A model generated the notes under the pieces. The model did no database searches and was not told the origin of the DNA. It saw only the letters and a list, made by a program, of their open reading frames with translations. Shown here piece after piece: positions 1 to 64,000 of a stretch of DNA of 64,000 nt (positions are counted from its first letter, which is position 1; the number at the start of each line of letters is the position of its first letter). The position numbers were made by a program, and so were the translations under genes. Location: NCBI GenBank assembly GCA_037143175.1, contig JBAWZF010000004.1, positions 1 to 64,000 of the forward strand, read 5' to 3'. Source of the stretch: a bacterium. GTDB lineage: Bacteria; Verrucomicrobiota; Kiritimatiellia; CAIKKV01; CAITUY01.

Positions 1-926
1 AGATGATCTATTTGATCGATCTTGCTGAGGATTTCAAGCACAAGAAGAAAATGGGAATTCGGGGAAATTCCCTGCGCCGCAAAAATATCGCCCTGATTTT
101 CGAGAAGCATTCAACACGCACCCGCTGTGCATTCACCGTGGCGGCGCGGGATGAGGGTGGCCAGTCGGAATATCTTGGCACTCAGGATATCCACTTTGGC
201 AAGAAGGAGTCCATTGTCGATACGGCCCGTGTTTTAGGACGGATGTTCGATGGGATCGCCTTCCGGGGCTTCAAACAAAAGACGGTGGAGCAATTGGCCA
301 AGTATTCCGGTATTCCCGTCTGGAATGGGCTGACGGATGAATGGCACCCCACCCAGATTCTGGCGGATCTGCTGACGATTCGGGAATATTTTGAACGTCT
401 TAAAGGCTTGAAAGTGGTTTACATTGGCGATGGCCGCAACAATGTGGCCAATACCCTGATGGTTGGATGTGCCAAGGCGGGAATGCATTTTGTTGACTGT
501 GCGCCTGCTGAGCTGGCACCGTCAGCAGATTTGTGTCGGGATGTGGGCCTTATGGCCGCTTCCCGTGGTGGAAGTGTAACCGTTACGACGAATCCTCTGG
601 AAGCGGTCCAGGGTGCGAATGTCATCTATTCAGATGTCTGGGTCTCGATGGGGGAGGAAGATCAGTTTGCTGAGCGATTGAGATTGCTTCGGCCTTATCA
701 GATCACGATGGATCTCATGCGCCATACGGGAAATTTGGAGTCTCGCCAGGCTATTTTCCTTCATTGTCTTCCGGCTTTTCATGATTACGAGACGGACGTA
801 ACCAGGGAGATCGGGCCCATGGAGGTGACGGACGAAGTTTTTGAGGCACCCTTCTCTAAAGTCTTTGATGAAGCGGAGAACCGGGTTCATACAATCAAGG
901 CGGTTATGGTGGCGTCTTTAGCGTAA
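1..926 (+). CDS. argF: Ornithine carbamoyltransferase, 5' end cut by the window
   Basis: Transfers the carbamoyl group of carbamoyl phosphate to ornithine to give citrulline in cytoplasmic arginine synthesis. The visible 307 residues align with the OTC family from shortly after the first helix. The carbamoyl-phosphate motif STRTR lies at visible residues 37-41, HPTQ follows near residue 116, and the cysteine motif HCLPAFHD is near the C-terminus. The last stretch (TDEVFE, then FDEAENRVHTIKAVM) is typical of OTC rather than ATCase. Family members are about 330 residues long, so roughly 25-30 N-terminal residues lie outside the window and the ATG at position 3 is probably internal. The next gene, another carbamoyltransferase, begins about 10 bases after the stop, so the two probably share a transcript. 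Confidence 0.93.
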   Translation, partial: MIYLIDLAEDFKHKKKMGIRGNSLRRKNIALIFEKHSTRTRCAFTVAARDEGGQSEYLGTQDIHFGKKESIVDTARVLGRMFDGIAFRGFKQKTVEQLAKYSGIPVWNGLTDEWHPTQILADLLTIREYFERLKGLKVVYIGDGRNNVANTLMVGCAKAGMHFVDCAPAELAPSADLCRDVGLMAASRGGSVTVTTNPLEAVQGANVIYSDVWVSMGEEDQFAERLRLLRPYQITMDLMRHTGNLESRQAIFLHCLPAFHDYETDVTREIGPMEVTDEVFEAPFSKVFDEAENRVHTIKAVMVASLA

Positions 927-936
927 CGAGGTGAGT

Positions 937-2022
937 ATGTCTGGATCTGTGCAATTAAGTGACATGAGTTGGGGCGCGTTCCACAGCATGAGTGTGGATG
1001 AAAAAGGGCGCTATCTGGCCGGGCAAGGGCGTGAATATCACGTGCTTGTGGCGCAACAATTTAATCGTAAAAGGCTTGAGGAACTCGGGGCGTTAGCCAC
1101 CGCCATTCGCCGCATCTCCAAGCAAGAAACGGGAATGACGTTTCTTCGGCAACTGTTGCAGAATCAGCGGGCGATGCTCTATTTCAGCCAGCCCAGCAGC
1201 CGAACCTTTCTGTCCTTTTGCGCCGCCTGTAAGATTCTCGGGATGAATATAGGAGAGGTCCGCGATACAGCGACCTCCAGTGAATTCAAGGGAGAAACTC
1301 AGGAAGATTCAGTGCGAACCTTCAGTTCCTATTTTGATCTGATCATCATGCGTTCGCAGACAGGCGGTCTCGCTGAGCGAATGGCCTGGTTGTTGTCCAA
1401 TACGGAACGTCCCGTGCCGATCATCAATGCCGGATCGGGAAAAGATCAGCATCCCACGCAGGCGCTGCTGGATATTTATACCTTGCAACGCAGTTTTGAA
1501 AATCGTGGCAGTATTGATGGCAAGACCGTGGTGTTTGTCGGGGATTTGGCGCGCGGGAGAACGGTGCGCTCACTGGCCTGGCTGCTGACAAATTACCAGA
1601 ACGTGAAAATGCTGTTTGTCGCTCCGAAAGAATTGCAAATCGGGGATGATGTCCTGGGGCAATTATCCCGGGCTGGAGTGAGTTTCGAGTTAATGAGTGA
1701 TTTCGAAAAAGCCGTTCCCCTAGGGGATGCCATCTATATGACACGGATTCAGGACGAATGGGATGCGGCGGGAGAAAGCCGGAATATTGACATCAGTCAG
1801 TATTCGTTTACCCGTGCCCATCTAAAAATGCTTAAACAGGATGCTGTGATTATGCATCCGTTCCCTCGACGCCAGGAAATTTCTGTAGATGTGGATGAAG
1901 ATCCACGGGCGGTGTACTGGCGCCAAATGCGAAATGGGATGTGGATCCGGAGTGCCTTAATTGCCGCTATCTTTGGAAAAGAGGCGACGATTAACCGGTA
2001 TTTTGCCCAGCAGGCGTCATAA
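937..2022 (+). CDS. pyrB: Aspartate carbamoyltransferase-like protein
   Basis: Predicted ATCase catalytic chain, condensing carbamoyl phosphate with aspartate in pyrimidine synthesis. Family landmarks are present: the KGET loop lysine, HPTQALLDIYT, the GRTVRS arginine, MTRIQDE, and MHPFPRRQEI where most ATCases have HPLPR. The phosphate motif reads SSRTF instead of STRTR, a conservative Thr-to-Ser change plus loss of the second arginine. At 361 residues it is about 50 longer than the E. coli chain, and the extra length is at the N-terminus. I chose the ATG at 937 because a GAGGTGA Shine-Dalgarno sits just before it, whereas the GTG at 931 has none. No regulatory pyrI follows. A divergent carbamoyltransferase of other specificity is possible but less likely. 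Confidence 0.85.
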   Translation: MSGSVQLSDMSWGAFHSMSVDEKGRYLAGQGREYHVLVAQQFNRKRLEELGALATAIRRISKQETGMTFLRQLLQNQRAMLYFSQPSSRTFLSFCAACKILGMNIGEVRDTATSSEFKGETQEDSVRTFSSYFDLIIMRSQTGGLAERMAWLLSNTERPVPIINAGSGKDQHPTQALLDIYTLQRSFENRGSIDGKTVVFVGDLARGRTVRSLAWLLTNYQNVKMLFVAPKELQIGDDVLGQLSRAGVSFELMSDFEKAVPLGDAIYMTRIQDEWDAAGESRNIDISQYSFTRAHLKMLKQDAVIMHPFPRRQEISVDVDEDPRAVYWRQMRNGMWIRSALIAAIFGKEATINRYFAQQAS

Positions 2023-2035
2023 ATTCATTCCATTC

Positions 2036-3466
2036 ATGATGAGAACCTTCCCAAAGATATTAGTCGGGGGCTTTTTGTATTTCGGGTGTATTGCCTGTGT
2101 GGGGGCAGCCCCGATCTACGATTATGGTTGTCTCGCCTCCTCCGGGCCAGACTTGTGTGAACAGGATACGGCGCGGGGATTGGGTCCGGTTTTTGAGCGT
2201 TCTGATAGTGGTGGAACCAACCAACTCACAGCGGTTCGCCCATTTTTTGTTCGTGAATTTGATACCCGAAGAGGGAGCGAAAGTCTGGATGTGCTCTGGC
2301 CCGTTGGGCATTTCTCGTGGTGGCATAATCAGACGGACTGGCGTTTTTTATCCGCAGTTTATCATGATCCTGATTCCGCAGACCCTGCCTCAGCTTACCG
2401 ATTCTGGCTGTTGCCATTGATAGCCGTCGGACGTTCCAACGGTGGGGAAGACTATGGTGCCTTGTTTCCTTTGGGCGGACGCATCGACAACTGGTTCGGG
2501 CGGGATCGGGTGGAGTTTGTCCTCTTTCCATTGTACTGGCACAGTGAACTGAATGATCTGAGAACTGATTATTATTTATGGCCGTTCATTTCCCGTACAA
2601 CGGGGGATGACGTTTACCGTTTCAGGGTATTTCCCTTTTATGCGAGGTCAGAGAAAAAGGGGGTTGAGGAACATCGCTCGATTCTCTGGCCCTTTTGGTC
2701 AACAGTGCGGTATGACCGTCCCGGGTCGCGTGGGAGCGGGTTTATGCTTTTCCCGTTTTATGGCCATTCCAAGACTGAATGCGGGGAAACCTGGATGTTC
2801 CTGCCGCCCTTCTTTCGACACTCTACAGGGAAGAAAGGCACGGAAAATATTTACCTGTGGCCCATTATACAAACCCAAAAATCGAAAGAGCAGGAAAAGT
2901 TATATGTCTGGCCACTCTATGGCCGAAGAACCACGGAGCGGGAAAATAGACGTTTCTGGTTATGGCCCTTCATTTGGAATCGGACAGAGACCAGGAAAGA
3001 TCGAGATGTTAACAGCGTGAGGGTTTTTCCTGTTTATCATGCCGAAAGAATCCGTCTGAAAAAAGGGGATGAGCCTGTTGTGGATCGGTATGTAAGTGTT
3101 TGGCCGTTAGGTTCTTACGAGCGGAAAAATGATGATTATAAGCGGTTTCGATTCCCGGATTTATGGCCCTTTCGTAATACGGCTCCGATTGAACGGAATT
3201 TAACTCCATGGTGGACGTTCTATAAGTATGAGCGAACCACGGTAGGGCGTGAGAATGATATTTTATGGGGATTGATTCACTGGGGTGCCGAAACGAATGG
3301 CGCATCATATGGATCTGTGTTCCCGCTGGCATCGTGGGGGCGCGGGGATAGGGAAGGCCAGCAGAAGGACTGGGATTTTCTGAAAGGGATGCTAGGATAC
3401 CGCCGTGATGAATCCGGAACGAGTTGGCGATTGTTATATTTTATTAACTGGAGGAACAGGCCATAA
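2036..3466 (+). CDS. Exported W-P-F repeat protein heading the mla operon
   Basis: Function unknown. The start at 2036 (or ATG 2039) gives a signal peptide (MMRTFPKILVGGFLYFGCIA, cleavage probably near VGA-A). The remaining roughly 450 residues are built from about 17 short aromatic repeats spaced 20-30 residues apart, in which a Trp/Phe-Pro core alternates between an LWPF type and an LFPFY type (for example YLWPFISR, RVFPFYAR, ILWPFWST, MLFPFYGHS, WLWPFIWN). Polar, often charged, segments separate them. This periodicity suggests a beta-rich, repeat-built envelope protein, perhaps a barrel or propeller. The stop is followed at once by the mlaE frame, so it is likely co-transcribed with the lipid transporter and may be its partner in the outer membrane or periplasm. 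That role is inference. The frame is also open upstream into pyrB, but without a good start. Confidence 0.8.
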   Translation: MMRTFPKILVGGFLYFGCIACVGAAPIYDYGCLASSGPDLCEQDTARGLGPVFERSDSGGTNQLTAVRPFFVREFDTRRGSESLDVLWPVGHFSWWHNQTDWRFLSAVYHDPDSADPASAYRFWLLPLIAVGRSNGGEDYGALFPLGGRIDNWFGRDRVEFVLFPLYWHSELNDLRTDYYLWPFISRTTGDDVYRFRVFPFYARSEKKGVEEHRSILWPFWSTVRYDRPGSRGSGFMLFPFYGHSKTECGETWMFLPPFFRHSTGKKGTENIYLWPIIQTQKSKEQEKLYVWPLYGRRTTERENRRFWLWPFIWNRTETRKDRDVNSVRVFPVYHAERIRLKKGDEPVVDRYVSVWPLGSYERKNDDYKRFRFPDLWPFRNTAPIERNLTPWWTFYKYERTTVGRENDILWGLIHWGAETNGASYGSVFPLASWGRGDREGQQKDWDFLKGMLGYRRDESGTSWRLLYFINWRNRP

Positions 3467-3516
3467 TCACACGTGAACCAAGATATTTTCCGCCTGCGAC
3501 CGATTGGCGGAGCCAG

Positions 3517-4275
3517 TTGGGTCGGGAAGTGGTGGGTGCCTGCCGTAACGCCGGTCGGGCGATTATTCTGCTGGCGGAAGCACTGCTCTGCATTCGCTAC
3601 GTTCTCACACGGCGTTCGCGTCGGGAGGCCATCCATCAGATGTTTGTGGGGGGAATCAAAAGCCTCACGGTGATTACGGTGGTGGCCGCTTTTACGGGGA
3701 TGATTCTTGCCCTGCAAACGGGTATTGAAATGCGGCGGTTCGGGCAGGAGGTCTATATTGGTGCTGCCGTCATGGTCTCCATGTTGCGGGAAATGGGGCC
3801 GTTTATGACGGGGTTGATTTTGGCGGCCAGTGTGGGGTCTGCCATTGCCGCGCAAATGGGAACCATGGTGGTGTCTGAGGAAATTGCGGCCTTGGAACTA
3901 ATGTCCATCAATCCGGTACGATATCTGGTCATGCCGAGATTAGTGGCGATGATGATCATGACCCCCTTGTTGTCATTTTATAGCTGTATCATGGGCGTAG
4001 TGGGTGGGGGGATCGTGGGGATGACCCAGTTGAATGTCCCGTGGGCCGCCTATATTGACAATGCGATTCGGTTTGCAGCCAATAAGGATCTTTTCGTCGG
4101 GATGCTTAAGGCCTTTTTGTTTGGCATGATCATCGTTATCACGGCATGTCATCAGGGTTTTGCAACGACACAGGGGGCCGTAGGGGTTGGGAATGCCACG
4201 CGACGCACCGTCATTCTTTCATTTTTATCCATCCTGATTGTGGGCTATATGATTACAAGGATGTTCTACGTATGA
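3517..4275 (+). CDS. mlaE: MlaE/YrbE-type phospholipid ABC permease
   Basis: Inner-membrane permease of an Mla-type lipid transporter, which moves phospholipids between inner and outer membrane together with MlaF and the MCE protein MlaD. The 252 residues show the family pattern: an amphipathic N-terminal stretch, then hydrophobic helices, with the conserved core MLREMGPFMTGLILAASVGSAIAAQMGTM and the EEIAALELMSINP coupling segment that contacts the ATPase. The start is uncertain: TTG 3517 is the first canonical start codon in frame, but the frame is open back to 3448 and a GAGGAA ribosome-binding site at 3451-3456 points to a start near 3463, where only ATA/ATC is available. The ATGA overlap with mlaF at 4272 indicates translational coupling. 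Confidence 0.9.
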   Translation: MGREVVGACRNAGRAIILLAEALLCIRYVLTRRSRREAIHQMFVGGIKSLTVITVVAAFTGMILALQTGIEMRRFGQEVYIGAAVMVSMLREMGPFMTGLILAASVGSAIAAQMGTMVVSEEIAALELMSINPVRYLVMPRLVAMMIMTPLLSFYSCIMGVVGGGIVGMTQLNVPWAAYIDNAIRFAANKDLFVGMLKAFLFGMIIVITACHQGFATTQGAVGVGNATRRTVILSFLSILIVGYMITRMFYV

Positions 4276-5033
4276 TCCAACTGGAAAATGTAGTCAAAAT
4301 CCTGGGGACCCGACGCGTGCTTGATGGCGTGAATCTGGAGGTCCGCAAAGGGGAGACCCTTGTGATTGTGGGCCCTTCTGGAACTGGAAAGAGCGTGACG
4401 CTCAAAAATATGGTACGCCTGATGACCCCTGATGAGGGGCGGGTCGTAGTCGACGGCATGGTGGTCAGTGAGGCCAGTGGTAAAGCACTGGAATCGATAC
4501 GCGACAAATTCGGCGTGCTCTTTCAAGGCGGGGCGTTGCTGGAATGGTTGAATGTGGCTGAGAATGTAGCCCTTCCGTTGCGTGAAAAGACCCAGTTGTC
4601 CAACGACGAGATCATGGAAAAAGTCATGGAGAAGCTCGCCATGGTGGGGCTGGAAAAGGATATCGAAAAATTTCCATCCGAGATTTCGGGGGGAATGCGC
4701 AAACGTGTGGGGTTGGCGAGGGCGATTGTCACCAACCCCCAGATTATTCTTTATGATGAACCTACGTCGGGGCTGGATCCGGTTTCTTCGCGCATGATTG
4801 ACCGGTTGATTGATCACTTGAGGAATGAACTCGGGGTGACCAGTGTTGTGGTGACGCATGATCTGCATAGTGCGCTGTCCATTGGAACACGGATTGCCAT
4901 GCTCACCAATGGGAAAATTATTGAGCTGGCAACCCCGGAAGATTTTGTGAAATCACAGATCGAGGAAGTGCGGCAATTTTTGGAAGCACAGTTTATCACC
5001 GTTCGCGGTGAGTGGGAGAAGAGCGGACTATGA
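4272..5033 (+). CDS. mlaF: MlaF-type ABC transporter ATP-binding protein
   Basis: Cytoplasmic ATPase that powers the Mla phospholipid transporter. The 253 residues carry Walker A (GPSGTGKS), Q-loop (LFQGGALLEWLNVAENVALPL, a typical MlaF sequence), an ABC signature in the MlaF form SGGMRKR rather than SGGQ, Walker B plus D-loop (ILYDEPTSGLDP) and the switch histidine in VVTHDLHSA. I chose ATG 4272 because it overlaps the mlaE stop as ATGA; the reading frame upstream of it lies inside mlaE. The stop overlaps the mlaD start in the same manner, so mlaE-mlaF-mlaD form one tightly coupled unit. Confidence 0.95.
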   Translation: MIQLENVVKILGTRRVLDGVNLEVRKGETLVIVGPSGTGKSVTLKNMVRLMTPDEGRVVVDGMVVSEASGKALESIRDKFGVLFQGGALLEWLNVAENVALPLREKTQLSNDEIMEKVMEKLAMVGLEKDIEKFPSEISGGMRKRVGLARAIVTNPQIILYDEPTSGLDPVSSRMIDRLIDHLRNELGVTSVVVTHDLHSALSIGTRIAMLTNGKIIELATPEDFVKSQIEEVRQFLEAQFITVRGEWEKSGL

Positions 5034-6046
5034 AACAGAGTAGTGTAGATCGAGAGATGTCAATCGAGTTGATTGTGGGAACCTTCATGTTCATGATCCT
5101 TTTGGCACTCGCTTATTTTACCATTGTGCTAGGGCGGGCGAGTTTGTTCGAGAAGAAATTCCCCATGGAAGTCGAGTTTGTGGACGTCATGGGCTTGCGC
5201 AAAGATGATACGGTGGTTCAACGCGGAATGACGGTGGGAAAAGTCAAATCCTTGCGGTTATTGGATGGGAAGGTTCGTGTTCAGGCGTTGCTGGATAGTC
5301 CGATCAGGCTGAAGACCGATTATAAGATCACTGTTGTGACAACGTCGATTCTTGGCGGGCGTTATGTGGAGGTCAAGGAGGGATCGTCCGGTGCCCCGCT
5401 ACTGCCGCCAGATGTGATGCCGCAGGGGGAGAAGCCGTTTGATCTGATGGCGGAAGCCGCCCAAGCGATCCATGAAATCCGCCACTCCATGAATGAAGGG
5501 GGCGTTCTGACTAATCTTGAGCAGTCGATCGCCTCCATCAAAGATGTGACAGCCAAAATCAATAAGGGTGAAGGCACCATTGGTAAACTGGTCAATGATG
5601 ATGGAATCTATAATGAGTTCCAGGGGGCCGCTAAGGACATTCGTGCCGTGACCGCCACGGTAAAGGAAATTGCCGATAAAATTAATCAAGGGGATGGGAC
5701 CTTGGGCAAGCTGATTTCCGATGATTCGGTTTACACCAATATTCAGGCGGTGGCAGTGAATCTCAGGGAAATCAGCGATCGACTGAATAAGGGTGAGGGG
5801 ACCTTGGGTAAACTGCTTTCCCAGGATGATCAGCTTTATAAAGACATCTCCGCCAGTGCGGAATCGCTCAAGGCGATCACGGGCAAAATCCAGAGAGGTG
5901 AAGGATTACTGGGCAAAATTATCAACGATGAGACTTTGTACAACGACGTGAAAGCGGCGGTGAATGAAGTTCGCCTGGCTGTGGATGATTACCGGGAAAC
6001 ATCGCCCGTGGTGAGTTTTACCTCACTCCTGATGGGGGCGTTCTAA
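5030..6046 (+). CDS. mlaD: MCE-domain lipid-binding protein (MlaD-like)
   Basis: Membrane-anchored periplasmic substrate-binding component of the Mla transporter. One N-terminal transmembrane helix (about residues 15-35) is followed by a single MCE domain (about 40-120) with the family pattern G.....VQRGMTVGKVKSL and SILGGRYVEVKEG. The C-terminal 180 residues contain four imperfect repeats of the form KINxGxGTLGKLxxDDxxY (around residues 180, 220, 260 and 295), expected to form a helical needle or tunnel extension. Such repeats are common in long MCE proteins, so the chain (338 residues) is much longer than the single-domain E. coli MlaD (about 183). ATG 5030 overlaps the mlaF stop and has GGGAGAAGAG before it. 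Confidence 0.92.
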   Translation: MKQSSVDREMSIELIVGTFMFMILLALAYFTIVLGRASLFEKKFPMEVEFVDVMGLRKDDTVVQRGMTVGKVKSLRLLDGKVRVQALLDSPIRLKTDYKITVVTTSILGGRYVEVKEGSSGAPLLPPDVMPQGEKPFDLMAEAAQAIHEIRHSMNEGGVLTNLEQSIASIKDVTAKINKGEGTIGKLVNDDGIYNEFQGAAKDIRAVTATVKEIADKINQGDGTLGKLISDDSVYTNIQAVAVNLREISDRLNKGEGTLGKLLSQDDQLYKDISASAESLKAITGKIQRGEGLLGKIINDETLYNDVKAAVNEVRLAVDDYRETSPVVSFTSLLMGAF

Positions 6047-6049
6047 AGG

Positions 6050-6781
6050 TTGTCAACCAGTCTCCAGTATATCACCCTTGCGCCCCTTCTTGATCTGGTG
6101 TGGCCAAGGGCTTGCGAGATGTGTGGGGCTCCGCCGGGGCCGATCGGGAATTACTTGTGTTGGGACTGCCTGAGCGCGCTGCCTCTTATCCAGCCTCCCT
6201 TTTGCGGGGTGTGTGGTGATCCCGTGGATGGGGCGATTACCCGCGACTATGTCTGCTCCCTCTGTGTGGATCGGAAACCTGCATTTGATCAGGCGCGATC
6301 CGCCCTCCGGTTTAAAGGAGGGATCAAAGACGTTTTGCATCGGTTTAAGTATTCCAATGCCACCCACATGACCTCTGATTTGGCCGCCTTGTTACACGCC
6401 TGTGTGAATACGTATTATACCCGTGAGGCTTTTGATGCCGTTGGTTTTGTGCCGCTGCACCCGGCCAAGGAACGATCTCGGACCTATAATCAAGCCCGTT
6501 TACTGGCGGCGCACCTGGCGGGCCTCATGGCAATTCCTCTGGCCGGTGGATATGTGTCGCGTGTCAGGGAAACCGGGACGCAAACCCGCTTGAATATGCG
6601 TGCCCGTGCAAAAAATGTGGCTGGCGCTTTCCGCGCCGACAGTCACGAATGGATTGAAGGCCGCAACTTTCTGTTGGTCGATGATGTTATGACCACGGGT
6701 GCAACCGTTGCTGAGCTCAGTCGCGAAATGAAGGCGGCCGGTGCGGGGCGTGTTTGTGTGGTGACTGTAGCGCGAGGTTAA
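6050..6781 (+). CDS. comF: ComF-family amidophosphoribosyltransferase-like protein
   Basis: ComF family protein. ComF is needed for natural transformation in several bacteria, acting in the cytoplasm on incoming single-stranded DNA; the exact reaction is not settled. The sequence begins with a zinc-ribbon region holding four pairs of cysteines (CEMCG, CWDC, CGVCG, CSLC) within residues 20-80, then the phosphoribosyltransferase domain with RTYNQA and the PRPP-binding loop LLVDDVMTTGAT near residue 206. The TTG start at 6050 lies four bases after the mlaD stop with AAAGG overlapping, so it may be expressed with the mla operon. A comM homologue lies at 26481-28016, which also fits DNA uptake. 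Confidence 0.9.
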   Translation: MSTSLQYITLAPLLDLVWPRACEMCGAPPGPIGNYLCWDCLSALPLIQPPFCGVCGDPVDGAITRDYVCSLCVDRKPAFDQARSALRFKGGIKDVLHRFKYSNATHMTSDLAALLHACVNTYYTREAFDAVGFVPLHPAKERSRTYNQARLLAAHLAGLMAIPLAGGYVSRVRETGTQTRLNMRARAKNVAGAFRADSHEWIEGRNFLLVDDVMTTGATVAELSREMKAAGAGRVCVVTVARG

Positions 6782-6797
6782 TATACAGTCATTCATC

Positions 6798-7298
6798 ATG
6801 ATTTGGCATTTTATCCGAACTTTCATTGTCACCATTACCGGACGGAAGCTCTTTGTTCCTGTCATGGTGTTATTCTGCTGTGCTGGGGTTGTTGCCGGCT
6901 TAGCCGCTTGCACATTCATCTACGCCAAAGGATATTCTTATATCACCAATGATCCCGAGGCTTGTCGGAATTGTCACGTCATGAATAACGTTTTTGAAAA
7001 CTGGTCAAAGGGTGGGCATCAGCACGTTGCCGTGTGTAATGACTGCCATGTGCCTCATAACTTGGTCGGTAAATTGATAGTGAAGGCGGATAATGGCTTC
7101 CATCACAGCTATGCATTCACCTTCGAAAAGGTTCCCGTTGCCATAAAAGCCAGGGAATCATCTCAGGGAATCGTTCAGGAAAATTGCATCCGCTGTCATG
7201 CCGCCATCGCCGCTCCAGCTGTTTGTGGGGCCTCGGGGATGGAGCCGTCTTTGAGGTGTGTGTCGTGCCATCGTGAGGTTGGTCACGTCCATAATTAA
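6798..7298 (+). CDS. nrfH: NrfH-type tetraheme quinol dehydrogenase
   Basis: Membrane-anchored cytochrome c that oxidises menaquinol and passes electrons to NrfA for nitrite ammonification. It has one N-terminal transmembrane helix (about residues 18-42) and four CxxCH heme motifs (CRNCH, CNDCH, CIRCH, CVSCH). The first is followed by V-M (CRNCHVM), matching the methionine-ligated heme 1 of NrfH. At 166 residues it is the normal size of NrfH and shorter than NapC or TorC, and its position 19 bases before nrfA settles the assignment. Confidence 0.93.
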   Translation: MIWHFIRTFIVTITGRKLFVPVMVLFCCAGVVAGLAACTFIYAKGYSYITNDPEACRNCHVMNNVFENWSKGGHQHVAVCNDCHVPHNLVGKLIVKADNGFHHSYAFTFEKVPVAIKARESSQGIVQENCIRCHAAIAAPAVCGASGMEPSLRCVSCHREVGHVHN

Positions 7299-7317
7299 TT
7301 TAGAAAGGGAAAATATT

Positions 7318-8934
7318 ATGTCATCCGGTGAAATCAAGATGAAAAAGGTGTTGCTTTTGTGGGGTATCGCATTTTTTGTTACAGCACTGATTGGCGGGGG
7401 CATTGTGGCGCTACTTTTAGATATCAGTGAAAAGAAAGCCCAGGGCCGCCAATACCCCCTGATGCTCAACAAGGTTACCGATGACAATGTGGATTTTGAG
7501 GTCTGGGGTAAAAACTTTCCGTCGCATCTCGAAGCCTACAAGTCCATGGCGCAAAATAATACGTCCACCGAATTTGGTGGCAGTCAGCCCTATAGTAAAT
7601 TGATCAGGTATCCCGCCCTGACCGTGCTCTGGGCAGGTTACCCCTTCAGTATGGACTTTAATGAGGAGCGCAGTCATTACTTCTCGCAGATCGATCAGCG
7701 CGACACTAAGCGGAACAACAAAGAGTGGCTGAACGCCCATGGGTTGCCGAAATTTGCGGGACAGCCTGGCGCCTGTATGAATTGTCATAGTGGCTGGACG
7801 CCGAGTCTCATCAGGGAACTGGGCTGGGAGAAATTCAATCATACACCTTACTGGGATCTCATTGCGAAAATCGAAGCCGCTCATGGAGGCGATATTCACG
7901 GTTCGAAAATGGGGAGCACCTGCGCGGATTGCCATGCGCCTGCCGATATGTCGTTACGTGTCACAAGACCGGCCTACATTAATGCCATGCTTGCGCGGGG
8001 CTATGAGGCGGATGCTGAGCATGGGCTCAAGGCGTCGCGGCAGGAAATGCGCTCCCATGTCTGTCAGCAATGCCATGTGGAGTATTATTTCAAGGGGCCG
8101 GACAAAGTTCTGACGTTCCCCTGGGCAAAATGGCCCAAGGATCAGCCTCTCAGGATTGAAATGATTGAAACCTATTATGATGAGGCTCGGCAAACCACGA
8201 ACGGATTTAAAAATGACTGGGTTCACAAGGATACGGGCGCCTCCATGCTGAAAATGCAGCATCCGGAAACCGAGCTGTCCTCAAGTGGCATTCATGCACG
8301 TTCAAAAGTCTCCTGTGCAGATTGCCATATGCCGTATAAGCGCGAAGGCGCAGTGAAGATTTCAGATCACAATATTACGTCACCTCTTCAACATATCAAT
8401 GCGTCATGCCAGGTTTGTCACCCGGAAAGTGAAGACGACTTGAGGCTTCGGATACAAAAAATACAGCGTTCAACGGCCTGGTCTCTCAAAGAGGCTGAAG
8501 GGGCCATTATTGCCTTAATTGCGGACATTAAGGCTGCCAGAGAGGAACTTCTGAAGACTCCGGAATTGGCCAATGCCAAGACGGATGAGGAGCGCGAGGT
8601 ATTGCTGGCCCATCATTTGGGTGGGGCGAGGGAACTCCATCGCCGGGCCAGCATGCGTTGGGATTTTATCTCTTCAGAAAACTCCACGGGATTCCATTCG
8701 CCACAGGAAGCCGTCCGTGTTCTTCAAGGGGCCGTTGATTTGGCACGACAAGGGCAGTTGGTTTTACAGGCCGCCGTGCAGCAGGCCGGGGTCACAAACT
8801 TTAAAAATACCGTTCAAGGGATAATCCCTCCCAGGGGAGTCCCGATCAGTGATCGCGAAGATCTGAACGTGGGCAGTCTGCCCCCTGCCCGGCTTGAGCC
8901 GGTGGATGAGGCCGTGAATCGGGTGGAGTTCTAA
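7318..8934 (+). CDS. nrfA: Cytochrome c nitrite reductase, CxxCH active-site type
   Basis: Periplasmic pentaheme enzyme reducing nitrite to ammonium with six electrons. After an N-terminal signal anchor (about residues 9-32) there are five CxxCH motifs: CMNCH (Cys153), CADCH, CQQCHVEYYF, CADCHMPY and CQVCH. The catalytic heme of most NrfA proteins has CxxCK; here it is CMNCH, as in the minority CxxCH clade. Other active-site markers are kept: the tyrosine of VEYYF, the LKMQHPE segment (calcium site lysine and glutamine), and the histidine in SGIHARSKVSC. I chose ATG 7318 for its AGAAAGGGAAA ribosome-binding site; the 538-residue product is a little longer than E. coli NrfA. It forms an operon with nrfH, and an ECF sigma gene follows within ten bases. 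Confidence 0.94.
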   Translation: MSSGEIKMKKVLLLWGIAFFVTALIGGGIVALLLDISEKKAQGRQYPLMLNKVTDDNVDFEVWGKNFPSHLEAYKSMAQNNTSTEFGGSQPYSKLIRYPALTVLWAGYPFSMDFNEERSHYFSQIDQRDTKRNNKEWLNAHGLPKFAGQPGACMNCHSGWTPSLIRELGWEKFNHTPYWDLIAKIEAAHGGDIHGSKMGSTCADCHAPADMSLRVTRPAYINAMLARGYEADAEHGLKASRQEMRSHVCQQCHVEYYFKGPDKVLTFPWAKWPKDQPLRIEMIETYYDEARQTTNGFKNDWVHKDTGASMLKMQHPETELSSSGIHARSKVSCADCHMPYKREGAVKISDHNITSPLQHINASCQVCHPESEDDLRLRIQKIQRSTAWSLKEAEGAIIALIADIKAAREELLKTPELANAKTDEEREVLLAHHLGGARELHRRASMRWDFISSENSTGFHSPQEAVRVLQGAVDLARQGQLVLQAAVQQAGVTNFKNTVQGIIPPRGVPISDREDLNVGSLPPARLEPVDEAVNRVEF

Positions 8935-8943
8935 ATTTCCTTC

Positions 8944-9498
8944 ATGCAGGAAGACGACCATCCTGAATTTTATTCCGATCCCGACATTCAGCTTATGCTG
9001 GCGACAGCGGGTGGCTCCGAAACGGCTTTTGCCGAATTGATCCACCGCCACCAGAACGGGCTACTGAACTTTTTTGTCCGGATGGGCGTTTATAATGATG
9101 CCGAGGATCTAGTGCAGGAAACCTTTGTGAGGCTTTACAAGGCGAGGGGACGATATCGCCCTGCCGCCAAGTTTACAACGTTTCTGTATCTGCTGGCGCG
9201 GCATGTCTGGGCAGACAGGGGGCGTAAGGCGAAAATGCACAGGCGACTGGAAGACAGCCTGAAAACAGATGCTGAAATCGGCGGTGGAATGACGCTTCCG
9301 GTATCGCAGGCAGGCATGGATGTCCAGGAGGCTTTGGATCGGCTGTCCCCGAAATTAAGGGAAGTGATTGTGCTGAATGTGTACCAGGGAATGCGTTATC
9401 AGGATATTGCAGATGTACTGGAAATTCCGCTGGGTACGGTGAAGTCTCGGATCAACTTGGCACTGCTGGAACTAAGGGGGATATTTAATGAAAACTGA
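8944..9498 (+). CDS. ECF-type RNA polymerase sigma factor
   Basis: Extracytoplasmic-function sigma factor of 184 residues. Region 2 is seen at residues 25-95 (AFAELIHRHQ, then DAEDLVQETFVRLYK) and region 4 at 120-180 (LSPKLREVIVLNVYQGMRYQDIADVLEIPLGTVKSRI). It directly follows nrfA and its last 11 bases overlap the next gene, whose N-terminus looks like a membrane anti-sigma factor, so the two should form a sigma/anti-sigma pair. The signal and regulon cannot be told from sequence. It is not close to the second ECF sigma in this window (50222-50791). Confidence 0.93.
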   Translation: MQEDDHPEFYSDPDIQLMLATAGGSETAFAELIHRHQNGLLNFFVRMGVYNDAEDLVQETFVRLYKARGRYRPAAKFTTFLYLLARHVWADRGRKAKMHRRLEDSLKTDAEIGGGMTLPVSQAGMDVQEALDRLSPKLREVIVLNVYQGMRYQDIADVLEIPLGTVKSRINLALLELRGIFNEN

Positions 9499-10612
9499 GC
9501 AAGATGTGCTGGACCGGCTTAAGAGCCTGCCCCCTGTTGTGGTGTCCCATGACCTGGCTCCCGATATTTTGGCAAAAGTGAGGGCTGAGCGGAACAGCAG
9601 AAGAAGCAAACGGGCAGGACTCTGGCGTATTGTGATTCCCTTGGCGGCTGCGGCGTCGGTGGCACTGCTAGTGGGGGGGGTGTGGATAACTGTGGCAAGG
9701 ACCATGGAGCCTGGTCAAAAGGCTGCGGCATGGTTGTGTCAGACTCAGGAACCTGATGGCTCATGGAGCGTCGCAAAATGGGGAGGGAGCAAGCATTTTG
9801 AAGTCGCGCTGACCGGGCTTTCCCTGATGACGCTTCTGGACGGTGGGTCTTTGGGAAAGCCTGCGGTTGAAAAAGCGATTGGTTATCTGATTCAACATCA
9901 GCAAAAGGATGGGCGATTTGGGGCGGTGTTTTCAGGGACTCCTTATAATCAGGGGATTGCCACCTTGGCTTTGGCAAAGGCCTATGAATCCCGGAAAGAC
10001 GAGGCCCTCAGGGTGGCTTTGGATAAGGCGGTCGCGGCTATTTGTTCCAGCCAGTATCCTGATGGCGGTTGGGGCTACTCTAACGAGGCTCATCCGGCAT
10101 CCAATTTATCAATTACCATGTGGCAGATTGAGGCTCTGCGCCTGGCGTCGCAGCAGGGGTGGCCGCAACTGCAACCGCGGGTAGAGCGGGGGTTGTGCTG
10201 GATGGCGGGTATGGCGGCGGATGATGGTTCATTTGGATATCAGAAGAGTGGGGACACGCCAGGTGGGGCCTCGCAAACCCTCACAGCGATGGGTGCCATG
10301 AGTCTGTTGGATCCGGCCCACATCGGTTTGGTATCTCCCCGTCGACGCCAAGCCATCCAGACTCAGATGCAACGATTGGCGGCAAGTTCTGGACCGGATA
10401 TGGATTATTATCGCCGTTATTTCCTCACGGCTGCCCTTAAAAAAATGGATGAAGAGCCCGCTCACCGGCGTCTGGCAACAATGCGCCATGATCTTCTGGC
10501 ACTGCAGTTAAAGCGGGGCGCCGAGGCGGGGAGTTGGAAAGCTGATGACCGGTGGGGATCGGCTGGCGGCCGTATCTATGCTACCGCCTTAGCCTCATTG
10601 TCTTTACGATGA
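9488..10612 (+). CDS. Putative anti-sigma factor with squalene-cyclase-like toroid domain
   Basis: The N-terminal 55 residues look like a cytoplasmic anti-sigma segment (SLPPVVVSHDLAPDILAKV), followed by one transmembrane helix (about 48-70). The remaining roughly 300 residues would lie outside the cytoplasm and contain prenyltransferase/squalene-cyclase type repeats: QTQEPDGSW, QQKDGRFG, QYPDGGWGYS, DDGSFGYQ and a final GSWKADDRWG. This fold is an alpha/alpha barrel that binds ligands in enzymes and in complement C3-like proteins. The DxDD motif of squalene cyclases is absent, so it is more likely a sensor or binding module than an enzyme. It overlaps the sigma gene by 11 bases. A run of eight G at 9673-9680 falls in the membrane helix. 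Confidence 0.75.
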   Translation: MKTEQDVLDRLKSLPPVVVSHDLAPDILAKVRAERNSRRSKRAGLWRIVIPLAAAASVALLVGGVWITVARTMEPGQKAAAWLCQTQEPDGSWSVAKWGGSKHFEVALTGLSLMTLLDGGSLGKPAVEKAIGYLIQHQQKDGRFGAVFSGTPYNQGIATLALAKAYESRKDEALRVALDKAVAAICSSQYPDGGWGYSNEAHPASNLSITMWQIEALRLASQQGWPQLQPRVERGLCWMAGMAADDGSFGYQKSGDTPGGASQTLTAMGAMSLLDPAHIGLVSPRRRQAIQTQMQRLAASSGPDMDYYRRYFLTAALKKMDEEPAHRRLATMRHDLLALQLKRGAEAGSWKADDRWGSAGGRIYATALASLSLR

Positions 10613-10747
10613 CTTTATTCCTCTCGCGCTCTCAGGGCTGCGGAAAGTGGCAAATAGTTGGGGAGTTCTTGTCTTGCGTGGGGTGATGTGGTCTACTTTA
10701 TTCGTTTTTGGTAAAACTATGCCAGAATCAGGACAAGGCTAAATATA

Positions 10748-12025
10748 ATGATGGTCGATTTTTTGCATTATTCCGCTGTAATTTCCACAACGATCGTTGC
10801 GGGCATGGTGATTTATCAGTTCTTTTTGACGATTGGGGCTTTTATTCATCATCGTCGGACTGTCAAGGAGATGGGACGTGTGCTGCCTGGACTGGAGCAG
10901 TTTCCGGCGATAACGATATTGGTGCCGGCACACAATGAAGAACTTGTGATTGAACGCACGGTTAAAACGTTGCTCTCGTTGCGTTACCCTCAAGATAAAC
11001 TTACCTTAATGGTCATCAACGATGCCTCTACGGACGGTACTGCGGCGATTTTAGACCGGCTGCATGAGCAGAATCCGCGAGTTGAAGTGTTTCATCGTCA
11101 TAAGCCAGACGGCGGGCAGGGGAAAGCTGCCGCACTCAATGCCGCTGCCTTGCGTGTCAAAGACGACTACATTGCCATATACGATGCTGACAACTGTCCC
11201 GAACCTGATGCGTTGCTTCTGCTGATGGCGCGTTTTATCGCAAAGCCGTCTTTAGCGGCGGCTGTGGGTAAATTCCGGTGCGGCAACAAACGCCAGAATT
11301 TCCTCACCCGTTGCGTTAACATTGAGGGACTCTGTTTTCAAGGCGTTGTGCAGGCCGGGCGCCATATGCTACTCGATATTGCCTTTTTAACGGGCACCAA
11401 CTATGTGATCAAAAAAGACATTCTCTTGGAGGTTGGGGGTTGGGACGAAGAGGCACTGGCCGAGGACAGCGAGTTATCCACCCGTTTATACATGGAACGA
11501 TACAGGGTCGATTACGTGCCTTATTCGCAGACGTGGGAGCAGGAACCGGAAACCATGAAGGTGTGGATGACGCAACGCACCCGCTGGGCGCGTGGTAATA
11601 ACTACGCAATTTCAAAGCTTATCCGACACTTTGGAAGTTCAAAGGACAAGGCCCGCACTTTTGAAAATCTTTTCATGTTGACGATGAGTTATTCGTTTCT
11701 TATCGCCCTCGTTATCTCGCAGGTTGCGTTGATGCTATCATTATTCGGCTTTGAGCACCTCAACCATGATGCCGGTTGGATTTTCTATTTCTGGCAGTTT
11801 TCCGCCCTGTTTTATTTTGCTCAAATCTGGTTTGCCCTTTCCCTTGAGCGAGAGGCTCAGCCTGAAAGTTTGCTAGTCGGTTTTCTGATGTATTTTTTCT
11901 ATGGATACCTTTGGATGTTCGCTATCTTGCGCGCCCTTTATCACGATGTGGTCGTAAGAAAAGCACGCAACTGGGATAAGACGGTTCGTTTTGAGACCGA
12001 GCTTGAAGTCGGTCGCCAAAACTGA
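10748..12025 (+). CDS. Processive family 2 glycosyltransferase, membrane-bound
   Basis: Predicted inner-membrane polysaccharide synthase of the cellulose/poly-GlcNAc synthase type. An N-terminal membrane helix (residues 5-30) leads into a GT2 domain with VPAHNEE, ND.S.DGT, the sugar-nucleotide motif YDADN near residue 145, the acceptor motif AEDSE near 239, and the QRTRWARG (QxxRW) motif near 275 that marks processive enzymes. Three or four C-terminal transmembrane helices follow. No partner export genes lie next to it. The polymer made cannot be inferred. A PilZ protein is encoded convergently only 20 bases away, which suggests, without proof, control by cyclic di-GMP. Confidence 0.85.
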   Translation: MMVDFLHYSAVISTTIVAGMVIYQFFLTIGAFIHHRRTVKEMGRVLPGLEQFPAITILVPAHNEELVIERTVKTLLSLRYPQDKLTLMVINDASTDGTAAILDRLHEQNPRVEVFHRHKPDGGQGKAAALNAAALRVKDDYIAIYDADNCPEPDALLLLMARFIAKPSLAAAVGKFRCGNKRQNFLTRCVNIEGLCFQGVVQAGRHMLLDIAFLTGTNYVIKKDILLEVGGWDEEALAEDSELSTRLYMERYRVDYVPYSQTWEQEPETMKVWMTQRTRWARGNNYAISKLIRHFGSSKDKARTFENLFMLTMSYSFLIALVISQVALMLSLFGFEHLNHDAGWIFYFWQFSALFYFAQIWFALSLEREAQPESLLVGFLMYFFYGYLWMFAILRALYHDVVVRKARNWDKTVRFETELEVGRQN

Positions 12026-12045
12026 TTCTGTTTCACCTGTATCGG

Positions 12046-12411
12046 CTAAGAGGGTAAGGATGAGAGGGGTACAGAATAACTGAAGGACGTCAGTAATTTC
12101 TGGATCCCTTCACGTGCTTCTTGCGACAGATTTATGATTCTGAATCCCGATTGGTAATATCCTGATATGCCGCTGGGATGGCACCATGCGTTTTCAACAT
12201 GAAGGTGAAGAAATTGGTGACCCGTTAATTTTGGATCCACGGTTACGCGGATATTGAGTCTTTGTCCCGGCTCAAAATGGCATTGGCTATGGAGGCTGAT
12301 GCCTTCCTCGCTGAGGTTGGTGACGAGTCCCGTTGATTCTCCGGTCTGCTCATCGTGCGCAGGCCAGTAGGCCAGTGTCTCTCGGCGCTCCAAGTGGCGA
12401 ATCTTTTTCAT
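12046..12411 (-). CDS. PilZ-domain protein
   Basis: PilZ domains bind cyclic di-GMP. The 121-residue protein starts at ATG 12411 (MKKIRHLERRETLAYW) and shows the expected N-terminal arginine pair (ERRE, in place of RxxxR), the NLSEEGISLHS segment that stands for the second half of the motif (D/NxSxxG), and a beta-rich C-terminus ending YYQSGFRIINLS. The motif is imperfect (S in the NxSxxG position kept, first arginine group altered), so binding is not certain. The gene begins only 11 bases after the tRNA gene on the same strand, too close for its own promoter, and no clear Shine-Dalgarno is visible. Confidence 0.75.
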   Translation of the reverse strand: MKKIRHLERRETLAYWPAHDEQTGESTGLVTNLSEEGISLHSQCHFEPGQRLNIRVTVDPKLTGHQFLHLHVENAWCHPSGISGYYQSGFRIINLSQEAREGIQKLLTSFSYSVPLSSLPS

Positions 12412-12422
12412 AGAGGAATAAG

Positions 12423-12499
12423 TGGTGGGCCCGGTCGGACTTGAACCGACGACCAAAGGATTATGAGTCCTCCGCTCTGACCAACTGAGCTACGGGCCC
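12423..12499 (-). tRNA. tRNA with CAU anticodon, probably tRNA-Ile2
   Basis: A complete cloverleaf with encoded CCA. The 7-bp acceptor stem is GGGCCCG/CGGGCCC, the D-arm is AGCTCAGTTGGTCAGAGC, the anticodon CAT lies at 12465-12463 in a 7-base loop on a 5-bp stem closed by a G-U pair, and the T-arm contains GGTTCAAGTCC. The C4-G69 and C5-G68 pairs and the T-loop resemble bacterial tRNA-Ile2, which TilS modifies to lysidine, more than elongator tRNA-Met. The PilZ gene follows on the same transcript strand. Confidence 0.9.
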
Positions 12500-12524
12500 G
12501 TCATTTGAAATGACGAACGTGGGT

Positions 12525-12552
12525 ATTATGCCTTTCGCGGCGATGACGGCAA
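12525..12552 (-). promoter_or_regulatory. Candidate sigma-70 promoter of the tRNA and PilZ gene
   Basis: On the minus strand TTGCCG (12552-12547) and CATAAT (12530-12525) are separated by 16 bases. The predicted start lies about 20 bases before the mature tRNA 5' end. Between them is a perfect palindrome (12499-12515, CGTCATTTGAAATGACG), which would form a leader hairpin or be an operator. Confidence 0.5.
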
Positions 12553-12642
12553 GATCTTTTCGCTTACGCCAATGAGTTCTGGTTGCGTATGAATTGGACT
12601 TAGGGTCTCGACTTTTAAAAAACAATACTTTATCTTTGCGGC

Positions 12643-13542
12643 ATGAGTAACATGGCGGCTAAGGATGAAAGTCATCAACATGCGGACCTGGAAAGTCAGG
12701 TGTGGAGTGCAATTGCTGCATTTGAGCAGATAGTTGAAACCATTCCTAATGACCGAGTTTCGCTTGAAGCGTTATCTCATGCCTACGAGCAGGTTGGCGA
12801 TTTGTCGCGTGCCCGGGAATATCTTGTGCGGTTGGCTGGCGTTGTCATTGAGGAGAATGATCGGGATACCGCAGAATTTTTAAGAGAGCGGTTTTTGCGT
12901 TTTGCCCTCACTGATCCTATTGCCGGAGATGCAGGCGCCAGGCTTGATGCTTTTCTTAATGTAGGGCAGCCCCAAGCGAAGCAATTTGATTTATCAGCGG
13001 AACAACTGACGGACGACCTGAAGAAGGATGATGAGGCGGAAAATCGCAATGCGCATGTTGCCTCGGAGCTTTCTTTTGCGTGGACTTTGTTCCAGGCAGG
13101 GGAGTTGACCCAGGAGGATTATGCCGTGGTTGCACAGGATTTAAGCGCGATCTCAACAAATTCTGCGTTAGTGACGGTGTCTGTGCTCCATACGCTTCAT
13201 GACCGTTCAAACAGGGGTTTAGAAAGGATCATGGCGTTTGCCGCCCGAGATTCAGGAATTCCCCTTGTTCCGCTATCTTTGTTCGAAATCACGGAGACAG
13301 TATTAAGTTTTCTGCCGCGGGATTTTATGATCCGCTACGGAGTCATACCCTTTGAACTGATGGGGAGTGACGTGCTGGTCGTGTTATTGAACCCTTACAA
13401 TAAGACGCTGCGTCAAAAAGTTCAGTCATTAATCGAACACAGGTGCCATTTCTTCATAACACCCCCAGCTGATTTTGATAACACAATGGAACGTTTTTTT
13501 AAGAAAGAATCGAAGCCACTGGCAGTGTCTGTTACTCCGTAG
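12643..13542 (+). CDS. TPR plus MshEN (GspE N-terminal-like) domain protein
   Basis: The N-terminal part (residues 15-100) has a TPR-like helical hairpin (VSLEALSHAYEQVGDLSRAREYLVRLA). The C-terminal part (about 195-285) matches the MshEN/T2SSE-N fold found at the N-terminus of GspE, PilB and MshE ATPases: IPLVPLSLFEI, FLPRDFMIRYGVIPFEL, DVLVVLLNPYNK. In MshE this domain binds cyclic di-GMP. There is no ATPase domain, so it is a stand-alone adaptor or regulator. Its 3' end overlaps the convergent GspB-like gene by 11 bases. A link to the type II secretion system at 37-48 kb is inference. Confidence 0.75.
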   Translation: MSNMAAKDESHQHADLESQVWSAIAAFEQIVETIPNDRVSLEALSHAYEQVGDLSRAREYLVRLAGVVIEENDRDTAEFLRERFLRFALTDPIAGDAGARLDAFLNVGQPQAKQFDLSAEQLTDDLKKDDEAENRNAHVASELSFAWTLFQAGELTQEDYAVVAQDLSAISTNSALVTVSVLHTLHDRSNRGLERIMAFAARDSGIPLVPLSLFEITETVLSFLPRDFMIRYGVIPFELMGSDVLVVLLNPYNKTLRQKVQSLIEHRCHFFITPPADFDNTMERFFKKESKPLAVSVTP

Positions 13543-14296
13543 TAGCGCCTACAGAGAGTAGTTTGACCTCTCCGCTGAATTTTAGCTTCACCTTTTGCTT
13601 GTCTATGGAGTCAATAACGACACCCTCTATGGTTTCGCCCGGGCTCATCATTTGACCATTAAGAATCACGGCACTCCGACCATTTTTTGAACTTCCGATG
13701 ATTCCTGATACCGTTAGTTTCGGCCAAACAACTGGCATTTCGAGTTTGGCAGGGGTGGGGGGCGGAGGTGCAATCTTTTGGGGAAGGGGGGGGGGCTCAG
13801 CTATTGACAAGGGTGAGGCGGGAATGACTGGTGCGGCAACAGGTGGCGGCTTGGGTTGCGATGTTTGCGGAGGAGTCAAAGCGGTTTGTGTGGGGTGTGG
13901 TGTTAAGAGTTGGGCTACGGTTGTCGTGCTAGATACCGGGGGCGGCACCGCTAATAATGTTGTGTTATTTGTGGCACCTACGGATAGGTTAGAAACTATT
14001 GATATTGGTGTGTTTGTCGGTCCGACCGACTTTACGATTAATGTTCCGGGTTTATTGTGCCAGAGTCCAAGTCCATAGAACAGTAGCCAGAGAACAAAAA
14101 GAATAGCAAGCACCCCACCCCCAACGATCCCAGCAAGCAAGACCCATGGGCGGCGGGCTGGTTCTTCGGCATTTGCAGGAGGTTCTGGCGTGGATTCAGG
14201 TGACACATCGGGAATAGGAGGAGGGGAAATGGAGGCATTTCCTGATTTGTCATTTTCTTCCCGTTGTTTTCGAAGGGCTTCTTCTATCAAGCTCAC
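13532..14296 (-). CDS. gspB: GspB-like type II secretion accessory protein
   Basis: Predicted bitopic inner-membrane protein: a cytoplasmic N-terminus (MSLIEEALRKQREEN, the usual start of GspB/ExeB-like proteins), one transmembrane helix (about residues 52-75), a long proline-rich periplasmic linker, and a C-terminal GspB domain (LTVSGIIGSSKNGRSAVILNGQ, then PGETIEGVVIDSI). GspB proteins help assemble or anchor the secretin. I chose GTG 14296 because CAGGAGAG lies just before it. A run of ten C in the coding strand (13795-13786) lies before the GspB domain and could slip. The main gsp operon is 23 kb away and lacks gspC, so this protein may take part of that role. Confidence 0.8.
   Translation of the reverse strand: MSLIEEALRKQREENDKSGNASISPPPIPDVSPESTPEPPANAEEPARRPWVLLAGIVGGGVLAILFVLWLLFYGLGLWHNKPGTLIVKSVGPTNTPISIVSNLSVGATNNTTLLAVPPPVSSTTTVAQLLTPHPTQTALTPPQTSQPKPPPVAAPVIPASPLSIAEPPPLPQKIAPPPPTPAKLEMPVVWPKLTVSGIIGSSKNGRSAVILNGQMMSPGETIEGVVIDSIDKQKVKLKFSGEVKLLSVGATTE
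13786..13795. repeat. Homopolymer of ten G inside gspB
   Basis: Ten consecutive G on the plus strand, read as CCC CCC CCC C in gspB. A one-base slip would shift the frame before the C-terminal GspB domain. Confidence 0.95.
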
Positions 14297-14443
14297 GATA
14301 CTCTCCTGTTTATTGATGACTAATAACACAACTATGGATATTCGTCAAAAGCTTGTCAAAAAGCTTTGAGTTCCGCAGGCAAGTTCTGTAGCTTGTCGTT
14401 CTCATATTTATCGGAATTTGCGTTTTTGAAAGGTGTGGTGTGC

Positions 14444-15700
14444 ATGGCAACTCCTGATTATAAATCGGCTTATAAAACCATCATGGATGATCATTTTTCT
14501 CCCCGTATGGAGATCAGCTTTATGGAAGAGGATGGCCGGCGACAAACACTGAGTTACGAGAAAACTGCGTGGCAGATCGAGGGTGTGAGAAAAGGATTGC
14601 GATATGGCGAAAATCCCGGGCAGGAAGCGGCGCTTTATAAGTTAGTTGGGGGAAATTTGCGGCTGGGGGACGTCACCTGTTTGCAGGCAGGGCGAGCTCT
14701 GGCTTCGGATGTGGAGCTTCTGCAATCTGGTAAACATCCTGGTAAGACGAATATTACCGATGCAGACAATGCATTAAATATCCTGCGTTATTTGATGGAC
14801 GAGCCTTGTGCGGTCATCGTCAAGCATAACAACCCTTGTGGTGCCGCCCGATCCTTTTCCTTGGCTGACTCCTATCAAAAAGCTAACAATGCGGATCGGG
14901 TGGCTGCTTTTGGTGGGGCTATTGCGCTGAATCGGGCGGTTGATCAGGAAACTGCGGAATTAATAACCCAAAATTACGCAGAAGTGGTTATTGCTCCTGA
15001 TTTCGAGGAAGGCGTGATGAATGTTTTTGCTAAAAAGAAAAATTTACGGGTCATGCGAATCGGGAACATGACCCGACTGCAAGAGTTCGCGGGGAGCGTT
15101 GTCGTTGATATGAAGTCGCTCATGGATGGAGGGCTTGTGGTTCAAACCTCTTTTGTCCCAAAGACGAAGGTGAAAGCTGATTTGTCGCCTGCTCTAGCCT
15201 TATACAAAGGTAAAGAATGCAAGATTAACCGTTTGCCTACGGAGAAGGAGTATTCCGATCTTTTGTTCGGCTGGCTGATTGAGTGCGGCGTTACCAGCAA
15301 TTCGGTGCTTTATGTAAAAGACGGCGTGACGGTAAGTATTGGTGCTGGTGGTCAGGATCGGGTCGGAATGGCTCAATATGCCAGAGATAAAGCCTATCGT
15401 AATTATGCCGATCGCATATCCCTGGAGCGATATGGGATGCTTTATAACAACCTGGGCGATGAGCTCCAGCGCAAAGATATTGATGATGAAACGGCTATAG
15501 CCAAAGGTGGCTTGGTGGGTTCTTGTATGGTCTCTGATGCCTTTTTCCCGTTTAGGGATGGTGTTGAGGTGGGGTTACGTGAAGGGATCGTTGCTGTAAT
15601 TCAACCGGGTGGATCTGATCGTGATTTTGAAGTTATTGAAGCTTGTAATGAGGCAGGTGCCGCCATGGTGTTTACGGGGCAGCGGTGCTTCAAGCACTAA
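14444..15700 (+). CDS. purH: AICAR formyltransferase, stand-alone domain
   Basis: Cytoplasmic purine synthesis enzyme adding a formyl group from 10-formyl-THF to AICAR. The 418 residues cover only the AICARFT half of bifunctional PurH: RYGENPGQEAALY, the catalytic KHNNPCGAA motif, AAFGGAIALN, then SIGAGGQDRV and the C-terminal GLVGSCMVSDAFFPF and AVIQPGGSDRD. The IMP cyclohydrolase (MGS-like) domain that normally precedes it is missing and nothing like it is near, so another protein must close the ring. ATG 14444 (MATPDYKSAY) was chosen because homology starts there and AAAGG precedes it. mcsA follows ten bases after the stop. Confidence 0.88.
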   Translation: MATPDYKSAYKTIMDDHFSPRMEISFMEEDGRRQTLSYEKTAWQIEGVRKGLRYGENPGQEAALYKLVGGNLRLGDVTCLQAGRALASDVELLQSGKHPGKTNITDADNALNILRYLMDEPCAVIVKHNNPCGAARSFSLADSYQKANNADRVAAFGGAIALNRAVDQETAELITQNYAEVVIAPDFEEGVMNVFAKKKNLRVMRIGNMTRLQEFAGSVVVDMKSLMDGGLVVQTSFVPKTKVKADLSPALALYKGKECKINRLPTEKEYSDLLFGWLIECGVTSNSVLYVKDGVTVSIGAGGQDRVGMAQYARDKAYRNYADRISLERYGMLYNNLGDELQRKDIDDETAIAKGGLVGSCMVSDAFFPFRDGVEVGLREGIVAVIQPGGSDRDFEVIEACNEAGAAMVFTGQRCFKH

Positions 15701-15709
15701 GGGGTTTGT

Positions 15710-16201
15710 ATGCTTTGCGAATGCTGTCAAAAAAACGATGCGACCATTCATGTTACGCAACTGGTGAATAACCAGTCGCGGGAACTGCATCTCTGCGAGG
15801 GGTGTGCAGAGGAAAGTGGCATGAACGTGCAGAATGTCATGTCTATTCCCGAGATTCTTTTTGGTTTGGGCGCATCTGAAACTAAAGAAGAGGGCCAACA
15901 GTCAACTTCGAGCTGTCCCCACTGTCATTTGCGAGGGTGTGATTTTAAAAAGACAGCCCGCTTGGGCTGTCCGCACTGCTACGAAGCATTTGCGAAAGAA
16001 CTCGGGCCCATGCTTGCCGCCATGCACAAGGGGATAAAGCATATTGGTAAAATCCCTGAATATTTAAGACAATCCCTTGAGAAGAGTGCGCTTTGCGAGG
16101 ATTTGCAAAGGAAGCTGGAGGGGGCCATTCGTGATGAAAAATATGAGGAAGCCGCGTTTTTAAGAGATCGTATCCGGGAGGCGGGAAATGCTGCTGGATG
16201 A
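15710..16201 (+). CDS. mcsA: McsA-like zinc protein, activator of McsB
   Basis: Cysteine-rich adaptor that activates the protein arginine kinase McsB in Bacillus. Two zinc-finger units are visible: residues 1-30 (MLCECC, then CEGC) and residues 66-95 (CPHCHLRGC, then CPHCYEAF). A UVR-type helical motif ends the protein (LQRKLEGAIRDEKYEEAAFLRDRIREA). The start has AAGGGG eight bases before it. The end overlaps mcsB by 14 bases, so the two are translationally coupled. Confidence 0.9.
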   Translation: MLCECCQKNDATIHVTQLVNNQSRELHLCEGCAEESGMNVQNVMSIPEILFGLGASETKEEGQQSTSSCPHCHLRGCDFKKTARLGCPHCYEAFAKELGPMLAAMHKGIKHIGKIPEYLRQSLEKSALCEDLQRKLEGAIRDEKYEEAAFLRDRIREAGNAAG

Positions 16202-17243
16202 TTTGATTCATAGGCCCGTTGCCTGGTTGGCTTCTGAAGGACCTGCGGGAATTGTTGTAAGCAGTCGGATTCGATTAGCTCGCAACATCGAGGGCTTGGC
16301 GTTTCCGGGGTGGGCTGGTGACGAGGAGTGTGTGCGGATTCTGGAGCAAGTTTGGGGGATGCTGCAGGGCATTGAGTGTCTTTCGCCTTGTCTGCCGGTG
16401 AATTTGGTGTCTCTGAACGCGGTCGATCGCGATTTTTTACGCGAGCGTCACTTGATCAGTAATGATCTGGCGCAAAAAACGCAAGGTAGCGGCGTGGTGA
16501 TCCGATCTGATGAGCGCTTGAGTGTGATGGTAAATGAAGAGGATCACTTGCGGCTGCAAGCGTTACGGCCTGGATTGCAGTTGAAAGAGTTGTGGGCTGA
16601 AATTAATGATTTGGACTCTCAGATCGCGCAACACATCCATTATGCTTTTTCATCGTCACTGGGATATCTGACGGCTTGCCCTACGAATGTCGGCACGGGA
16701 CTGCGTGTGAGTGCCATGTTGCACGTTCCGGGGTTGAGGTTGATTAACGAAATCGATCCCATTGTTAAGGGATTGACGAAAATCGGGCTTGCGGTTCGGG
16801 GACTGCAAGGGGAGGGGACCGAGGCATCTGGAAACATGTTCCAGATTTCAAATCAAATGACGCTGGGAGAGTCGGAACCTGTCATCATTGACCGTCTGGA
16901 GCGAATTGTAGCCGAGGTGGCTCAACATGAGGCCAACGCCCGGATTCGGCTCCAGGAGCAACGCGGAGCCTATATAGAGGATTTTGTTGGGCGCGCCTAT
17001 GGGGTTTTGTGCCATGCCCGTGTTTTGAGCTCGCGCGAAGCATTGGATATGTTGTCCGCGTTGCGTTTTGGCTGTGAGTTTGATATGATTAAAGGGTTAC
17101 AGGTTGCGGAGGTGAATCGGCTGGTTTTATATTCAATGCCGGGACATCTGCAAAAATCAGAAGGGCGCATCATCCCACCAGATGAAAGGGATTATGTTCG
17201 TGCCCGTCTAGTGAGAGAGACCGTTCGGCAGGCGTCGTTTTAG
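16188..17243 (+). CDS. mcsB: Protein arginine kinase McsB
   Basis: Phosphorylates arginine residues on proteins, marking them for ClpCP degradation in Gram-positive bacteria. The 351 residues have the phosphagen-kinase landmarks: SSRIRLARN at residues 25-33, VMVNEEDHLR near 112, TACPTNVGTGLR with the active-site cysteine near 163, and the nucleotide loop GEGTEASGNMFQISNQ near 205-220. The RDYVRA sequence close to the C-terminus matches the phosphoarginine-recognition motif (RDxxRA). It is followed by clpC with 36 bases between, which supports an arginine-phosphorylation dependent protease pathway. Confidence 0.94.
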   Translation: MLLDDLIHRPVAWLASEGPAGIVVSSRIRLARNIEGLAFPGWAGDEECVRILEQVWGMLQGIECLSPCLPVNLVSLNAVDRDFLRERHLISNDLAQKTQGSGVVIRSDERLSVMVNEEDHLRLQALRPGLQLKELWAEINDLDSQIAQHIHYAFSSSLGYLTACPTNVGTGLRVSAMLHVPGLRLINEIDPIVKGLTKIGLAVRGLQGEGTEASGNMFQISNQMTLGESEPVIIDRLERIVAEVAQHEANARIRLQEQRGAYIEDFVGRAYGVLCHARVLSSREALDMLSALRFGCEFDMIKGLQVAEVNRLVLYSMPGHLQKSEGRIIPPDERDYVRARLVRETVRQASF

Positions 17244-17279
17244 GCGATGACCTGTCGATATTAGTGGGAATCAGGACTT

Positions 17280-19763
17280 ATGGATAATGCAGGAAATTAC
17301 ACGCCGCGCGCCAAACAAGTGATCCAAATCAGCCGGACTGAGGCGGATCGGTATAACCACTCCTATGTTGGCACCGAACATCTGTTGCTTGGGTTGGTGG
17401 CGTTAGGTCAAGGGGTTGCTGTTACGGTGCTTGAGCGGATGGGAATCTCCCTGGAGTCGTTGCGGCTTGAAGTTGAGAAAGTGGTAGGGCAGGGACCTGA
17501 AACCAAAACTGTCGGCAATGTACCCTTCACGCCACGTGCCAAAAAAGTGTTGCAATTGGCAAATGCCGAGGCGCGCGCCCTGCAACATACTTATGTTGGA
17601 ACCGAACATATTCTATTGGGGCTTCTGCGTGAGGGGGAAGGTGTTGCCTCACAAGTGCTTCGGGCGTTGAACGTAGATCTTGAGACCACACGCATTGAGG
17701 TTATGAAGGAACTGGATCCAAATTATGAGCCTGAGGAGGGCGAGGAGCCTCCTGAGCCAGGTGCCAAGCAGCCTAAACAGGAGCAGAGTGATAAGCCTAA
17801 GACTCCCGCTTTGAACGCCTTCGGGCGTGATCTTACAGAGCTTGCCCGGAAAGGCGCATTAGACCCCATGATCGGGCGTGAGTCCGAATTGGAACGTTGT
17901 ATTCAGATTCTTTGTCGCCGGACCAAGAATAATGCCGTCCTGCTTGGTGAGGCTGGAGTCGGAAAAACGGCTATTGTGGAGGGATTGGCCCAAGTGATTG
18001 TTGTTGGTTTGGTGCCGGACATTCTTCGAAACAAACGTGTGATTGCCCTGGATTTAGCCTTGATGATTGCCGGGACAAAATACAGGGGGCAGTTTGAAGA
18101 GCGCATCAAGGCCGTGATGGAGGAAGTCAAGCGAACGGGCAATGTGATTATGTTTGTTGATGAGATTCATACCATCGTTGGCGCGGGGTCAGCGGAGGGG
18201 ACATTGGATGCCTCAAATATTATCAAGCCTGCCTTGGCGCGGGGTGAACTTCAGTGTGTGGGTGCTACTACGTTGAATGAGTATCGTAAATACATCGAAA
18301 AAGATGGCGCGCTGGAGCGACGTTTTCAAACAGTGATGGTGAACGAGCCCAGCGTAGATGACGCAATCCGAATCCTCAAGGGAATCCGGCATAAATATGA
18401 GGAGCATCATAATGTTAAAATCACCGATGAGGCCATTGATGCCGCGGCGCGTTTGACTGACCGGTATTTGTCCGGACGACACTTGCCTGATAAGGCGATC
18501 GATACCATTGATGAAGCCGGGGCCAGGGTTCGGATTGCCGCGACGACCCGGTCTCCCGAACTGCGTCGGAAAGAAGCCGCTATTGAAAAGATCCGTATAG
18601 AAAAAGAAGCGGCAATCAAGGGGCAGAAGTTCGAGGATGCCGCGCGATTACGGGATCAGGAACGGCGCGAACGGGAAGAACTTGAGGCGAGCGTCAAAAA
18701 ATGGCAGGAGGCTGCTAAGAAGAAAAAGGTCAAGGTGACCGATGAGGATGTAATGGCCGTGATCTCCAAGTGGACGGGCGTACCTCTGAAAAAGATGGAG
18801 GGACAGGAATTGGCGCGGCTGCTGAATATGGAAGTGGAACTAGAAAAAACGGTCATTGGTCAGAAAGAAGGCATCGTAACCATTTCCAAGGCATTGCGAC
18901 GGTCTCGGGCTGATCTTAAAGATCCCCGCCGTCCCATCGGATCGTTTGTGTTTCTTGGGCCCACCGGCGTTGGTAAGACGCTCCTCGCCAAGACGCTGGC
19001 CGAATTCATGTTTGATGAGGCTGATGCGCTGATTCAATTAGACATGTCGGAATATATGGAGAAGTTCACGGTGTCCCGTTTGGTGGGGTCGCCTCCAGGG
19101 TATGTGGGGTATGAAGAAGGCGGCCAGCTAACAGAAAAAGTGAGGCGTCGCCCTTATTCCGTTATTCTGTTTGATGAGATTGAGAAGGCCCATCCGGATG
19201 TCATGCATATGTTGTTGCAGATTATGGAAGAGGGGCGTTTGACGGATAGTGCCGGGCGTCAGGTTGATTTCAGAAATACGGTCATTATTTTGACGACTAA
19301 TCTCGGCTCGGATTTCATTCGTAAAGGAGGGCTTGGATTTACTGAAGCAAGTTCAGTGATGAATTATGAGACTCTGAAATCCCGCATGCTTGAAGAAGTG
19401 AAAAGGGTGTTTAAGCCGGAATTTTTGAACCGCATTGATGAAATTGTGGTTTTCCGTCAATTTGAAAGGCCTGAAATGATCCGGATTTTGGAACTGGAGA
19501 TCCGGAAAGTAACCGACCGTCTTGATCGAAAAGGTATTCATCTAGAGCTGACCCCAGAGGCACAGGAGTTTTTGCTTCAGAAAGGCTTTGATCACGCCAT
19601 GGGCGCCCGTCCTTTACGGCGAGCCGTACAGCGATACCTGGAAGATCCCCTGGCTGAAGATATTTTGCGGGGTGACTTTGTGGGGGCCGAGAAGGTCTCT
19701 GTGCGAACAGGAGACGGTGGATTGGTCTTCAGTGCGGTTACCGGTAAGAAGGTAAAAGCCTAA
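17280..19763 (+). CDS. clpC: ClpC-type AAA+ unfoldase
   Basis: Cytoplasmic Hsp100 chaperone that unfolds substrates for ClpP. Of its 827 residues, 1-150 hold two Clp-N repeats ([12 protein letters not shown] and [12 protein letters not shown], each followed by [10 protein letters not shown]), then AAA1 with GEAGVGKT near 223, a middle segment with the UVR motif ([12 protein letters not shown]) typical of ClpC, and AAA2 with GPTGVGKT near 560 and the arginine-finger region [13 protein letters not shown]. The phosphoarginine-binding sites of ClpC are in the Clp-N repeats. No ctsR repressor gene precedes mcsA, unlike the Firmicutes operon. No clpP is in the window. Confidence 0.95.
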
Positions 19764-19802
19764 CGTCCGATCTGTGTTGTTGTCTAGCATGGGGAGAAGA
19801 TT

Positions 19803-21131
19803 TTGTTCGAGTCACTCACAACTTCATTAGAGTCAGTTTTTAAAAAACTGAGGGGGTATGGTCGGCTATCAGAGCCGAATATTCGCGATGCCATGAGAGA
19901 AGTGCGTATGGCCTTGTTGGAGGCCGATGTGAATTTCGAAGTGGCTCGTGATTTTGTTTCACGCGTGAGTGAAAAATGTATCGGGGAAGAAGTCCTGCAC
20001 AGTATTACTCCCGGGCAACAGGTCATCAAACGTGTACATGATGAGCTCGTTACGCTGCTGGGCGGGGCGAAAAATCGTCGTCTGGAGCTGAATCCATTGC
20101 CGGCACCGGTGATGCTGGTCGGATTGCACGGATCTGGAAAAACAACCACCTCCGCCAAACTGGCGGCGTTGTGGAAAAAGGATGGCAAAAATGTGCTTCT
20201 GGTGGGGGCGGACATCCGGAGGCCAGCGGCGGTAGACCAGCTGCGGGTTTTAGCCCAGCAGGTCGGTGTGGACATGTTGGCGCCTGAGCCCGGCGAAACG
20301 GTGCCAGCGTTGGGGCGTCGTGCTTTGGATAAAGCCGAAGCGAGTGGCCGGGATGTTGTTTTGTTTGATACTGGCGGCCGATTTCAGATTGATGATGAAC
20401 TGGTGCAGGAACTCAAGGATTTGCGTGAGATTGTCAAGTGTCGCAATACGGTACTGGTAGTTGATGCCGCCATTGGGCAGGAATCAGTCCACGTTGCTGA
20501 AGTGTTTCACAAGGCTCTTGATCTCAAGGGGTTGATTCTGACAAAACTTGACGGGGATGCCCGCGGTGGCGCCGCGCTTTCGATCCAGAGCGTTACAGGC
20601 TGTCCCATTCTCTATACTGGCGTTGGGGAGCGTGTTGGGGAGTTAGAGCCCTTTTATCCCGAGCGGATGGCGTCTCGTATTCTGGGGATGGGGGATATTC
20701 TCAGCCTGGTGGAAAAGGCCCAGGAATCTGTGGATTTTTCCCAGATGGTGGAAATGGAGAAAAAGGTCAGGAAAAATCGACTTGATTTGGAGGATTTTCT
20801 GGGGCAAATTGCTCAACTTCGCAAGATGGGATCGGTTGAGAGTCTTCTGGATATGATGCCCATGGGTGGCGCCATGAAAGCCAAACTGCGGGAAGCGGGT
20901 GGGGGACAGGATTTCACACACTTTACAACTCGTGCCGAGGCGATTATTCGGAGTATGACCATTCAGGAGCGACGCCGGCCGGAGCTTTTGAACGCAAGCC
21001 GTAAACGGCGTGTGGCTGTGGGAAGTGGGACGCAAGTTCAAGACGTTAATGAGTTATTAAAGCGGTTTGATCAGGCCCGCGAAATGACAAAACGGATGGG
21101 ATCGATGCAAAAGAGGTTGCGCCATCGGTGA
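19803..21131 (+). CDS. ffh: Signal recognition particle GTPase Ffh
   Basis: Cytoplasmic SRP protein that binds signal sequences and 4.5S RNA and targets nascent chains to FtsY. The N domain (1-95), G domain with G1 GLHGSGKTTT, G4 TKLDGDARGGAALS, and the methionine-rich M domain (MGSVESLLDMMPMGG, SMTIQERRRPELLNASRKRRVAVGSGTQVQDVN) are all present. The G3 motif reads DTGGR (20367-20381) where nearly all Ffh proteins have DTAGR. The start is TTG 19803 with GGGGAGAAG before it. At 442 residues the chain is of normal length. Confidence 0.95.
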   Translation: MFESLTTSLESVFKKLRGYGRLSEPNIRDAMREVRMALLEADVNFEVARDFVSRVSEKCIGEEVLHSITPGQQVIKRVHDELVTLLGGAKNRRLELNPLPAPVMLVGLHGSGKTTTSAKLAALWKKDGKNVLLVGADIRRPAAVDQLRVLAQQVGVDMLAPEPGETVPALGRRALDKAEASGRDVVLFDTGGRFQIDDELVQELKDLREIVKCRNTVLVVDAAIGQESVHVAEVFHKALDLKGLILTKLDGDARGGAALSIQSVTGCPILYTGVGERVGELEPFYPERMASRILGMGDILSLVEKAQESVDFSQMVEMEKKVRKNRLDLEDFLGQIAQLRKMGSVESLLDMMPMGGAMKAKLREAGGGQDFTHFTTRAEAIIRSMTIQERRRPELLNASRKRRVAVGSGTQVQDVNELLKRFDQAREMTKRMGSMQKRLRHR

Positions 21132-21214
21132 GAATGTGTAATAGTGCGCCGCTTTTTGAGTCTTGGCGGTGAACCCGTTATGGGTTTGTGAGTGTTTTTT
21201 TAGGGAGGCATTGA

Positions 21215-21472
21215 ATGTCAGTAAAAATTAGAATGACCCGTACGGGTGCGAACAAGGATATTTGTTATCGCGTGGTAGCCGCCGACAGCAGATCCCCGCG
21301 TGATGGAAAGAACCTTGAAGTGATTGGCTGGTATGATCCCAAGAAAAAAGGGATTAACTTCAATTTGAAGATGGAGCGAATTGATCACTGGGTCAGTAAA
21401 GGGGCCTTGGTTAGTGATACCGTAAAAAGCTTGATTAAGAAGCATCGCGCAGCATCCGCCCCCAAGGCATGA
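21215..21472 (+). CDS. rpsP: 30S ribosomal protein S16
   Basis: Small-subunit protein of 85 residues with the S16 signature VKIRMTRTGANKDICYRVVAADSRSPRDGK and IGWYDPKKK. An AGGGAGG ribosome-binding site precedes the ATG. The stop overlaps the trmD start (ATGA). The usual rimM gene between rpsP and trmD is absent. Confidence 0.97.
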   Translation: MSVKIRMTRTGANKDICYRVVAADSRSPRDGKNLEVIGWYDPKKKGINFNLKMERIDHWVSKGALVSDTVKSLIKKHRAASAPKA

Positions 21473-22167
21473 GTGAATTCTCGCCGTTAAGGATCGATGT
21501 TATTACCATCTTTCCGGGAATGCTTAATGGCTTTCTGGAAGAGAGTATCCTTAAGCGGGCAGCTCTGAAAGGGGCTGTTGTCTTTAATACGGTGGATTTG
21601 AGGAAATTTGCTGCGGATCGGCACCAAACTACGGATGATCGTCCGTTTGGAGGGGGCCCGGGAATGGTTATGAAGCCTGAACCGTTATTTAAGGCCGTGG
21701 AGTCAGTGCGGACCCCCGAAGCGCGTGTGATTTTGATGACGCCGCAGGGCGTACGATATGAGCAGGCTAAGGCTGTACAACTGGCGCGTGAACAGCATTT
21801 GATTTTTATATGCGGACATTACGAAGGTGTTGATGAGCGGGTGAGAACCCATTTGGCAACTGATGAAATTTCGATAGGGGATTACGTTCTAACGAACGGG
21901 GTTCTGCCGGCAGCGGTGGTTATAGACGCTGTGGTGAGATTGGTGCCAGGGGTGCTCGGAAATAGCGAAACGACGTGTGAGGAATCTTTCACGGATGGGC
22001 TATTGGAGTATCCGCAATACACGAGACCGCGTATGTTCAGGGGATTGGATGTCCCCGAAGTCCTTGTCTCCGGAGACCATGAAGAAATTGGTCGGTGGCG
22101 CAGGGATCAGGCAGAGCGTCGGACGAGGGATAAAAGACCAGACTTGTTGAAGGTGAGGGAACTATGA
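21469..22167 (+). CDS. trmD: tRNA (guanine-N1)-methyltransferase TrmD
   Basis: Makes m1G37 in tRNAs with a G36, preventing +1 frameshifts. The 232 residues include the trefoil-knot SAM-binding motifs: IDVITIFPGM at the start, DRPFGGGPGMVMKPEP near residue 60, ICGHYEGVDERV near 115, and ISIGDYVLTNGVLPAAVVID. The catalytic aspartate lies in EYPQYTRPRMF-adjacent sequence. It overlaps both neighbours by four bases, forming rpsP-trmD-rplS. Confidence 0.96.
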   Translation: MSEFSPLRIDVITIFPGMLNGFLEESILKRAALKGAVVFNTVDLRKFAADRHQTTDDRPFGGGPGMVMKPEPLFKAVESVRTPEARVILMTPQGVRYEQAKAVQLAREQHLIFICGHYEGVDERVRTHLATDEISIGDYVLTNGVLPAAVVIDAVVRLVPGVLGNSETTCEESFTDGLLEYPQYTRPRMFRGLDVPEVLVSGDHEEIGRWRRDQAERRTRDKRPDLLKVREL

Positions 22168-22526
22168 TTGCAAAAGCATTGGCCATGATTCACAAGGAAA
22201 ACCTGCGGAAGGATGCGATGCCGCCGTTTTCAATTGGTGACACTGTTAAACTGCAGGTTAAAATTCGCGAAGGCGCTAAAGAGCGCATTCAGGCATACAC
22301 GGGTACCGTCATCGCACGGGATGGGCATGCCGCTACGGAAACTTTCACAGTGCGTCGAATTTCTCACGGTGTTGGCGTGGAAAGGATTTTTCCTGTTCAT
22401 TCACCGAACTTGGCCAGTCTGGTTGTCGAGAGTTCCGGTCAGAGCCGCCGTGCCAAATTGTACTATCTGCGTGATCGCAGTGGTAAGAGCGCGAAGTTGC
22501 GCGAGAAGAATAAAGCAGACGGCTAA
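22164..22526 (+). CDS. rplS: 50S ribosomal protein L19
   Basis: Large-subunit protein of 120 residues at the subunit interface. The family pattern PPFSIGDTVKLQVKI.EGAKERIQAYTGTVIARDG and TVRRISHGVGVERIFPVHSP is clear. ATG 22164 overlaps the trmD stop by four bases. Confidence 0.97.
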   Translation: MIAKALAMIHKENLRKDAMPPFSIGDTVKLQVKIREGAKERIQAYTGTVIARDGHAATETFTVRRISHGVGVERIFPVHSPNLASLVVESSGQSRRAKLYYLRDRSGKSAKLREKNKADG

Positions 22527-22534
22527 GGATTCCA

Positions 22535-23197
22535 TTGCTCCAATTTGAACGTCAGGCATGGGGGCGTGGAATTTGTCGGCTAGCGGGTGTGGATGAGGCC
22601 GGTCGGGGCCCCTTGGCGGGCCCCGTGGTTGCTGCCGCGATTATTTTTGAAAGGCTTTTTCTCGAGGCCGAACAGTATGGTCGGCTCAAATCAGTAAATG
22701 ATTCAAAGCGCCTGACTCCGCGTGAACGTGATCGTCTTTATGCTGAATTAACGGGGACGTGTCCCTGCGCTTTCGGTGTAGGAATTGCCTCAGTTTTCGA
22801 GATTGACTCCCTGAATATTCTGCGTGCAACTCATCTCGCGATGGCCCGCGCGCTTGGTGCCCTGTCCCCCCTTCCTGATTTCGTACTGGTTGATGGGTTG
22901 CCCGTCCCCGGGCTTTCTTGTCCGTCCCTATCTATTATTCAAGGTGACGGGCGTTCCTTGAGTATTGCCGCTGCCAGCATTATTGCCAAAGTTACGCGTG
23001 ACAGGATGATGGTGGAACTGGATCAGCAATATCCCCAATACGCATTTGCCCGGCACAAAGGGTATGGTACCCGGGTGCATATAAAGGCGCTTCTGGATTA
23101 TGGTCCATGTCCAGCTCATAGGCGGTCTTTTCGGCCAGTTCAAGAAATGTTGCGCTTGCATGGGACGGGTGGCAATTTCCCTCGGGATGATGTGTAA
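22535..23197 (+). CDS. rnhB: Ribonuclease HII
   Basis: Cleaves RNA in RNA-DNA hybrids and removes single ribonucleotides. The conserved GVDEAGRGPLAGPVVAAA motif holds two catalytic acidic residues (residues 20-21), with further ones in DFVLVDG near 112 and in SIIAKVTRDR near 154. The GYGT.VH element that reads the junction ribonucleotide is present near the C-terminus. The TTG start at 22535 is used; no ATG fits homology. The stop shares one base with the yraN start. Confidence 0.94.
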   Translation: MLQFERQAWGRGICRLAGVDEAGRGPLAGPVVAAAIIFERLFLEAEQYGRLKSVNDSKRLTPRERDRLYAELTGTCPCAFGVGIASVFEIDSLNILRATHLAMARALGALSPLPDFVLVDGLPVPGLSCPSLSIIQGDGRSLSIAAASIIAKVTRDRMMVELDQQYPQYAFARHKGYGTRVHIKALLDYGPCPAHRRSFRPVQEMLRLHGTGGNFPRDDV

Positions 23198-23598
23198 TGA
23201 CCTTTTCCATGCCATTCCATCTCAAGACTGGGCTTTGGGGTGAAAATCAGGCGGCCATCTTCCTTGAGGAAAAAGGGTATAAAATTATTGGCCGCAGATT
23301 CCGTGTATCAGCCCGGGATGAATTTGATTTAATTGCACGGCGGGGAAACGTACTTGTGTTTATTGAGGTCAAAACACGGAGGACGGAATTGTTTGGCCGA
23401 CCTGCTTCGGCTGTGGATCGTAATAAGCGTCATCATCTTTCTCGTGCCGCAGTTCGCTATTTGCAGAGATTAAAGCAGCCGGTTAATTTCAGATTTGATG
23501 TGGTTGAGGTGGTGGGCAAGGAAGATTGTTCCAAGCCTGTGATCCGTCATATCGAGTCCGCCTTCACTTTGGATCGCTGTTATGTTCTGCCTTGGTGA
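23197..23598 (+). CDS. yraN: YraN/UPF0102 family nuclease-fold protein
   Basis: Conserved small protein of the restriction-endonuclease fold; cellular role unsettled, often beside rnhB as here. Motifs: GLWGENQAAIFLEEKGYKII, then the nuclease-like core EFDLIARRGNVLVFIEVKTRR (D, then ExK) and SAVDRNKRHHLSRAA. At 133 residues it has the normal length. Confidence 0.92.
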   Translation: MTFSMPFHLKTGLWGENQAAIFLEEKGYKIIGRRFRVSARDEFDLIARRGNVLVFIEVKTRRTELFGRPASAVDRNKRHHLSRAAVRYLQRLKQPVNFRFDVVEVVGKEDCSKPVIRHIESAFTLDRCYVLPW

Positions 23599-23656
23599 TG
23601 GAAATGTTGTCCAATGACAACGTGGCTCGAAGTGATAATTATTTCTGCCTTTGTGG

Positions 23657-23684
23657 TTGCGCTCTTGTTTAAGTTTGATATATT
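23657..23684 (+). promoter_or_regulatory. Candidate promoter of tRNA-Glu
   Basis: TTGCGC (23657-23662) and TATATT (23679-23684) separated by 16 bases, followed by a GC-rich stretch, 20 bases before the mature tRNA 5' end. Confidence 0.45.
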
Positions 23685-23704
23685 GCGCCCCTCATATCGC
23701 TGAA

Positions 23705-23779
23705 GCGCCCATCGTCTATCGGTTAGGACACCAGGTTTTCATCCTGGTAAGCGGGGTTCGACTCCCCGTGGGCGCGCCA
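23705..23779 (+). tRNA. tRNA-Glu (UUC)
   Basis: Acceptor stem GCGCCCA/TGGGCGC, D-arm CGTCTATCGGTTAGGAC, anticodon stem CCAGG/CCTGG with anticodon TTC at 23738-23740, T-arm with GGTTCGACTCC, discriminator G and encoded CCA. It lies between yraN and pyrH. Confidence 0.96.
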
Positions 23780-23860
23780 ATCTCCAACGGGTTCATTCTT
23801 TACAGTCATTCCTATTTCACGTATCGTCACAACGATTACTGAATAAATACTGCAAACTGA

Positions 23861-24610
<750 letters not shown>

Positions 24611-24618
24611 GAGAAGTT

Positions 24619-25182
24619 ATGGAATCACTGGATGATGTCTTATTAGAAGCTGATGATAAGATGACGAAATGTCTGGCCTTTTTACATCAGGAATTTTCTG
24701 GTTTGCGGACTGGCAAGGCTTCTCCAAGTTTAGTCGAAAATGTCATGGTGCCTTACTATGGGGCCATGACGCGGCTCCGTGAAATCGGCGGGATCTCCAC
24801 CCCGGAAGCACGCATGATTGTGATCAACTCTTATGATCCCACGGCGCTCCCTGCCATTGAAAAAGCGATCTTGGCAGCGAATTTGGGAGTAACTCCGAAA
24901 AATGATGGTCGAGTAATTCGCATTATCATTCCCGAACTCAGCGAAGAACGGCGCAAGGAGTTGGTGAAGGTTGCCAAACGAATGGCCGAAGAAGGCCGTG
25001 TGGCGATACGGAACATTCGCCGTGATTCCAATGAACAGATCAAGGCCCTTCAGAAGGACGGTAAGATTACGGAAGATGAGCGGGATCAGGGGTTGGCTCA
25101 GATTCAAAAAGAGACGGATTCCCACATTATGAAGGTGGATAATACTTTTGCTGCAAAAGAAAAAGAAGTCATGGCGGTTTAG
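24619..25182 (+). CDS. frr: Ribosome recycling factor
   Basis: Splits post-termination ribosomes with EF-G. The 187 residues contain the RRF signature: FSGLRTGKASPSLVENVMVPYYG, then ARMIVINSYDPTALPAIEKAI, GVTPKNDGRVIRIIIPELSEERRKELVK and VAIRNIRRDSNEQIK. It forms a unit with pyrH and is closed by a clear intrinsic terminator three bases after the stop. Confidence 0.96.
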   Translation: MESLDDVLLEADDKMTKCLAFLHQEFSGLRTGKASPSLVENVMVPYYGAMTRLREIGGISTPEARMIVINSYDPTALPAIEKAILAANLGVTPKNDGRVIRIIIPELSEERRKELVKVAKRMAEEGRVAIRNIRRDSNEQIKALQKDGKITEDERDQGLAQIQKETDSHIMKVDNTFAAKEKEVMAV

Positions 25183-25184
25183 TC

Positions 25185-25205
25185 GGCTGTCATCAGCCTT
25201 TTTTT
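25185..25205 (+). terminator. Rho-independent terminator after frr
   Basis: Stem GGCTG/CAGCC with a four-base TCAT loop (25185-25198), followed by seven T, then G and four more T. Confidence 0.85.
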
Positions 25206-25258
25206 GTTTTGACTCCCCTGGAGGTTAAGAATACTTTTTGCAAAAAGAGAGAGAGCCT

Positions 25259-26107
25259 ATGAGCGAAGAGATAAAATCTGGTACGGGCCCCATTCCCCCT
25301 CGAGTGATAATCAAAAATCAGGGGCAAAGCGATGTTGCTGGGACGATTGCACCCGGGGCGGCCATAGCGACTCCGCCTTCAGTTTTAGAGAAGCAAACTG
25401 ATGTAAGTCAGTCTCCCGTGTCTTTTAACAAGAAAAAGACAGCACGCATTGCCCTGGATCAAGTGACGGCTGAGCCTGGAGCCACTGTGTCCGTAGTAGG
25501 TGCTGGGCTCGCATCCAAGACCATTCGTTTAGCTCCGGCGATGTCGGGGCAGGTCTCTGCGACTCCTTTCCCCTCAGTCGGCAAGGCGCTAACCGGAATG
25601 CTGATTTCCGATGATGCCAAGCGCAAGACTTCCCGCATCTCCCTGGAATCAGTGTTGCCGCAATTGGAGGCCGCGTCAGCTGGAGGAGAGGCCACGCCGA
25701 AAACGATTCGTATTAAGCGGCCGTCGATTTCAATTCCTGCTTCAGTGTCTCAGTCCCAGCCTCAGGTCATTGAGCCTGTAGTTGTGGCGGCACCAGATGC
25801 AAAAAGTCAGACGGCGCGGGTGGATATACCGCCGGAGGCAGTTGCTGCGGAAGGGCAGCAAACCCAGAAGAAAACAATAAAAATCAGGCGTGCGGATGGC
25901 GGCGGGACGGAAGTAAAAGCCTCGCCTCGTCCGGTTAGTATCGCTCGGAATGAAGAAGAAGTTGCCGTTTCTTCGTCAGTGCAGGTTGCCAAGCCCCACT
26001 GGTCGTTTGTACTCATTGCTGCGGCGGCAGTGGTGACGTTGTGTGTGATGATGTATGTGCTGATGGCGCAGGCTTATCCCTCCCTTGGTTGGTCTGTGGG
26101 CGGGTGA
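25259..26107 (+). CDS. Membrane-anchored protein with KTxRI-type repeats
   Basis: Function unknown. A 282-residue protein with a low-complexity, Ala/Val/Pro/Ser-rich body and one C-terminal transmembrane helix (about residues 246-270) followed by a short tail (AYPSLGWSVGG). Six copies of a short basic motif of the form K-T-[AIS]-R-[IVL] recur: KKTARIALDQV, SKTIRLAP, RKTSRISLESV, PKTIRIKRP, SQTARVDIP and KKTIKIRR. With no signal peptide, the body should be cytoplasmic and tail-anchored. Such repeats could be regulatory sites or docking motifs. ATG 25259 follows AGAGAGAG. It lies after the frr terminator and 38 bases before a thioredoxin gene. Confidence 0.75.
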   Translation: MSEEIKSGTGPIPPRVIIKNQGQSDVAGTIAPGAAIATPPSVLEKQTDVSQSPVSFNKKKTARIALDQVTAEPGATVSVVGAGLASKTIRLAPAMSGQVSATPFPSVGKALTGMLISDDAKRKTSRISLESVLPQLEAASAGGEATPKTIRIKRPSISIPASVSQSQPQVIEPVVVAAPDAKSQTARVDIPPEAVAAEGQQTQKKTIKIRRADGGGTEVKASPRPVSIARNEEEVAVSSSVQVAKPHWSFVLIAAAAVVTLCVMMYVLMAQAYPSLGWSVGG

Positions 26108-26145
26108 TTGTTTATTAATTTTTCTGTATGTAGGAGTAATGATTC

Positions 26146-26475
26146 ATGGCTAACTCACAAGTTGTTTATATTACGGGTGCGAACTGGAAAACAGAAGTCC
26201 TGGAGTCTAAGATTCCCGTGGTCGTGGATTTTTGGGCAGAATGGTGCGGTCCCTGCAAAATGATTGCCCCTATGCTCGATGAACTTTCAACGGAAATGGC
26301 CGGGAAAATTAAGATTGCAAAGGTTAATGTCGACGAGAATCGTGACTTGGCGACACAATTTGCAATTCGCTCCATCCCTACACTGCTCGTTTTCAAAGAA
26401 GGGCAAGTAAAGGGACAAATGATGGGTGCCATGAGCAAGCTGCAGCTTCAGGACAAGCTGGCTGCTTTCCTGTAA
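26146..26475 (+). CDS. trxA: Thioredoxin
   Basis: Disulfide reductase of 109 residues with the active site [10 protein letters not shown] near residues 28-37, the buried aspartate in VVDFWAE, and the cis-proline segment [20 protein letters not shown] precedes the ATG. No signal peptide, so cytoplasmic. It ends five bases before the convergent comM stop. Confidence 0.96.
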
Positions 26476-26480
26476 GTTCA

Positions 26481-28016
26481 TTACACCCACAGTTGACGAT
26501 CCAGTGTGCGATACTGAATCGCTTCTGACATCTGATGCGGCTGGATGTGTTCTTGATTATCAAGATCTGCAATGGTTCGTGCCACTTTTATAATTCGATC
26601 ATAAGCCCGGGCGCTGAAATTTAGTTCATTGATGGCCATTTTCAAGACGTCCTGGGCCTCGGTTGAAAGTGGGCAGAAACGCTGAATTTCCTTGGACTTC
26701 ATCCCCGCGTTATTATGGATCCGGCGAAGTGATTTGAAGCGATCCCGCTGGATTTGTCGTGCAGCAATAACCCGGGCGCGGATGGCTGATGAGCTGTCAC
26801 CCGGAGTAATGCCTGAAAGATCCTGATATCGAATTGTGGGAACTTCAACATGCAGGTCGATGCGATCCAGAAGGGGGCCTGATATTTTATTCCGATAGTT
26901 CTGGATTTGATTTGGCTTACAACGACATTCGCGTTTTGCATCACCGTAGTAGCCACACGAGCATGGATTCATTGCCGCGACCAACATGAAATGACAGGGG
27001 AATGTCACTGTGGCAGCCGCGCGGGATATGGTGACATGGCCATCCTCCAAAGGTTGCCGCATTACCTCCAGTACATTGCGATGGAATTCCGGAAGTTCAT
27101 CCAGAAATAATACCCCGCGATGTGCCAGACTTACTTCGCCCGGCATAGGATGGGTTCCGCCACCCAGAAGACCTGCATCGGATATTGTGTGATGCGGGGC
27201 GCGGAACGGTCGCCTTACAATGAGTGCCTGATGCGAGGATAGCACACCGGCAATACTGTGGATTTTCGTGGTTTCAAGGGCTTCTTCAATCGTCATGGGC
27301 GGGAGGATTGAGGCTATCCGCTTTGCTATCATGGACTTCCCTGTGCCCGGCGATCCAATTAAAAGGAGGTTATGGCCGCCAGTGGCCGCGATTTCGGCAG
27401 CTCTTTTGGCGGTTTCCTGGCCTTTGACGTCAATGAAGTCATCCTCATAGTCCATGGGGACGGCAAAGGTTTGATCCAGATCCACATGATAGGGGGTGAT
27501 CGGCGTTTTCCCTGCCAGAAAATCAGCGGCCTCCCGTAGATTCTGGACCGGATAGACCTCCAGGCCTTTTACCACCGCGGCCTCCTCTGCGTTATCGACA
27601 GGTACGAGAAGACCGCGCCGTCCTGCCTTACGCATGGCCAAGGCGATGGGAAGGACACCCTTGACGCGCCTGACCTCGCCGCTTAACGCCAACTCTCCAA
27701 TCATCGCAAATTCAATGAGCTTTTCTGGCGGGAGATGATCCTGGGTGGCTAAAATGCCTATCGCGATGGGAAGATCAAAGCAAGGACCCTCTTTTTTGAC
27801 ATCGGCTGGAGCGAGATTGATGGTGGTTCGCCCGATATGGGGTCGGAAGCCTGAGTTGCTGATGGCGGTATGGACCCGGTCTTTGCTCTCTTTTACGGCG
27901 GCGTCAGGCAGGCCTACGATGATGATGCTAGGATCTCCATGCCCGGCATTGACCTCAATTTCAACGGGATAGGCGTCGACCCCGTAAACCGCTCCACTAT
28001 ACACCTTGGCTAGCAT
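26481..28016 (-). CDS. comM: YifB/ComM family AAA+ ATPase
   Basis: Mg-chelatase-like hexameric helicase. ComM promotes branch migration during natural transformation in Vibrio and relatives. The 511 residues include the N-terminal Lon-like domain (AVYGVDAYPVEIEVNAGHGDPSIIIVGLPDAAVKES), Walker A GSPGTGKSMIAKR near 225, the PFRAPHHTISDAGLLGGG motif, GVLFLDELPEF, the NPCSCGYYGDAKRECRC cysteine cluster, and the C-terminal FSARAYDRIIKVARTIADL. An AAGGAA ribosome-binding site precedes the ATG. With comF (6050) it supports competence for DNA uptake. Confidence 0.95.
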   Translation of the reverse strand: MLAKVYSGAVYGVDAYPVEIEVNAGHGDPSIIIVGLPDAAVKESKDRVHTAISNSGFRPHIGRTTINLAPADVKKEGPCFDLPIAIGILATQDHLPPEKLIEFAMIGELALSGEVRRVKGVLPIALAMRKAGRRGLLVPVDNAEEAAVVKGLEVYPVQNLREAADFLAGKTPITPYHVDLDQTFAVPMDYEDDFIDVKGQETAKRAAEIAATGGHNLLLIGSPGTGKSMIAKRIASILPPMTIEEALETTKIHSIAGVLSSHQALIVRRPFRAPHHTISDAGLLGGGTHPMPGEVSLAHRGVLFLDELPEFHRNVLEVMRQPLEDGHVTISRAAATVTFPCHFMLVAAMNPCSCGYYGDAKRECRCKPNQIQNYRNKISGPLLDRIDLHVEVPTIRYQDLSGITPGDSSSAIRARVIAARQIQRDRFKSLRRIHNNAGMKSKEIQRFCPLSTEAQDVLKMAINELNFSARAYDRIIKVARTIADLDNQEHIQPHQMSEAIQYRTLDRQLWV

Positions 28017-28098
28017 GATATTCCTTAATTAACTATGAATATAGTCACAGTATAGAAATGTCGCGAGGGATGCCAGACATTAGTTCATTACTCTCGCT

Positions 28099-28317
28099 TT
28101 GAAGAAAATTGATATCCGATCCGGTGACTTCGAGTTAGCTTTCTGTCACGAATTAGATGATATGGGAGTACATTGGGCACTTAGCAACAGTAACACGGAT
28201 TTCATGCGCAAATTATTTACAGGTTATCAATTCACAGAGATGTCTTGCAGGAGGGAAATCAATCTCGTTTCGAAGGCGAGGACAACAGTTGAACTCTTGA
28301 TAACAAATTATAAATGA
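28099..28317 (+). pseudogene. C-terminal remnant of a Dam-type adenine methylase
   Basis: A 72-codon reading frame that matches the last part of D12-class DNA adenine methyltransferases: ELDDMGVHWALSNSNTDFMRKLF, then a basic turn (SCRREIN) and the terminal ELLITNYK, which corresponds to the usual ...V.ELLITNY ending. The catalytic DPPY and the SAM-binding FxGxG are missing, and the frame upstream meets a stop at 28081 with no methylase sequence before it. This is therefore a 3' fragment of a lost gene. No restriction enzyme is nearby. It marks the start of a decayed patch. Confidence 0.75.
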
Positions 28318-28456
28318 TCAAGAGAAGTTTTTTTGCGCATTTTTTTACTTATGGCTCGACAGTGGTAAAGATGCGGCGTAATTGTTGCTATTAGTGGAAC
28401 AATTTATCTGTCCTTATTCATTCTAAATCCCGAAGAAAAGGGTTGAGACAGGATGA

Positions 28457-28621
28457 CAGGCATCGGAGATACATCCAAAGGAGATGGCAGAGGCGACCGG
28501 TAAGCCTGAACGCTATATGATGGTGGTGTTTGAGACCGGTTCCGTGATGCTGGGTGGTAAACCCGGGCCGGGCGCGTTTGCATGCTCCAAGAGTTGGACC
28601 GGCCTCAGCTATTGCGCCTGA
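28457..28621 (+). pseudogene. Fragment of a MIF-like tautomerase gene
   Basis: An open stretch without a proper start whose translation (EMAEATGKPERYMMVVFETG, then SVMLGGKPGPGAFACSKSWTG) resembles the central part of macrophage migration inhibitory factor/phenylpyruvate tautomerase proteins (LAQATGKP.QY.AV, then MAFGG and the following S.G segment). The N-terminal catalytic proline region is absent and the frame ends at 28621 before the C-terminal half. From 28318 to 28790 I see nothing else I can name; a second open stretch continuing to 28701 in another frame is not recognisable. Confidence 0.5.
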
Positions 28622-28762
28622 CCGTCTCACCACTGAGCAAATCCGGAGCGTAATCCAATCTGCCCGCATCCCGCCAGTTTCTGAAATTAGGGAACAATTC
28701 TAGCGGTATTACCGACGGTTGCTGTAATTCTCAATCGTCGCGAAACGTGCCGCTGTACTTTG

Positions 28763-28791
28763 TGCTAAAGCTATTGTAATAAGCTTTAGCA
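28763..28791. promoter_or_regulatory. 29-bp palindrome at the start of the LacI-type gene
   Basis: Inverted arms TGCTAAAGCT and AGCTTTAGCA (10 perfect pairs, 10 of 12 if extended) around a short AT-rich centre. The last base is the A of the ATG of the downstream gene. A near-copy (24 of 29 bases identical) lies at 29951-29979. This fits an operator for autorepression. Confidence 0.7.
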
Positions 28792-29897
28792 TGAGTAGTG
28801 GCATTTTGATTTCTGACATAGCAAAGGCGGCCGGAGTGGCCGATTCAACTGTCTCGCTTGTCCTTAACGGGAAAGGGGACAGGGTTCGGATCAGTGTCGA
28901 CACGCAAGCTCGTATCCGGAATCTCGCTAGCCAGATGGGGTATCAACCGCATCAGTTGGCTCGGGATATTGCACTTGGGAGAGGCAAGCCGCTTCGCGGC
29001 ATTTCTGATGTAAAACTTCAAATGGATGACAAGGTTTCGGATAATCGTAAGATTGGCCTCATCTTCTCCGCCGCCAGTCCGGTGGAGTCCTTCGCGCTAC
29101 TTCCAGACCAGGTATCAGTGTTCGTAGCGGCCGATTACCGGGTGGAGATTATGAAAGTTTCGTCCGAGCCTCGGGGCGCGAGTGAACAGGTGCTCCAGTT
29201 TCTAGCCGAAGGTGCGGTGGGAGTGTTGTGCTGTACGACTATTTACACCGCCGTGGTGGAAGCCGTGGCGGGAAGAGTGCCGGTGATTGTCCTTTGGAAA
29301 GGTGGGGCCAAGTCGTTGCTGGCGAAGATAACAGGCGTCGACGTGAGTGGGGTGCCGGCCGTTACATCCCCAACGCCGACTCCTTCCCCGGTGCCCGCCC
29401 AAAAACCTATCGTATTGACACCGCCAGCATCTGGCGTGGTCACGCCGAAGCCGGTGACAGCGCCAATTTCCATGGTGGCGAAGGCGGTGCCGATCCTAGT
29501 CACCGCCGAAGCGCAGGTGGTCGTGCCTGAGCGGGTTGTCATTGAGTCGGTGCCGGTCCCGCCCCCGCCCCCTGAACCCGTGCCGATGCCGGAAGTGATG
29601 ATGCAGCCGGTGCCGGACATCGTGATGCCAGAGCCGCCGGTGTTAGAGACTATTCCCGTGGTGCCCGAAGTGGCGCCGATTCCTGTTATCACCCCGAAAC
29701 CGGTAGTCGTGCCTGAGCCAGTTCTCATTGAGCCGACACCGGTTCCACCTCCAGAACCCGTGCCAACGATGCCAGATAATGTGACGCCGGAACCGGTTTC
29801 GGATTCAGTTCCTGTCGCGGCTGAGGCTGCTCATGAGAATGAAACTGAAATGCCAGACGATCAAAATTCCTCTATTGCAAGCGCAGCACCATCATGA
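28791..29897 (+). CDS. LacI-type DNA-binding protein with long proline-rich tail
   Basis: Residues 8-60 are a good LacI-family helix-turn-helix and hinge (ISDIAKAAGVADSTVSLVLNGK, then RIRNLASQMGYQPHQLAR). Residues 84-180 resemble only the first part of the periplasmic-binding-protein fold of LacI regulators (KIGLIFS, DYRVEIMKVSSEP, FLAEGAVGVLCC, RVPVIVLWKGG). From about residue 182 the normal effector domain is replaced by nearly 190 residues rich in Pro, Val, Glu and Met with degenerate PEPVP/PVP repeats. Length 368 is LacI-like, but half is low complexity. Ligand binding in the usual cleft is unlikely. No Shine-Dalgarno is visible and the start codon touches the palindrome, so the mRNA could be leaderless. 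Confidence 0.75.
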   Translation: MSSGILISDIAKAAGVADSTVSLVLNGKGDRVRISVDTQARIRNLASQMGYQPHQLARDIALGRGKPLRGISDVKLQMDDKVSDNRKIGLIFSAASPVESFALLPDQVSVFVAADYRVEIMKVSSEPRGASEQVLQFLAEGAVGVLCCTTIYTAVVEAVAGRVPVIVLWKGGAKSLLAKITGVDVSGVPAVTSPTPTPSPVPAQKPIVLTPPASGVVTPKPVTAPISMVAKAVPILVTAEAQVVVPERVVIESVPVPPPPPEPVPMPEVMMQPVPDIVMPEPPVLETIPVVPEVAPIPVITPKPVVVPEPVLIEPTPVPPPEPVPTMPDNVTPEPVSDSVPVAAEAAHENETEMPDDQNSSIASAAPS

Positions 29898-29950
29898 TTT
29901 TTGCCTTATGGAGGGGCTTGGATAGGCAATAGATGCAATCGATATCCGCG

Positions 29951-29979
29951 TGCTAAAGCTTTTAAATAAAGCTTTAGCA
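29951..29979. promoter_or_regulatory. Second 29-bp palindrome downstream of the LacI-type gene
   Basis: Twelve perfect pairs, TGCTAAAGCTTT and AAAGCTTTAGCA, around a five-base TAAAT loop. It is a near-copy of the palindrome at 28763-28791. No T-run follows on either strand, so it does not look like a terminator. It precedes no gene start. Confidence 0.7.
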
Positions 29980-30031
29980 TAATACCAATGTGCGTGTGCA
30001 TACGAATTGGCCTTCTGGTCGGCGCTAACCG

Positions 30032-30466
30032 TCACGGTGCGGAAATACGGGTCACAAGATCCGGGGCTAGCCGGCGGAAATCCTGGAGATTGAAAGTGTA
30101 GATCCGATCCGCTTGGGACAGGCGGGCACACTCAAACAATAAGGCGTCGTAAACCTTACCGCCTCCGAGCCCGCATCCGACACAGACTTCAACTGCCCGT
30201 TGATACATTTCAGCCGTGACGGCCACCAGTTGGAAGTGCTTCCTGATATTCGTGGCGATAATATCTCTAGCTTCGGACGGCAGGATCCGCGGAGTGATCG
30301 GGACTGAAGTCAAAGCAGAAAACGCCTCCGCCAAACTATGAGTTGAAACAAAGCCGACTATTTCTCCGCTGGCTATAGACTCCAAGATCGGGCGTGCCCG
30401 CTCATAATGAGGATGCTTATGGATGCAAGCGGCAACCAAAACGGATGTGTCGCAAAAGACCGTCAT
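30032..30466 (-). CDS. vapC: PIN-domain toxin, VapC family
   Basis: Predicted endoribonuclease toxin. PIN-domain acidic residues are seen in CDTSVLVAA (first Asp), SLAEAFSAL (Glu), VYDALLFECA (Asp) and YTFNLQDF (last Asp). I chose ATG 30466, which overlaps the vapB stop as ATGA; ATG 30475 is an alternative three codons earlier. It lies downstream of the antitoxin in the usual order. The cysteine-containing VCVGCGLGGGKVYDALL segment fits PIN proteins of this family. Confidence 0.88.
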   Translation of the reverse strand: MTVFCDTSVLVAACIHKHPHYERARPILESIASGEIVGFVSTHSLAEAFSALTSVPITPRILPSEARDIIATNIRKHFQLVAVTAEMYQRAVEVCVGCGLGGGKVYDALLFECARLSQADRIYTFNLQDFRRLAPDLVTRISAP

Positions 30467-30729
30467 TTCCGCCATCCCAGCACTTCTGCATCACGGTTTG
30501 ACCGGCTCAGTTCGACGGCTTGGTTGAGATCTCCGGTTGGCTCTCCCTCATGAACCAGAAGCCCATTATTTTCTACCAGATGTGCCTGGCGATCATGGAC
30601 TTTCAAGAATATTCCATCGGGCAATATTTGCAGATCAAGGTGATCCCCCGCAACCAGATGAAATTGGCGGCGAACCGCTTGAGGCAGAATGACCCGCCCA
30701 GCTTTATCAATATTCAATTTAGCTTTCAT
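30463..30729 (-). CDS. vapB: AbrB-type antitoxin, VapB family
   Basis: Swapped-hairpin DNA-binding antitoxin. MKAKLNIDKAGRVILPQAVRRQF is a typical AbrB/MazE/VapB N-terminus, followed by a beta strand (LDLQILPDGIFLKV) and a C-terminal tail that should bind VapC. ATG 30729 was chosen because homology begins there and the predicted promoter would start transcription next to it; an in-frame ATG at 30753 would add eight residues. Confidence 0.85.
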   Translation of the reverse strand: MKAKLNIDKAGRVILPQAVRRQFHLVAGDHLDLQILPDGIFLKVHDRQAHLVENNGLLVHEGEPTGDLNQAVELSRSNRDAEVLGWRK

Positions 30730-30736
30730 GCCATCT

Positions 30737-30765
30737 ATAATGACAAATGGCATTTAATATGTCAA
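30737..30765 (-). promoter_or_regulatory. Candidate vapBC promoter
   Basis: On the minus strand a consensus TTGACA (30765-30760), a 17-base spacer and CATTAT (30742-30737). The predicted start is within a few bases of ATG 30729, implying a leaderless or nearly leaderless mRNA. Confidence 0.5.
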
Positions 30766-30880
30766 TAATATGCACTCTCACTCCCAGATGGAGTCAGATA
30801 ATATCGATTACTATTCAATTATAACAAAATGCGTTGATTATCAATGACTTATGTACAGGGTGGCCTCGGTTATTCCCTGA

Positions 30881-30908
30881 TTGACTTGAATGTTTTGTTG
30901 GATATGAT
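30881..30908 (+). promoter_or_regulatory. Candidate nfo promoter
   Basis: TTGACT (30881-30886), 16-base spacer, TATGAT (30903-30908). A leader of about 110 bases would precede the nfo start codon at 31026. Confidence 0.55.
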
Positions 30909-31025
30909 CTAGAAACGAGAGCCGCATTATACAGCGTTCGGCAAGATACTTGGCCTCGTGGCAAGGCGGAAGCTTGCTGGGAGTAGGCGCAGTCTTGAAT
31001 GCAGCGTGAGTTTGAAGGAGGATTC

Positions 31026-31868
31026 ATGTATTACGTCGGACCACATGTGTCGATTGGGGGAGGGGTGGAGAATGCACCGATTAACGCCAAGGTGTTGGGG
31101 GCCACCGGTTTTGGGATGTTTGTCAAGAATCAGCGCCAGTGGACGGCGGCGCCTTATACGGCGGCGAACCTGGCCGCATTTAAAACCCAAATGAAGGTTG
31201 ATGGGTATACGGCGGCCCAGGTCATGCCTCATGCGGGGTACCTTATCAATTTGGCAAATCCGGATGCGGCGGCGCATGAGAAGTCAATGGCCGCATTGCT
31301 GGACGAGTTGCGGCGCTGCATGGCGCTCGGTTTGGACAAGTTGAATCTTCATCCGGGCAGCCACCTGCGCCTGATTACGCCAAAAGCGGCCTGTGAACGC
31401 GTGGCGAAATCCATCAATGCGGCCTTGTCTGAAACGGCTGGCGTGACGGTTGTGATTGAAAACACGGCTGGCAGTGGCGGTAATTTAGGCTCAACGTTCG
31501 AGGAGATCCGGTCGATCATTGATGGGGTAGAGGATAAGTCCCGTGTGGGCGTCTGCCTTGATACCATGCACGCCTTTGCGGCAGGGTATGACATTCGTAC
31601 GCGTAACGGATTTCTTGAAACCATGGATCACTTCACGAAAACGGTGGGTATGCACTACCTGCGTGGCATGCATCTGAACGACTCCAAGGTGGCGTTCAAC
31701 TCGCATGTGGACCGGCATGAATCACTGGGAGCCGGGCTTCTGGGAATTGACGTATTCAAATGCATCATGCGGGACAAGCGGTTCGAGAACATGCCGCTGG
31801 TGCTCGAGACGCCGAACGAAGAGCTCTGGGGAAAAGAGCTCCACTTGTTGAAGGAAATGGCGGGTTAG
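31026..31868 (+). CDS. nfo: Endonuclease IV
   Basis: AP endonuclease of base excision repair, a TIM barrel with three zinc ions. The 280 residues show YVGPHVSIGGGVENAP at the start, HAGYLINLANPD, LNLHPGSHLR near residue 112, VVIENTAGSGGNLGSTFEEI with the Glu ligand, VGVCLDTMHAFAAGYDI, HLNDSKVAFNSHVDRHESLGAGLLG, and the final LVLETPNE. ATG 31026 has a perfect AAGGAGG. It converges on the pseudokinase gene 16 bases away. Confidence 0.96.
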   Translation: MYYVGPHVSIGGGVENAPINAKVLGATGFGMFVKNQRQWTAAPYTAANLAAFKTQMKVDGYTAAQVMPHAGYLINLANPDAAAHEKSMAALLDELRRCMALGLDKLNLHPGSHLRLITPKAACERVAKSINAALSETAGVTVVIENTAGSGGNLGSTFEEIRSIIDGVEDKSRVGVCLDTMHAFAAGYDIRTRNGFLETMDHFTKTVGMHYLRGMHLNDSKVAFNSHVDRHESLGAGLLGIDVFKCIMRDKRFENMPLVLETPNEELWGKELHLLKEMAG

Positions 31869-31884
31869 GGGGGGCGCAGGTCTG

Positions 31885-34800
31885 TTATTCCTGTTTTTGC
31901 CAAAACAGGGCAGCCCTAATCGGAGCAGGGAAGCCGATGGCTTCAAGTGTTTTGTGTTGGCGCAGGCAGGTCACGTTTACCGAATCAGTGGGGAGCGTCA
32001 GGCTTTGCAGTGATTTATTATTGGCCAGCGGCGTAAGATCCGTAATGTTTCGGGCGTTCGCGAGAATCAATGTCTCTAATGGCATTTCTGTCAGCGGTCC
32101 AAGATCACTGACTTTTGTGCCGCTGATATTGAGCTTTCGTAAAGGAAGTCCCTTCAAGGCATAAATCATTGATATGCGATGGCATCCCGCAATGTTCAAC
32201 TCTGTGAGGGGACACCGACTGAGGGGCTTCAGATCGTTAATTAATGTGCAATTTGAAAAGTCGGCGCTGATCAGGGGGGCATTTTCCAAAGGAGACAGGT
32301 CCGAGACGGCGGAGCCTGTCAGGACGATATTGGTAAGATTTGTCGTCGCCAGGCCGGATAGGTCCGACAGATTCTCACAATTTTCGGCATGGAAGACACG
32401 GACGGGTACTGATTTCAGAACATGAAGACTCGCCACTTGAGTGCCTGAGAGTATGAGCGTGTCAATGGAAGCCCCCTTGAGTCCCGTTAAGTTGACGATA
32501 GCACTGTCACTCAAGTCCAGACGATTGATGCGGAAGCCTTCCAGTGAGGGCAATTTAGTCATTCCGCATTTTCGGAATGAAAGTTCTTTAAAAGGAAGAA
32601 TCTTTAAGGGCGATAGGTCAGGGAGAATTCTGTTTTCCGACAAATCGAGACAGGCAAGCGCTCCGTCGATCCGATAAGAAAACAGCAGGTGGGTCTCCCC
32701 TGATTTCCAAGCCTTCAGGGTATTCATCATGTTTTCCAAGGTCACCAGGTCGATTTTACGAACGATGGGGGAAACGTCGTTCAAGGCAGTCAGAATGGGG
32801 GCTGCATTTTGCGCTGTAGAGCTGCGGCCGTACAGCTCGGTAAAACGTTGTGAGGCCTCCTTGATTTTGAGGCATTGAAAATCGGGGAAGGAAGTCTGGT
32901 CAATCTGTAACGCAATCGGAGTTGACGCATCCTTCTTATCGGGGTTGATGCCTGCCAGGGTCAATACGGCATTGAGTGCTTTTTGTGCCTCCGCCTCGCG
33001 GGTCTGGCTTATGGTCTCCTCAATATGGGCTATAAGCGCCGTTACCAGGAGACTGTTGGTCATGCCTGTGAAACTGGCTAAAGCCAGTTTGTCATCGTTG
33101 TGCTGGCAGGCAAAGAAGCCTTGAAGCAGGCCTCGTTCTAAAGGATTCAGACTGGCAAGCCGGAGAAAGACATCTTGAGGGCGAATTTTATCGATGGAGA
33201 CCGGAAGGGTAATGATTTCGCCATCGGCGGAGAGGGATTGGATCGTAAGCACTTGATTTTCAACCGCGATCAACTTGCCGCTGATTAAGCCGTTGATGAG
33301 TTCAATTTTTACAGTCGTACCGATCATGGCGTGGTAGCGCTCCATGATTTTCTCTGAAAGTTTGCTGATAAGCCCTAATTGAGAGAGCAGGTCATCCTGT
33401 TGCGTTTTAGACCAGCCCAAATCGGAAGGGGTATTCCAGTTCTGAATGTTTTTGCGTGCTTGTTCAAAATTATTAGCCAGAACAGCTTTTGCAATCACTT
33501 CAAGAAAGCTTTTGCGTTTCGCCGTCAGCTCATCGTGCTGTGTTGCCTGTTGTTTTTGTTGTTTGGCCCTGGAGGTGTTAGCGTTTACATGCGCATGCAG
33601 AACGAGGTTGCTGCAAAGACTGTCCCTCAATGCGCTTGTCTGATTCGAGAAGACACCCTGATAGCTGGTTAACCAGGAAATGCCGGCGGCGTAGTTTGCA
33701 TTTTTATCAAATTCTTCGGTCTTTTGTTGGATTTCCTCAAGGGCGCGATCCAAGGCGAAGGATTTTGTCATTTCGATCCCGCGTCGTTCATCCAGAATCC
33801 GGGCGTGCCAATGGGGTTTCGTTGTCTCAGTCATGATCAGCAGGGCATCGTATTGCGCCAGCAGGCCATCGTAATCCATAGGGTTGTTTTTCAGGTACTC
33901 CTGGGTAGACCGATAAAGCGCATCAAAGGAATTAGTGGGTTGGAGGATCTTTGAAACCGTGTTGGAGGGTTTGAGGTGAGGTTGTTGGGGTGGCAGGGTG
34001 ATTGTCGTGGATGACAAAGATGAATTCGTGGTGGTACGGAACACTAACTTGGCCGGGGGGGAGGGCGGTGGAACGCGTGTGGCCAGCCAGGTGAGAAATG
34101 CGATGACGGTGATGAGGCCGACGGCTAATATTCCGAAGAAGGCCCGTGAGGGATTCGCTGCTGGTGCGGTTGTCGGAGTCTTGGTCCTGATCGGGTTCCG
34201 GCTTGCTCTCTGGATGACAATTTTCTTCGAAATGGGCGGAATCAGGGACGGCTCCAGTTGGATGAGCACCGAATGGCTCGCCATGTGGACAGGCTGGGGA
34301 ATAGGCTGATCTTTTTGAAGGCTGGCGAGCTGGCTTAGGAAAGTAGACCAGTCCTGGGGGCGATCTGAGGGATCGTGGGCTAATGTTGATTTTAAAAATT
34401 CCACGACGGCTGTGGGAAGATCAGGTCTTAAGGTACGGGGATCGGGTAGTGAAGAGCTGGCTTGGGCCTCTTGGATTTGTTGAGGATTCAGTCCGCAGAA
34501 TGGTGCGGTACCTGTCAGCATGTTGTAGAGGGTCGCACCTAGGGCGTACATGTCACTGCGGCAATCCAGATGAGTGGAGCCGTTCAGTATCTCGGGGCTC
34601 AAGAACCCTGGCATGCCTGCCATTAACGTATCCAAGGGGAAGGAGGGGGGCTGATCTTTTACGAGTGGGGATAGAATCGTGTTGAATAACTGCACGGTTT
34701 TGTCTGGTGCAATCCAGATGCGGCGGGGTGAAAGGTGCCCGTAAATTAATCCATGTTGAGTCCAAAGCCATTCCAGAACCTGTCCGATAAGAGTGGCTAA

Positions 34801-35286
34801 ATGTAGAGCAGGCTTGAGCTCCAGTGCCCCGCCTTCCCACATCCGGTATTCCAGGGATTTGTTTTTGATTCGTTGCCATGCGACGAAATATATTCCTTCA
34901 CTGGTTCGGCCAGCATCCAGAATACTGATCAGGTTCGGATGCCTGATCTTCATGTACCGGTTCATGTCATTCAGGAAAAGGGCGGAGGGTTCACCGCTTT
35001 CGGCAAAGGGGGCATGGAGTATCTGCAATTCCATTTTTCGATGGGTCTGGATATGTTCAGCTGCGTAGATTTCACGGGGGCCATCGACTTCTACCCGTGA
35101 CGAGATACGATAGCCTGAAATTTCAGACCGGTTCGTCAACCTGGCATCGGGAATGGCAATGAAAACATTACAAATAGAGCACTGAAGCCGCTTCTGGAAC
35201 AGGCCCGTCTGTTCCAAATTCTGGATTTCGCGGTCTGAGACGTCCATCTCCGCCCCGCAGTTACTGCACATGTAATGTAAACGCAT
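31885..35286 (-). CDS. Membrane pseudokinase with leucine-rich repeats
   Basis: A 1133-residue protein. Residues 1-45 form a zinc-ribbon (C7-x2-C10, C36-x2-C39). Residues 57-320 have the shape of a eukaryote-type Ser/Thr kinase (HPNLISILDAG, then SDMYALGATLYNMLTGTAPF and SDRPQDW) but the catalytic parts are lost: HRDxxPxN reads YGHLSPRRIWI near 182-192, and the DFG position reads LFN near 200. A transmembrane helix follows (about 382-403). The external half has helical segments and, from about 880 to the end, short leucine-rich repeats (LDLSDSAIVNLTGL, LILSGTQVASL and similar). It is probably a receptor-like scaffold rather than an active kinase. Confidence 0.8.
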   Translation of the reverse strand: MRLHYMCSNCGAEMDVSDREIQNLEQTGLFQKRLQCSICNVFIAIPDARLTNRSEISGYRISSRVEVDGPREIYAAEHIQTHRKMELQILHAPFAESGEPSALFLNDMNRYMKIRHPNLISILDAGRTSEGIYFVAWQRIKNKSLEYRMWEGGALELKPALHLATLIGQVLEWLWTQHGLIYGHLSPRRIWIAPDKTVQLFNTILSPLVKDQPPSFPLDTLMAGMPGFLSPEILNGSTHLDCRSDMYALGATLYNMLTGTAPFCGLNPQQIQEAQASSSLPDPRTLRPDLPTAVVEFLKSTLAHDPSDRPQDWSTFLSQLASLQKDQPIPQPVHMASHSVLIQLEPSLIPPISKKIVIQRASRNPIRTKTPTTAPAANPSRAFFGILAVGLITVIAFLTWLATRVPPPSPPAKLVFRTTTNSSLSSTTITLPPQQPHLKPSNTVSKILQPTNSFDALYRSTQEYLKNNPMDYDGLLAQYDALLIMTETTKPHWHARILDERRGIEMTKSFALDRALEEIQQKTEEFDKNANYAAGISWLTSYQGVFSNQTSALRDSLCSNLVLHAHVNANTSRAKQQKQQATQHDELTAKRKSFLEVIAKAVLANNFEQARKNIQNWNTPSDLGWSKTQQDDLLSQLGLISKLSEKIMERYHAMIGTTVKIELINGLISGKLIAVENQVLTIQSLSADGEIITLPVSIDKIRPQDVFLRLASLNPLERGLLQGFFACQHNDDKLALASFTGMTNSLLVTALIAHIEETISQTREAEAQKALNAVLTLAGINPDKKDASTPIALQIDQTSFPDFQCLKIKEASQRFTELYGRSSTAQNAAPILTALNDVSPIVRKIDLVTLENMMNTLKAWKSGETHLLFSYRIDGALACLDLSENRILPDLSPLKILPFKELSFRKCGMTKLPSLEGFRINRLDLSDSAIVNLTGLKGASIDTLILSGTQVASLHVLKSVPVRVFHAENCENLSDLSGLATTNLTNIVLTGSAVSDLSPLENAPLISADFSNCTLINDLKPLSRCPLTELNIAGCHRISMIYALKGLPLRKLNISGTKVSDLGPLTEMPLETLILANARNITDLTPLANNKSLQSLTLPTDSVNVTCLRQHKTLEAIGFPAPIRAALFWQKQE

Positions 35287-35306
35287 GGATGCTTCCTTTT
35301 GTAAGA

Positions 35307-35334
35307 AGAGCCGGTCCCGTTAGGGATCGGCTCT
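35307..35334 (-). terminator. Hairpin between gmd and the pseudokinase gene
   Basis: A 12-bp stem with one G-T pair (AGAGCCGATCCC/GGGACCGGCTCT on the minus strand) around a four-base TAAC loop. It is followed by TCTTAC, a poor T-tract, so it could end gmd transcripts or act as an attenuator or mRNA-stabilising hairpin. Confidence 0.45.
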
Positions 35335-35387
35335 CGGCGTAATTCTGTTTCCATCGCCAGAAGTGAGGCCATGGAGTAGTCTGATTA

Positions 35388-36407
35388 TCACACTTTTCCG
35401 TTGAAGGAAGCGGCGTGGGCCTCACGCTGTGCTAGTTCAAGGTCGAATTCAGTCATGAGTCGGGCCAGTTCTTTAAAGGTAATTTTTGGTTTCCACCCGA
35501 GTGTTTTCATGGCCTTACCCGGATCACCCAGCAAATAATCCACTTCAGCCGGGCGGTAGAAGCGGGGGTCAATTTTAACAAAGTCCTGCCAGTTGAGGTT
35601 AAGGTGGCCAAAGACCTCGTTCAGAAATGCCCTGACGCTATAGGATTCGCCTGTTGCAACAACGTAATCGTCTGGTCTTTCTTGCTGCAGCATCAACCAC
35701 ATGGCCTCCACGTAATCGCGGGCATGGCCCCAGTCGCGCTTGGCATCCAGATTCCCGAGTGCCAGATTTTTTTGCAGTCCAACCTTGATCCGGCCTGCCG
35801 CCCGGGTGATCTTGCGGGTAACGAAGTTCTCGCCGCGTCGCTCGCTCTCGTGGTTGAACAAAATGCCATTGCTGGCGTGCATGTCATACGATTCCCGATA
35901 GTTGACCGTTTGCCAGAAACCAGCCACTTTTGCCACGGCATAGGGACTACGCGGGTGGAACGGAGTGGCTTCACTTTGGGGCGGCTTAGCGGCCCCAAAC
36001 ATTTCAGAAGAGGAAGCCTGATAGAATCGGACTTTTGAGCCTGTAGCGTTGTTGTAGTCGCGAATCGCCTCCAAAACCCTCAACACGCCCAGTCCTGTGA
36101 CGTCCGCTGTATATTCCGGTTGATCGAAAGAAATTCGGACGTGGGATTGGGCCGCAAGGTTATAAACCTCGTCAGGCTGAACCTTGGTCATGACATGACG
36201 GAGCGAGGAGCTATCCGCAAGATCCCCGTATTCAAGGTGTAGTTTGAGATTTCTGTCGAGGAGATGGTCAATACGTGTTCGACTGATCGAACTGGACCGA
36301 CGGACAATGCCGGTGACCTCGTATCCCTTCTGCAAAAGTAATTCTGCCAGATAGGAGCCATCCTGCCCTGTGATACCCGTAATTAACGCTTTTTTGACAT
36401 TACTCAT
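35388..36407 (-). CDS. gmd: GDP-mannose 4,6-dehydratase
   Basis: Converts GDP-mannose to GDP-4-keto-6-deoxymannose, the precursor of GDP-fucose and related sugars in surface polysaccharides. The 339 residues are an extended SDR: NAD(P)-binding [16 protein letters not shown], the [14 protein letters not shown] loop specific to [14 protein letters not shown], the active-site SSSEMFG and [33 protein letters not shown], and [23 protein letters not shown] 36407 is chosen because AAGGGA lies six bases before it. No fucose synthase follows. Confidence 0.96.
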
Positions 36408-36472
36408 ATACATTCCCTTGTTCGCAAAGTTCGCCAACAATAAAGGGAAATCGGGTATAAGAAAAGCGCAAA

Positions 36473-37099
36473 TTAAGGTTTTATAGGCGTAACCTCATAG
36501 CTGTCATTGATCCGCTCCTTTTTGAGAGCGGCCTCGAATTCAGCTTTAGGGCAACGCATGATCACATAGACATCATAAAAGCGTAAAGCCGTGTCACCGT
36601 ACCAGGTTCGAGCCCAGAGGCTTGGACCATACTGCCAGACCGTGTAACAGATCAGGGCCTGATCAACGTCGTGAAGTCGGATTTGTGTAGTATGTGTGGC
36701 TTGAGGAGTGAGCGTGGTTTTTGATTCAACTTTGCCTGTTGTTTGAACGGCTTTATGTGAATTGTCAATAACCTGAGGCACATTTGGCATGCCGGTTTGT
36801 GTCGAACTGTACTTGTCACTGCGACTTGTACGGTAGACATCGTCTGCCGTCACCCCGGCCCGTTCTGCAAGTTTACGAATAGCGTCATGACGTGCATCAT
36901 TGATGCCTTCTTCCAGGACGAGGGTATAAGTGGATATACCACTTGCATAGATAAAGTTGGTAGGATCGCAGTTTGCCGCAAGAGAGGTGTCAGCGACCCA
37001 TTTAGGGGGAGAGACATTGCCTTCAATAACTTTCAGAGAACTGCACCCTGTCCCCAAACAGGCGAACAGCGTTATGGTGAACACATAAATAACTTTCAT
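36473..37099 (-). CDS. Lipoprotein, LPP20-like, end of the gsp operon
   Basis: A 208-residue predicted lipoprotein: signal [19 protein letters not shown] with the lipobox cysteine at residue 19. The body begins with a PKWV segment, followed by [34 protein letters not shown], a pattern shared with LPP20-type lipoproteins, in which the helix of Ala/Arg-rich residues follows a Gly-containing strand. Function unknown. ATG 37099 has AAAGGA before it. It starts 14 bases after the secretin gene, so it may be a pilotin-like or OM partner of GspD; that is inference. Confidence 0.75.
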
Positions 37100-37113
37100 C
37101 AGGAATCCTTTCG

Positions 37114-39513
37114 TTATTTCAAAAGACTTTTCCAGCCCCTGCTGTTTTTCGGCGGGTCTGCCAGATTGCTGTCTGACCAGCCCTTTTCCCACATTCCCGC
37201 GGAGTCAGCACTTAAAGCTGCCTTACGGCGGGCTGACTCAGTTTCAATTTCTTCCGGCGAGTCGAGAACATAAGGGGTGATGAATACCACAATCTCGGAG
37301 CGTTTACCGGTATCACTGGCTGCACCAAAAAGAAAACCGATGAAAGGAAGTTTGTTGAGGAAGGGTATGCCGTTCTTGTTCTCAGTATTATGATTTTTAA
37401 CCAGTCCTCCGAGAATAATTGTTTCACCATTTCGGACAGAGACTGAGGCGGTCATTTCGCGTGAGGAGACTATCGGCCAATCATTTTTACCACTGCTGTC
37501 GACGATGGTTTTATAACTAGAAATATCCTCGATCTTTTGGGCGATTTCCATCACAACGAACTTTTTGGCGTTGATACGGGGGGTGACTACCAAGCTTAAC
37601 CCGACTTTCCTGGCTTCAACATTGGGGACGGATTGTTGTGAGGTTGCCCCGTAAGACCCGACGTAACTGACGCCTTTGTAAAAATAATCTTCATCAGAAA
37701 CTTCAATTTTAGCTTCCTTGTTATCGGTGGTGAGGATGATGGGTGAGGCGATGATTTTTGAGCGATTATCGCTTTGCGACATTTTGATCACCGCGTCAAG
37801 ATTGAGTCCGAACTGGGTGAAATAGTAAGTAAGTCCGCCAGCGCCTCCAATACCTGCCGATGAGTTGATGGTTGTGGCGTTTATGGGAGTGCCTTTCCCG
37901 CCACCGCCAGCGCCAGCAAATCCGAATTCTGCATTCCGCCCGCCATTGCGACCATTATAGGCAATCATGGAGCGTTGAACCCAGTCCACGCCGCGTTCCA
38001 GATTCTTGTCCAATGATACTTGCATGATAACGGCTTCGATCAGCACCTGCGAGAGCATGACATCCATCCCCTTCAGAATGTCTTTCAGTGCCGCCATATC
38101 GGCTTTGCTGGCCATGAGAATCAAGCCGTTGATCCGTGTATCGGCGAGAATTTTGATATTTTCTGCCGAAAGTTGACCGACCTTGGTCTTGCCCTCGGGG
38201 CCTTTGGCACTGGCTAGTTGCCGCTGCTGGTCAATAAATTCCTGTAGCTGATAACTGCGAGGCTCTTCGCGGGCGGCGGCTGTCGTTGTTGAGCCGGGGG
38301 TGCCATCGGTGCGAGCCGCCGTACTGCTGGTGGCACTTGTCTTTTTCGGAGTGGAAGATTTTGAGGTTGTGCTAGCGGCTGCCCCGATCAAGGCGTTCAG
38401 CATGGACGCTACTTCCTCGGCATCAGCATACTCAAGGCGTATGACCTCGATGGTCACGTCCGGGGCGGTTCCCACATCCAGCGCGGACACAACCTGCTCG
38501 AAAAATTTCATATTTTCCTCGCGGGTAATAATAATCAGGGAGCCTGTCCGGTCATCGGCGATGACTTTAACATTGCCCCTGATCATCCGGTCGTCGCTTG
38601 AGTCACTTCCCTCTGTGGCGTCAGTAGTTTTCGGGGTTCCGGTGGGAATCATGTTGCGGGCTCGGATCACGCCGGGAATGGTCACGGGGGTGGTGTCAAC
38701 TCCGGGCGCGCCTGAGGTGTTTAAACGACGGACGGTAGGCTGCTTTTCCTTATCTTTCTGGTCCGCAATGATTTCTTCCAGTTTTGTTTTGATATCCGAA
38801 GGTTTGGAGTTGCGCATTTGCAGGATGTGTATGGACTCTTTGATGTCCAGCGGCTGATCAATACGGGCCAGGATGTCTTTGATGCGATTGAGATTAACGG
38901 ATGTATCCGCGATCAGAAGGCTGTTAATTCGTTCCAAAGGAAGGATTTTTCCATAGGCATGGATGAGGCCGGCAATGGCCTTTTGTGCTTCAGCCGGGTC
39001 AATAAACTTCAGGGGAACGACTTCACTGACGAGTTCATCGGTTTCAGGATGAATCACCTGGTCGGCTTGATTGGTCTGGATTTGAAGTCCCTCTTGAGGG
39101 GCTGCAGTGATGGGGACAGCCTTAACGAACTTATCGCCTTGATTGATCAAAGCGATGTTATTCATGGCCAAAACGGCCTTGATGGCTTGAATCGCCTCGG
39201 GAACAGTCAGGGGGGTTTGACTGCGCAGGGTGATGATGGCGTTGACGTTAGGGGCCTGCAGCAGGGTGCGGTCGGTCAATTCTGAGCAATAGTATTGCAG
39301 GATCGAGTCCAGAGGTGCCTGATTAAACTTTAGCTCAACTGTCCGATTGGTATCTGCTTTGGTTTCAGCAGGGGCGCGTGTAATGGCTGGAGGCGAAGCT
39401 GGACGAACGGTAGGGGGGAATCCCTGCGCCTGGGCGGGGTATAGCTGGAAGAGGGATCCGGCCAGCGCCAGTATCCCGAAAAGACTTCTCATTGTGCACT
39501 GGAAAGACGTCAT
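37114..39513 (-). CDS. gspD: Type II secretion secretin GspD
   Basis: Outer-membrane secretin channel, 799 residues with a signal peptide (cleavage near AQA-Q). N0 (about residues 60-125), N1 (EVVPLKFIDPAEAQKAIAGLI), N2 (IHILQMRNSKPSDIKTKLEEII) and N3 (VEIRLEYADAEEVASMLNAL-like) are seen in order, N3 being enlarged by a Ser/Thr/Ala-rich insertion (SSTPKKTSATSSTAARTD). The secretin core has QVLIEAVIMQVSLDKNLERGVDWV and the closing GIPFLNKLPFIGFLFGA. A glycine-rich loop (GFAGAGGGGKG) lies in the core. AAAGG precedes ATG 39513. Confidence 0.95.
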   Translation of the reverse strand: MTSFQCTMRSLFGILALAGSLFQLYPAQAQGFPPTVRPASPPAITRAPAETKADTNRTVELKFNQAPLDSILQYYCSELTDRTLLQAPNVNAIITLRSQTPLTVPEAIQAIKAVLAMNNIALINQGDKFVKAVPITAAPQEGLQIQTNQADQVIHPETDELVSEVVPLKFIDPAEAQKAIAGLIHAYGKILPLERINSLLIADTSVNLNRIKDILARIDQPLDIKESIHILQMRNSKPSDIKTKLEEIIADQKDKEKQPTVRRLNTSGAPGVDTTPVTIPGVIRARNMIPTGTPKTTDATEGSDSSDDRMIRGNVKVIADDRTGSLIIITREENMKFFEQVVSALDVGTAPDVTIEVIRLEYADAEEVASMLNALIGAAASTTSKSSTPKKTSATSSTAARTDGTPGSTTTAAAREEPRSYQLQEFIDQQRQLASAKGPEGKTKVGQLSAENIKILADTRINGLILMASKADMAALKDILKGMDVMLSQVLIEAVIMQVSLDKNLERGVDWVQRSMIAYNGRNGGRNAEFGFAGAGGGGKGTPINATTINSSAGIGGAGGLTYYFTQFGLNLDAVIKMSQSDNRSKIIASPIILTTDNKEAKIEVSDEDYFYKGVSYVGSYGATSQQSVPNVEARKVGLSLVVTPRINAKKFVVMEIAQKIEDISSYKTIVDSSGKNDWPIVSSREMTASVSVRNGETIILGGLVKNHNTENKNGIPFLNKLPFIGFLFGAASDTGKRSEIVVFITPYVLDSPEEIETESARRKAALSADSAGMWEKGWSDSNLADPPKNSRGWKSLLK

Positions 39514-39533
39514 TTTATAGCCTTTGAGTTCGG

Positions 39534-40076
39534 TTATTCTTTTTCGCCACCGGCGGTGAGGACTCTGGAGTACGAGCAGTAAACCGTGAATCCCCCTCGC
39601 AATACCAATTTCTCATTTGGTGCAATGCTTAATTGACTGATGTCTAAAATAACATCTTCCTTTTGCAGATCAAAGAGGAAACGGGTTAGAGACGCCAGTT
39701 TTCCCTCCCATTTGCAGTTGATCGCCACTTCGTACATGCTGCCTTTGAGCGTCTCCTTTTCGGCGTCACGGCTGATCAGATTCAAATTATTCGCCTTGGC
39801 GAGACGCTCAATGAGAATCTGGAGATCTGTGCTGACGTCTTTCCCTTGCGGATGGGTGGGCAATCTCTTTTTCAGACTCTTGAGTTGGGTCTCCCACTTT
39901 GGGGCCTGGGAGATCAGGTATTTTTGTTTTTCTACCTCGCGTGTGAGTGTGGCTTTCTTTTCTGATAATACCTTCCACTCCTTAAGTTGGGGATCAACCA
40001 GAAAGAAGGTGAGCCCAGCCAGGGCCACGATGCCCGTTACCCATACAAGTACCATTTCCCGGGGTGAAATTTTCAT
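39534..40076 (-). CDS. gspM: Type II secretion inner-membrane protein GspM/PilO-like
   Basis: A 180-residue bitopic protein: one N-terminal transmembrane helix (about 9-28), a coiled-coil (EWKVLSEKKATLTREVEKQKYLI) and a ferredoxin-like C-terminal domain (YEVAINCKWEGKLASLTRFLFDLQKE). The arrangement is that of GspM or PilO. Its start overlaps the gspL stop by four bases. Sequence alone does not separate GspM from PilO; the operon decides. Confidence 0.8.
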   Translation of the reverse strand: MKISPREMVLVWVTGIVALAGLTFFLVDPQLKEWKVLSEKKATLTREVEKQKYLISQAPKWETQLKSLKKRLPTHPQGKDVSTDLQILIERLAKANNLNLISRDAEKETLKGSMYEVAINCKWEGKLASLTRFLFDLQKEDVILDISQLSIAPNEKLVLRGGFTVYCSYSRVLTAGGEKE

Positions 40077-41473
40077 GGCTGTTCACCTCCCGGCAAGGTG
40101 CAGACGATTTTGAATTCCTCTTTGCCATCTTTGGTGCGGCGGGTACGTGATAATTCCGAGGCGATAAAGAGCTTGGAACGTTCTAGATCCTTTTTGAAAT
40201 CAGCAATCTGTGCATATTCCTCTGCCTCACCACTCATCTCGAGATTCTTGTTCTTGTGGTAATTAAAGGATTTCAGCGTGATTCCCTGGGGGAGTCGGTC
40301 ACTGATTTCACGCAGACATTCCAGTCCGGAGAAGGAACGATCCATGTATTTGGTCAACCCCTGAGTCCGCTCCCGTACGGCTTTCACTTTTTCCGCCGGC
40401 CCTTTGAGTTCTGTCAGTTCACGGGTGAGTGAATCGATGCTGCTTTTTTGGAATTGAATACTCCCGAAAAGGGCTAGCATTCCTGTGAGCCAGAGGGACG
40501 CCGCGACAATGGAAATGATGATCACCCGTCGCTTTGTTCGCAAGGCCGTTTCCGTTTGCAGCCAGGCGATGGGCGCCAAATCCATTCTTCCGGAAGTTCT
40601 GGTTTCAGTTCGGCGGAGCAAGCCCTCAGCGAGCGAGGGAAGAGCATCAAGGGCTTCGGGGTGCGCCGTGATTTGGAACTGATCAGCGAAAACTTTGATG
40701 AGGCCCGTTGGACTTTCGCCCCTGTGCCAGACGGAAAAGGAGACCGGATGAACTCCGTCGTGATTCAAATCCAGGGACGAGAGTGTTAATGCGGTTTCCC
40801 TGGCGATCTCTTCATCTGCTTCAGCGGCGGGTATCTCGTCCATGCCACTTAAAGAGCGCATGGCAATAGGAATTCCGGCAGAGGCGATGATGATATCGCA
40901 AGATGAGTCTTCCAGAATAATGGAAACCTGAAGGCCGGTTTGTTGGACTTTGCCAGCATCCTGAATCAATTTCCACCAGCCTAGAAGGTTGATATCCACC
41001 CATTTGGGTTCGATGCCGGCAGCCCGCAAGGCACCCGCCAGAAGATTGATGGTATCGGTGCGGATCGCACTTAACAGAAGTCGGCAACGCCCGTCCTGTT
41101 CTGAAAGGATTTCGTGAGAAATGGCTGATTCCTCGATGGGGAACGGGGAAAACTTATCGATTTGAAGTTCAGCCATGCTTTTGATTTCTTCAGGACTGCC
41201 GGAGGGGAGTTCCGCGATCCTCAGCAAGACCCACGAGGCCGGAATTCCGATGCTGACCGGAGCGGGTACACGACCGCATTTGGTGCGGATCTCATCAATC
41301 AGCCGATCTCGGTCGGTTTGGAGAGCCGTTATCAGATCTTTTTGCTTCTCGCCAAGATCCAATTCGACAGAACGAGACGGGCTTGAGGAGTTCTTTTCAC
41401 CTACTTTATGCAGAACAGCCCACTCCAATGAGTGGGACCGCACAGCTAAACTTGTAAGAACTTTAACAGCCAT
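40073..41473 (-). CDS. gspL: Type II secretion GspL/PilM-PilN-like protein
   Basis: A 466-residue protein with a cytoplasmic actin-like (PilM/GspL) domain in residues 1-300 (PVSIGIPASWVLLRIAELPSGSPEEI, and SIILEDSSCDIIIASAG), a transmembrane helix (about 322-342) and a periplasmic PilN-like part (LECLREISDRLPQGITLKSFNY, then the final GEAEEYAQIADFKKDLERS). It links the GspE ATPase to the envelope. One chain thus holds both PilM- and PilN-like parts, as in GspL. Confidence 0.85.
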   Translation of the reverse strand: MAVKVLTSLAVRSHSLEWAVLHKVGEKNSSSPSRSVELDLGEKQKDLITALQTDRDRLIDEIRTKCGRVPAPVSIGIPASWVLLRIAELPSGSPEEIKSMAELQIDKFSPFPIEESAISHEILSEQDGRCRLLLSAIRTDTINLLAGALRAAGIEPKWVDINLLGWWKLIQDAGKVQQTGLQVSIILEDSSCDIIIASAGIPIAMRSLSGMDEIPAAEADEEIARETALTLSSLDLNHDGVHPVSFSVWHRGESPTGLIKVFADQFQITAHPEALDALPSLAEGLLRRTETRTSGRMDLAPIAWLQTETALRTKRRVIIISIVAASLWLTGMLALFGSIQFQKSSIDSLTRELTELKGPAEKVKAVRERTQGLTKYMDRSFSGLECLREISDRLPQGITLKSFNYHKNKNLEMSGEAEEYAQIADFKKDLERSKLFIASELSRTRRTKDGKEEFKIVCTLPGGEQP

Positions 41474-41482
41474 AATCTTTAC

Positions 41483-42586
41483 TTATTTGCGTATTTGAGC
41501 CGTTCCGTTACCTGATGCGGTTACTCCAAGCGTGGAGGTCATCCGGTATTCAACCCCATGAACCACTCCCGATGAACGCACTCTAAGCACGGAGGAGGCG
41601 GTTCCTCCCAGCGCTTTCAGGCGCTGTTGCTCTTCAGCCGTGAGTCTGTTGAGCTCGGGAACCCGGCTAAACAAGTTGTTCACGTCTGTATAGAAGTAAT
41701 CTTCACTTATTTGCGCGCCCCCTGTCAAACCTTGTCTGCCGCCCTTTTCCCGTTCGGCAATAATGGCATCCGCCAGTGTGCTATCAATGCCGGGGAGGGT
41801 CATGAGTACACGTTTTGAGGCGGCATTGATATTGACAGTTTCCCCGGCTTCCGGGCTGACAGTCAGCAGGTCAGCGATGCCGGTCATTGGGGCACTGTTG
41901 GTATCCCCGTCTTCGGCATAGCCTCCGTAAAGGATGGCATGGCTCCATCCTTTGATAAGGAGCAGTTCTTCTATTGTGTCCAGATTTACCATTTTGTCAG
42001 GTGTCATGACTTTTGAGGTTTTACTGGAAACAGTTGCCTTATGCCCCCTTGCCTTATAGGGGGGATCAAGTCGGGCATAATAGTCATCAGTTTCTGCCCC
42101 ATCCGTGCTGCGATCATCATCAGGATCTCTCCAGTCGTAAAGGCAGTCGATCAGTTCCTTTCTTAGATTAATATCATCCGGCACACCGCCAACCGTAAAG
42201 ATGGCATCCCAATCCTCATCATCTTTTATAGCGTTAAGGTTTCTGAGTGCGGGTTCAGGAAGGATATCGAGAATAAAGGTTCCCTCCCCAAGCTTTACCG
42301 TCAATCCCATAATGGCGTAGCCTTGGCGTAACCGTTTGGCTGAGTCATACCAATATTTCCCCTTCATTTCGTCGCTATCCCCTTTGCCTTTGACCTCCTG
42401 ACTATGTATGAAAAGCGCCTGGGCGTATTCCAGACCTGCCTTGGAGAGATATTCGGCTTTCAGTCGTTTGCGCAGGTGGGACACGATTTTCGCTTCGACA
42501 TGCATGTCAAAGGCAAATCCCCCGATCAGAACTGAGAGGAGGGCGACGACCCACAGGACGATGATCAATGCGGAACCGCGCTTCAT
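41483..42586 (-). CDS. gspK: Type II secretion minor pseudopilin GspK
   Basis: A 367-residue minor pseudopilin that caps the pseudopilus tip. Short leader and hydrophobic helix (MKRG-SALIIVLWVVALLSVLIGGFAF), with cleavage after Gly4. The large alpha domain has GLEYAQALFIHSQ, DILPEPALRNLNAI, the helix-hairpin-helix-like VNINAASKRVLMTLPGIDSTLADAII, and an Asp-rich CLYDWRDPDDDRSTDGAETDDYY calcium site. It overlaps gspJ by four bases. Confidence 0.93.
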   Translation of the reverse strand: MKRGSALIIVLWVVALLSVLIGGFAFDMHVEAKIVSHLRKRLKAEYLSKAGLEYAQALFIHSQEVKGKGDSDEMKGKYWYDSAKRLRQGYAIMGLTVKLGEGTFILDILPEPALRNLNAIKDDEDWDAIFTVGGVPDDINLRKELIDCLYDWRDPDDDRSTDGAETDDYYARLDPPYKARGHKATVSSKTSKVMTPDKMVNLDTIEELLLIKGWSHAILYGGYAEDGDTNSAPMTGIADLLTVSPEAGETVNINAASKRVLMTLPGIDSTLADAIIAEREKGGRQGLTGGAQISEDYFYTDVNNLFSRVPELNRLTAEEQQRLKALGGTASSVLRVRSSGVVHGVEYRMTSTLGVTASGNGTAQIRK

Positions 42587-43401
42587 CGTATTCCCTCCTT
42601 GGCGATGGGGATTTCCACCAGGCGGCGCATTTCAAGCGGCGGTTTTCCCTCTTCCAGTGGTTGCAGATACAGCGTGATCTCGACAAAGCGGGGGAGATGG
42701 TTGGTGAGGTCTCCCCCCAAATTGCATTTGCCCTCCCATTCATCCAGCCACTCGATCTTTTCGGATTCGAAGTCATTGGTCGCCACGCGGATGCCGAGGC
42801 CGGTAATTCGGTCTGAAAGCACTTCCGGTTCAAGGGTGTCGGGCTCAAAGTCGTCCGGCTGAAGATACTCGTCACCCCAAGCCGTATAGGCCGCACCACG
42901 ATTGCCATTTTTATCCTGCCCGATAAAAAACCGGACATGGTGGAACGTTTTGGCCATATAGGAATTAACGCCTACCAGATCCGACCCTTCCTTGACCCAC
43001 GAAATGCTGTCGGATGACGCATTCCCGCTGCCACTCTTTTTGAGGATCAATCCATCATCCCCCCCGCGGTAACGGGCTGACCGCAAGGCGCTCACCAGTT
43101 GCTCAATGACAAAGTCGCCGGCATGGAGATCTTTGCTGAGTGCTGTGCCCCGCTGCCAGGCTTTACTGACGGAGGAGAGGAGCATGAAACACGCCCCACA
43201 TACCAGAGTCATGATGGAAAGGGCTACTAGAAGCTCAATCAGGGTGAAACCATTTTGGAGTGCGGCGGCTTGACGCCGCTTTTCTTCGGTGCGGCTTGAC
43301 GCACCGTTTTGGGTGTTGCAGCCCGTCAAGCCTGGCGGCTGGAAAGCGGCGTCAAGCCGCCGCACTCCAAATGAGAAAACTATGGATGATCCCAAATTCA
43401 T
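42583..43401 (-). CDS. gspJ: Type II secretion minor pseudopilin GspJ with palindrome in its leader
   Basis: Minor pseudopilin: NGFTLIELLVALSIMTLVCGACFML is a standard prepilin peptidase site and helix, and the body is beta-rich. From ATG 43401, three bases after the gspI stop, the leader before the cleavage site would be 51 residues rather than 6-20. The extra 40 residues are encoded by a 118-bp composite palindrome (43254-43371) that reads through in frame and supplies EEKRRQAAALQNG before the cleavage site. A TTG or GTG inside the element could serve as a later start. The rest is of normal GspJ length. Confidence 0.88.
   Translation of the reverse strand: MNLGSSIVFSFGVRRLDAAFQPPGLTGCNTQNGASSRTEEKRRQAAALQNGFTLIELLVALSIMTLVCGACFMLLSSVSKAWQRGTALSKDLHAGDFVIEQLVSALRSARYRGGDDGLILKKSGSGNASSDSISWVKEGSDLVGVNSYMAKTFHHVRFFIGQDKNGNRGAAYTAWGDEYLQPDDFEPDTLEPEVLSDRITGLGIRVATNDFESEKIEWLDEWEGKCNLGGDLTNHLPRFVEITLYLQPLEEGKPPLEMRRLVEIPIAKEGIR
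43254..43371. repeat. REP-like composite palindromic element inside gspJ
   Basis: Two 29-bp arms, 43254-43282 and 43343-43371, are perfect inverted repeats. Four small hairpins share a GGCTTGAC/GTCAAGCC core: GCGGCG-GCTTGA-CGCCGC (43262-43279), CGGTGCG-GCTTGA-CGCACCG (43287-43306), a weaker one (43319-43341), and GCGGCG-TCAAGC-CGCCGC (43346-43363). The first two face one way and the last two the other, as in a BIME-type or MITE element. No target duplication is obvious. Confidence 0.9.
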
Positions 43402-43404
43402 GTT

Positions 43405-43815
43405 TCACAACCCCAGATCATTTGTATAGTACAAGTACGAGGTCACTTCTTCGAAAGCCTGTCTCCCTTTAGCGGACCAGGTGACGCGGCTCTTCACGAC
43501 AACCAGATCTTCTTTTTCGGCATCCCTTTCAGAAGTGCGTTGATAGGTGAAGTTGAGGGGAGGGTATTCGATGGGGCCCACATTCAGGTTCAGTGCCTTA
43601 AGTTCCTTTTCGTTTTTTTTCTGAACAACCAGAAGCGGATAATCAAGTTCTCCGATTTCCAGAATACGACGCGCCTCGTAGTAATTCTTTGCCGTGCTGA
43701 CGACAGCAAGACAACGCGAGGTGGCGGTCATAAGCACCCCTGCCGAAATGGCCAGGATGGCGAGAGCCATCAGAATCTCGACAAGTGTCATGCCTGCTTT
43801 TGGGGATCTGGGCAC
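43405..43815 (-). CDS. gspI: Type II secretion minor pseudopilin GspI
   Basis: A 136-residue pseudopilin with leader MPRSPKAG, cleavage before MTLVEILMALAILAISAGVL. The globular part is small and beta-rich (EEVTSYLYYTNDL at the end), as for GspI. It lies between gspH (three bases) and gspJ (three bases). Confidence 0.9.
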   Translation of the reverse strand: MPRSPKAGMTLVEILMALAILAISAGVLMTATSRCLAVVSTAKNYYEARRILEIGELDYPLLVVQKKNEKELKALNLNVGPIEYPPLNFTYQRTSERDAEKEDLVVVKSRVTWSAKGRQAFEEVTSYLYYTNDLGL

Positions 43816-43818
43816 GCC

Positions 43819-44427
43819 TCAATTTCCTTTCTGGGTGACTTTGATTGCCCCGACGGCATCCACGGTAACAAGCATACTGCTGCCGAATTCATCAACGACG
43901 CGTGCTTCGAAGGGAGTGCAACGGCCGTTGGATTGATAGACAATCGCTGCCGGTTCGCCTTTCATGCCGCTTTTCTTGCCGTCTACCGTAAAGGATTCAA
44001 TCTGTACCGCATCTAGTTTGCGGGTAATACTGCTAAAAGGTACCGCTGTTTGAGGTTCCTGGGGGGCGTCAGGATCGGGGACAGGGGCCGACACCGGTAC
44101 ATTGTCTTCGGATTTGAAGATCTGATCTCCGGGAAGGGCGGGCGTAGCTGTCCGGAGGGGGGCGACACTCACCAGGTTGTTTTCCTTGTCGAGGGTCAGC
44201 TTCATTTCCTGATTTCGTAGAATGGCGCTGGTGCGTGCATAATTGGCGGCCATGACGACAGTCCGGGTTCCTACCCGCAGCCGGTTGCCCCGGATGGACT
44301 TCATGAGCGAGGGCATAGCCACAATTGTCATAATCCCCATAATGGCAAGCACCATCAGGATTTCCACAAGGGTAAAACCGGGGGAAGGTGAACGGCGCCT
44401 CCAGGGAATGGAAAGTGCAAGGTTCAA
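43819..44427 (-). CDS. gspH: Type II secretion minor pseudopilin GspH
   Basis: A 202-residue pseudopilin: leader RRRSPSPG, then FTLVEILMVLAIMGIMTIVAM. GspH features include ARTSAILRNQEMKLTLD, followed by a beta-rich domain with a Pro/Asp-rich loop (PVPDPDAPQEPQ). It sits directly after gspG. Confidence 0.88.
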   Translation of the reverse strand: MNLALSIPWRRRSPSPGFTLVEILMVLAIMGIMTIVAMPSLMKSIRGNRLRVGTRTVVMAANYARTSAILRNQEMKLTLDKENNLVSVAPLRTATPALPGDQIFKSEDNVPVSAPVPDPDAPQEPQTAVPFSSITRKLDAVQIESFTVDGKKSGMKGEPAAIVYQSNGRCTPFEARVVDEFGSSMLVTVDAVGAIKVTQKGN

Positions 44428-44841
44428 TTAATTTGTAACGAACTCGCCATCAGGTTTACGGGCCTTGAGTTCATACGACTCGCCTTTGACAGCATAGACG
44501 AAATCATCACCCCAGGGGGTTTTGGGCATGCGGCCATCTTTCAAATAGGGGCCGTTCCAGTTGTACTCGCTGCCTTTAGTCAGAAGGCTTTGCAGGCTTG
44601 CGGGTAGCACCCCATTATCCACTTCATAGGTATCGATGGCCGTTCCTATGGCCTGTATGCTCGTGCGCGCCGCCGCGATTTGACTGCCGAGCATACGTCC
44701 TCTGATGCTGACAGTGGCCACGCCAGCGAGGATGCCTAAAATGGCGACTACAAGCAGAATTTCCACCAACGTGAAGCCGGAACGCCGATTATGATCTTTT
44801 GACTTTAACGATAGGACGGATGTAATTTTCTTTGTATTCAT
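44428..44841 (-). CDS. gspG: Type II secretion major pseudopilin GspG
   Basis: Major pseudopilin of 137 residues. Leader MNTKKITSVLSLKSKDHNRR-SG, then FTLVEILLVVAILGILAGVATV. GspG hallmarks: IDTYEVDNGVLPASLQSLL, then WNGPYLKDGRMPKTPWGDDFVY, the conserved loop that precedes the calcium site. GGAGAAAA precedes the ATG. Confidence 0.95.
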   Translation of the reverse strand: MNTKKITSVLSLKSKDHNRRSGFTLVEILLVVAILGILAGVATVSIRGRMLGSQIAAARTSIQAIGTAIDTYEVDNGVLPASLQSLLTKGSEYNWNGPYLKDGRMPKTPWGDDFVYAVKGESYELKARKPDGEFVTN

Positions 44842-44852
44842 AATTTTCTCCT

Positions 44853-46100
44853 TTAGACCCCTAAACCACTGGTGATGTTAAAAACGGCCATGACGATACT
44901 GACAGCGATAAAGCCAACCAGCAGTGCGACGACCACGATCAATATCGGTTCCAGCGCCGTGGTAAACAGTTTAACATTTCTATTCAATTCGTTTTCGTAA
45001 CGATGGGCAATATGTTTCAAGGCACTGGCCATATCCCCCGTTTGCTCTCCAATGGCCAGCATATCTGTCATGAGGGGGGGGAATACTTTCCCCGCCGCTA
45101 GTGGCCCGGAAATGGTGGTGCCGTCAGTAACCCGGTCGCGCGCATTCCTGATTTCGGCGGCGATAACCACGTTATCAACGGTTTTTTCAACGATAGTCAA
45201 AGCCTGCAGGGCCGGAACGCCGTTACTCAGGAGTGTACTCAACGTCCGGGCAAAATTGGCATAGGTACTGGCGGCGACAATGCCCTTGATAAAGGGGGCT
45301 TTCAATTGGATGCGGTGCCACCGTTGCTTCCCCTCCATCGTGTTCAGGTAGCGGTTCAGCAGGAAACTTCCGAGTATCGTTAAGCCAAGTACCAGCCAGC
45401 CGTACTTGAGCATGCCATTACTCAGGGAAATCAGCATGCGAGTAGGGAGGGGTAACGTACTTCCCATTTCAAGAAATATGGCGGAAAATTTCGGGATCAC
45501 AAATACCATCGAGAAGATCATGGTACCAATTCCCATAACGAGAACTATGATTGGATAAACAAGGGCCATGACCACTTTTTCCTTCATATCCTGCATGCGT
45601 TCATAGTGCTCGACCAGCCGTAACATGATTTCAGCCAATGCGCCGCTGGCTTCACCAACCTTGACCATACTGACATAGAGCGAGGGAAATGATTTCGGAT
45701 GTTTGGCCATGGAGTCAGAGAGGGTTGTTCCCTGGATGATCTGATCCCGGAGATCCCGGATAATGTCATCCGAGGAAGATCCCGTTTTTCGGTTGGCCAG
45801 GGTAGATAAGGCCTGGCCGAGATTCATGCCGGAAGCGAGTAGATCGCTAAGTTCCGTGGAGAAGACCAGGATTTCACGGGGCTTCATACGCGGGGTCTTG
45901 TTAAAACTAAAGCTGAACTTGGCGGCCGGGGCCGTGGACTTGGTGGCTTTGGGTTTATTAGGGGTGGTTACGGAGGTAATCGATACCGGGATCAATCCGG
46001 TTTTTTCGACTTGCCGCAGTGCGGCCAGTCGGTCATTGGCCTCAATGGAGCCTTCCACACGTTGTCCGGCTTTATCCTTGGCTATGTAGTTGAAAATCAA
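44853..46100 (-). CDS. gspF: Type II secretion inner-membrane platform protein GspF
   Basis: Polytopic platform protein of 415 residues with two T2SSF domains (about 70-190 and 275-400), each with the EASGALAEIM.RLVEHYE or EQTGDMASALKHIAHRYE motif, and three transmembrane segments (VVMALVYPIIVLVMGIGTMIFS; YGWLVLGLTILGSFLL; ILIVVVALLVGFIAVSIVM). The N-terminal 60 residues (YIAKDKAGQRVEGSIEA) are typical. It overlaps gspE by four bases. Confidence 0.95.
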   Translation of the reverse strand: MIFNYIAKDKAGQRVEGSIEANDRLAALRQVEKTGLIPVSITSVTTPNKPKATKSTAPAAKFSFSFNKTPRMKPREILVFSTELSDLLASGMNLGQALSTLANRKTGSSSDDIIRDLRDQIIQGTTLSDSMAKHPKSFPSLYVSMVKVGEASGALAEIMLRLVEHYERMQDMKEKVVMALVYPIIVLVMGIGTMIFSMVFVIPKFSAIFLEMGSTLPLPTRMLISLSNGMLKYGWLVLGLTILGSFLLNRYLNTMEGKQRWHRIQLKAPFIKGIVAASTYANFARTLSTLLSNGVPALQALTIVEKTVDNVVIAAEIRNARDRVTDGTTISGPLAAGKVFPPLMTDMLAIGEQTGDMASALKHIAHRYENELNRNVKLFTTALEPILIVVVALLVGFIAVSIVMAVFNITSGLGV

Positions 46101-47806
46101 TCGGCATCCTCCGAGACGCGAACCACTTCTTCCACGGTGGTAATACCTTCAAGCACCTTGATCCAGCCGTCATCGCGCAAAGTCTGCATCCCTTCCTCAA
46201 CTGCCTTTTGTTTGATGGCGTTGGAGGAGGAGCGTTGCAGGATCAGATGCTCAATACCCTCAGAAATCGCAAGCAATTCATAAAGGCCGGTTCGCCCCCG
46301 GAATCCAGTCATTCGGCATTTTTCGCAGCCGACCGGCTCATGCATGCTCGCTGTGGCGATTTTATCCAAAGGAAATCCAAGACTTCCCAGCAGAACCATG
46401 TCTGGATTTTTGACCGGGCGCTTGCAGGCCGGGCAGAGTCGACGTACCAAACGTTGGGCAACGACTGCTTCCAGGGATGAAGCCACAAGAAAGGGTTCTA
46501 CCCCCATATCGAGCAGTCGGGTAACCGCGCCGCCTGCATCGTTAGTATGCAGGGTACTGAACACCAAATGACCTGTCAGCGAGGCTCGAATGGCAATTTC
46601 GGCAGTTTCAAAGTCCCGGATTTCACCGATCATGATGATGTCCGGATCCTGACGCAGGATAGAGCGCAGGGCATTGGCGAAGGTCAGTCCGATTTCAGAT
46701 TTGACGTTACACTGGTTGATGCCCGCCATTTCATATTCAATCGGATCCTCGACCGTAATAATGCGCTGATCAATGGTGTTGATCTCGTGCAGATAGGCAT
46801 ACAGAGAAGTTGATTTCCCCGACCCCGTTGGCCCGGTTACAAGAATGATACCATTGGGCTTTTCAATGATCTTCCGGATAATGGTTTCATCCCGTTCGCG
46901 GAGGCCCAACTGTCTGAGGCCAATGAATTCCTTGCCTCGCATAAGCAACCGCAAGCTGACGCTCTCGCCATAGGTGGTGGGCAAGGTGGATACACGGATG
47001 TCAATGTCCTCGCCCTGAATGCGCATGCCGATACGTCCGTCCTGCGGCAGGCGTTTTTCGGCAATATCCATATTGGCCATAACCTTGATACGCGAGATAA
47101 TGGCGGCCTGAAAACGGGAGAGCTGCGCGGGAAGCGGTGTCTGATGTAATACCCCGTCAACCCGGTAGCGGATGCGTAACTGGGTTTCCATCGGCTCCAT
47201 ATGTATATCTGTGGCGCGTTCCTGATAGGCCTCCCAGATAATCTGGTTCACGAAGCGGACAATCGAGGCTTCCTGATCAAGTTCACCCAGATCGGTTTTC
47301 ATGAGGGCATCGTCGGGAGCAACCTCGATACGATGGTCGTCCTGCATCAGTTTTTCCATCGTATCCGCACCGACACCGTAGAATTTCTTTGTGGCACCGG
47401 CGATATCGTTCAGCAAGCCCAATGCGAGCTTAACCCTCATGCCAGAGGCCAGACGTAGGGCGTCCACGAGTCCGCTATCAAACGGATCGTTGGTGGCCAC
47501 CATCAGGGCTCCATTTTCAATGGAATAGGGGATGACGTTGTATTGAAAAACAGTCCGGGTAGGTAGTTTTTCCAGAATAGACGCTTCGATGGACATGGTG
47601 CCAAGACGTAGAAAGGGGACATGCAGTACTGTGGCGAGTGATTCGAGAAATGCATCTTCGGTGGTAAACCCCTGGGCGACAGCCGCACGGGTTATGGAAA
47701 GGTCGTTCTGCTGGGCATGTTGGAGCAGGGTGGTGATCTGTGCATCAGACAGGAGTCCAGTGCGTTTCAGCAACCCCGTTAAACTGGTCGGCAATGCAGT
47801 CGTCAT
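46097..47806 (-). CDS. gspE: Type II secretion ATPase GspE
   Basis: Cytoplasmic ATPase that drives pseudopilus assembly. The 569 residues hold an N1E/MshEN-type N-terminus (about 65-145, VFQYNVIPYSIENGALMVATNDP), Walker A GPTGSGKST at 325-333, the aspartate box, Walker B DPDIIMIGEIRD near 387, the histidine box TGHLVFSTLHTNDA, and the four-cysteine zinc motif LCPAC ... CEKC (about residues 485-520). First of the tight gspE-F-G-H-I-J-K-L-M-D gene run. Confidence 0.96.
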   Translation of the reverse strand: MTTALPTSLTGLLKRTGLLSDAQITTLLQHAQQNDLSITRAAVAQGFTTEDAFLESLATVLHVPFLRLGTMSIEASILEKLPTRTVFQYNVIPYSIENGALMVATNDPFDSGLVDALRLASGMRVKLALGLLNDIAGATKKFYGVGADTMEKLMQDDHRIEVAPDDALMKTDLGELDQEASIVRFVNQIIWEAYQERATDIHMEPMETQLRIRYRVDGVLHQTPLPAQLSRFQAAIISRIKVMANMDIAEKRLPQDGRIGMRIQGEDIDIRVSTLPTTYGESVSLRLLMRGKEFIGLRQLGLRERDETIIRKIIEKPNGIILVTGPTGSGKSTSLYAYLHEINTIDQRIITVEDPIEYEMAGINQCNVKSEIGLTFANALRSILRQDPDIIMIGEIRDFETAEIAIRASLTGHLVFSTLHTNDAGGAVTRLLDMGVEPFLVASSLEAVVAQRLVRRLCPACKRPVKNPDMVLLGSLGFPLDKIATASMHEPVGCEKCRMTGFRGRTGLYELLAISEGIEHLILQRSSSNAIKQKAVEEGMQTLRDDGWIKVLEGITTVEEVVRVSEDAD

Positions 47807-47864
47807 AGGTCATATAGCATAGGAAACAGAACTCTTTAAGTCAATGTGAGAGCCGTTGGGATGA

Positions 47865-48287
47865 TTATTGCTTGATATTCGTGTCGGATTTCACACTGAT
47901 CGTCACTCTGGGGGAATTTGTCGAGTTTCCCGATTTGAAGAGGTTTGTTGGCGACATTTTTCGGGATGTGGGGGTATGTGGGCAGTAGCGGGGGTAACTC
48001 TGAATCCAGGGGGAAGAGACGTAGGTTACGGTCGGTCTTGACCAGTAGGCTTCCTCCGCTGCCCGCTCAGCGCGCAAAGCGCGTGCCTCGGCCGCCGCAG
48101 TGCGTTGCTGCAGGTCCGCCAGCTGTTCCCGGACTCTAGCCTGCTCGACTTCGATCTGGTATTGCTTGGAGAGATTGGCGTAGATGGTGTCGTCAACCTT
48201 GATGGTTTCGGCTGTCGCCATAAAAGCTCCCCAGGCCATCAGACTCCCGGCCACCAACCCTTTGATAATCCTATGCTTCAGGTTCAT
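47865..48287 (-). CDS. Small exported coiled-coil protein before gspE
   Basis: Not recognised. A 140-residue protein with a signal peptide (KGLVAGSLMAWGAFMATA-E), an Ala/Arg/Glu-rich coiled coil (EQARVREQLADLQQRTAAA, then EARALRAERAAEEA) in residues 48-80, and a Ser/Pro/Thr-rich C-terminus. It lies 58 bases upstream of gspE on the same strand and could be the first gene of the operon; two inverted repeats lie upstream of it. Confidence 0.65.
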   Translation of the reverse strand: MNLKHRIIKGLVAGSLMAWGAFMATAETIKVDDTIYANLSKQYQIEVEQARVREQLADLQQRTAAAEARALRAERAAEEAYWSRPTVTYVSSPWIQSYPRYCPHTPTSRKMSPTNLFKSGNSTNSPRVTISVKSDTNIKQ

Positions 48288-48306
48288 GTTATCTTCCCTC
48301 GCTTAT

Positions 48307-48328
48307 TTACCATTTTGCATTTTGGTAA
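48307..48328. promoter_or_regulatory. Inverted repeat upstream of the exported protein gene
   Basis: TTACCA-N10-TGGTAA, 20 bases before the minus-strand start at 48287 and within the divergent intergenic region; possible operator. Confidence 0.4.
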
Positions 48329-48336
48329 TCCTAAAC

Positions 48337-48354
48337 ACCAGTTAAACGACTGGT
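48337..48354. promoter_or_regulatory. Second inverted repeat in the divergent region
   Basis: ACCAGT-TAAACG-ACTGGT, between the exported-protein gene and the ACT-domain gene. Could be an operator serving either side. Confidence 0.4.
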
Positions 48355-48416
48355 ATTAACAATTGAGAAAATGAATTTATTTTTAACCCCCTTCGTGTTG
48401 TGGTAAATAAAGAGTC

Positions 48417-48683
48417 ATGAAAACACACAAACACATCATTGTAGGCGTTCATATCACGGATCGAGTTAAACATGCGGGTGCTGTGCAGAAGGTATTCACT
48501 GAATACGGGATCCACATCAAGACCCGATTGGGATTGCATGATGTTGAGGGAAGTAGCTCCTCGTCCAGCGGGATCATCCTGCTTGAACTCGTCGGAGACG
48601 AGAAGAAATGTTCTTCCATTATCAAAAAGCTCACAGCCATCCGTGGTGTGGAGGCGGAAAAAATGGTGTTTAGTCACGACTGA
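48417..48683 (+). CDS. Small ACT-like regulator, TM1266 type
   Basis: An 88-residue single-domain protein resembling the TM1266/putative iron-only hydrogenase system regulator family: KHIIVGVHITDRVKHAGAVQKVFTEYG, then KTRLGLHDV, a short Ser-rich loop (SSSSSSG) and IILLELVGDEKKCSSIIKKL, ending with the GVEAEKMVF strand. This is an ACT-like (beta-alpha-beta) fold known to bind small ligands. No hydrogenase genes are near. Transcribed away from the gsp operon; role unknown. Confidence 0.7.
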   Translation: MKTHKHIIVGVHITDRVKHAGAVQKVFTEYGIHIKTRLGLHDVEGSSSSSSGIILLELVGDEKKCSSIIKKLTAIRGVEAEKMVFSHD

Positions 48684-48834
48684 ATTGCATTTGGGACCAT
48701 TTCGGGGGATCCCGCCAACCAGGCAACGATGAAAGTCTCCGTAACGGTAGATTTTGTCAGCATGGATACAGCGAATGGGGCCAGGGAGAAGCATCTACGC
48801 TCGTTTGATTTCTTCGAGTTGATGAGGAGAAACT

Positions 48835-49959
48835 ATGGCTAAAGTTACACTGGAACATGTCGACAAGATATATACCGGGAACGTCAAGGCGGTGTCGGAT
48901 TTTAATTTAGAGATCCGGGATGGGGAATTTGTGGTATTTGTCGGGCCTTCCGGGTGCGGCAAGTCCACCACGCTGCGGATGGTGGCGGGCCTGGAGGAAA
49001 TCAGTGGGGGCGTGATTCGTATCGGTGATCGGGTGGTGAATGACGTGCCGCCCAAGGATCGTGATATCGCCATGGTCTTCCAGAATTATGCTCTCTATCC
49101 ACACATGACCGTGAAGGAGAACATGGCATTCGGTCTTAAGCTGCGGAAGTTTCCTGCGAAGGAAATTGAGGCGCGGGTGCAGGAGGCCGCCCAGATTCTC
49201 GGCATCGGGGAACTTCTGGAACGACGCCCTAAGGCCTTGTCGGGTGGCCAGCGCCAGCGTGTGGCGGTGGGCCGTGCCATCGTTCGCAAGCCGGCCGTAT
49301 TCCTGTTCGATGAACCGCTCTCCAACCTGGACGCGAAGATGCGGGTTCAGATGCGGGTGGAGATCAGTCGACTCCATCATCAGTTGAATACCACCATGAT
49401 TTATGTGACGCATGACCAAGTTGAGGCGATGACGATGGGGCAGCGTCTGGTGGTGATGAAAGACGGGTTAATCCAGCAGGTTGCCGAGCCCCTTAAACTC
49501 TACAACAACCCGATCAACCGGTTTGTTGCCGGGTTCATCGGTATGCCGCCGATGAATTTCTTTGAAGGCACGATTCGGATGGCGAACGGGGCGCTACAGT
49601 TCGAAGGACCCGGCGGGATGCGTTTGACTGTGCCGGAGAAAGACAAGGCCGCATTGGGGGCATATATCGACAAGGCTGTGACTCTGGGCTTACGTCCTGA
49701 AGATATTGGCTCAGCGGTCGCGGAGCAGTTGTCCGGGGCATCGCGGATTCAGGCAACAGTGGAAGTTATCGAGCCGATGGGTTCGGAGTCTTATATCTAT
49801 TTCCGGGCCGCCGACACGACCTTCATCAGTCGGGTGGATGCCCATCGCAAGTTCGAGGTAGGTGAGACCGCTCAGCCTGCGGTATTCATCGATAAGGCTC
49901 ATTTCTTCGATCGTCAGACCGATCGCCGCATTGAGGCACCTGCTTGCCGTCAACGGTAA
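48835..49959 (+). CDS. Carbohydrate ABC transporter ATPase, MsmX/UgpC/MalK type
   Basis: A 374-residue ATPase for CUT1-family sugar importers: Walker A GPSGCGKST, Q-loop VFQNYALYPHMTVKENMAFGL, signature LSGGQRQRVAVGRAIV, Walker B FLFDEPLSNLDAKMR, switch THDQVEAMTM, and a C-terminal TOBE-like regulatory domain with LGLRPEDI. No binding protein or permease lies next to it, so it is probably a shared ATPase serving several sugar importers, as MsmX does. GAGGAGA precedes the ATG. Confidence 0.93.
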   Translation: MAKVTLEHVDKIYTGNVKAVSDFNLEIRDGEFVVFVGPSGCGKSTTLRMVAGLEEISGGVIRIGDRVVNDVPPKDRDIAMVFQNYALYPHMTVKENMAFGLKLRKFPAKEIEARVQEAAQILGIGELLERRPKALSGGQRQRVAVGRAIVRKPAVFLFDEPLSNLDAKMRVQMRVEISRLHHQLNTTMIYVTHDQVEAMTMGQRLVVMKDGLIQQVAEPLKLYNNPINRFVAGFIGMPPMNFFEGTIRMANGALQFEGPGGMRLTVPEKDKAALGAYIDKAVTLGLRPEDIGSAVAEQLSGASRIQATVEVIEPMGSESYIYFRAADTTFISRVDAHRKFEVGETAQPAVFIDKAHFFDRQTDRRIEAPACRQR

Positions 49960-49961
49960 GA

Positions 49962-50152
49962 TCATGGCTCCGGTTGGTGCGAGAGGTGGCCAGTGTCGCC
50001 GTCTTGCCGCAAAGGTTTAGCGTTTTTTCGAGGGTATATTCGAAACGGTCTTTCGAGAACGCTTCCTTCAAGAAGCAATGATGGATGCGCAACACATCGC
50101 CAAAGTCGCGAAGCAAGCGGTCGCTAACCCCAAAAACACGATCTGAAGCGCT
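49962..50152 (-). pseudogene. Gene fragment, family uncertain
   Basis: An open stretch on the minus strand without a start codon (begins after a stop at 50153-50155) whose translation has the look of real protein: RDFGDVLRIHHCFLKEAF, then SKDRFEYTLEKTLNLCG and ATLATSRTNRSHDLTVDG. It then runs into the 3' end of the ATPase gene on the other strand. I cannot assign it safely; the F.KD.FEY.LE and HD.T.DG pattern recalls some nuclease-like proteins. It is a remnant at most. Confidence 0.3.
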
Positions 50153-50158
50153 TCAGAT
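50141..50158 (+). terminator. Perfect 18-bp palindrome, possible terminator
   Basis: ATCTGAAGC followed directly by GCTTCAGAT, then TCATTTTTC. It could form a hairpin with a short loop and end the transcript from the ATPase gene. An operator for the following ECF sigma gene is an alternative. Confidence 0.35.
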
Positions 50159-50221
50159 TCATTTTTCATCAGTTCTTTTTCCTTCATCGACTCGAGTAGA
50201 TTCTATTGGTATAAGACGGTC

Positions 50222-50791
50222 ATGACCGACCGGCATGACATAGACCGTGATTTGGTGGACAGAGTCCGCGAGGGTGACCATGCCGCATATTCGCAGCTCA
50301 TGGATTATTATCAGGGATCTATTCTTAATTTCGTTTACCGATTGGTAGGGAGCCGGGAAGAGGCTGAAGATATCGCCCAGGATGTCTTCGTTCGTGCCTA
50401 TCAAAAGCTTGACTCATTTACCTTTCGCACGTCACGCGACCGTTTTTCGACCTGGCTGTATCAATTGGCCCGCAATGCAGCGATTGATGTTTTGCGACGG
50501 CGCCAGCGTCGACCGGTTCAGTCGCTTGATGAATTCCCGCTGCTGGGGCCCGTTGCCGTGGGTAATCCGGCGCTGGACACCGGCGACAGGGAGCGGGAGC
50601 GGGCGATTTCCGCGGCCTTTGCCGAACTCCCTGAAGATCAACGCACAGCATTGGTGCTTTCGGTTTATGAAGGGCAATCCTATGCCGATATCGCCGTGAT
50701 TATGAAGGCCTCGGTTAAATCAGTGGAATCACGGATATACCGGGCCCGTCAGTCCATGCGTCAGCAATTGGCCGCTTTTCTTGCGAAATAA
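50222..50791 (+). CDS. ECF sigma factor of a Cnr-like metal-response module
   Basis: A 189-residue ECF sigma factor: region 2 (AYSQLMDYYQGSILNFVYRLVGSREEAEDIAQDVFVRAY) and region 4 (LPEDQRTALVLSVYEGQSYADIAVIMKASVKSVESRIYRARQS). Its neighbours are a small one-helix membrane protein and a CnrX-like periplasmic sensor, then the metal efflux genes. This is the plan of cnrYXH-cnrCBA in Cupriavidus, in which CnrH is released from CnrY when CnrX binds metal. It should therefore drive the downstream genes. Confidence 0.92.
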   Translation: MTDRHDIDRDLVDRVREGDHAAYSQLMDYYQGSILNFVYRLVGSREEAEDIAQDVFVRAYQKLDSFTFRTSRDRFSTWLYQLARNAAIDVLRRRQRRPVQSLDEFPLLGPVAVGNPALDTGDRERERAISAAFAELPEDQRTALVLSVYEGQSYADIAVIMKASVKSVESRIYRARQSMRQQLAAFLAK

Positions 50792-50844
50792 TATTTCTGC
50801 GAGGGTTATTCCTTCCAGCAACGTTTCACTAGTATAAGGGAGCA

Positions 50845-51204
50845 ATGGGAGCCGTGAAAACGAATCAAAATAATAGTGATGTGCCAGATGATGAAAAACT
50901 GGATGCGTTACTGGGGAAGTGGAAGGGGATTACCCCTGCGCCAGGTTTTAATGAGACGGTATGGCGGCGGTTAAGTGTAACGGCCCCACAAAAGAAGCAT
51001 TCAGGGAGAATTTTCACGTGGTTCAGGGATAACGTGAAGCCACTGGATGTTTTTGCGGCATTGGGAGGTATGGCGGCGGGATTGCTCTTATCCCTGCAAA
51101 TTTCAAACCATGATGGGGCGCAGGTGGATTCGCGTTTCCAGATCCTGAAGTCTTCAAGTTTAACCAGAGGCTATGTGCAGTTAGCTTCGCAGCAGATAAA
51201 ATGA
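50845..51204 (+). CDS. Putative membrane anti-sigma factor (CnrY-like position)
   Basis: Not recognisable by strong motifs. A 119-residue protein with a cytoplasmic N-terminus (DDEKLDALLGKWKGITPAPGFNETVW), a single transmembrane helix (about residues 70-88, VFAALGGMAAGLLLSLQI) and a short external tail. Position between an ECF sigma gene and a CnrX-like sensor, and the one-helix plan with a roughly 65-residue inside domain, point to an anti-sigma factor. The end overlaps the next start by four bases. The ATG at 50845 and the GTG at 50854 are both possible starts. Confidence 0.65.
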   Translation: MGAVKTNQNNSDVPDDEKLDALLGKWKGITPAPGFNETVWRRLSVTAPQKKHSGRIFTWFRDNVKPLDVFAALGGMAAGLLLSLQISNHDGAQVDSRFQILKSSSLTRGYVQLASQQIK

Positions 51205-51677
51205 ACTACAAAAGATTGTCTATTTTGTTGGCAGGGGTCCTGGTGGCTTTATCGGCCATGCTGGCTGTCCGAGCATATGGGCCGCGTCCTATGTCCTCGA
51301 TCGAGTCCTTGCGTGACATACGCTGGTTGAAGGAATCGTTGCAGTTAACTCCCGTGCAGGAGGCTGACATTCAGCGGATACATCAGGACTTGGCGAAAAC
51401 TCTGTCAACTTGTTGTATGAAACATTGTCAGGCCCGTGACGCCTTTATGGAGTCATTATTTGCCGCAACCAATGGACTGGAACGTTCACAATCACTGATT
51501 GATGAAATGTCCGATGCACAGGCGGCGAGCGAATTGGCAACGCTGGTTAATATGTATCGTGTGCACGAAGTATTGACCCCTCAACAACGCATCATCTTTG
51601 AACGGCAAGTGAAGGCGATGGATTGCACAATGCGATCGGCGGGTGGCGGTTCTTCTTGCAGGTGTATGTCTGAGTGA
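51201..51677 (+). CDS. CnrX/CpxP-like periplasmic metal sensor
   Basis: A 158-residue protein with an N-terminal signal anchor (about 7-25) and a helical periplasmic domain of the heavy-metal-resistance (CnrX, ZraP, CpxP) type: WLKESLQLTPVQEADIQRIHQDL, then ARDAFMESLFAATN, and VHEVLTPQQRIIFERQVKAM. Metal ligands may include CCMKHC near residues 72-77 and the C-terminal CRCM, with Met and His nearby; the cysteines are unusual for CnrX and would suit Cu(I). It should sense periplasmic metal and control the preceding sigma/anti-sigma pair. Confidence 0.8.
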   Translation: MNYKRLSILLAGVLVALSAMLAVRAYGPRPMSSIESLRDIRWLKESLQLTPVQEADIQRIHQDLAKTLSTCCMKHCQARDAFMESLFAATNGLERSQSLIDEMSDAQAASELATLVNMYRVHEVLTPQQRIIFERQVKAMDCTMRSAGGGSSCRCMSE

Positions 51678-51714
51678 ATAGGTGTCTAAAAACATAGAGG
51701 AAGGAAATAAGAAG

Positions 51715-51975
51715 ATGAAAGCATTGCTATTAGTGGGTGTGATATTGGCGTCGGCAGCAATGGCGTTTGCTGAACCAACCAATGCGGTAGCGGTTAAAGC
51801 GCAAACCACCTGTCCCGTGATGGGCGGCGCTGTGAATCATAAGGTATTCGCCGATTATCAGGGGCAGCGGATTTACTTCTGCTGCAACGGTTGCCCTGCG
51901 GCCTTTAAGAAGGATCCCGAGAAATATATGAAAAAATTCAAGAATGAAGGGGTTGCGTTGGAGAAGGTTAAATAG
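51715..51975 (+). CDS. Periplasmic YHS-domain metal-binding protein
   Basis: An 86-residue protein: signal peptide (MKALLLVGVILASAAMAFA-E) and one YHS/TRASH-like domain, with CPVMGGAVNHKVFADYQG, then YFCCNGCPAAFKKDPEKY. The cysteines (CPVM, CCNGC) are typical of copper-related YHS proteins found beside cus genes. I chose ATG 51715 because AAGGAAATAAGAAG is before it and the signal peptide starts there. It is a probable periplasmic metal carrier or buffer. Confidence 0.88.
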   Translation: MKALLLVGVILASAAMAFAEPTNAVAVKAQTTCPVMGGAVNHKVFADYQGQRIYFCCNGCPAAFKKDPEKYMKKFKNEGVALEKVK

Positions 51976-52011
51976 CAGTGGGCAGTGGGCAGCGGGAAAG
52001 GGAGTAAGCGT

Positions 52012-53265
52012 GTGATTTCGAAAGTCCATTATATCGTGGGTATATTGCTTGTGGCGGTCCCACCTCTATTGGCTGAGGGAACCAATACGCTGACTCTCCC
52101 GCAGGTCATTGCTGAATCATGGGCTAACAATGCCCAGCTTCAGTCGCTGAAACAAAAAACAGGCGCCATGGAAGCGCGTTCGCAGCAGGCTGGTGCTCTT
52201 GCCAATCCCCTGTTGACCTATCGTGGCATGGATTCTGCCAATGGGGGGAAGTGGCCAAATACGGATGAGAAGCGGATCGAAATCGAGCAGACATTCCCGT
52301 GGCCTGGTAAGCGGGGATTGACGCAGGTGATGACGGCGAAAGCGGCCGATGCCGCGAAATTTGAGGTGGCCGCGACAACCCTTGATGTGGAGATGCTGGC
52401 TGCTGAAGCCTTTTACGGGTTAAGTGTGGCGCAGCAATCCCTTGAAATTATCCGGGCGGAGGAAGCGTTGTTGCGCCGTATCGAAACTCTCACCACGCTC
52501 CGTTACACGACAGGGGCAGACGGGCAGCAGGACGTATTAAAAGCACAAACCGAAATCACCATGCTCAAGCAGAAGGAGATTGAGCTTGAGGCGCGGGAAC
52601 TTACCCTCAAGAATAAACTCAATACCATAATGAATCGGCCTGTCAAAACCGTGATAGGCCGGGTTAAAGGTCCGCCTGAACAATCTGTTTCCGCGGATGA
52701 GGGTGAGCAAATTTCCATCAAGGCACTCGTGCATCGGCCTGAACTCCAACTGGCTCAGGCTCGGATTGAACGTGCCCAGGCCGAACGCGCCTATATGGGA
52801 AAAGAGAGCCTGCCTGATTATAAGGTTGGGTTGGAGTACCGGAGTATGCCCGGAGATGATCAGGCGATGTTTATGGTGGGCATTGAGTTGCCTATTTGGC
52901 GGAGTAAGATTAGGGCCGGGATACGCGGCGCCAACCGCATGGTTGAGTCGGAGCAGGCGGCGCGCGAAGCGGCAGAGCGGCAGGTGATGCAGGAGGTTCA
53001 AGACGCCTTGACGCAAATCCAGGCGGCACAACGGACGTTGGAGCTCACCCGCAAGGAATTGATTCCACAAGCGGAATTACGGTTTTCCGCCAGCGAGGCG
53101 GGTTATCGCAGTGGGGGTAAGGCGGATTTCATGGATCTTCTGGAAAGCGAACGGTTTCTGTTGAATGCGCGTGTGATGGCGGTCATGGCTGAAGCTGAAT
53201 TGGGGATGCAATGGGCCCGCTTGGCTCGTGCCGTGGGAGTAAGTGTGCTGGAGGTGCTAAAATGA
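52012..53265 (+). CDS. cusC: Outer-membrane efflux protein, CusC/TolC family
   Basis: A 417-residue outer-membrane factor of the RND pump: signal peptide (VHYIVGILLVAVPPLLA-E) followed by two TolC repeats, with LANPLLTYRG, EQTFPWPGKRGL near residue 85, the helical VAQQSLEIIRAEE region, and the second half beginning IELPIWRSKIRAG. The GTG start at 52012 has AAGGGAG at seven bases. The end overlaps cusB by four bases. A short tandem repeat (GTGGGCA twice) lies just upstream. Confidence 0.9.
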   Translation: MISKVHYIVGILLVAVPPLLAEGTNTLTLPQVIAESWANNAQLQSLKQKTGAMEARSQQAGALANPLLTYRGMDSANGGKWPNTDEKRIEIEQTFPWPGKRGLTQVMTAKAADAAKFEVAATTLDVEMLAAEAFYGLSVAQQSLEIIRAEEALLRRIETLTTLRYTTGADGQQDVLKAQTEITMLKQKEIELEARELTLKNKLNTIMNRPVKTVIGRVKGPPEQSVSADEGEQISIKALVHRPELQLAQARIERAQAERAYMGKESLPDYKVGLEYRSMPGDDQAMFMVGIELPIWRSKIRAGIRGANRMVESEQAAREAAERQVMQEVQDALTQIQAAQRTLELTRKELIPQAELRFSASEAGYRSGGKADFMDLLESERFLLNARVMAVMAEAELGMQWARLARAVGVSVLEVLK

Positions 53266-54503
53266 AAATTCAAACCACGCGGGTGATCGTATTGTGTGTT
53301 TTGGGAATGGGACTCATGACGGTACCGTTGGGATGTCGGGATCACGCCACATCGCACGGGGTTGCCAAGGCCGTGAAGTATATTTGCCCCATGCACCCCA
53401 CCGTGGTGTCTGACAGGCCCGGGGAATGCCCGATCTGCGGGATGGATCTGGTGCAGGCGGAACAGGCGAGTACAGCTTCTGAATCAGGGCCACCTGCGGG
53501 GCAAGTCCCTGGGTTGGTAGCGATAGCCATTACGCCTGAGGCGCGGCAGCGGATGGGGCTCGCTTTGGAAACCATCGGGGTGCGCCCGCTTGTTCGAACG
53601 CTACGGACGTCGGCGCGAATTGTAACGGATGAGACGCGACAGGCGCGTGTAACAACCAAGGTTGAAGGTTGGGTGGAGTCGCTTGCTGTTGGATTCATCG
53701 GGCAGGTCGTCAGAAAGGGAGATCCGCTGCTTACGATCTACAGCCCCGATTTATTATCGGCACAGGAGGAGTTCTTGATCGCGGTTAAGGCTAAAGCGAT
53801 GGCTACCAATGGCGGCGGGGATGCCTTATTGGCGGCTGCCCGGCGGCGACTTCAGCTATGGGATATCACGGAGGAGCAAATTGCGTTGTTGGAGAAACGG
53901 GGTGAACCAGTGAAGGCCATGACACTCACTGCGCCCACTTCGGGGAGAGTGACGGAAAAGAACGTTCTCGCAGGCCAGAAAATCATGCCCGGTGAATCCC
54001 TGCTGGTGGTAAGTGATTTTTCAACGGTTTGGGGTGAGGCCGATGTCTATGAGTCCGATCTGCCATTTGTGCATGAGGGGATGCCGCTGGAAATCTCGCT
54101 CCCTTTCTGGCAGGGGAAAATCTTTAACGGCACCATCAGTTTTGTGGCACCAACCCTTGATCCGGTGAGCCGGACAGTAAAAGCACGGTTGGTGATTCCC
54201 AATCCTGAGTTGCTCCTCAAGCCTGAGATGTATGCGGAAGCCAGACTCTCCTATTCCCTGGGTGAGCGACTCGCTATTCCGGAGGCTGCGGTGATGCGGA
54301 CCGGTGAACATAGTTATACATTCCGGGAGGGGGCCGATGGGGCATTGCATCCCGTCGAAGTGGGACTCGGAGCGAGGGTGGAGGGGTTCTATGAGGTTCT
54401 TTCGGGCCTCAAGGTTGGCGATCGGGTGGTTACGGCCGCAAATTTCCTGGTGGATTCAGAGTCCTCCATGCGGGCCGCCCTGGAGTCAGTTTCTAGGAAA
54501 TAA
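53262..54503 (+). CDS. cusB: RND periplasmic adaptor, CusB type with heavy-metal-binding domain
   Basis: A 413-residue lipoprotein adaptor: signal ending in the lipobox VPLGC, then a heavy-metal-binding domain (YICPMHPTVVSDRPGECPICGMDLV), a barrel-sandwich hybrid domain with the helical hairpin, a beta-barrel (DVYESDLPFVHEGMPLEISLP), and the membrane-proximal end (GERLAIPEAAVMRTGEHSYTF). The HMBD and the neighbouring CusA argue for copper or silver. The ATG at 53262 overlaps the cusC stop (ATGA). Confidence 0.93.
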   Translation: MKIQTTRVIVLCVLGMGLMTVPLGCRDHATSHGVAKAVKYICPMHPTVVSDRPGECPICGMDLVQAEQASTASESGPPAGQVPGLVAIAITPEARQRMGLALETIGVRPLVRTLRTSARIVTDETRQARVTTKVEGWVESLAVGFIGQVVRKGDPLLTIYSPDLLSAQEEFLIAVKAKAMATNGGGDALLAAARRRLQLWDITEEQIALLEKRGEPVKAMTLTAPTSGRVTEKNVLAGQKIMPGESLLVVSDFSTVWGEADVYESDLPFVHEGMPLEISLPFWQGKIFNGTISFVAPTLDPVSRTVKARLVIPNPELLLKPEMYAEARLSYSLGERLAIPEAAVMRTGEHSYTFREGADGALHPVEVGLGARVEGFYEVLSGLKVGDRVVTAANFLVDSESSMRAALESVSRK

Positions 54504-54506
54504 CCC

Positions 54507-57500
54507 ATGATCAAGCGTATCATTGAATTCAGTGCCCGCAACCGGATGCTGGTCATCTTGTTGGTGGCAGCCGCCATGGCCTATGCCGTGTATGCCCTCC
54601 GGAATATTAACTTGGATGCGATCCCCGATTTGAGCGATACGCAGGTGATTGTCTATACTCCGTGGGATCGCAGTCCTGACATTTTGGAAGATCAGGTAAC
54701 CTATCCCATTATTACCGCCTTACTTGGGGCCCCGAGAGTGAAGGCCATCCGGGGCTTCAGCGATTTTGGGTTTTCCTATGTGTATGTCATCTTTCAGGAT
54801 GGAACCGATATCTACTGGGCGCGGAGCCGTGTTGTGGAATATTTATCCAAACTGCAAGGCACGCTGCCCGCCGGGGTGACGCCTCAGTTGGGGCCGGATG
54901 CAACTGGCGTGGGGTGGGTCTATCAGTATGCCCTTGTCGATAAGAGCGGAACACATAGTTTGGCCGACTTACGCAGTTTTCAGGACTGGACGTTGCGTTA
55001 TGCCCTGCAAAGCGTACCGGGTGTGGCTGAAGTAGCCGGGATTGGCGGGTTCCAAAAGCAGTACCAGGTGACGGTGGATCCGGCCCGGTTGCAGAGCTAT
55101 GGAGTTTCGTTGATGGATGTTGCCAGTGCCCTGAAACGCAGTAATAACGAAGTTGGCGGCCGGTTATTGGAGTGGAGCGGCAGGGAGTACATGGTCCGTG
55201 GGCGTGGCTATGTAAAGTCCCCGGAAGATATTGAGAAGGCCGTGGTTAAGGCCGGGACTAAAGGCACGCCGGTACTGTTGCGGGATGTGGCCTCCGTCGC
55301 TATGGGCCCCCAGATTCGGCGCGGGGTTTCCGATTTAAACGGCAACGGCGATACGGTGGGTGGCATTGTGGTGATGCGGCACGGCGAAAATGCCCTGAAT
55401 GTCATCGAGCGGGTTAAGACGAAGCTGGATGAACTCAAACCCTCGCTCCCCAAGGGCGTGGAAGTGGTGACGACCTATGACCGTTCCTCCCTGATCAAGA
55501 AGGCGATTGATAATCTCAAGGATGATCTGGTGATGGAGATGATCATCGTCAGCCTGGTCATTTTGTTTTTCCTCTGGCACATCCCTTCAGCTATGGTGCC
55601 CATTCTGACAATTCCGGTTTCAGTGCTTTTGTGTTTCATTCCCCTGTATCTCGCGGGGATCAGCTCAAACATCATGAGCCTTTCCGGTCTTGCCATTTCC
55701 ATCGGGGTGCTGGTGGATGGTGCAATTGTGGAAGTTGAAAACGCTTACAAGAAACTGGAGCTTTGGAAGCGGTCCGGGGGCAAGGGAGACTGCCATGCGA
55801 TTCGTCTGGAGGCACTTATTGAGGTTGCGCCTTCGGTATTTTTCTCATTACTGGTGGTGGCAGTTTCATTTTTGCCGGTGTTCACGCTGGTGGATCAGGA
55901 GGGGAAATTGTTCACTCCGCTAGCCTATACCAAGACGTTAGCTATCGCGATGGCGGCGCTATTGGCGATCACACTCGATCCCGCAGTACGGATGTTGTTT
56001 ACCCGCATGGATGAGTTCAAATTCCGATGGAAGCCGTTATCGGGAGTGTTAAATGCTCTGCTGGTGGGGCGGTATGTGCGTGAAGAAAAGCATCCCGTCA
56101 GCCGGGTGTTATTTGCGCTTTATGAGCGGCCCTGCCGCTGGGTATTGCGTCATCCCAAGACAGTGATTGCGCTAGCTGTTGCTATTGTTGTGAGCACGGT
56201 ACCGGTGTATCTCAAGCTGGGGAGTGAGTTCATGCCGCCTCTTGATGAAGGCACGATTCTCTATATGCCCACCACGATGCCGGGCATTTCGGTGACCGAA
56301 GCCCAACGCCTCATGGAAACTCAGGATCGACTGCTGCGGGCATTTCCGGAGGTGGTCTCTGTGTTCGGTAAGGCCGGTCGTTCAGACACCTCCACCGATC
56401 CCGCCCCGTTCTCGATGATGGAGACAACGGTGGTGCTGAAACCGATGGCCGAATGGCGTGCAAAACCTTGCTGGTATTCAAATTTTGCCCCTCGGTGGCT
56501 GCGCTCTTTGCTGGGTCATATCTGGCCTGAACATATCTCACGGGAGGAACTGATTGCCGAATTCGACCGCGCCCTCAAGATTCCCGGTTCGGTCAATGCG
56601 TGGACCATGCCGATCAAGGGCCGAATCGATATGCTCACCACCGGGGTCCGTACCCCGGTGGGCATCAAAGTGTTTGGCTCAAACCTGGCAGAAATCCAGC
56701 GTGTAGGAGAGTCGATAGAAGGTGCCTTACAGAAGGTTCCGGGAACCCGCAGTATATTTGCCGAACGCGCGTCTGGCGGGTATTTCGTGGATATTGTCCC
56801 CAAGCGGGAGGCGCTGGCTCGCTATGGACTGACGGTGGATGACCTGCATGCAGTGGTCATGTCCGCGATCGGTGGTGAAACGGTATCCACTACAGTTGAA
56901 GGCCGTGAGCGCTACAGTATCAACCTTCGCTACCCCCGCGATTTGCGTGATAACCTTGATGAACTGCAGCGAGTGCTGGTGGCGGCCCGGATGGGGGAGG
57001 TGCAAGTTCCGTTATCCGAGGTGGCTGATGTGGCGTTGGTGAACGGTCCATCCATGATCCGTGATGAGAATGGCATGCTGGCGGGCTACGTCTATGTGGA
57101 TATTGCCGGGCGTGACATTGGTGGCTATGTGGAAGAGGCCAAGCGGGTGGTGGGTGAAAAGGTGTCGCTCCCGACGGGGTATTCGCTCGTCTGGAGCGGA
57201 CAATACGAAAACATGTTGCGGGTGCGTGAGCGGATGAAGGTGGTGATCCCACTGACCATTGGGCTGATTTTTATATTGCTCTACATGAATACGAAATCCG
57301 CCTTCAAGACGTTGGTGGTGATGCTGGCGGTGCCGTTTTCAGTGGTCGGTGCGGTGTGGTTGCTATACCTGCTTGACTATAACGTCTCTGTGGCCGTCTG
57401 GGTGGGAATGATAGCCTTGATGGGACTGGATGCCGAGACGGGGGTCTTCATGCTGCTGTTTCTTGACTTGTCCTATGACGAGGCCAAGCGCGAAGGACGC

Positions 57501-57752
57501 TTGCGAAACCTGACAGATCTGCACGAAGCCATTATTCATGGTGCGGTCAAGCGTATCCGGCCCAAGTTGATGACCGTCGCCGCCGCTACCATGGGCTTGA
57601 TGCCGATTATGTGGTCCATAGGGACAGGCTCAGATCTCATGAAGCGGGTCGCCGCCCCCATGGTCGGTGGCCTTTTTACCTCATTCCTGATGGAACTTCT
57701 GGTTTACCCGGCCATTTATCTGCTTTGGAAACGGCGTGACACTCAGTCATGA
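54507..57752 (+). CDS. cusA: Heavy-metal RND efflux pump, CusA type
   Basis: Proton-driven inner-membrane pump (1081 residues, 12 predicted transmembrane segments). The methionines that carry Cu(I)/Ag(I) in E. coli CusA are conserved: SEFMPPL (Met576), SMMETT (Met637/638) and RIDMLTTG (Met709). Proton-relay residues are also kept: the Asp in VLVDGAIVEVEN, the Glu in LDAETGVFML and the Lys in RIRPKLM. An insertion of about 25 residues lies in the periplasmic domain compared with E. coli. The gene ends at a perfect 14-bp palindrome (57751-57764) that belongs to the next promoter region. Confidence 0.95.
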   Translation: MIKRIIEFSARNRMLVILLVAAAMAYAVYALRNINLDAIPDLSDTQVIVYTPWDRSPDILEDQVTYPIITALLGAPRVKAIRGFSDFGFSYVYVIFQDGTDIYWARSRVVEYLSKLQGTLPAGVTPQLGPDATGVGWVYQYALVDKSGTHSLADLRSFQDWTLRYALQSVPGVAEVAGIGGFQKQYQVTVDPARLQSYGVSLMDVASALKRSNNEVGGRLLEWSGREYMVRGRGYVKSPEDIEKAVVKAGTKGTPVLLRDVASVAMGPQIRRGVSDLNGNGDTVGGIVVMRHGENALNVIERVKTKLDELKPSLPKGVEVVTTYDRSSLIKKAIDNLKDDLVMEMIIVSLVILFFLWHIPSAMVPILTIPVSVLLCFIPLYLAGISSNIMSLSGLAISIGVLVDGAIVEVENAYKKLELWKRSGGKGDCHAIRLEALIEVAPSVFFSLLVVAVSFLPVFTLVDQEGKLFTPLAYTKTLAIAMAALLAITLDPAVRMLFTRMDEFKFRWKPLSGVLNALLVGRYVREEKHPVSRVLFALYERPCRWVLRHPKTVIALAVAIVVSTVPVYLKLGSEFMPPLDEGTILYMPTTMPGISVTEAQRLMETQDRLLRAFPEVVSVFGKAGRSDTSTDPAPFSMMETTVVLKPMAEWRAKPCWYSNFAPRWLRSLLGHIWPEHISREELIAEFDRALKIPGSVNAWTMPIKGRIDMLTTGVRTPVGIKVFGSNLAEIQRVGESIEGALQKVPGTRSIFAERASGGYFVDIVPKREALARYGLTVDDLHAVVMSAIGGETVSTTVEGRERYSINLRYPRDLRDNLDELQRVLVAARMGEVQVPLSEVADVALVNGPSMIRDENGMLAGYVYVDIAGRDIGGYVEEAKRVVGEKVSLPTGYSLVWSGQYENMLRVRERMKVVIPLTIGLIFILLYMNTKSAFKTLVVMLAVPFSVVGAVWLLYLLDYNVSVAVWVGMIALMGLDAETGVFMLLFLDLSYDEAKREGRLRNLTDLHEAIIHGAVKRIRPKLMTVAAATMGLMPIMWSIGTGSDLMKRVAAPMVGGLFTSFLMELLVYPAIYLLWKRRDTQS

Positions 57753-57766
57753 TAATATATTATCCT

Positions 57767-57798
57767 TATAGTTGATATATTACGTCTTATAGTCTATA
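57767..57798 (+). promoter_or_regulatory. Two operator-like repeats upstream of hipB
   Basis: TATAGTTGATA (57767-57777) and TATAGTCTATA (57788-57798) are similar, the second being a perfect palindrome, 21 bp apart, which is two helical turns. They lie just upstream of ATG 57809 in an AT-rich stretch. Together with the GATAATATATTATC palindrome at 57751-57764 they are likely sites for the HipB-like repressor. Confidence 0.55.
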
Positions 57799-57808
57799 TT
57801 TTACCAAT

Positions 57809-58114
57809 ATGGATTCAATATCAAAACTGATGCCAGAAGAGATCGCGGTGAAATTGGGAGCCAAGGCGAAGGCGTTGAGGTTGTCTGCCGGGTGGAAGCG
57901 TGTGACGTTCGCGGAACGGGCTGGTGTCTCCGAAGCGTCATTGAAAAGGTTTGAGCAAACTGGGCAGGCTTCGCTGGAACTTGTCCTGCGGGTCGCAATG
58001 TCTCTGGGGCGCCTGAGTGAGTTTGAAGGGCTGCTGGAGCCGCCTCCGGCTCGGAGTATTGACGAGCTGGATCAGCAGCTGAAGCGTCCTCTGCCAAAGC
58101 GGGGGCTGCGATGA
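57809..58114 (+). CDS. HipB-like XRE-family regulator (antitoxin)
   Basis: A 101-residue helix-turn-helix protein: LGAKAKALRLSAGWKRVTFAERAGVSEASLKRFEQTGQASLELVLRVAMSLG. The tail LSEFEGLLEPPPARSIDELD is typical of HipB-type antitoxins that precede hipA kinases. The stop overlaps the start of a broken hipA (ATGA), so the antitoxin has outlived its toxin. Confidence 0.88.
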   Translation: MDSISKLMPEEIAVKLGAKAKALRLSAGWKRVTFAERAGVSEASLKRFEQTGQASLELVLRVAMSLGRLSEFEGLLEPPPARSIDELDQQLKRPLPKRGLR

Positions 58115-58185
58115 AGCGCTTGAAGGTGCGGTACCATGAGGCTCTGGAGCCGATGGCTGTCGTTTGCACAAGACTGTGGTGTTAG
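58111..58185 (+). pseudogene. Truncated, frameshifted hipA start
   Basis: MKRLKVRYHEALEPMAV... has the HipA N-terminus (K.L.VRYHG..), then a frameshift: after YHE, the +1 frame reads LWSRWLSFAQDCG, like the following HipA segment (GWGERW.LG.LAQDG). The remaining 400 or so residues are absent before the convergent ABC gene ends at 58251, so no kinase can be made. Confidence 0.65.
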
Positions 58186-58250
58186 GAAGTCAACAAGCGA
58201 CCAGATCTGGAATTGCATTGGTAACGCGTTTAAAAATTGATGATATTGGC

Positions 58251-60188
58251 TTACCGGGTCTGCTGGCGATACAGGCGGGCATAGAAACCGTTCCCTTTTG
58301 ACAGTTCATCATGGGTGCCGGTTTCGGCGACCACGCCGCCGTCGAGTACGCAAATTCGCTGGCAACGCATAGCCATGGACGCGCGTTGGGACACGATCAC
58401 AGCGGTACGGCCTTTCAGGATTTTCACCAGTGTGGCCTGGATTCGGCGTTCCGTTTCGGCATCCAACGCCGACATGCAGTCATCGAGCAGCAGGACATCG
58501 GGCTGTGAGAGTAACGCCCGGGCGAGGGTGATGCGTTGCCTCTGCCCGCCGGAGAGGGTCATTCCCTTCTCGCCGATCAAGGTCTCGTATTTCACCGGTA
58601 GCCCCATAATATGGTCGTGTATTTCGGCAGCCTGTGCGGCGGCGATGATGTCGCGCGGGCTGGCGTCAGGATTGCCGTAACAGATGTTGTCCCGGATAGA
58701 ACCGCCAAAGATCTGGGGCTCCTGGGGTACGAGTACGACGCGCTTGTGAAGGTCTTCAGATCGAATCCGGTCGAGGGGGACATGGTCATAGTAGATCTCC
58801 CCTGTCACCGGTTCGTAGAGGCGTCCGAGCAGGTGGAGCAGCGTGCTCTTGCCGCAGCCACTGGGGCCCATCAAGCACATCCAGGAGCCCGCCGGAATAT
58901 GCAGGGTGATGTCCTCCAGTACCGGTTCGATTTGCTGTTCGTGACGGAAATGGGAGTTGAGCAGGGTAATGCCGCGTTTGAGAGGGGACGGGAACTCCAG
59001 TGAATCAGGTGCTTCAGCGATGGTTTCTTTTTCATCCAGCACCTGTACCAGGCGTTGCAGCACGACCAGCAGTTTGGACAGGGTTACGTTAAGCTGGCTC
59101 AGCATGATCACCGGGCCGAAGAGTACTGCGGTCACCCCGTTCGCATACATCAACGTTCCGAGGGACATCTCGCCCGCCAGGACGCGTGAGGTGCCATAGA
59201 GGAATAAACTGCCTGTTCCAATGGCTGCAATAACCGTGCACAGGGCGCCCAAGCTGGCCGCGGTATGTTGCTGGAGCATGGTGTCGCGAAGGAAGCAGGC
59301 GGATAAACGATGATAATTCAGGTCCTCATGTCGTTCCCGGCCATAGGATTGGATGGCCCGCATACTATCGAGTTTCTGCGAAGCCAGCGCATACATCCAT
59401 GAGTTGGTGTGGCGGAGTTCCGAGTTAACCTCTTTAAGCACGTGCCGTGAGCGGCGGTAGGTTATCATGTAGGCGGGCAGGGTGAGCAGCGCGATGGCTC
59501 CAAAACGCCAATCGAGCATGAACAGGATCACCAGCCCTGTTGTAATGGCGGTGAGGGCGCTGAGAAAGGTCAGGAAGGTCATATATAATTGATCTTGCAC
59601 CTCACCGACATCCGACAAGATTCGTGACATAAGCCGGCCCGGGGCGTGCGATTTGTGGTAGGCGAGGGAAAGCCTCATCACCTTCTGGTGGAGATCTTCC
59701 CGGAGTCGGGCGGTAAGTCCCTGACTGATCCGAATCCGGGCGCGGGCCTCCATCCGGCAGCCGATATTGGAAAGGATCAGGGTGAGCAGGTAGACCCCAA
59801 ACAGGATGCCCAGCATACGCATGGCCCCTGCAGGGCGGACGCTCAGTTCGGGGCCGCGATCCCTGGTCAGCCCTCCGGATGGCGCGGATACCTCAGGTCG
59901 GCGATCGTCTTGAATCGGTGAGGTGTTCTGGGGCGAGACGGAGGGGGAGTTCACGTCCGGCGTGGAGGTAACGACCAGAATGGAATCCACGACTACCCGG
60001 CCATACCAGGCCATCAGGAATGGCGTCCAGGCATTGACAATCCACCAAATGGAGATCGCCAATAAAATCCGCCTGTAGGGCCAGACGTAGTCCCGCACGA
60101 AACGAAAATAGAGATCCATGTGGCCGGCGGCCGATTCATACTCACGGCGGGGCGGGCGGAAGCGGATGTTGCGATGGTGTATCTTCAT
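58251..60188 (-). CDS. ABC exporter half-transporter with degenerate ATPase site
   Basis: A 645-residue fused transmembrane-ATPase subunit. Six predicted helices, with a Pro/Ser-rich insertion of about 50 residues in the first external loop (after VVDSILVVT). The ATPase has Walker A MGPSGCGKST and LSGGQRQRITLARALL, but Walker B ends DDCMSALD, so the catalytic Glu is Asp, and the switch histidine is Gln (VSQRASMAMRC). This is the pattern of the non-canonical half of heterodimeric exporters such as TM287/288. Its ATG overlaps the stop of the canonical half. Confidence 0.9.
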   Translation of the reverse strand: MKIHHRNIRFRPPRREYESAAGHMDLYFRFVRDYVWPYRRILLAISIWWIVNAWTPFLMAWYGRVVVDSILVVTSTPDVNSPSVSPQNTSPIQDDRRPEVSAPSGGLTRDRGPELSVRPAGAMRMLGILFGVYLLTLILSNIGCRMEARARIRISQGLTARLREDLHQKVMRLSLAYHKSHAPGRLMSRILSDVGEVQDQLYMTFLTFLSALTAITTGLVILFMLDWRFGAIALLTLPAYMITYRRSRHVLKEVNSELRHTNSWMYALASQKLDSMRAIQSYGRERHEDLNYHRLSACFLRDTMLQQHTAASLGALCTVIAAIGTGSLFLYGTSRVLAGEMSLGTLMYANGVTAVLFGPVIMLSQLNVTLSKLLVVLQRLVQVLDEKETIAEAPDSLEFPSPLKRGITLLNSHFRHEQQIEPVLEDITLHIPAGSWMCLMGPSGCGKSTLLHLLGRLYEPVTGEIYYDHVPLDRIRSEDLHKRVVLVPQEPQIFGGSIRDNICYGNPDASPRDIIAAAQAAEIHDHIMGLPVKYETLIGEKGMTLSGGQRQRITLARALLSQPDVLLLDDCMSALDAETERRIQATLVKILKGRTAVIVSQRASMAMRCQRICVLDGGVVAETGTHDELSKGNGFYARLYRQQTR

Positions 60189-61939
60189 GCCGGGGTTTCC
60201 TCCAGCGTGCCGCGTCCCATGAATTTGGCGTAAATGGCGGCGTAATGGCCTCCGGGTATTTTCATGAGGTCTTTGTGGTTACCCTGCTCAAGGATTTGCC
60301 CCTGGTTCATCAGGACGATCAGGTTGGCGGTGCGGATGGTGCTCAGTCGGTGCGCCACGATGAACGCGGTTCTGTTTTTAAGCAGACGTTCCATGGCGAG
60401 TTGGATGGCCTCTTCGGATTCACTATCCAGTGCGCTGGTGGCTTCATCCATGATCAGGATGGCCGGGTTTGCCGCGACGGCACGGGCAATGGTGATACGC
60501 TGTTTCTGGCCGGTTGACAGTTGTGTGCCCTCGACGCCGATGAGGGTGTTGTAACCGGCAGGGAGGGACATGATGAAGTCATGGATCTCGGCCACACGCG
60601 CTGCGGCCTCGACTTCGGCCTGTGTGGCGCCCGGCCGGGCATAGCGGATGTTATCGGCGATGCTCGCTGTAAAGAGCTGTGGCTCCTGAAGCACGATGCC
60701 GAACTGGCGGCGCAGTTTTGTAAGCTGGACTGTTCGTACATCCTGGTCGTCGAGTCGCAGGGCTCCGCCGGTGACATCGAAGAATCGGAGCAGCAGGGAG
60801 AGGAGTGTGCTTTTACCACATCCTGTGGGGCCGATGAGCGCGACCGTCTGGCCGGGCTCAACATGCAGGCTGAAATCGCGAATGATGGGCTTCCCTTCCG
60901 TGTAATGGAAGTCAACATGGTCAAAATCAACGCGGCCGGTCAGGCGGGGAATGACTTGCGCGTCGGGGGCATCGTGAATTTCCGGTTTTTCCGAGAAGAG
61001 CTCGGTCAGTCGGTCGGCGGCCACGCCGACATCCTGAATTTGTTTTGCCAGCAACGAGAATCGTACCGCCGGCCAGAGAAGCTGGAGGGCATAGGTGGTG
61101 AAGGCCAGTACATCACCATAGGTCATCAGTTCCATGAGCACCATGGCGCACCCGGCAAAATAAATGGTGGCGCGACCAGCGTCCGCCAGAAGCTGGGTGT
61201 TGTAGGAAAACGTGGTGTTGGCGATCTGCATCGTGCTGACTTGTTTCAGACTGGCGTCTGATTGGTCTCTGAACACCCGCTGTTCGCGTGCTTCCGCCCC
61301 GTAGCTTTTGACGACCAGTGAGGTGATGAGGCGATCCTGCAGTCCCGCTGACAGGCGATCCATGGAGCGCTGGTAGTTCCGGTTGGTTTGCCGGAGGAAG
61401 CCGATGTTAATGCGGGCGTTGATCACGAATATGAACATCAGGATGACAATCACGATGGCGAGCCGCCAGTTGATGAGGAAGGTGGCGGTGATGGCAAAGG
61501 CCGAGCAGATCAGGTCGGATACGATGCTGATGGTTTGGGCGGTGAGGAGGTTTTGCACCGCGCCGGTATCACCCATGAGCCGGTTGACAAGCATCCCGAC
61601 ACCAGTTTTTCCGAAAAACCGCATGGAGAGGCGCAGAAGGTGCCGGTAAAGCGCCTGCCTCATGTCGAAGACGAATTTTTGTCCGACGTAAGTGATGCCG
61701 ATTGTCTGGATGTAAGAGCATGCGGCATTCATCATTGGCAATAAGAGCATGGCCAGCCCCAGCATGAAAAAGGGGTTGCGATCCCCGGGGGTAATCACCC
61801 GGTCGACAATGGCGCGCATGATCAATGGGGGAATCATCGCGAGGACGGACAGGAGTGCCGTCAAGCCCAGCAATACCCAGAGCCGTCTCTTGTAGGGAGA
61901 GAGCATGGGCAGAAAGACTTTAATTCGGGAGGCAATCAT
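60185..61939 (-). CDS. ABC exporter half-transporter with canonical ATPase
   Basis: A 584-residue subunit of six helices plus ATPase: Walker A GPTGCGKST, Walker B LIMDEATSALD and switch VAHRLST are complete, while the signature reads QLSTGQKQR instead of LSGGQ. In a heterodimer this changed signature would face the degenerate Walker site of its partner, leaving one good and one weak ATP site. Substrate unknown; the linked HlyD adaptor and outer-membrane factor suggest export through both membranes. Confidence 0.92.
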   Translation of the reverse strand: MIASRIKVFLPMLSPYKRRLWVLLGLTALLSVLAMIPPLIMRAIVDRVITPGDRNPFFMLGLAMLLLPMMNAACSYIQTIGITYVGQKFVFDMRQALYRHLLRLSMRFFGKTGVGMLVNRLMGDTGAVQNLLTAQTISIVSDLICSAFAITATFLINWRLAIVIVILMFIFVINARINIGFLRQTNRNYQRSMDRLSAGLQDRLITSLVVKSYGAEAREQRVFRDQSDASLKQVSTMQIANTTFSYNTQLLADAGRATIYFAGCAMVLMELMTYGDVLAFTTYALQLLWPAVRFSLLAKQIQDVGVAADRLTELFSEKPEIHDAPDAQVIPRLTGRVDFDHVDFHYTEGKPIIRDFSLHVEPGQTVALIGPTGCGKSTLLSLLLRFFDVTGGALRLDDQDVRTVQLTKLRRQFGIVLQEPQLFTASIADNIRYARPGATQAEVEAAARVAEIHDFIMSLPAGYNTLIGVEGTQLSTGQKQRITIARAVAANPAILIMDEATSALDSESEEAIQLAMERLLKNRTAFIVAHRLSTIRTANLIVLMNQGQILEQGNHKDLMKIPGGHYAAIYAKFMGRGTLEETPA

Positions 61940-61955
61940 GGGGCGCTCGACGGCC

Positions 61956-62993
61956 TTACAAGTCGATGAGGTATTGCCATACGTTTACTTTGCCGAAGTA
62001 AATGCGGGCCTCGGCTGAAGTGCCAGGGGGGACTATTTTACCGCGGGATGTGAAATCGCCATAGGCGACCCTGTAGGTTTTTTGCCCCTCTGTCTGGATT
62101 ACATTCCTGAGGGCTTCAATCTGGCCTGTGAACCATACTGGCTGAAGGCCGCCATAGGAGGTCAGGCGTGCCTTATACGGCTGGCCGACGGCAATGCGGG
62201 CAGCGTAGCGCTCCGGAATCCGTAGTTTCATGACTTGCCGGTCTCCGCCGAAGATCTCGTACATGATATTTTCAGGACGCATGAGTTCCCCAACCACAAA
62301 CTCATAGCGCAGCGCCTGTCCGGATACCGGTGCGCGAATGGTCTTCAGGCTTATCCGCGCAGCAGCACGTGCAAGGGCATCACGCCTGGCCTTGATTTCC
62401 TGTCGTCGTGCGGCAAGCTCCTGTTCGCTAACAGTTTGATCCTTTTTCAACAACGATTCCAGCTCGGCTTCGGCCAGCTTTCCGGCCAGCATGGTATCCT
62501 CCATGGCGCTGCCAGCCAAAAGTCCCTTTTCAAGTAATTCCTGCGCCCGGGTAAGCTTGGCACTGGTATTCTGGACGCGCAAACGGGCAATGGCAATCAG
62601 TTCCTGATGGCGGCGCTTTTCTTCAACGATTTCGGCCTGTCGTCGAGCCAGTTCGGACTCGGTCTGGAGTACACGGCTTTGCGCTTCTTCGACGGCAGCC
62701 TGTTCTTCGGTCATGTCGAGATAAGCGAGGACCTGTCCTTGTGTTACGGAGGATCCGGTTTTAATCAGAATTTCTGCGATCGTGCCGACGGTAGCCGGAC
62801 GAACTTCTGCATAGTTTTCGGTGGTGACATACCCATTGGCCAGAAAACTACGTTCGAGTTGGATCAGAAACCCTGCCGCCGTCACGATCGCGATGGTTGA
62901 CAGAGTGAAGAGCAGGCGACGGAACCGTCGACGTTGGCGCAGTGGCGCGGATGTCGGCGCGGGTTCCCCGGTTGTGGTGCGGTATTCTCCCAT
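61956..62993 (-). CDS. HlyD-type periplasmic adaptor
   Basis: A 345-residue adaptor with one transmembrane helix (about 26-46), a biotinyl-lipoyl-like half (ATVGTIAEILIKTGSSVTQGQVLAYLD), a long coiled-coil hairpin (residues 95-215, rich in Ala, Glu and Arg), the second lipoyl half (ISLKTIRAPVSGQALRYEFVVGE) and a beta-barrel. The start has no strong Shine-Dalgarno. It follows the cysteine-rich gene by six bases and bridges the ABC pair to the outer-membrane factor at the operon head. Confidence 0.9.
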   Translation of the reverse strand: MGEYRTTTGEPAPTSAPLRQRRRFRRLLFTLSTIAIVTAAGFLIQLERSFLANGYVTTENYAEVRPATVGTIAEILIKTGSSVTQGQVLAYLDMTEEQAAVEEAQSRVLQTESELARRQAEIVEEKRRHQELIAIARLRVQNTSAKLTRAQELLEKGLLAGSAMEDTMLAGKLAEAELESLLKKDQTVSEQELAARRQEIKARRDALARAAARISLKTIRAPVSGQALRYEFVVGELMRPENIMYEIFGGDRQVMKLRIPERYAARIAVGQPYKARLTSYGGLQPVWFTGQIEALRNVIQTEGQKTYRVAYGDFTSRGKIVPPGTSAEARIYFGKVNVWQYLIDL

Positions 62994-62999
62994 AAATTT

Positions 63000-63527
63000 T
63001 CAGACTTTCTCCGGTGTGTCGGCGGCTTGCGAGCGGGAGTCTTGCTCCTGCCCGTCGAAACCGTCAGATTCTTCGGTGTAGCGTTTCCTGCAATAGTTGC
63101 ATTCATCACAGGGCCGTTCATAGCAGTTGCGATGTACTCGAGCAGGGTACATCCTGCGAAAAGCTTCGTAGCATTCATCGCAACAGAAGCAGTGGCGCTC
63201 CTGGAACGAGCCCAGTGCGATATGAACCAGATGGAAGCCATCCTGTTTGGGGCGGCAAGGGGTGTCGCACCAGGCACAAGGGCGTTCGGTATTCTCAATA
63301 ATGTTGTCTCCACATGAGGGACAACGGCCCACTTTGACAAACTGAACGTGGTCGGGCAGTTCCCCAGCAGGGAGTAAGAGCTCTTCACTGCGCTGGGTCT
63401 CACTGGCACCCGCGGCGGGCAGGCCATCAGAAGCGCGTCTTTTGTGCTGAATCTCGGGTAGGATTTGTTTCTCCATGGCGACTTCCAGGTCTTCTGGTTT
63501 GTCGTCACCCAATCCGAACATATCCAT
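63000..63527 (-). CDS. Cysteine-rich, TRASH-like metal-binding protein in the exporter operon
   Basis: Not assigned to a named family. About 175 residues (from ATG 63527; GTG 63545 is possible), apparently soluble and without signal peptide. The N-terminal 75 residues are charged and variable; the rest holds a zinc-ribbon (CPSCGDNIIENTERPCAWC), a TRASH-like segment (HCFCCDECYEAFRRMYPARVHRNCYERPC) and a last cysteine group (CDECNYCRKRY). Sixteen or so cysteines suggest two or three metal sites. Placed between the outer-membrane factor and the HlyD adaptor, it may be a metal sensor, chaperone or the exporter's cytoplasmic partner. Confidence 0.65.
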   Translation of the reverse strand: MDMFGLGDDKPEDLEVAMEKQILPEIQHKRRASDGLPAAGASETQRSEELLLPAGELPDHVQFVKVGRCPSCGDNIIENTERPCAWCDTPCRPKQDGFHLVHIALGSFQERHCFCCDECYEAFRRMYPARVHRNCYERPCDECNYCRKRYTEESDGFDGQEQDSRSQAADTPEKV

Positions 63528-63534
63528 AATTTTA

Positions 63535-64000
63535 CTAATGCCCACCGGGGGTACCTCCAAGGGGCGGTAACTCTGCCGCCAGATTGTTGTCAGGTTGATA
63601 ACCGGTTGCGAACATGAAGTCCGAATGGGCCTTAAGCAATGCGGCCACAATGGTGTTGCGGGCCCGATAGGCCTTGGTCAGGTCGTTTTGGGCGTCCAAT
63701 ACGTTGCGGCTACGTCCCTCGCCGAGCCGGAATCGCTCGGCCTCCGCTTCCAGGGTTCGGCGGGCCTGATCCACAGCGATGGTGATTTCCTTGAGCCGCT
63801 CGCCGGATCCGGTGAATTCGCGGTGGGCCGCAGCCTTGTCCGCTGATAGCCGGTTTTGCACTTCGTGGAGAACCTCGGCCAATTGTGCTTCGCGGGCACG
63901 TGCTTCGCGCAGCCGGGCGTGGGCGCCTGTCTGGCTCCAGGGCCGTGTCCAGACCAGAACGGCGGCCACGGAGGAGTCCTCGCCGCTGATACCCGCCCCG
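63535..64000 (-). CDS. Outer-membrane factor, TolC family, N-terminal part outside the window
   Basis: The C-terminal 155 residues of a TolC-family protein. Visible: VAAVLVWTRPWSQTGAHARLREARA at the second repeat's start, the helical DQARRTLEAEAERFRLGEGRSRNVLDAQNDLTKAYRARN, and the final strand before the stop. The frame stays open to the window edge, so the gene continues upstream. First gene of the exporter operon; it overlaps the possible GTG start of the cysteine-rich gene. Confidence 0.85.
   Translation of the reverse strand, partial: GAGISGEDSSVAAVLVWTRPWSQTGAHARLREARAREAQLAEVLHEVQNRLSADKAAAHREFTGSGERLKEITIAVDQARRTLEAEAERFRLGEGRSRNVLDAQNDLTKAYRARNTIVAALLKAHSDFMFATGYQPDNNLAAELPPLGGTPGGH

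Follow-up and report, generated by a model that had tools for sequence, protein, structure and literature searches.

Among the short repeats described in bacterial genomes, the GTAG and CGTC REPs are palindromes with an unpaired tag and variable complementary stems, which form head-to-head dimers and are mostly intergenic (PMC3733652). The reported degeneracies of the GTAG tag comprise GTAG, GYAG, GYRG, GTRG, GTMG, and GTGG (PMC3733652). Some REPs lie in frame within genes, N termini included (Di Nocera et al. 2013, PMC3733652), the verrucomicrobium Opitutus terrae providing the richest intragenic case for GTAG REPs (PMC3733652). The same authors cautioned that REPs assigned to the N-terminal part of genes may for the most part be extragenic, with the start codon misplaced (PMC3733652). 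TIR-associated tyrosine transposases (TIRYT) have terminal inverted repeats (TIRs) with the consensus GGGGWSAS (PMC3733652). According to the account given in PMC10969869, the palindromic elements of Rickettsia are ~150 bp long, lie in frame in protein genes, and can be translated as fusions (Ogata et al. 2000, 2002). Type IV prepilin leaders are hydrophilic, end in G or A, vary in length, and are cleaved off in the cytoplasm (PMC10191384). In Streptococcus sanguinis, PilE leaders of 18 residues (PMC5389465) have been termed very long (PMC10191384). Here we describe a REP-like palindrome in the leader of a gspJ gene, found in a window of 64,000 nucleotides, which is the whole stretch of DNA covered by an earlier note.

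A composite palindrome in the gspJ reading frame

The palindrome had been described in the earlier note as 118 bp long, with four GGCTTGAC cores and terminal arms that match perfectly over 29 bp. These coordinates proved exact (Table 1), hairpin 3 having a weak stem. The arms are still 85% complementary when lengthened to 48 nt. Two of the cores read GGCTTGAC (43267-43274 and 43293-43300) and two read GTCAAGCC (43325-43332 and 43351-43358). The 23-mer core of the arm has two matches within the window compared to 0 expected from 100 shuffles, and an Rfam scan of the window returned tRNAs only. The stem of hairpin 2 differs from those of sister copies (GGCGCG/CGCGCC, GGCCTG/CAGGCC) by compensatory change. 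The ends of the element are inverted and the flanks are A/T-rich, which could mask a short target-site duplication (MITE criterion).

Table 1. Element, gspJ leader, and neighboring operon genes (positions in the window).
Feature	Position	Strand	Details
REP-like composite palindromic element	43254..43371	.	118 nt; net in-frame insertion probably 117 nt
Left arm = hairpin 1	43254..43282	+	TTTGGAGT tag, stem GCGGCG/CGCCGC, TTT tail
Right arm = hairpin 4	43343..43371	-	perfect reverse complement of left arm
Inner hairpin 2	43287..43306	+	C-GGTGCG-GCTTGA-CGCACC-G
Inner hairpin 3	43321..43336	-	weak 3-bp stem GCC/GGC around GTCAAGCC
gspJ (T2SS-type minor pseudopilin) ORF	42583..43401	-	272 aa; operon order G-H-I-J-K
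51-residue prepilin leader	43249..43401	-	MNLGSSIVFS[element]NG, then FTLIE
gspJ start ATG	43399..43401	-	3 nt past gspI stop
gspI	43405..43815	-	directly upstream; intact upstream flank of the insertion
gspH	43819..44427	-	
gspG	44428..44841	-	position and GFTLVE motif
gspK-type gene downstream of gspJ	41483..42586	-	operon position; putative family

The gspJ frame passes through the element, as had been proposed: in the minus-strand ORF 43401-42583, the GF prepilin site falls at residues 51-52 and leaves a leader of 51 residues. We named the gene for its place in the G-H-I-J-K operon, since the match of its product to the NCBIfam GspJ model (TIGR01711) is below the cut-off of that model; TIGR02532 matches above cut-off, and the G/A-F-T-L-x-E cleavage motif is present together with the T2SS operon position. 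Relatives share the order G-H-I-J.

An assembly artefact at the repeat might be suspected in a genome of 3.30 Mb in 107 contigs, the more so as the repeat is often found at contig ends in other carriers. We regard this as extremely improbable because the repeat is flanked by neighboring genes of a single operon, the internal spacer is unlike that of all other copies, and the frame is intact. The adjacency of gspI and gspJ in all compared operons likewise argues against a misjoin.

Copies of the family and the question of a mover

The element belongs to a dispersed REP-like family. A count of the arm across the genome, which the earlier note had proposed, revealed 35 matches to the 15-mer core GCGGCTTGACGCCGC with ≤1 mismatch, corresponding to ~20 elements, compared to 0 for the reversed control pattern. 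Nine pairs are intact (both cores exact, spaced by 74-81 nt), and about a dozen copies are partial, some with one altered arm. The majority lie outside clear genes, copies at 2 of 18 loci being within one. We also observed that several of these copies (flanks of L001, L007, L009, L012, and L021) are located within a larger repeat with a TTAGATGCGTCTGCCC-like end.

In a search of 58 genomes, the core was found in 18, our own counted in. The exact 26-mer arm TTTGGAGTGCGGCGGCTTGACGCCGC is present at 115 loci of GTDB at least, in several phyla, in records that are nearly all metagenome bins, so that some contigs may be misplaced. By record title, the carriers belong to Acidobacteriota, Planctomycetota, Verrucomicrobiota with Kiritimatiellota and Lentisphaerota, Coatesbacteria, Hydrogenedentes, Fimbriimonadaceae, and Betaproteobacteria. 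Since only exact matches were scanned, this demonstrates spread and not invariance. Two further observations were that a Coatesbacteria bin (L080, L094, L119, and others) has many copies, often at contig ends and with a longer internal spacer, and that three viral contigs (L189-L191) carry the exact 23-nt arm.

Variation in the partner hairpins, at whose stem there was no selection for exactness, is paired. Over 28 variants, 99.0% of cells are paired compared to 86.5% after shuffling, with 23 double changes compared to 6.8, a count that leans towards structure because the variants were gathered by a pattern already requiring part of the structure and were then hand-listed. The tag is GGAG, and its first three bases do not vary over the 28 variants. 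The family thus presents itself as a dispersed palindromic unit with a covarying stem-loop, mostly in extragenic head-to-head pairs, as is typical of REP/BIME-like repeats. Searching the literature for four spellings of the core, with most subscription journals outside the scope, we encountered none of them in a paper on such repeats.

It is very unlikely that the element is a classical GTAG REP mobilized by a REP-associated tyrosine transposase (RAYT). Its head-to-head dimers and unpaired 5' tag would suit such a REP, and contig C82 of our genome has a Y1 transposase gene (L307, G000:C82 4928-6091) with an element on either side, a position that made this gene a promising candidate. It failed on closer comparison: the gene is flanked by its own inverted repeats, which contain GGGGTCAG and fit the TIRYT consensus, and the two elements are part of a 3083-nt tandem duplication. 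Presence of RAYT homologues does not track the element either, since they occur in 12 of 18 element-bearing and in 26 of 40 element-free genomes and are absent from four same-genus genomes carrying the element. The GGAG tag likewise speaks against a classical GTAG or CGTC REP. The C82 transposase is therefore unlikely to be the mover, and the link to a REP-associated transposase drawn in the earlier note was not upheld. The element was not near any of 29 further transposase loci in relatives, and no cognate transposase was found.

A few copies elsewhere are crossed by reading frames. In an acidobacterial ThiC gene (L087 2642-4570), the element lies in frame and would add a peptide near residues 170-200 of a protein that matches a solved ThiC over residues 4-637. 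A RimO gene (L110 5659-7164) has it in frame in the linker between two domains, and the ORF of an SAM methyltransferase (L085 5614-7098) crosses it in frame as well. These three genes suggest that read-through is tolerated. In our own genome, a PMT-type membrane protein gene (L249 2530-5328) contains an in-frame half element between two hydrophobic segments, and the element encodes the peptide KRRQAAALQ both there and in gspJ. No homologue of this protein was found in eight relatives with a query that had stray residues in front. As a separate observation, heptamer repeats adjoin the element in the RimO gene.

Repeats in the pseudopilin leaders of relatives

The palindrome had been thought to give gspJ a leader of 51 residues instead of about 10. 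This norm does not hold among close relatives. All four same-genus relatives in which gspJ was found (G004, G002, G003, and G001) have long leaders of 41, 39, 30, and 34 residues, respectively, as measured from the farthest in-frame upstream ATG, and these are filled with other repeats. The distance from the gspI stop to the G/A codon is 128, 121, 98, and 101 nt, respectively, compared to 153 nt in our genome. In G004 the filling is made of CAGAATC and CTCACGT heptamers; G002 has AATCCAG and TTCATCC, G003 has GTGAGAC-type units, and G001 has AAAGCAG with TTTCAGC in inverse order. The CAGAATC heptamer of the G002 and G004 leaders is dispersed in all nine genomes compared, in which CAGAATCCAGAATCCAGAA is present throughout (≤1 mismatch). 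The CAGCTTT heptamer of the G001 leader was found, among the nine, in G001 only, at several other places there, and so was CAGCTTTCAGCTTTCAGCTTT, at several sites besides the gspJ leader. The fillings are dispersed repeats, so that each leader contains sequences common in its genome.

In outgroups, gspJ leaders counted from the nearest ATG or GTG are mostly 4-21 residues long, with G016 as an exception (39 residues). The leader of this same-order relative (L308 / L049) was seen to contain a different palindromic stretch, GGGAGGGCGCGCATGTTGCGCGCC and GGACGGCGACACGCCGTCCCTCCC. Long leaders lacking the palindrome had been named beforehand as an observation that would speak against the insertion. 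Such leaders do exist in relatives, but they are made of other dispersed repeats and generalize the finding rather than cancel it.

Repeats are also found in gspH (G002, G003) and gspI (G001, G002). Taken together, they occur in 9 of the 15 gspH/I/J genes of the genus compared to none of the remaining 113 prepilin genes (Fisher p = 3e-10), an exploratory comparison of 128 genes from nine genomes, in which the groups were chosen after the data had been seen and the five genomes of the genus share ancestry. Two of the nine genes, gspJ of our genome (G000) and of G003, were called by eye, the tandem-repeat filter being blind to them. A general hotspot in all prepilin leaders was not supported in view of the 113 repeat-free genes. 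In 146 genomes of the class, a search for the arm beside prepilin motifs returned the copy in the window only. Separately, we observed that the operon of a same-family genome (L281, G007) has long inverted heptamer arrays of the CCAACGT / ACGTTGG types in the leader regions of gspH and gspI. A literature search on repeats in prepilin leaders and on heptamer repeats yielded nothing on point.

Contingency loci usually have their tandem repeats between start codon and mature domain. With repeats in 9 of 15 genes, the heptamers and palindromes might make gspH, gspI, and gspJ phase-variable by slippage or excision. We consider this very improbable, as the arrays are short and imperfect, every frame was seen open, and the element in our own gspJ has no tandem array.

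In our genome, the gspI stop codon TGA (43407-43405) is followed by AAC and then by the gspJ ATG. ATG-AAT starts are located 4-5 nt past the gspI stop in G004 and G002 and match this position. Two further starts lie in frame within our leader, GTG 43365 and TTG 43329, so that part or all of the palindrome could form an untranslated 5' hairpin that separates gspI from gspJ, with translation from one of these codons or from a non-canonical start. Di Nocera et al. (PMC3733652) voiced this caution in general terms. A planctomycete prepilin gene (L156), examined as a second case of a REP-coded leader and set aside, also fits such an arrangement: a good Shine-Dalgarno (SD) sequence and a GTG follow the arm, which is thus extragenic. 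Furthermore, SD pairing at ATG 43401 (-5.4) is the best of the three and yet not outstanding against the ATG background (-2.3, s.d. 2.7), as is true of every candidate. A non-coding element is nevertheless unlikely. Pairing is weak at the GTG (-2.4) and the TTG (-2.5), and starting there would break the presumed coupling with gspI. In addition, the stretch from the repeats to the cleavage site lacks a canonical start in G004, G002, and G001; their only one lies upstream, and translation through the repeats is therefore nearly forced. ATG 43401 is the preferred start in view of its pairing, its nearness to the gspI stop, and the agreement with relatives, which argues against the earlier idea that the element sets a new start.

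The RNA of the element is predicted to fold with -93.9 kcal/mol (z = -10.2), and a hairpin of this strength in the message counts against a translated leader. Such a stable fold, followed by a short U run after the hairpins, might indicate that the hairpin was kept as a regulator of gspJ through attenuation, RNase protection, or slowed translation. We think this improbable because the run after the first hairpin amounts to only three U residues, the other repeats in relatives show no such fold (z -0.1 to +3.2 compared to their own loci), and the structure is not conserved at the gspJ locus.

Based on the sequence comparisons, the locus is likely to represent a near-neutral insertion into the gspJ leader that is translated and subsequently removed by cleavage. 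A single copy of the dispersed, non-autonomous element would have inserted between the start codon of gspJ and its prepilin-peptidase site. The gspJ start is probably coupled to the gspI terminus; an insertion separating stop and ATG would disrupt this coupling, and an in-frame insertion just past the ATG would be tolerated. Ribosomes would read through the element and produce a 51-residue leader ending in EEKRRQAAALQNG, which the peptidase would discard by cutting after G51, so that the mature pseudopilin is probably unchanged. Without these 117 nt the sequence would read MNLGSSIVFSNGFTLIE, which is an ordinary leader of ~11 residues; we infer this pre-insertion form, as the nearest relative holds another repeat at the site. 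Since close relatives have repeats of other kinds at this position, the leader seems to be a place where repeats land with little harm, and its apparent capture of other repeats in sister species would mark it as a permissive landing site. The earlier suggestion of an insertion tolerated and recruited as coding sequence is thereby supported as regards the resemblance to REPs, the insertion, and its tolerance as coding sequence; the transposase link is not.

Implications and comparison with known systems

REPs within genes including their N termini, the caution about misplaced starts, and in-frame palindromes in Rickettsia were already known. Added here are a palindrome family with another tag and a wide host range, common to several phyla and with no known mover, and a leader that appears to have captured repeats repeatedly. 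Five sister species with five different fillings of one leader may provide a natural experiment on the entry of selfish repeats into coding DNA. For annotation, they are a warning that prepilin starts in these bacteria may be far upstream. A broader interpretation, which we offer tentatively as possible rather than probable, is that a family whose arms are identical in several phyla spreads without RAYTs and writes itself into proteins, and that the coupled pseudopilin leaders of this genus are recurrent landing sites, where repeat families succeed each other while the start and the mature protein stay fixed.

Compared to GTAG and CGTC REPs, the element is similar in its short palindrome, unpaired tag, paired stem variation, head-to-head dimers, and occasional in-frame copies. 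It differs from GTAG REPs in its GGAG tag, which is outside the reported degeneracies, in its GGCTTGAC loop, in the occurrence of the same arm in several phyla, and in that no cognate RAYT flanked by the element was found, the C82 gene having other TIRs. CGTC REPs are distinguished by their tag, the ends of the element being TTTGGAGT and TTT. The C82 transposase itself resembles TIRYTs in its Y1 domain and flanking GGGGTCAG inverted repeats, which differ from the element. As far as the Rickettsia elements are described in PMC10969869, the in-frame copies in conserved genes (ThiC, RimO, methyltransferase, PMT-type) are alike, a likeness of description and not of sequence; unlike them, the copies in our genome are mostly intergenic, and the carriers belong to several phyla. 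Finally, the 51 residues of the gspJ leader far exceed the 18 of S. sanguinis PilE, and its sequence is derived from a repeat.
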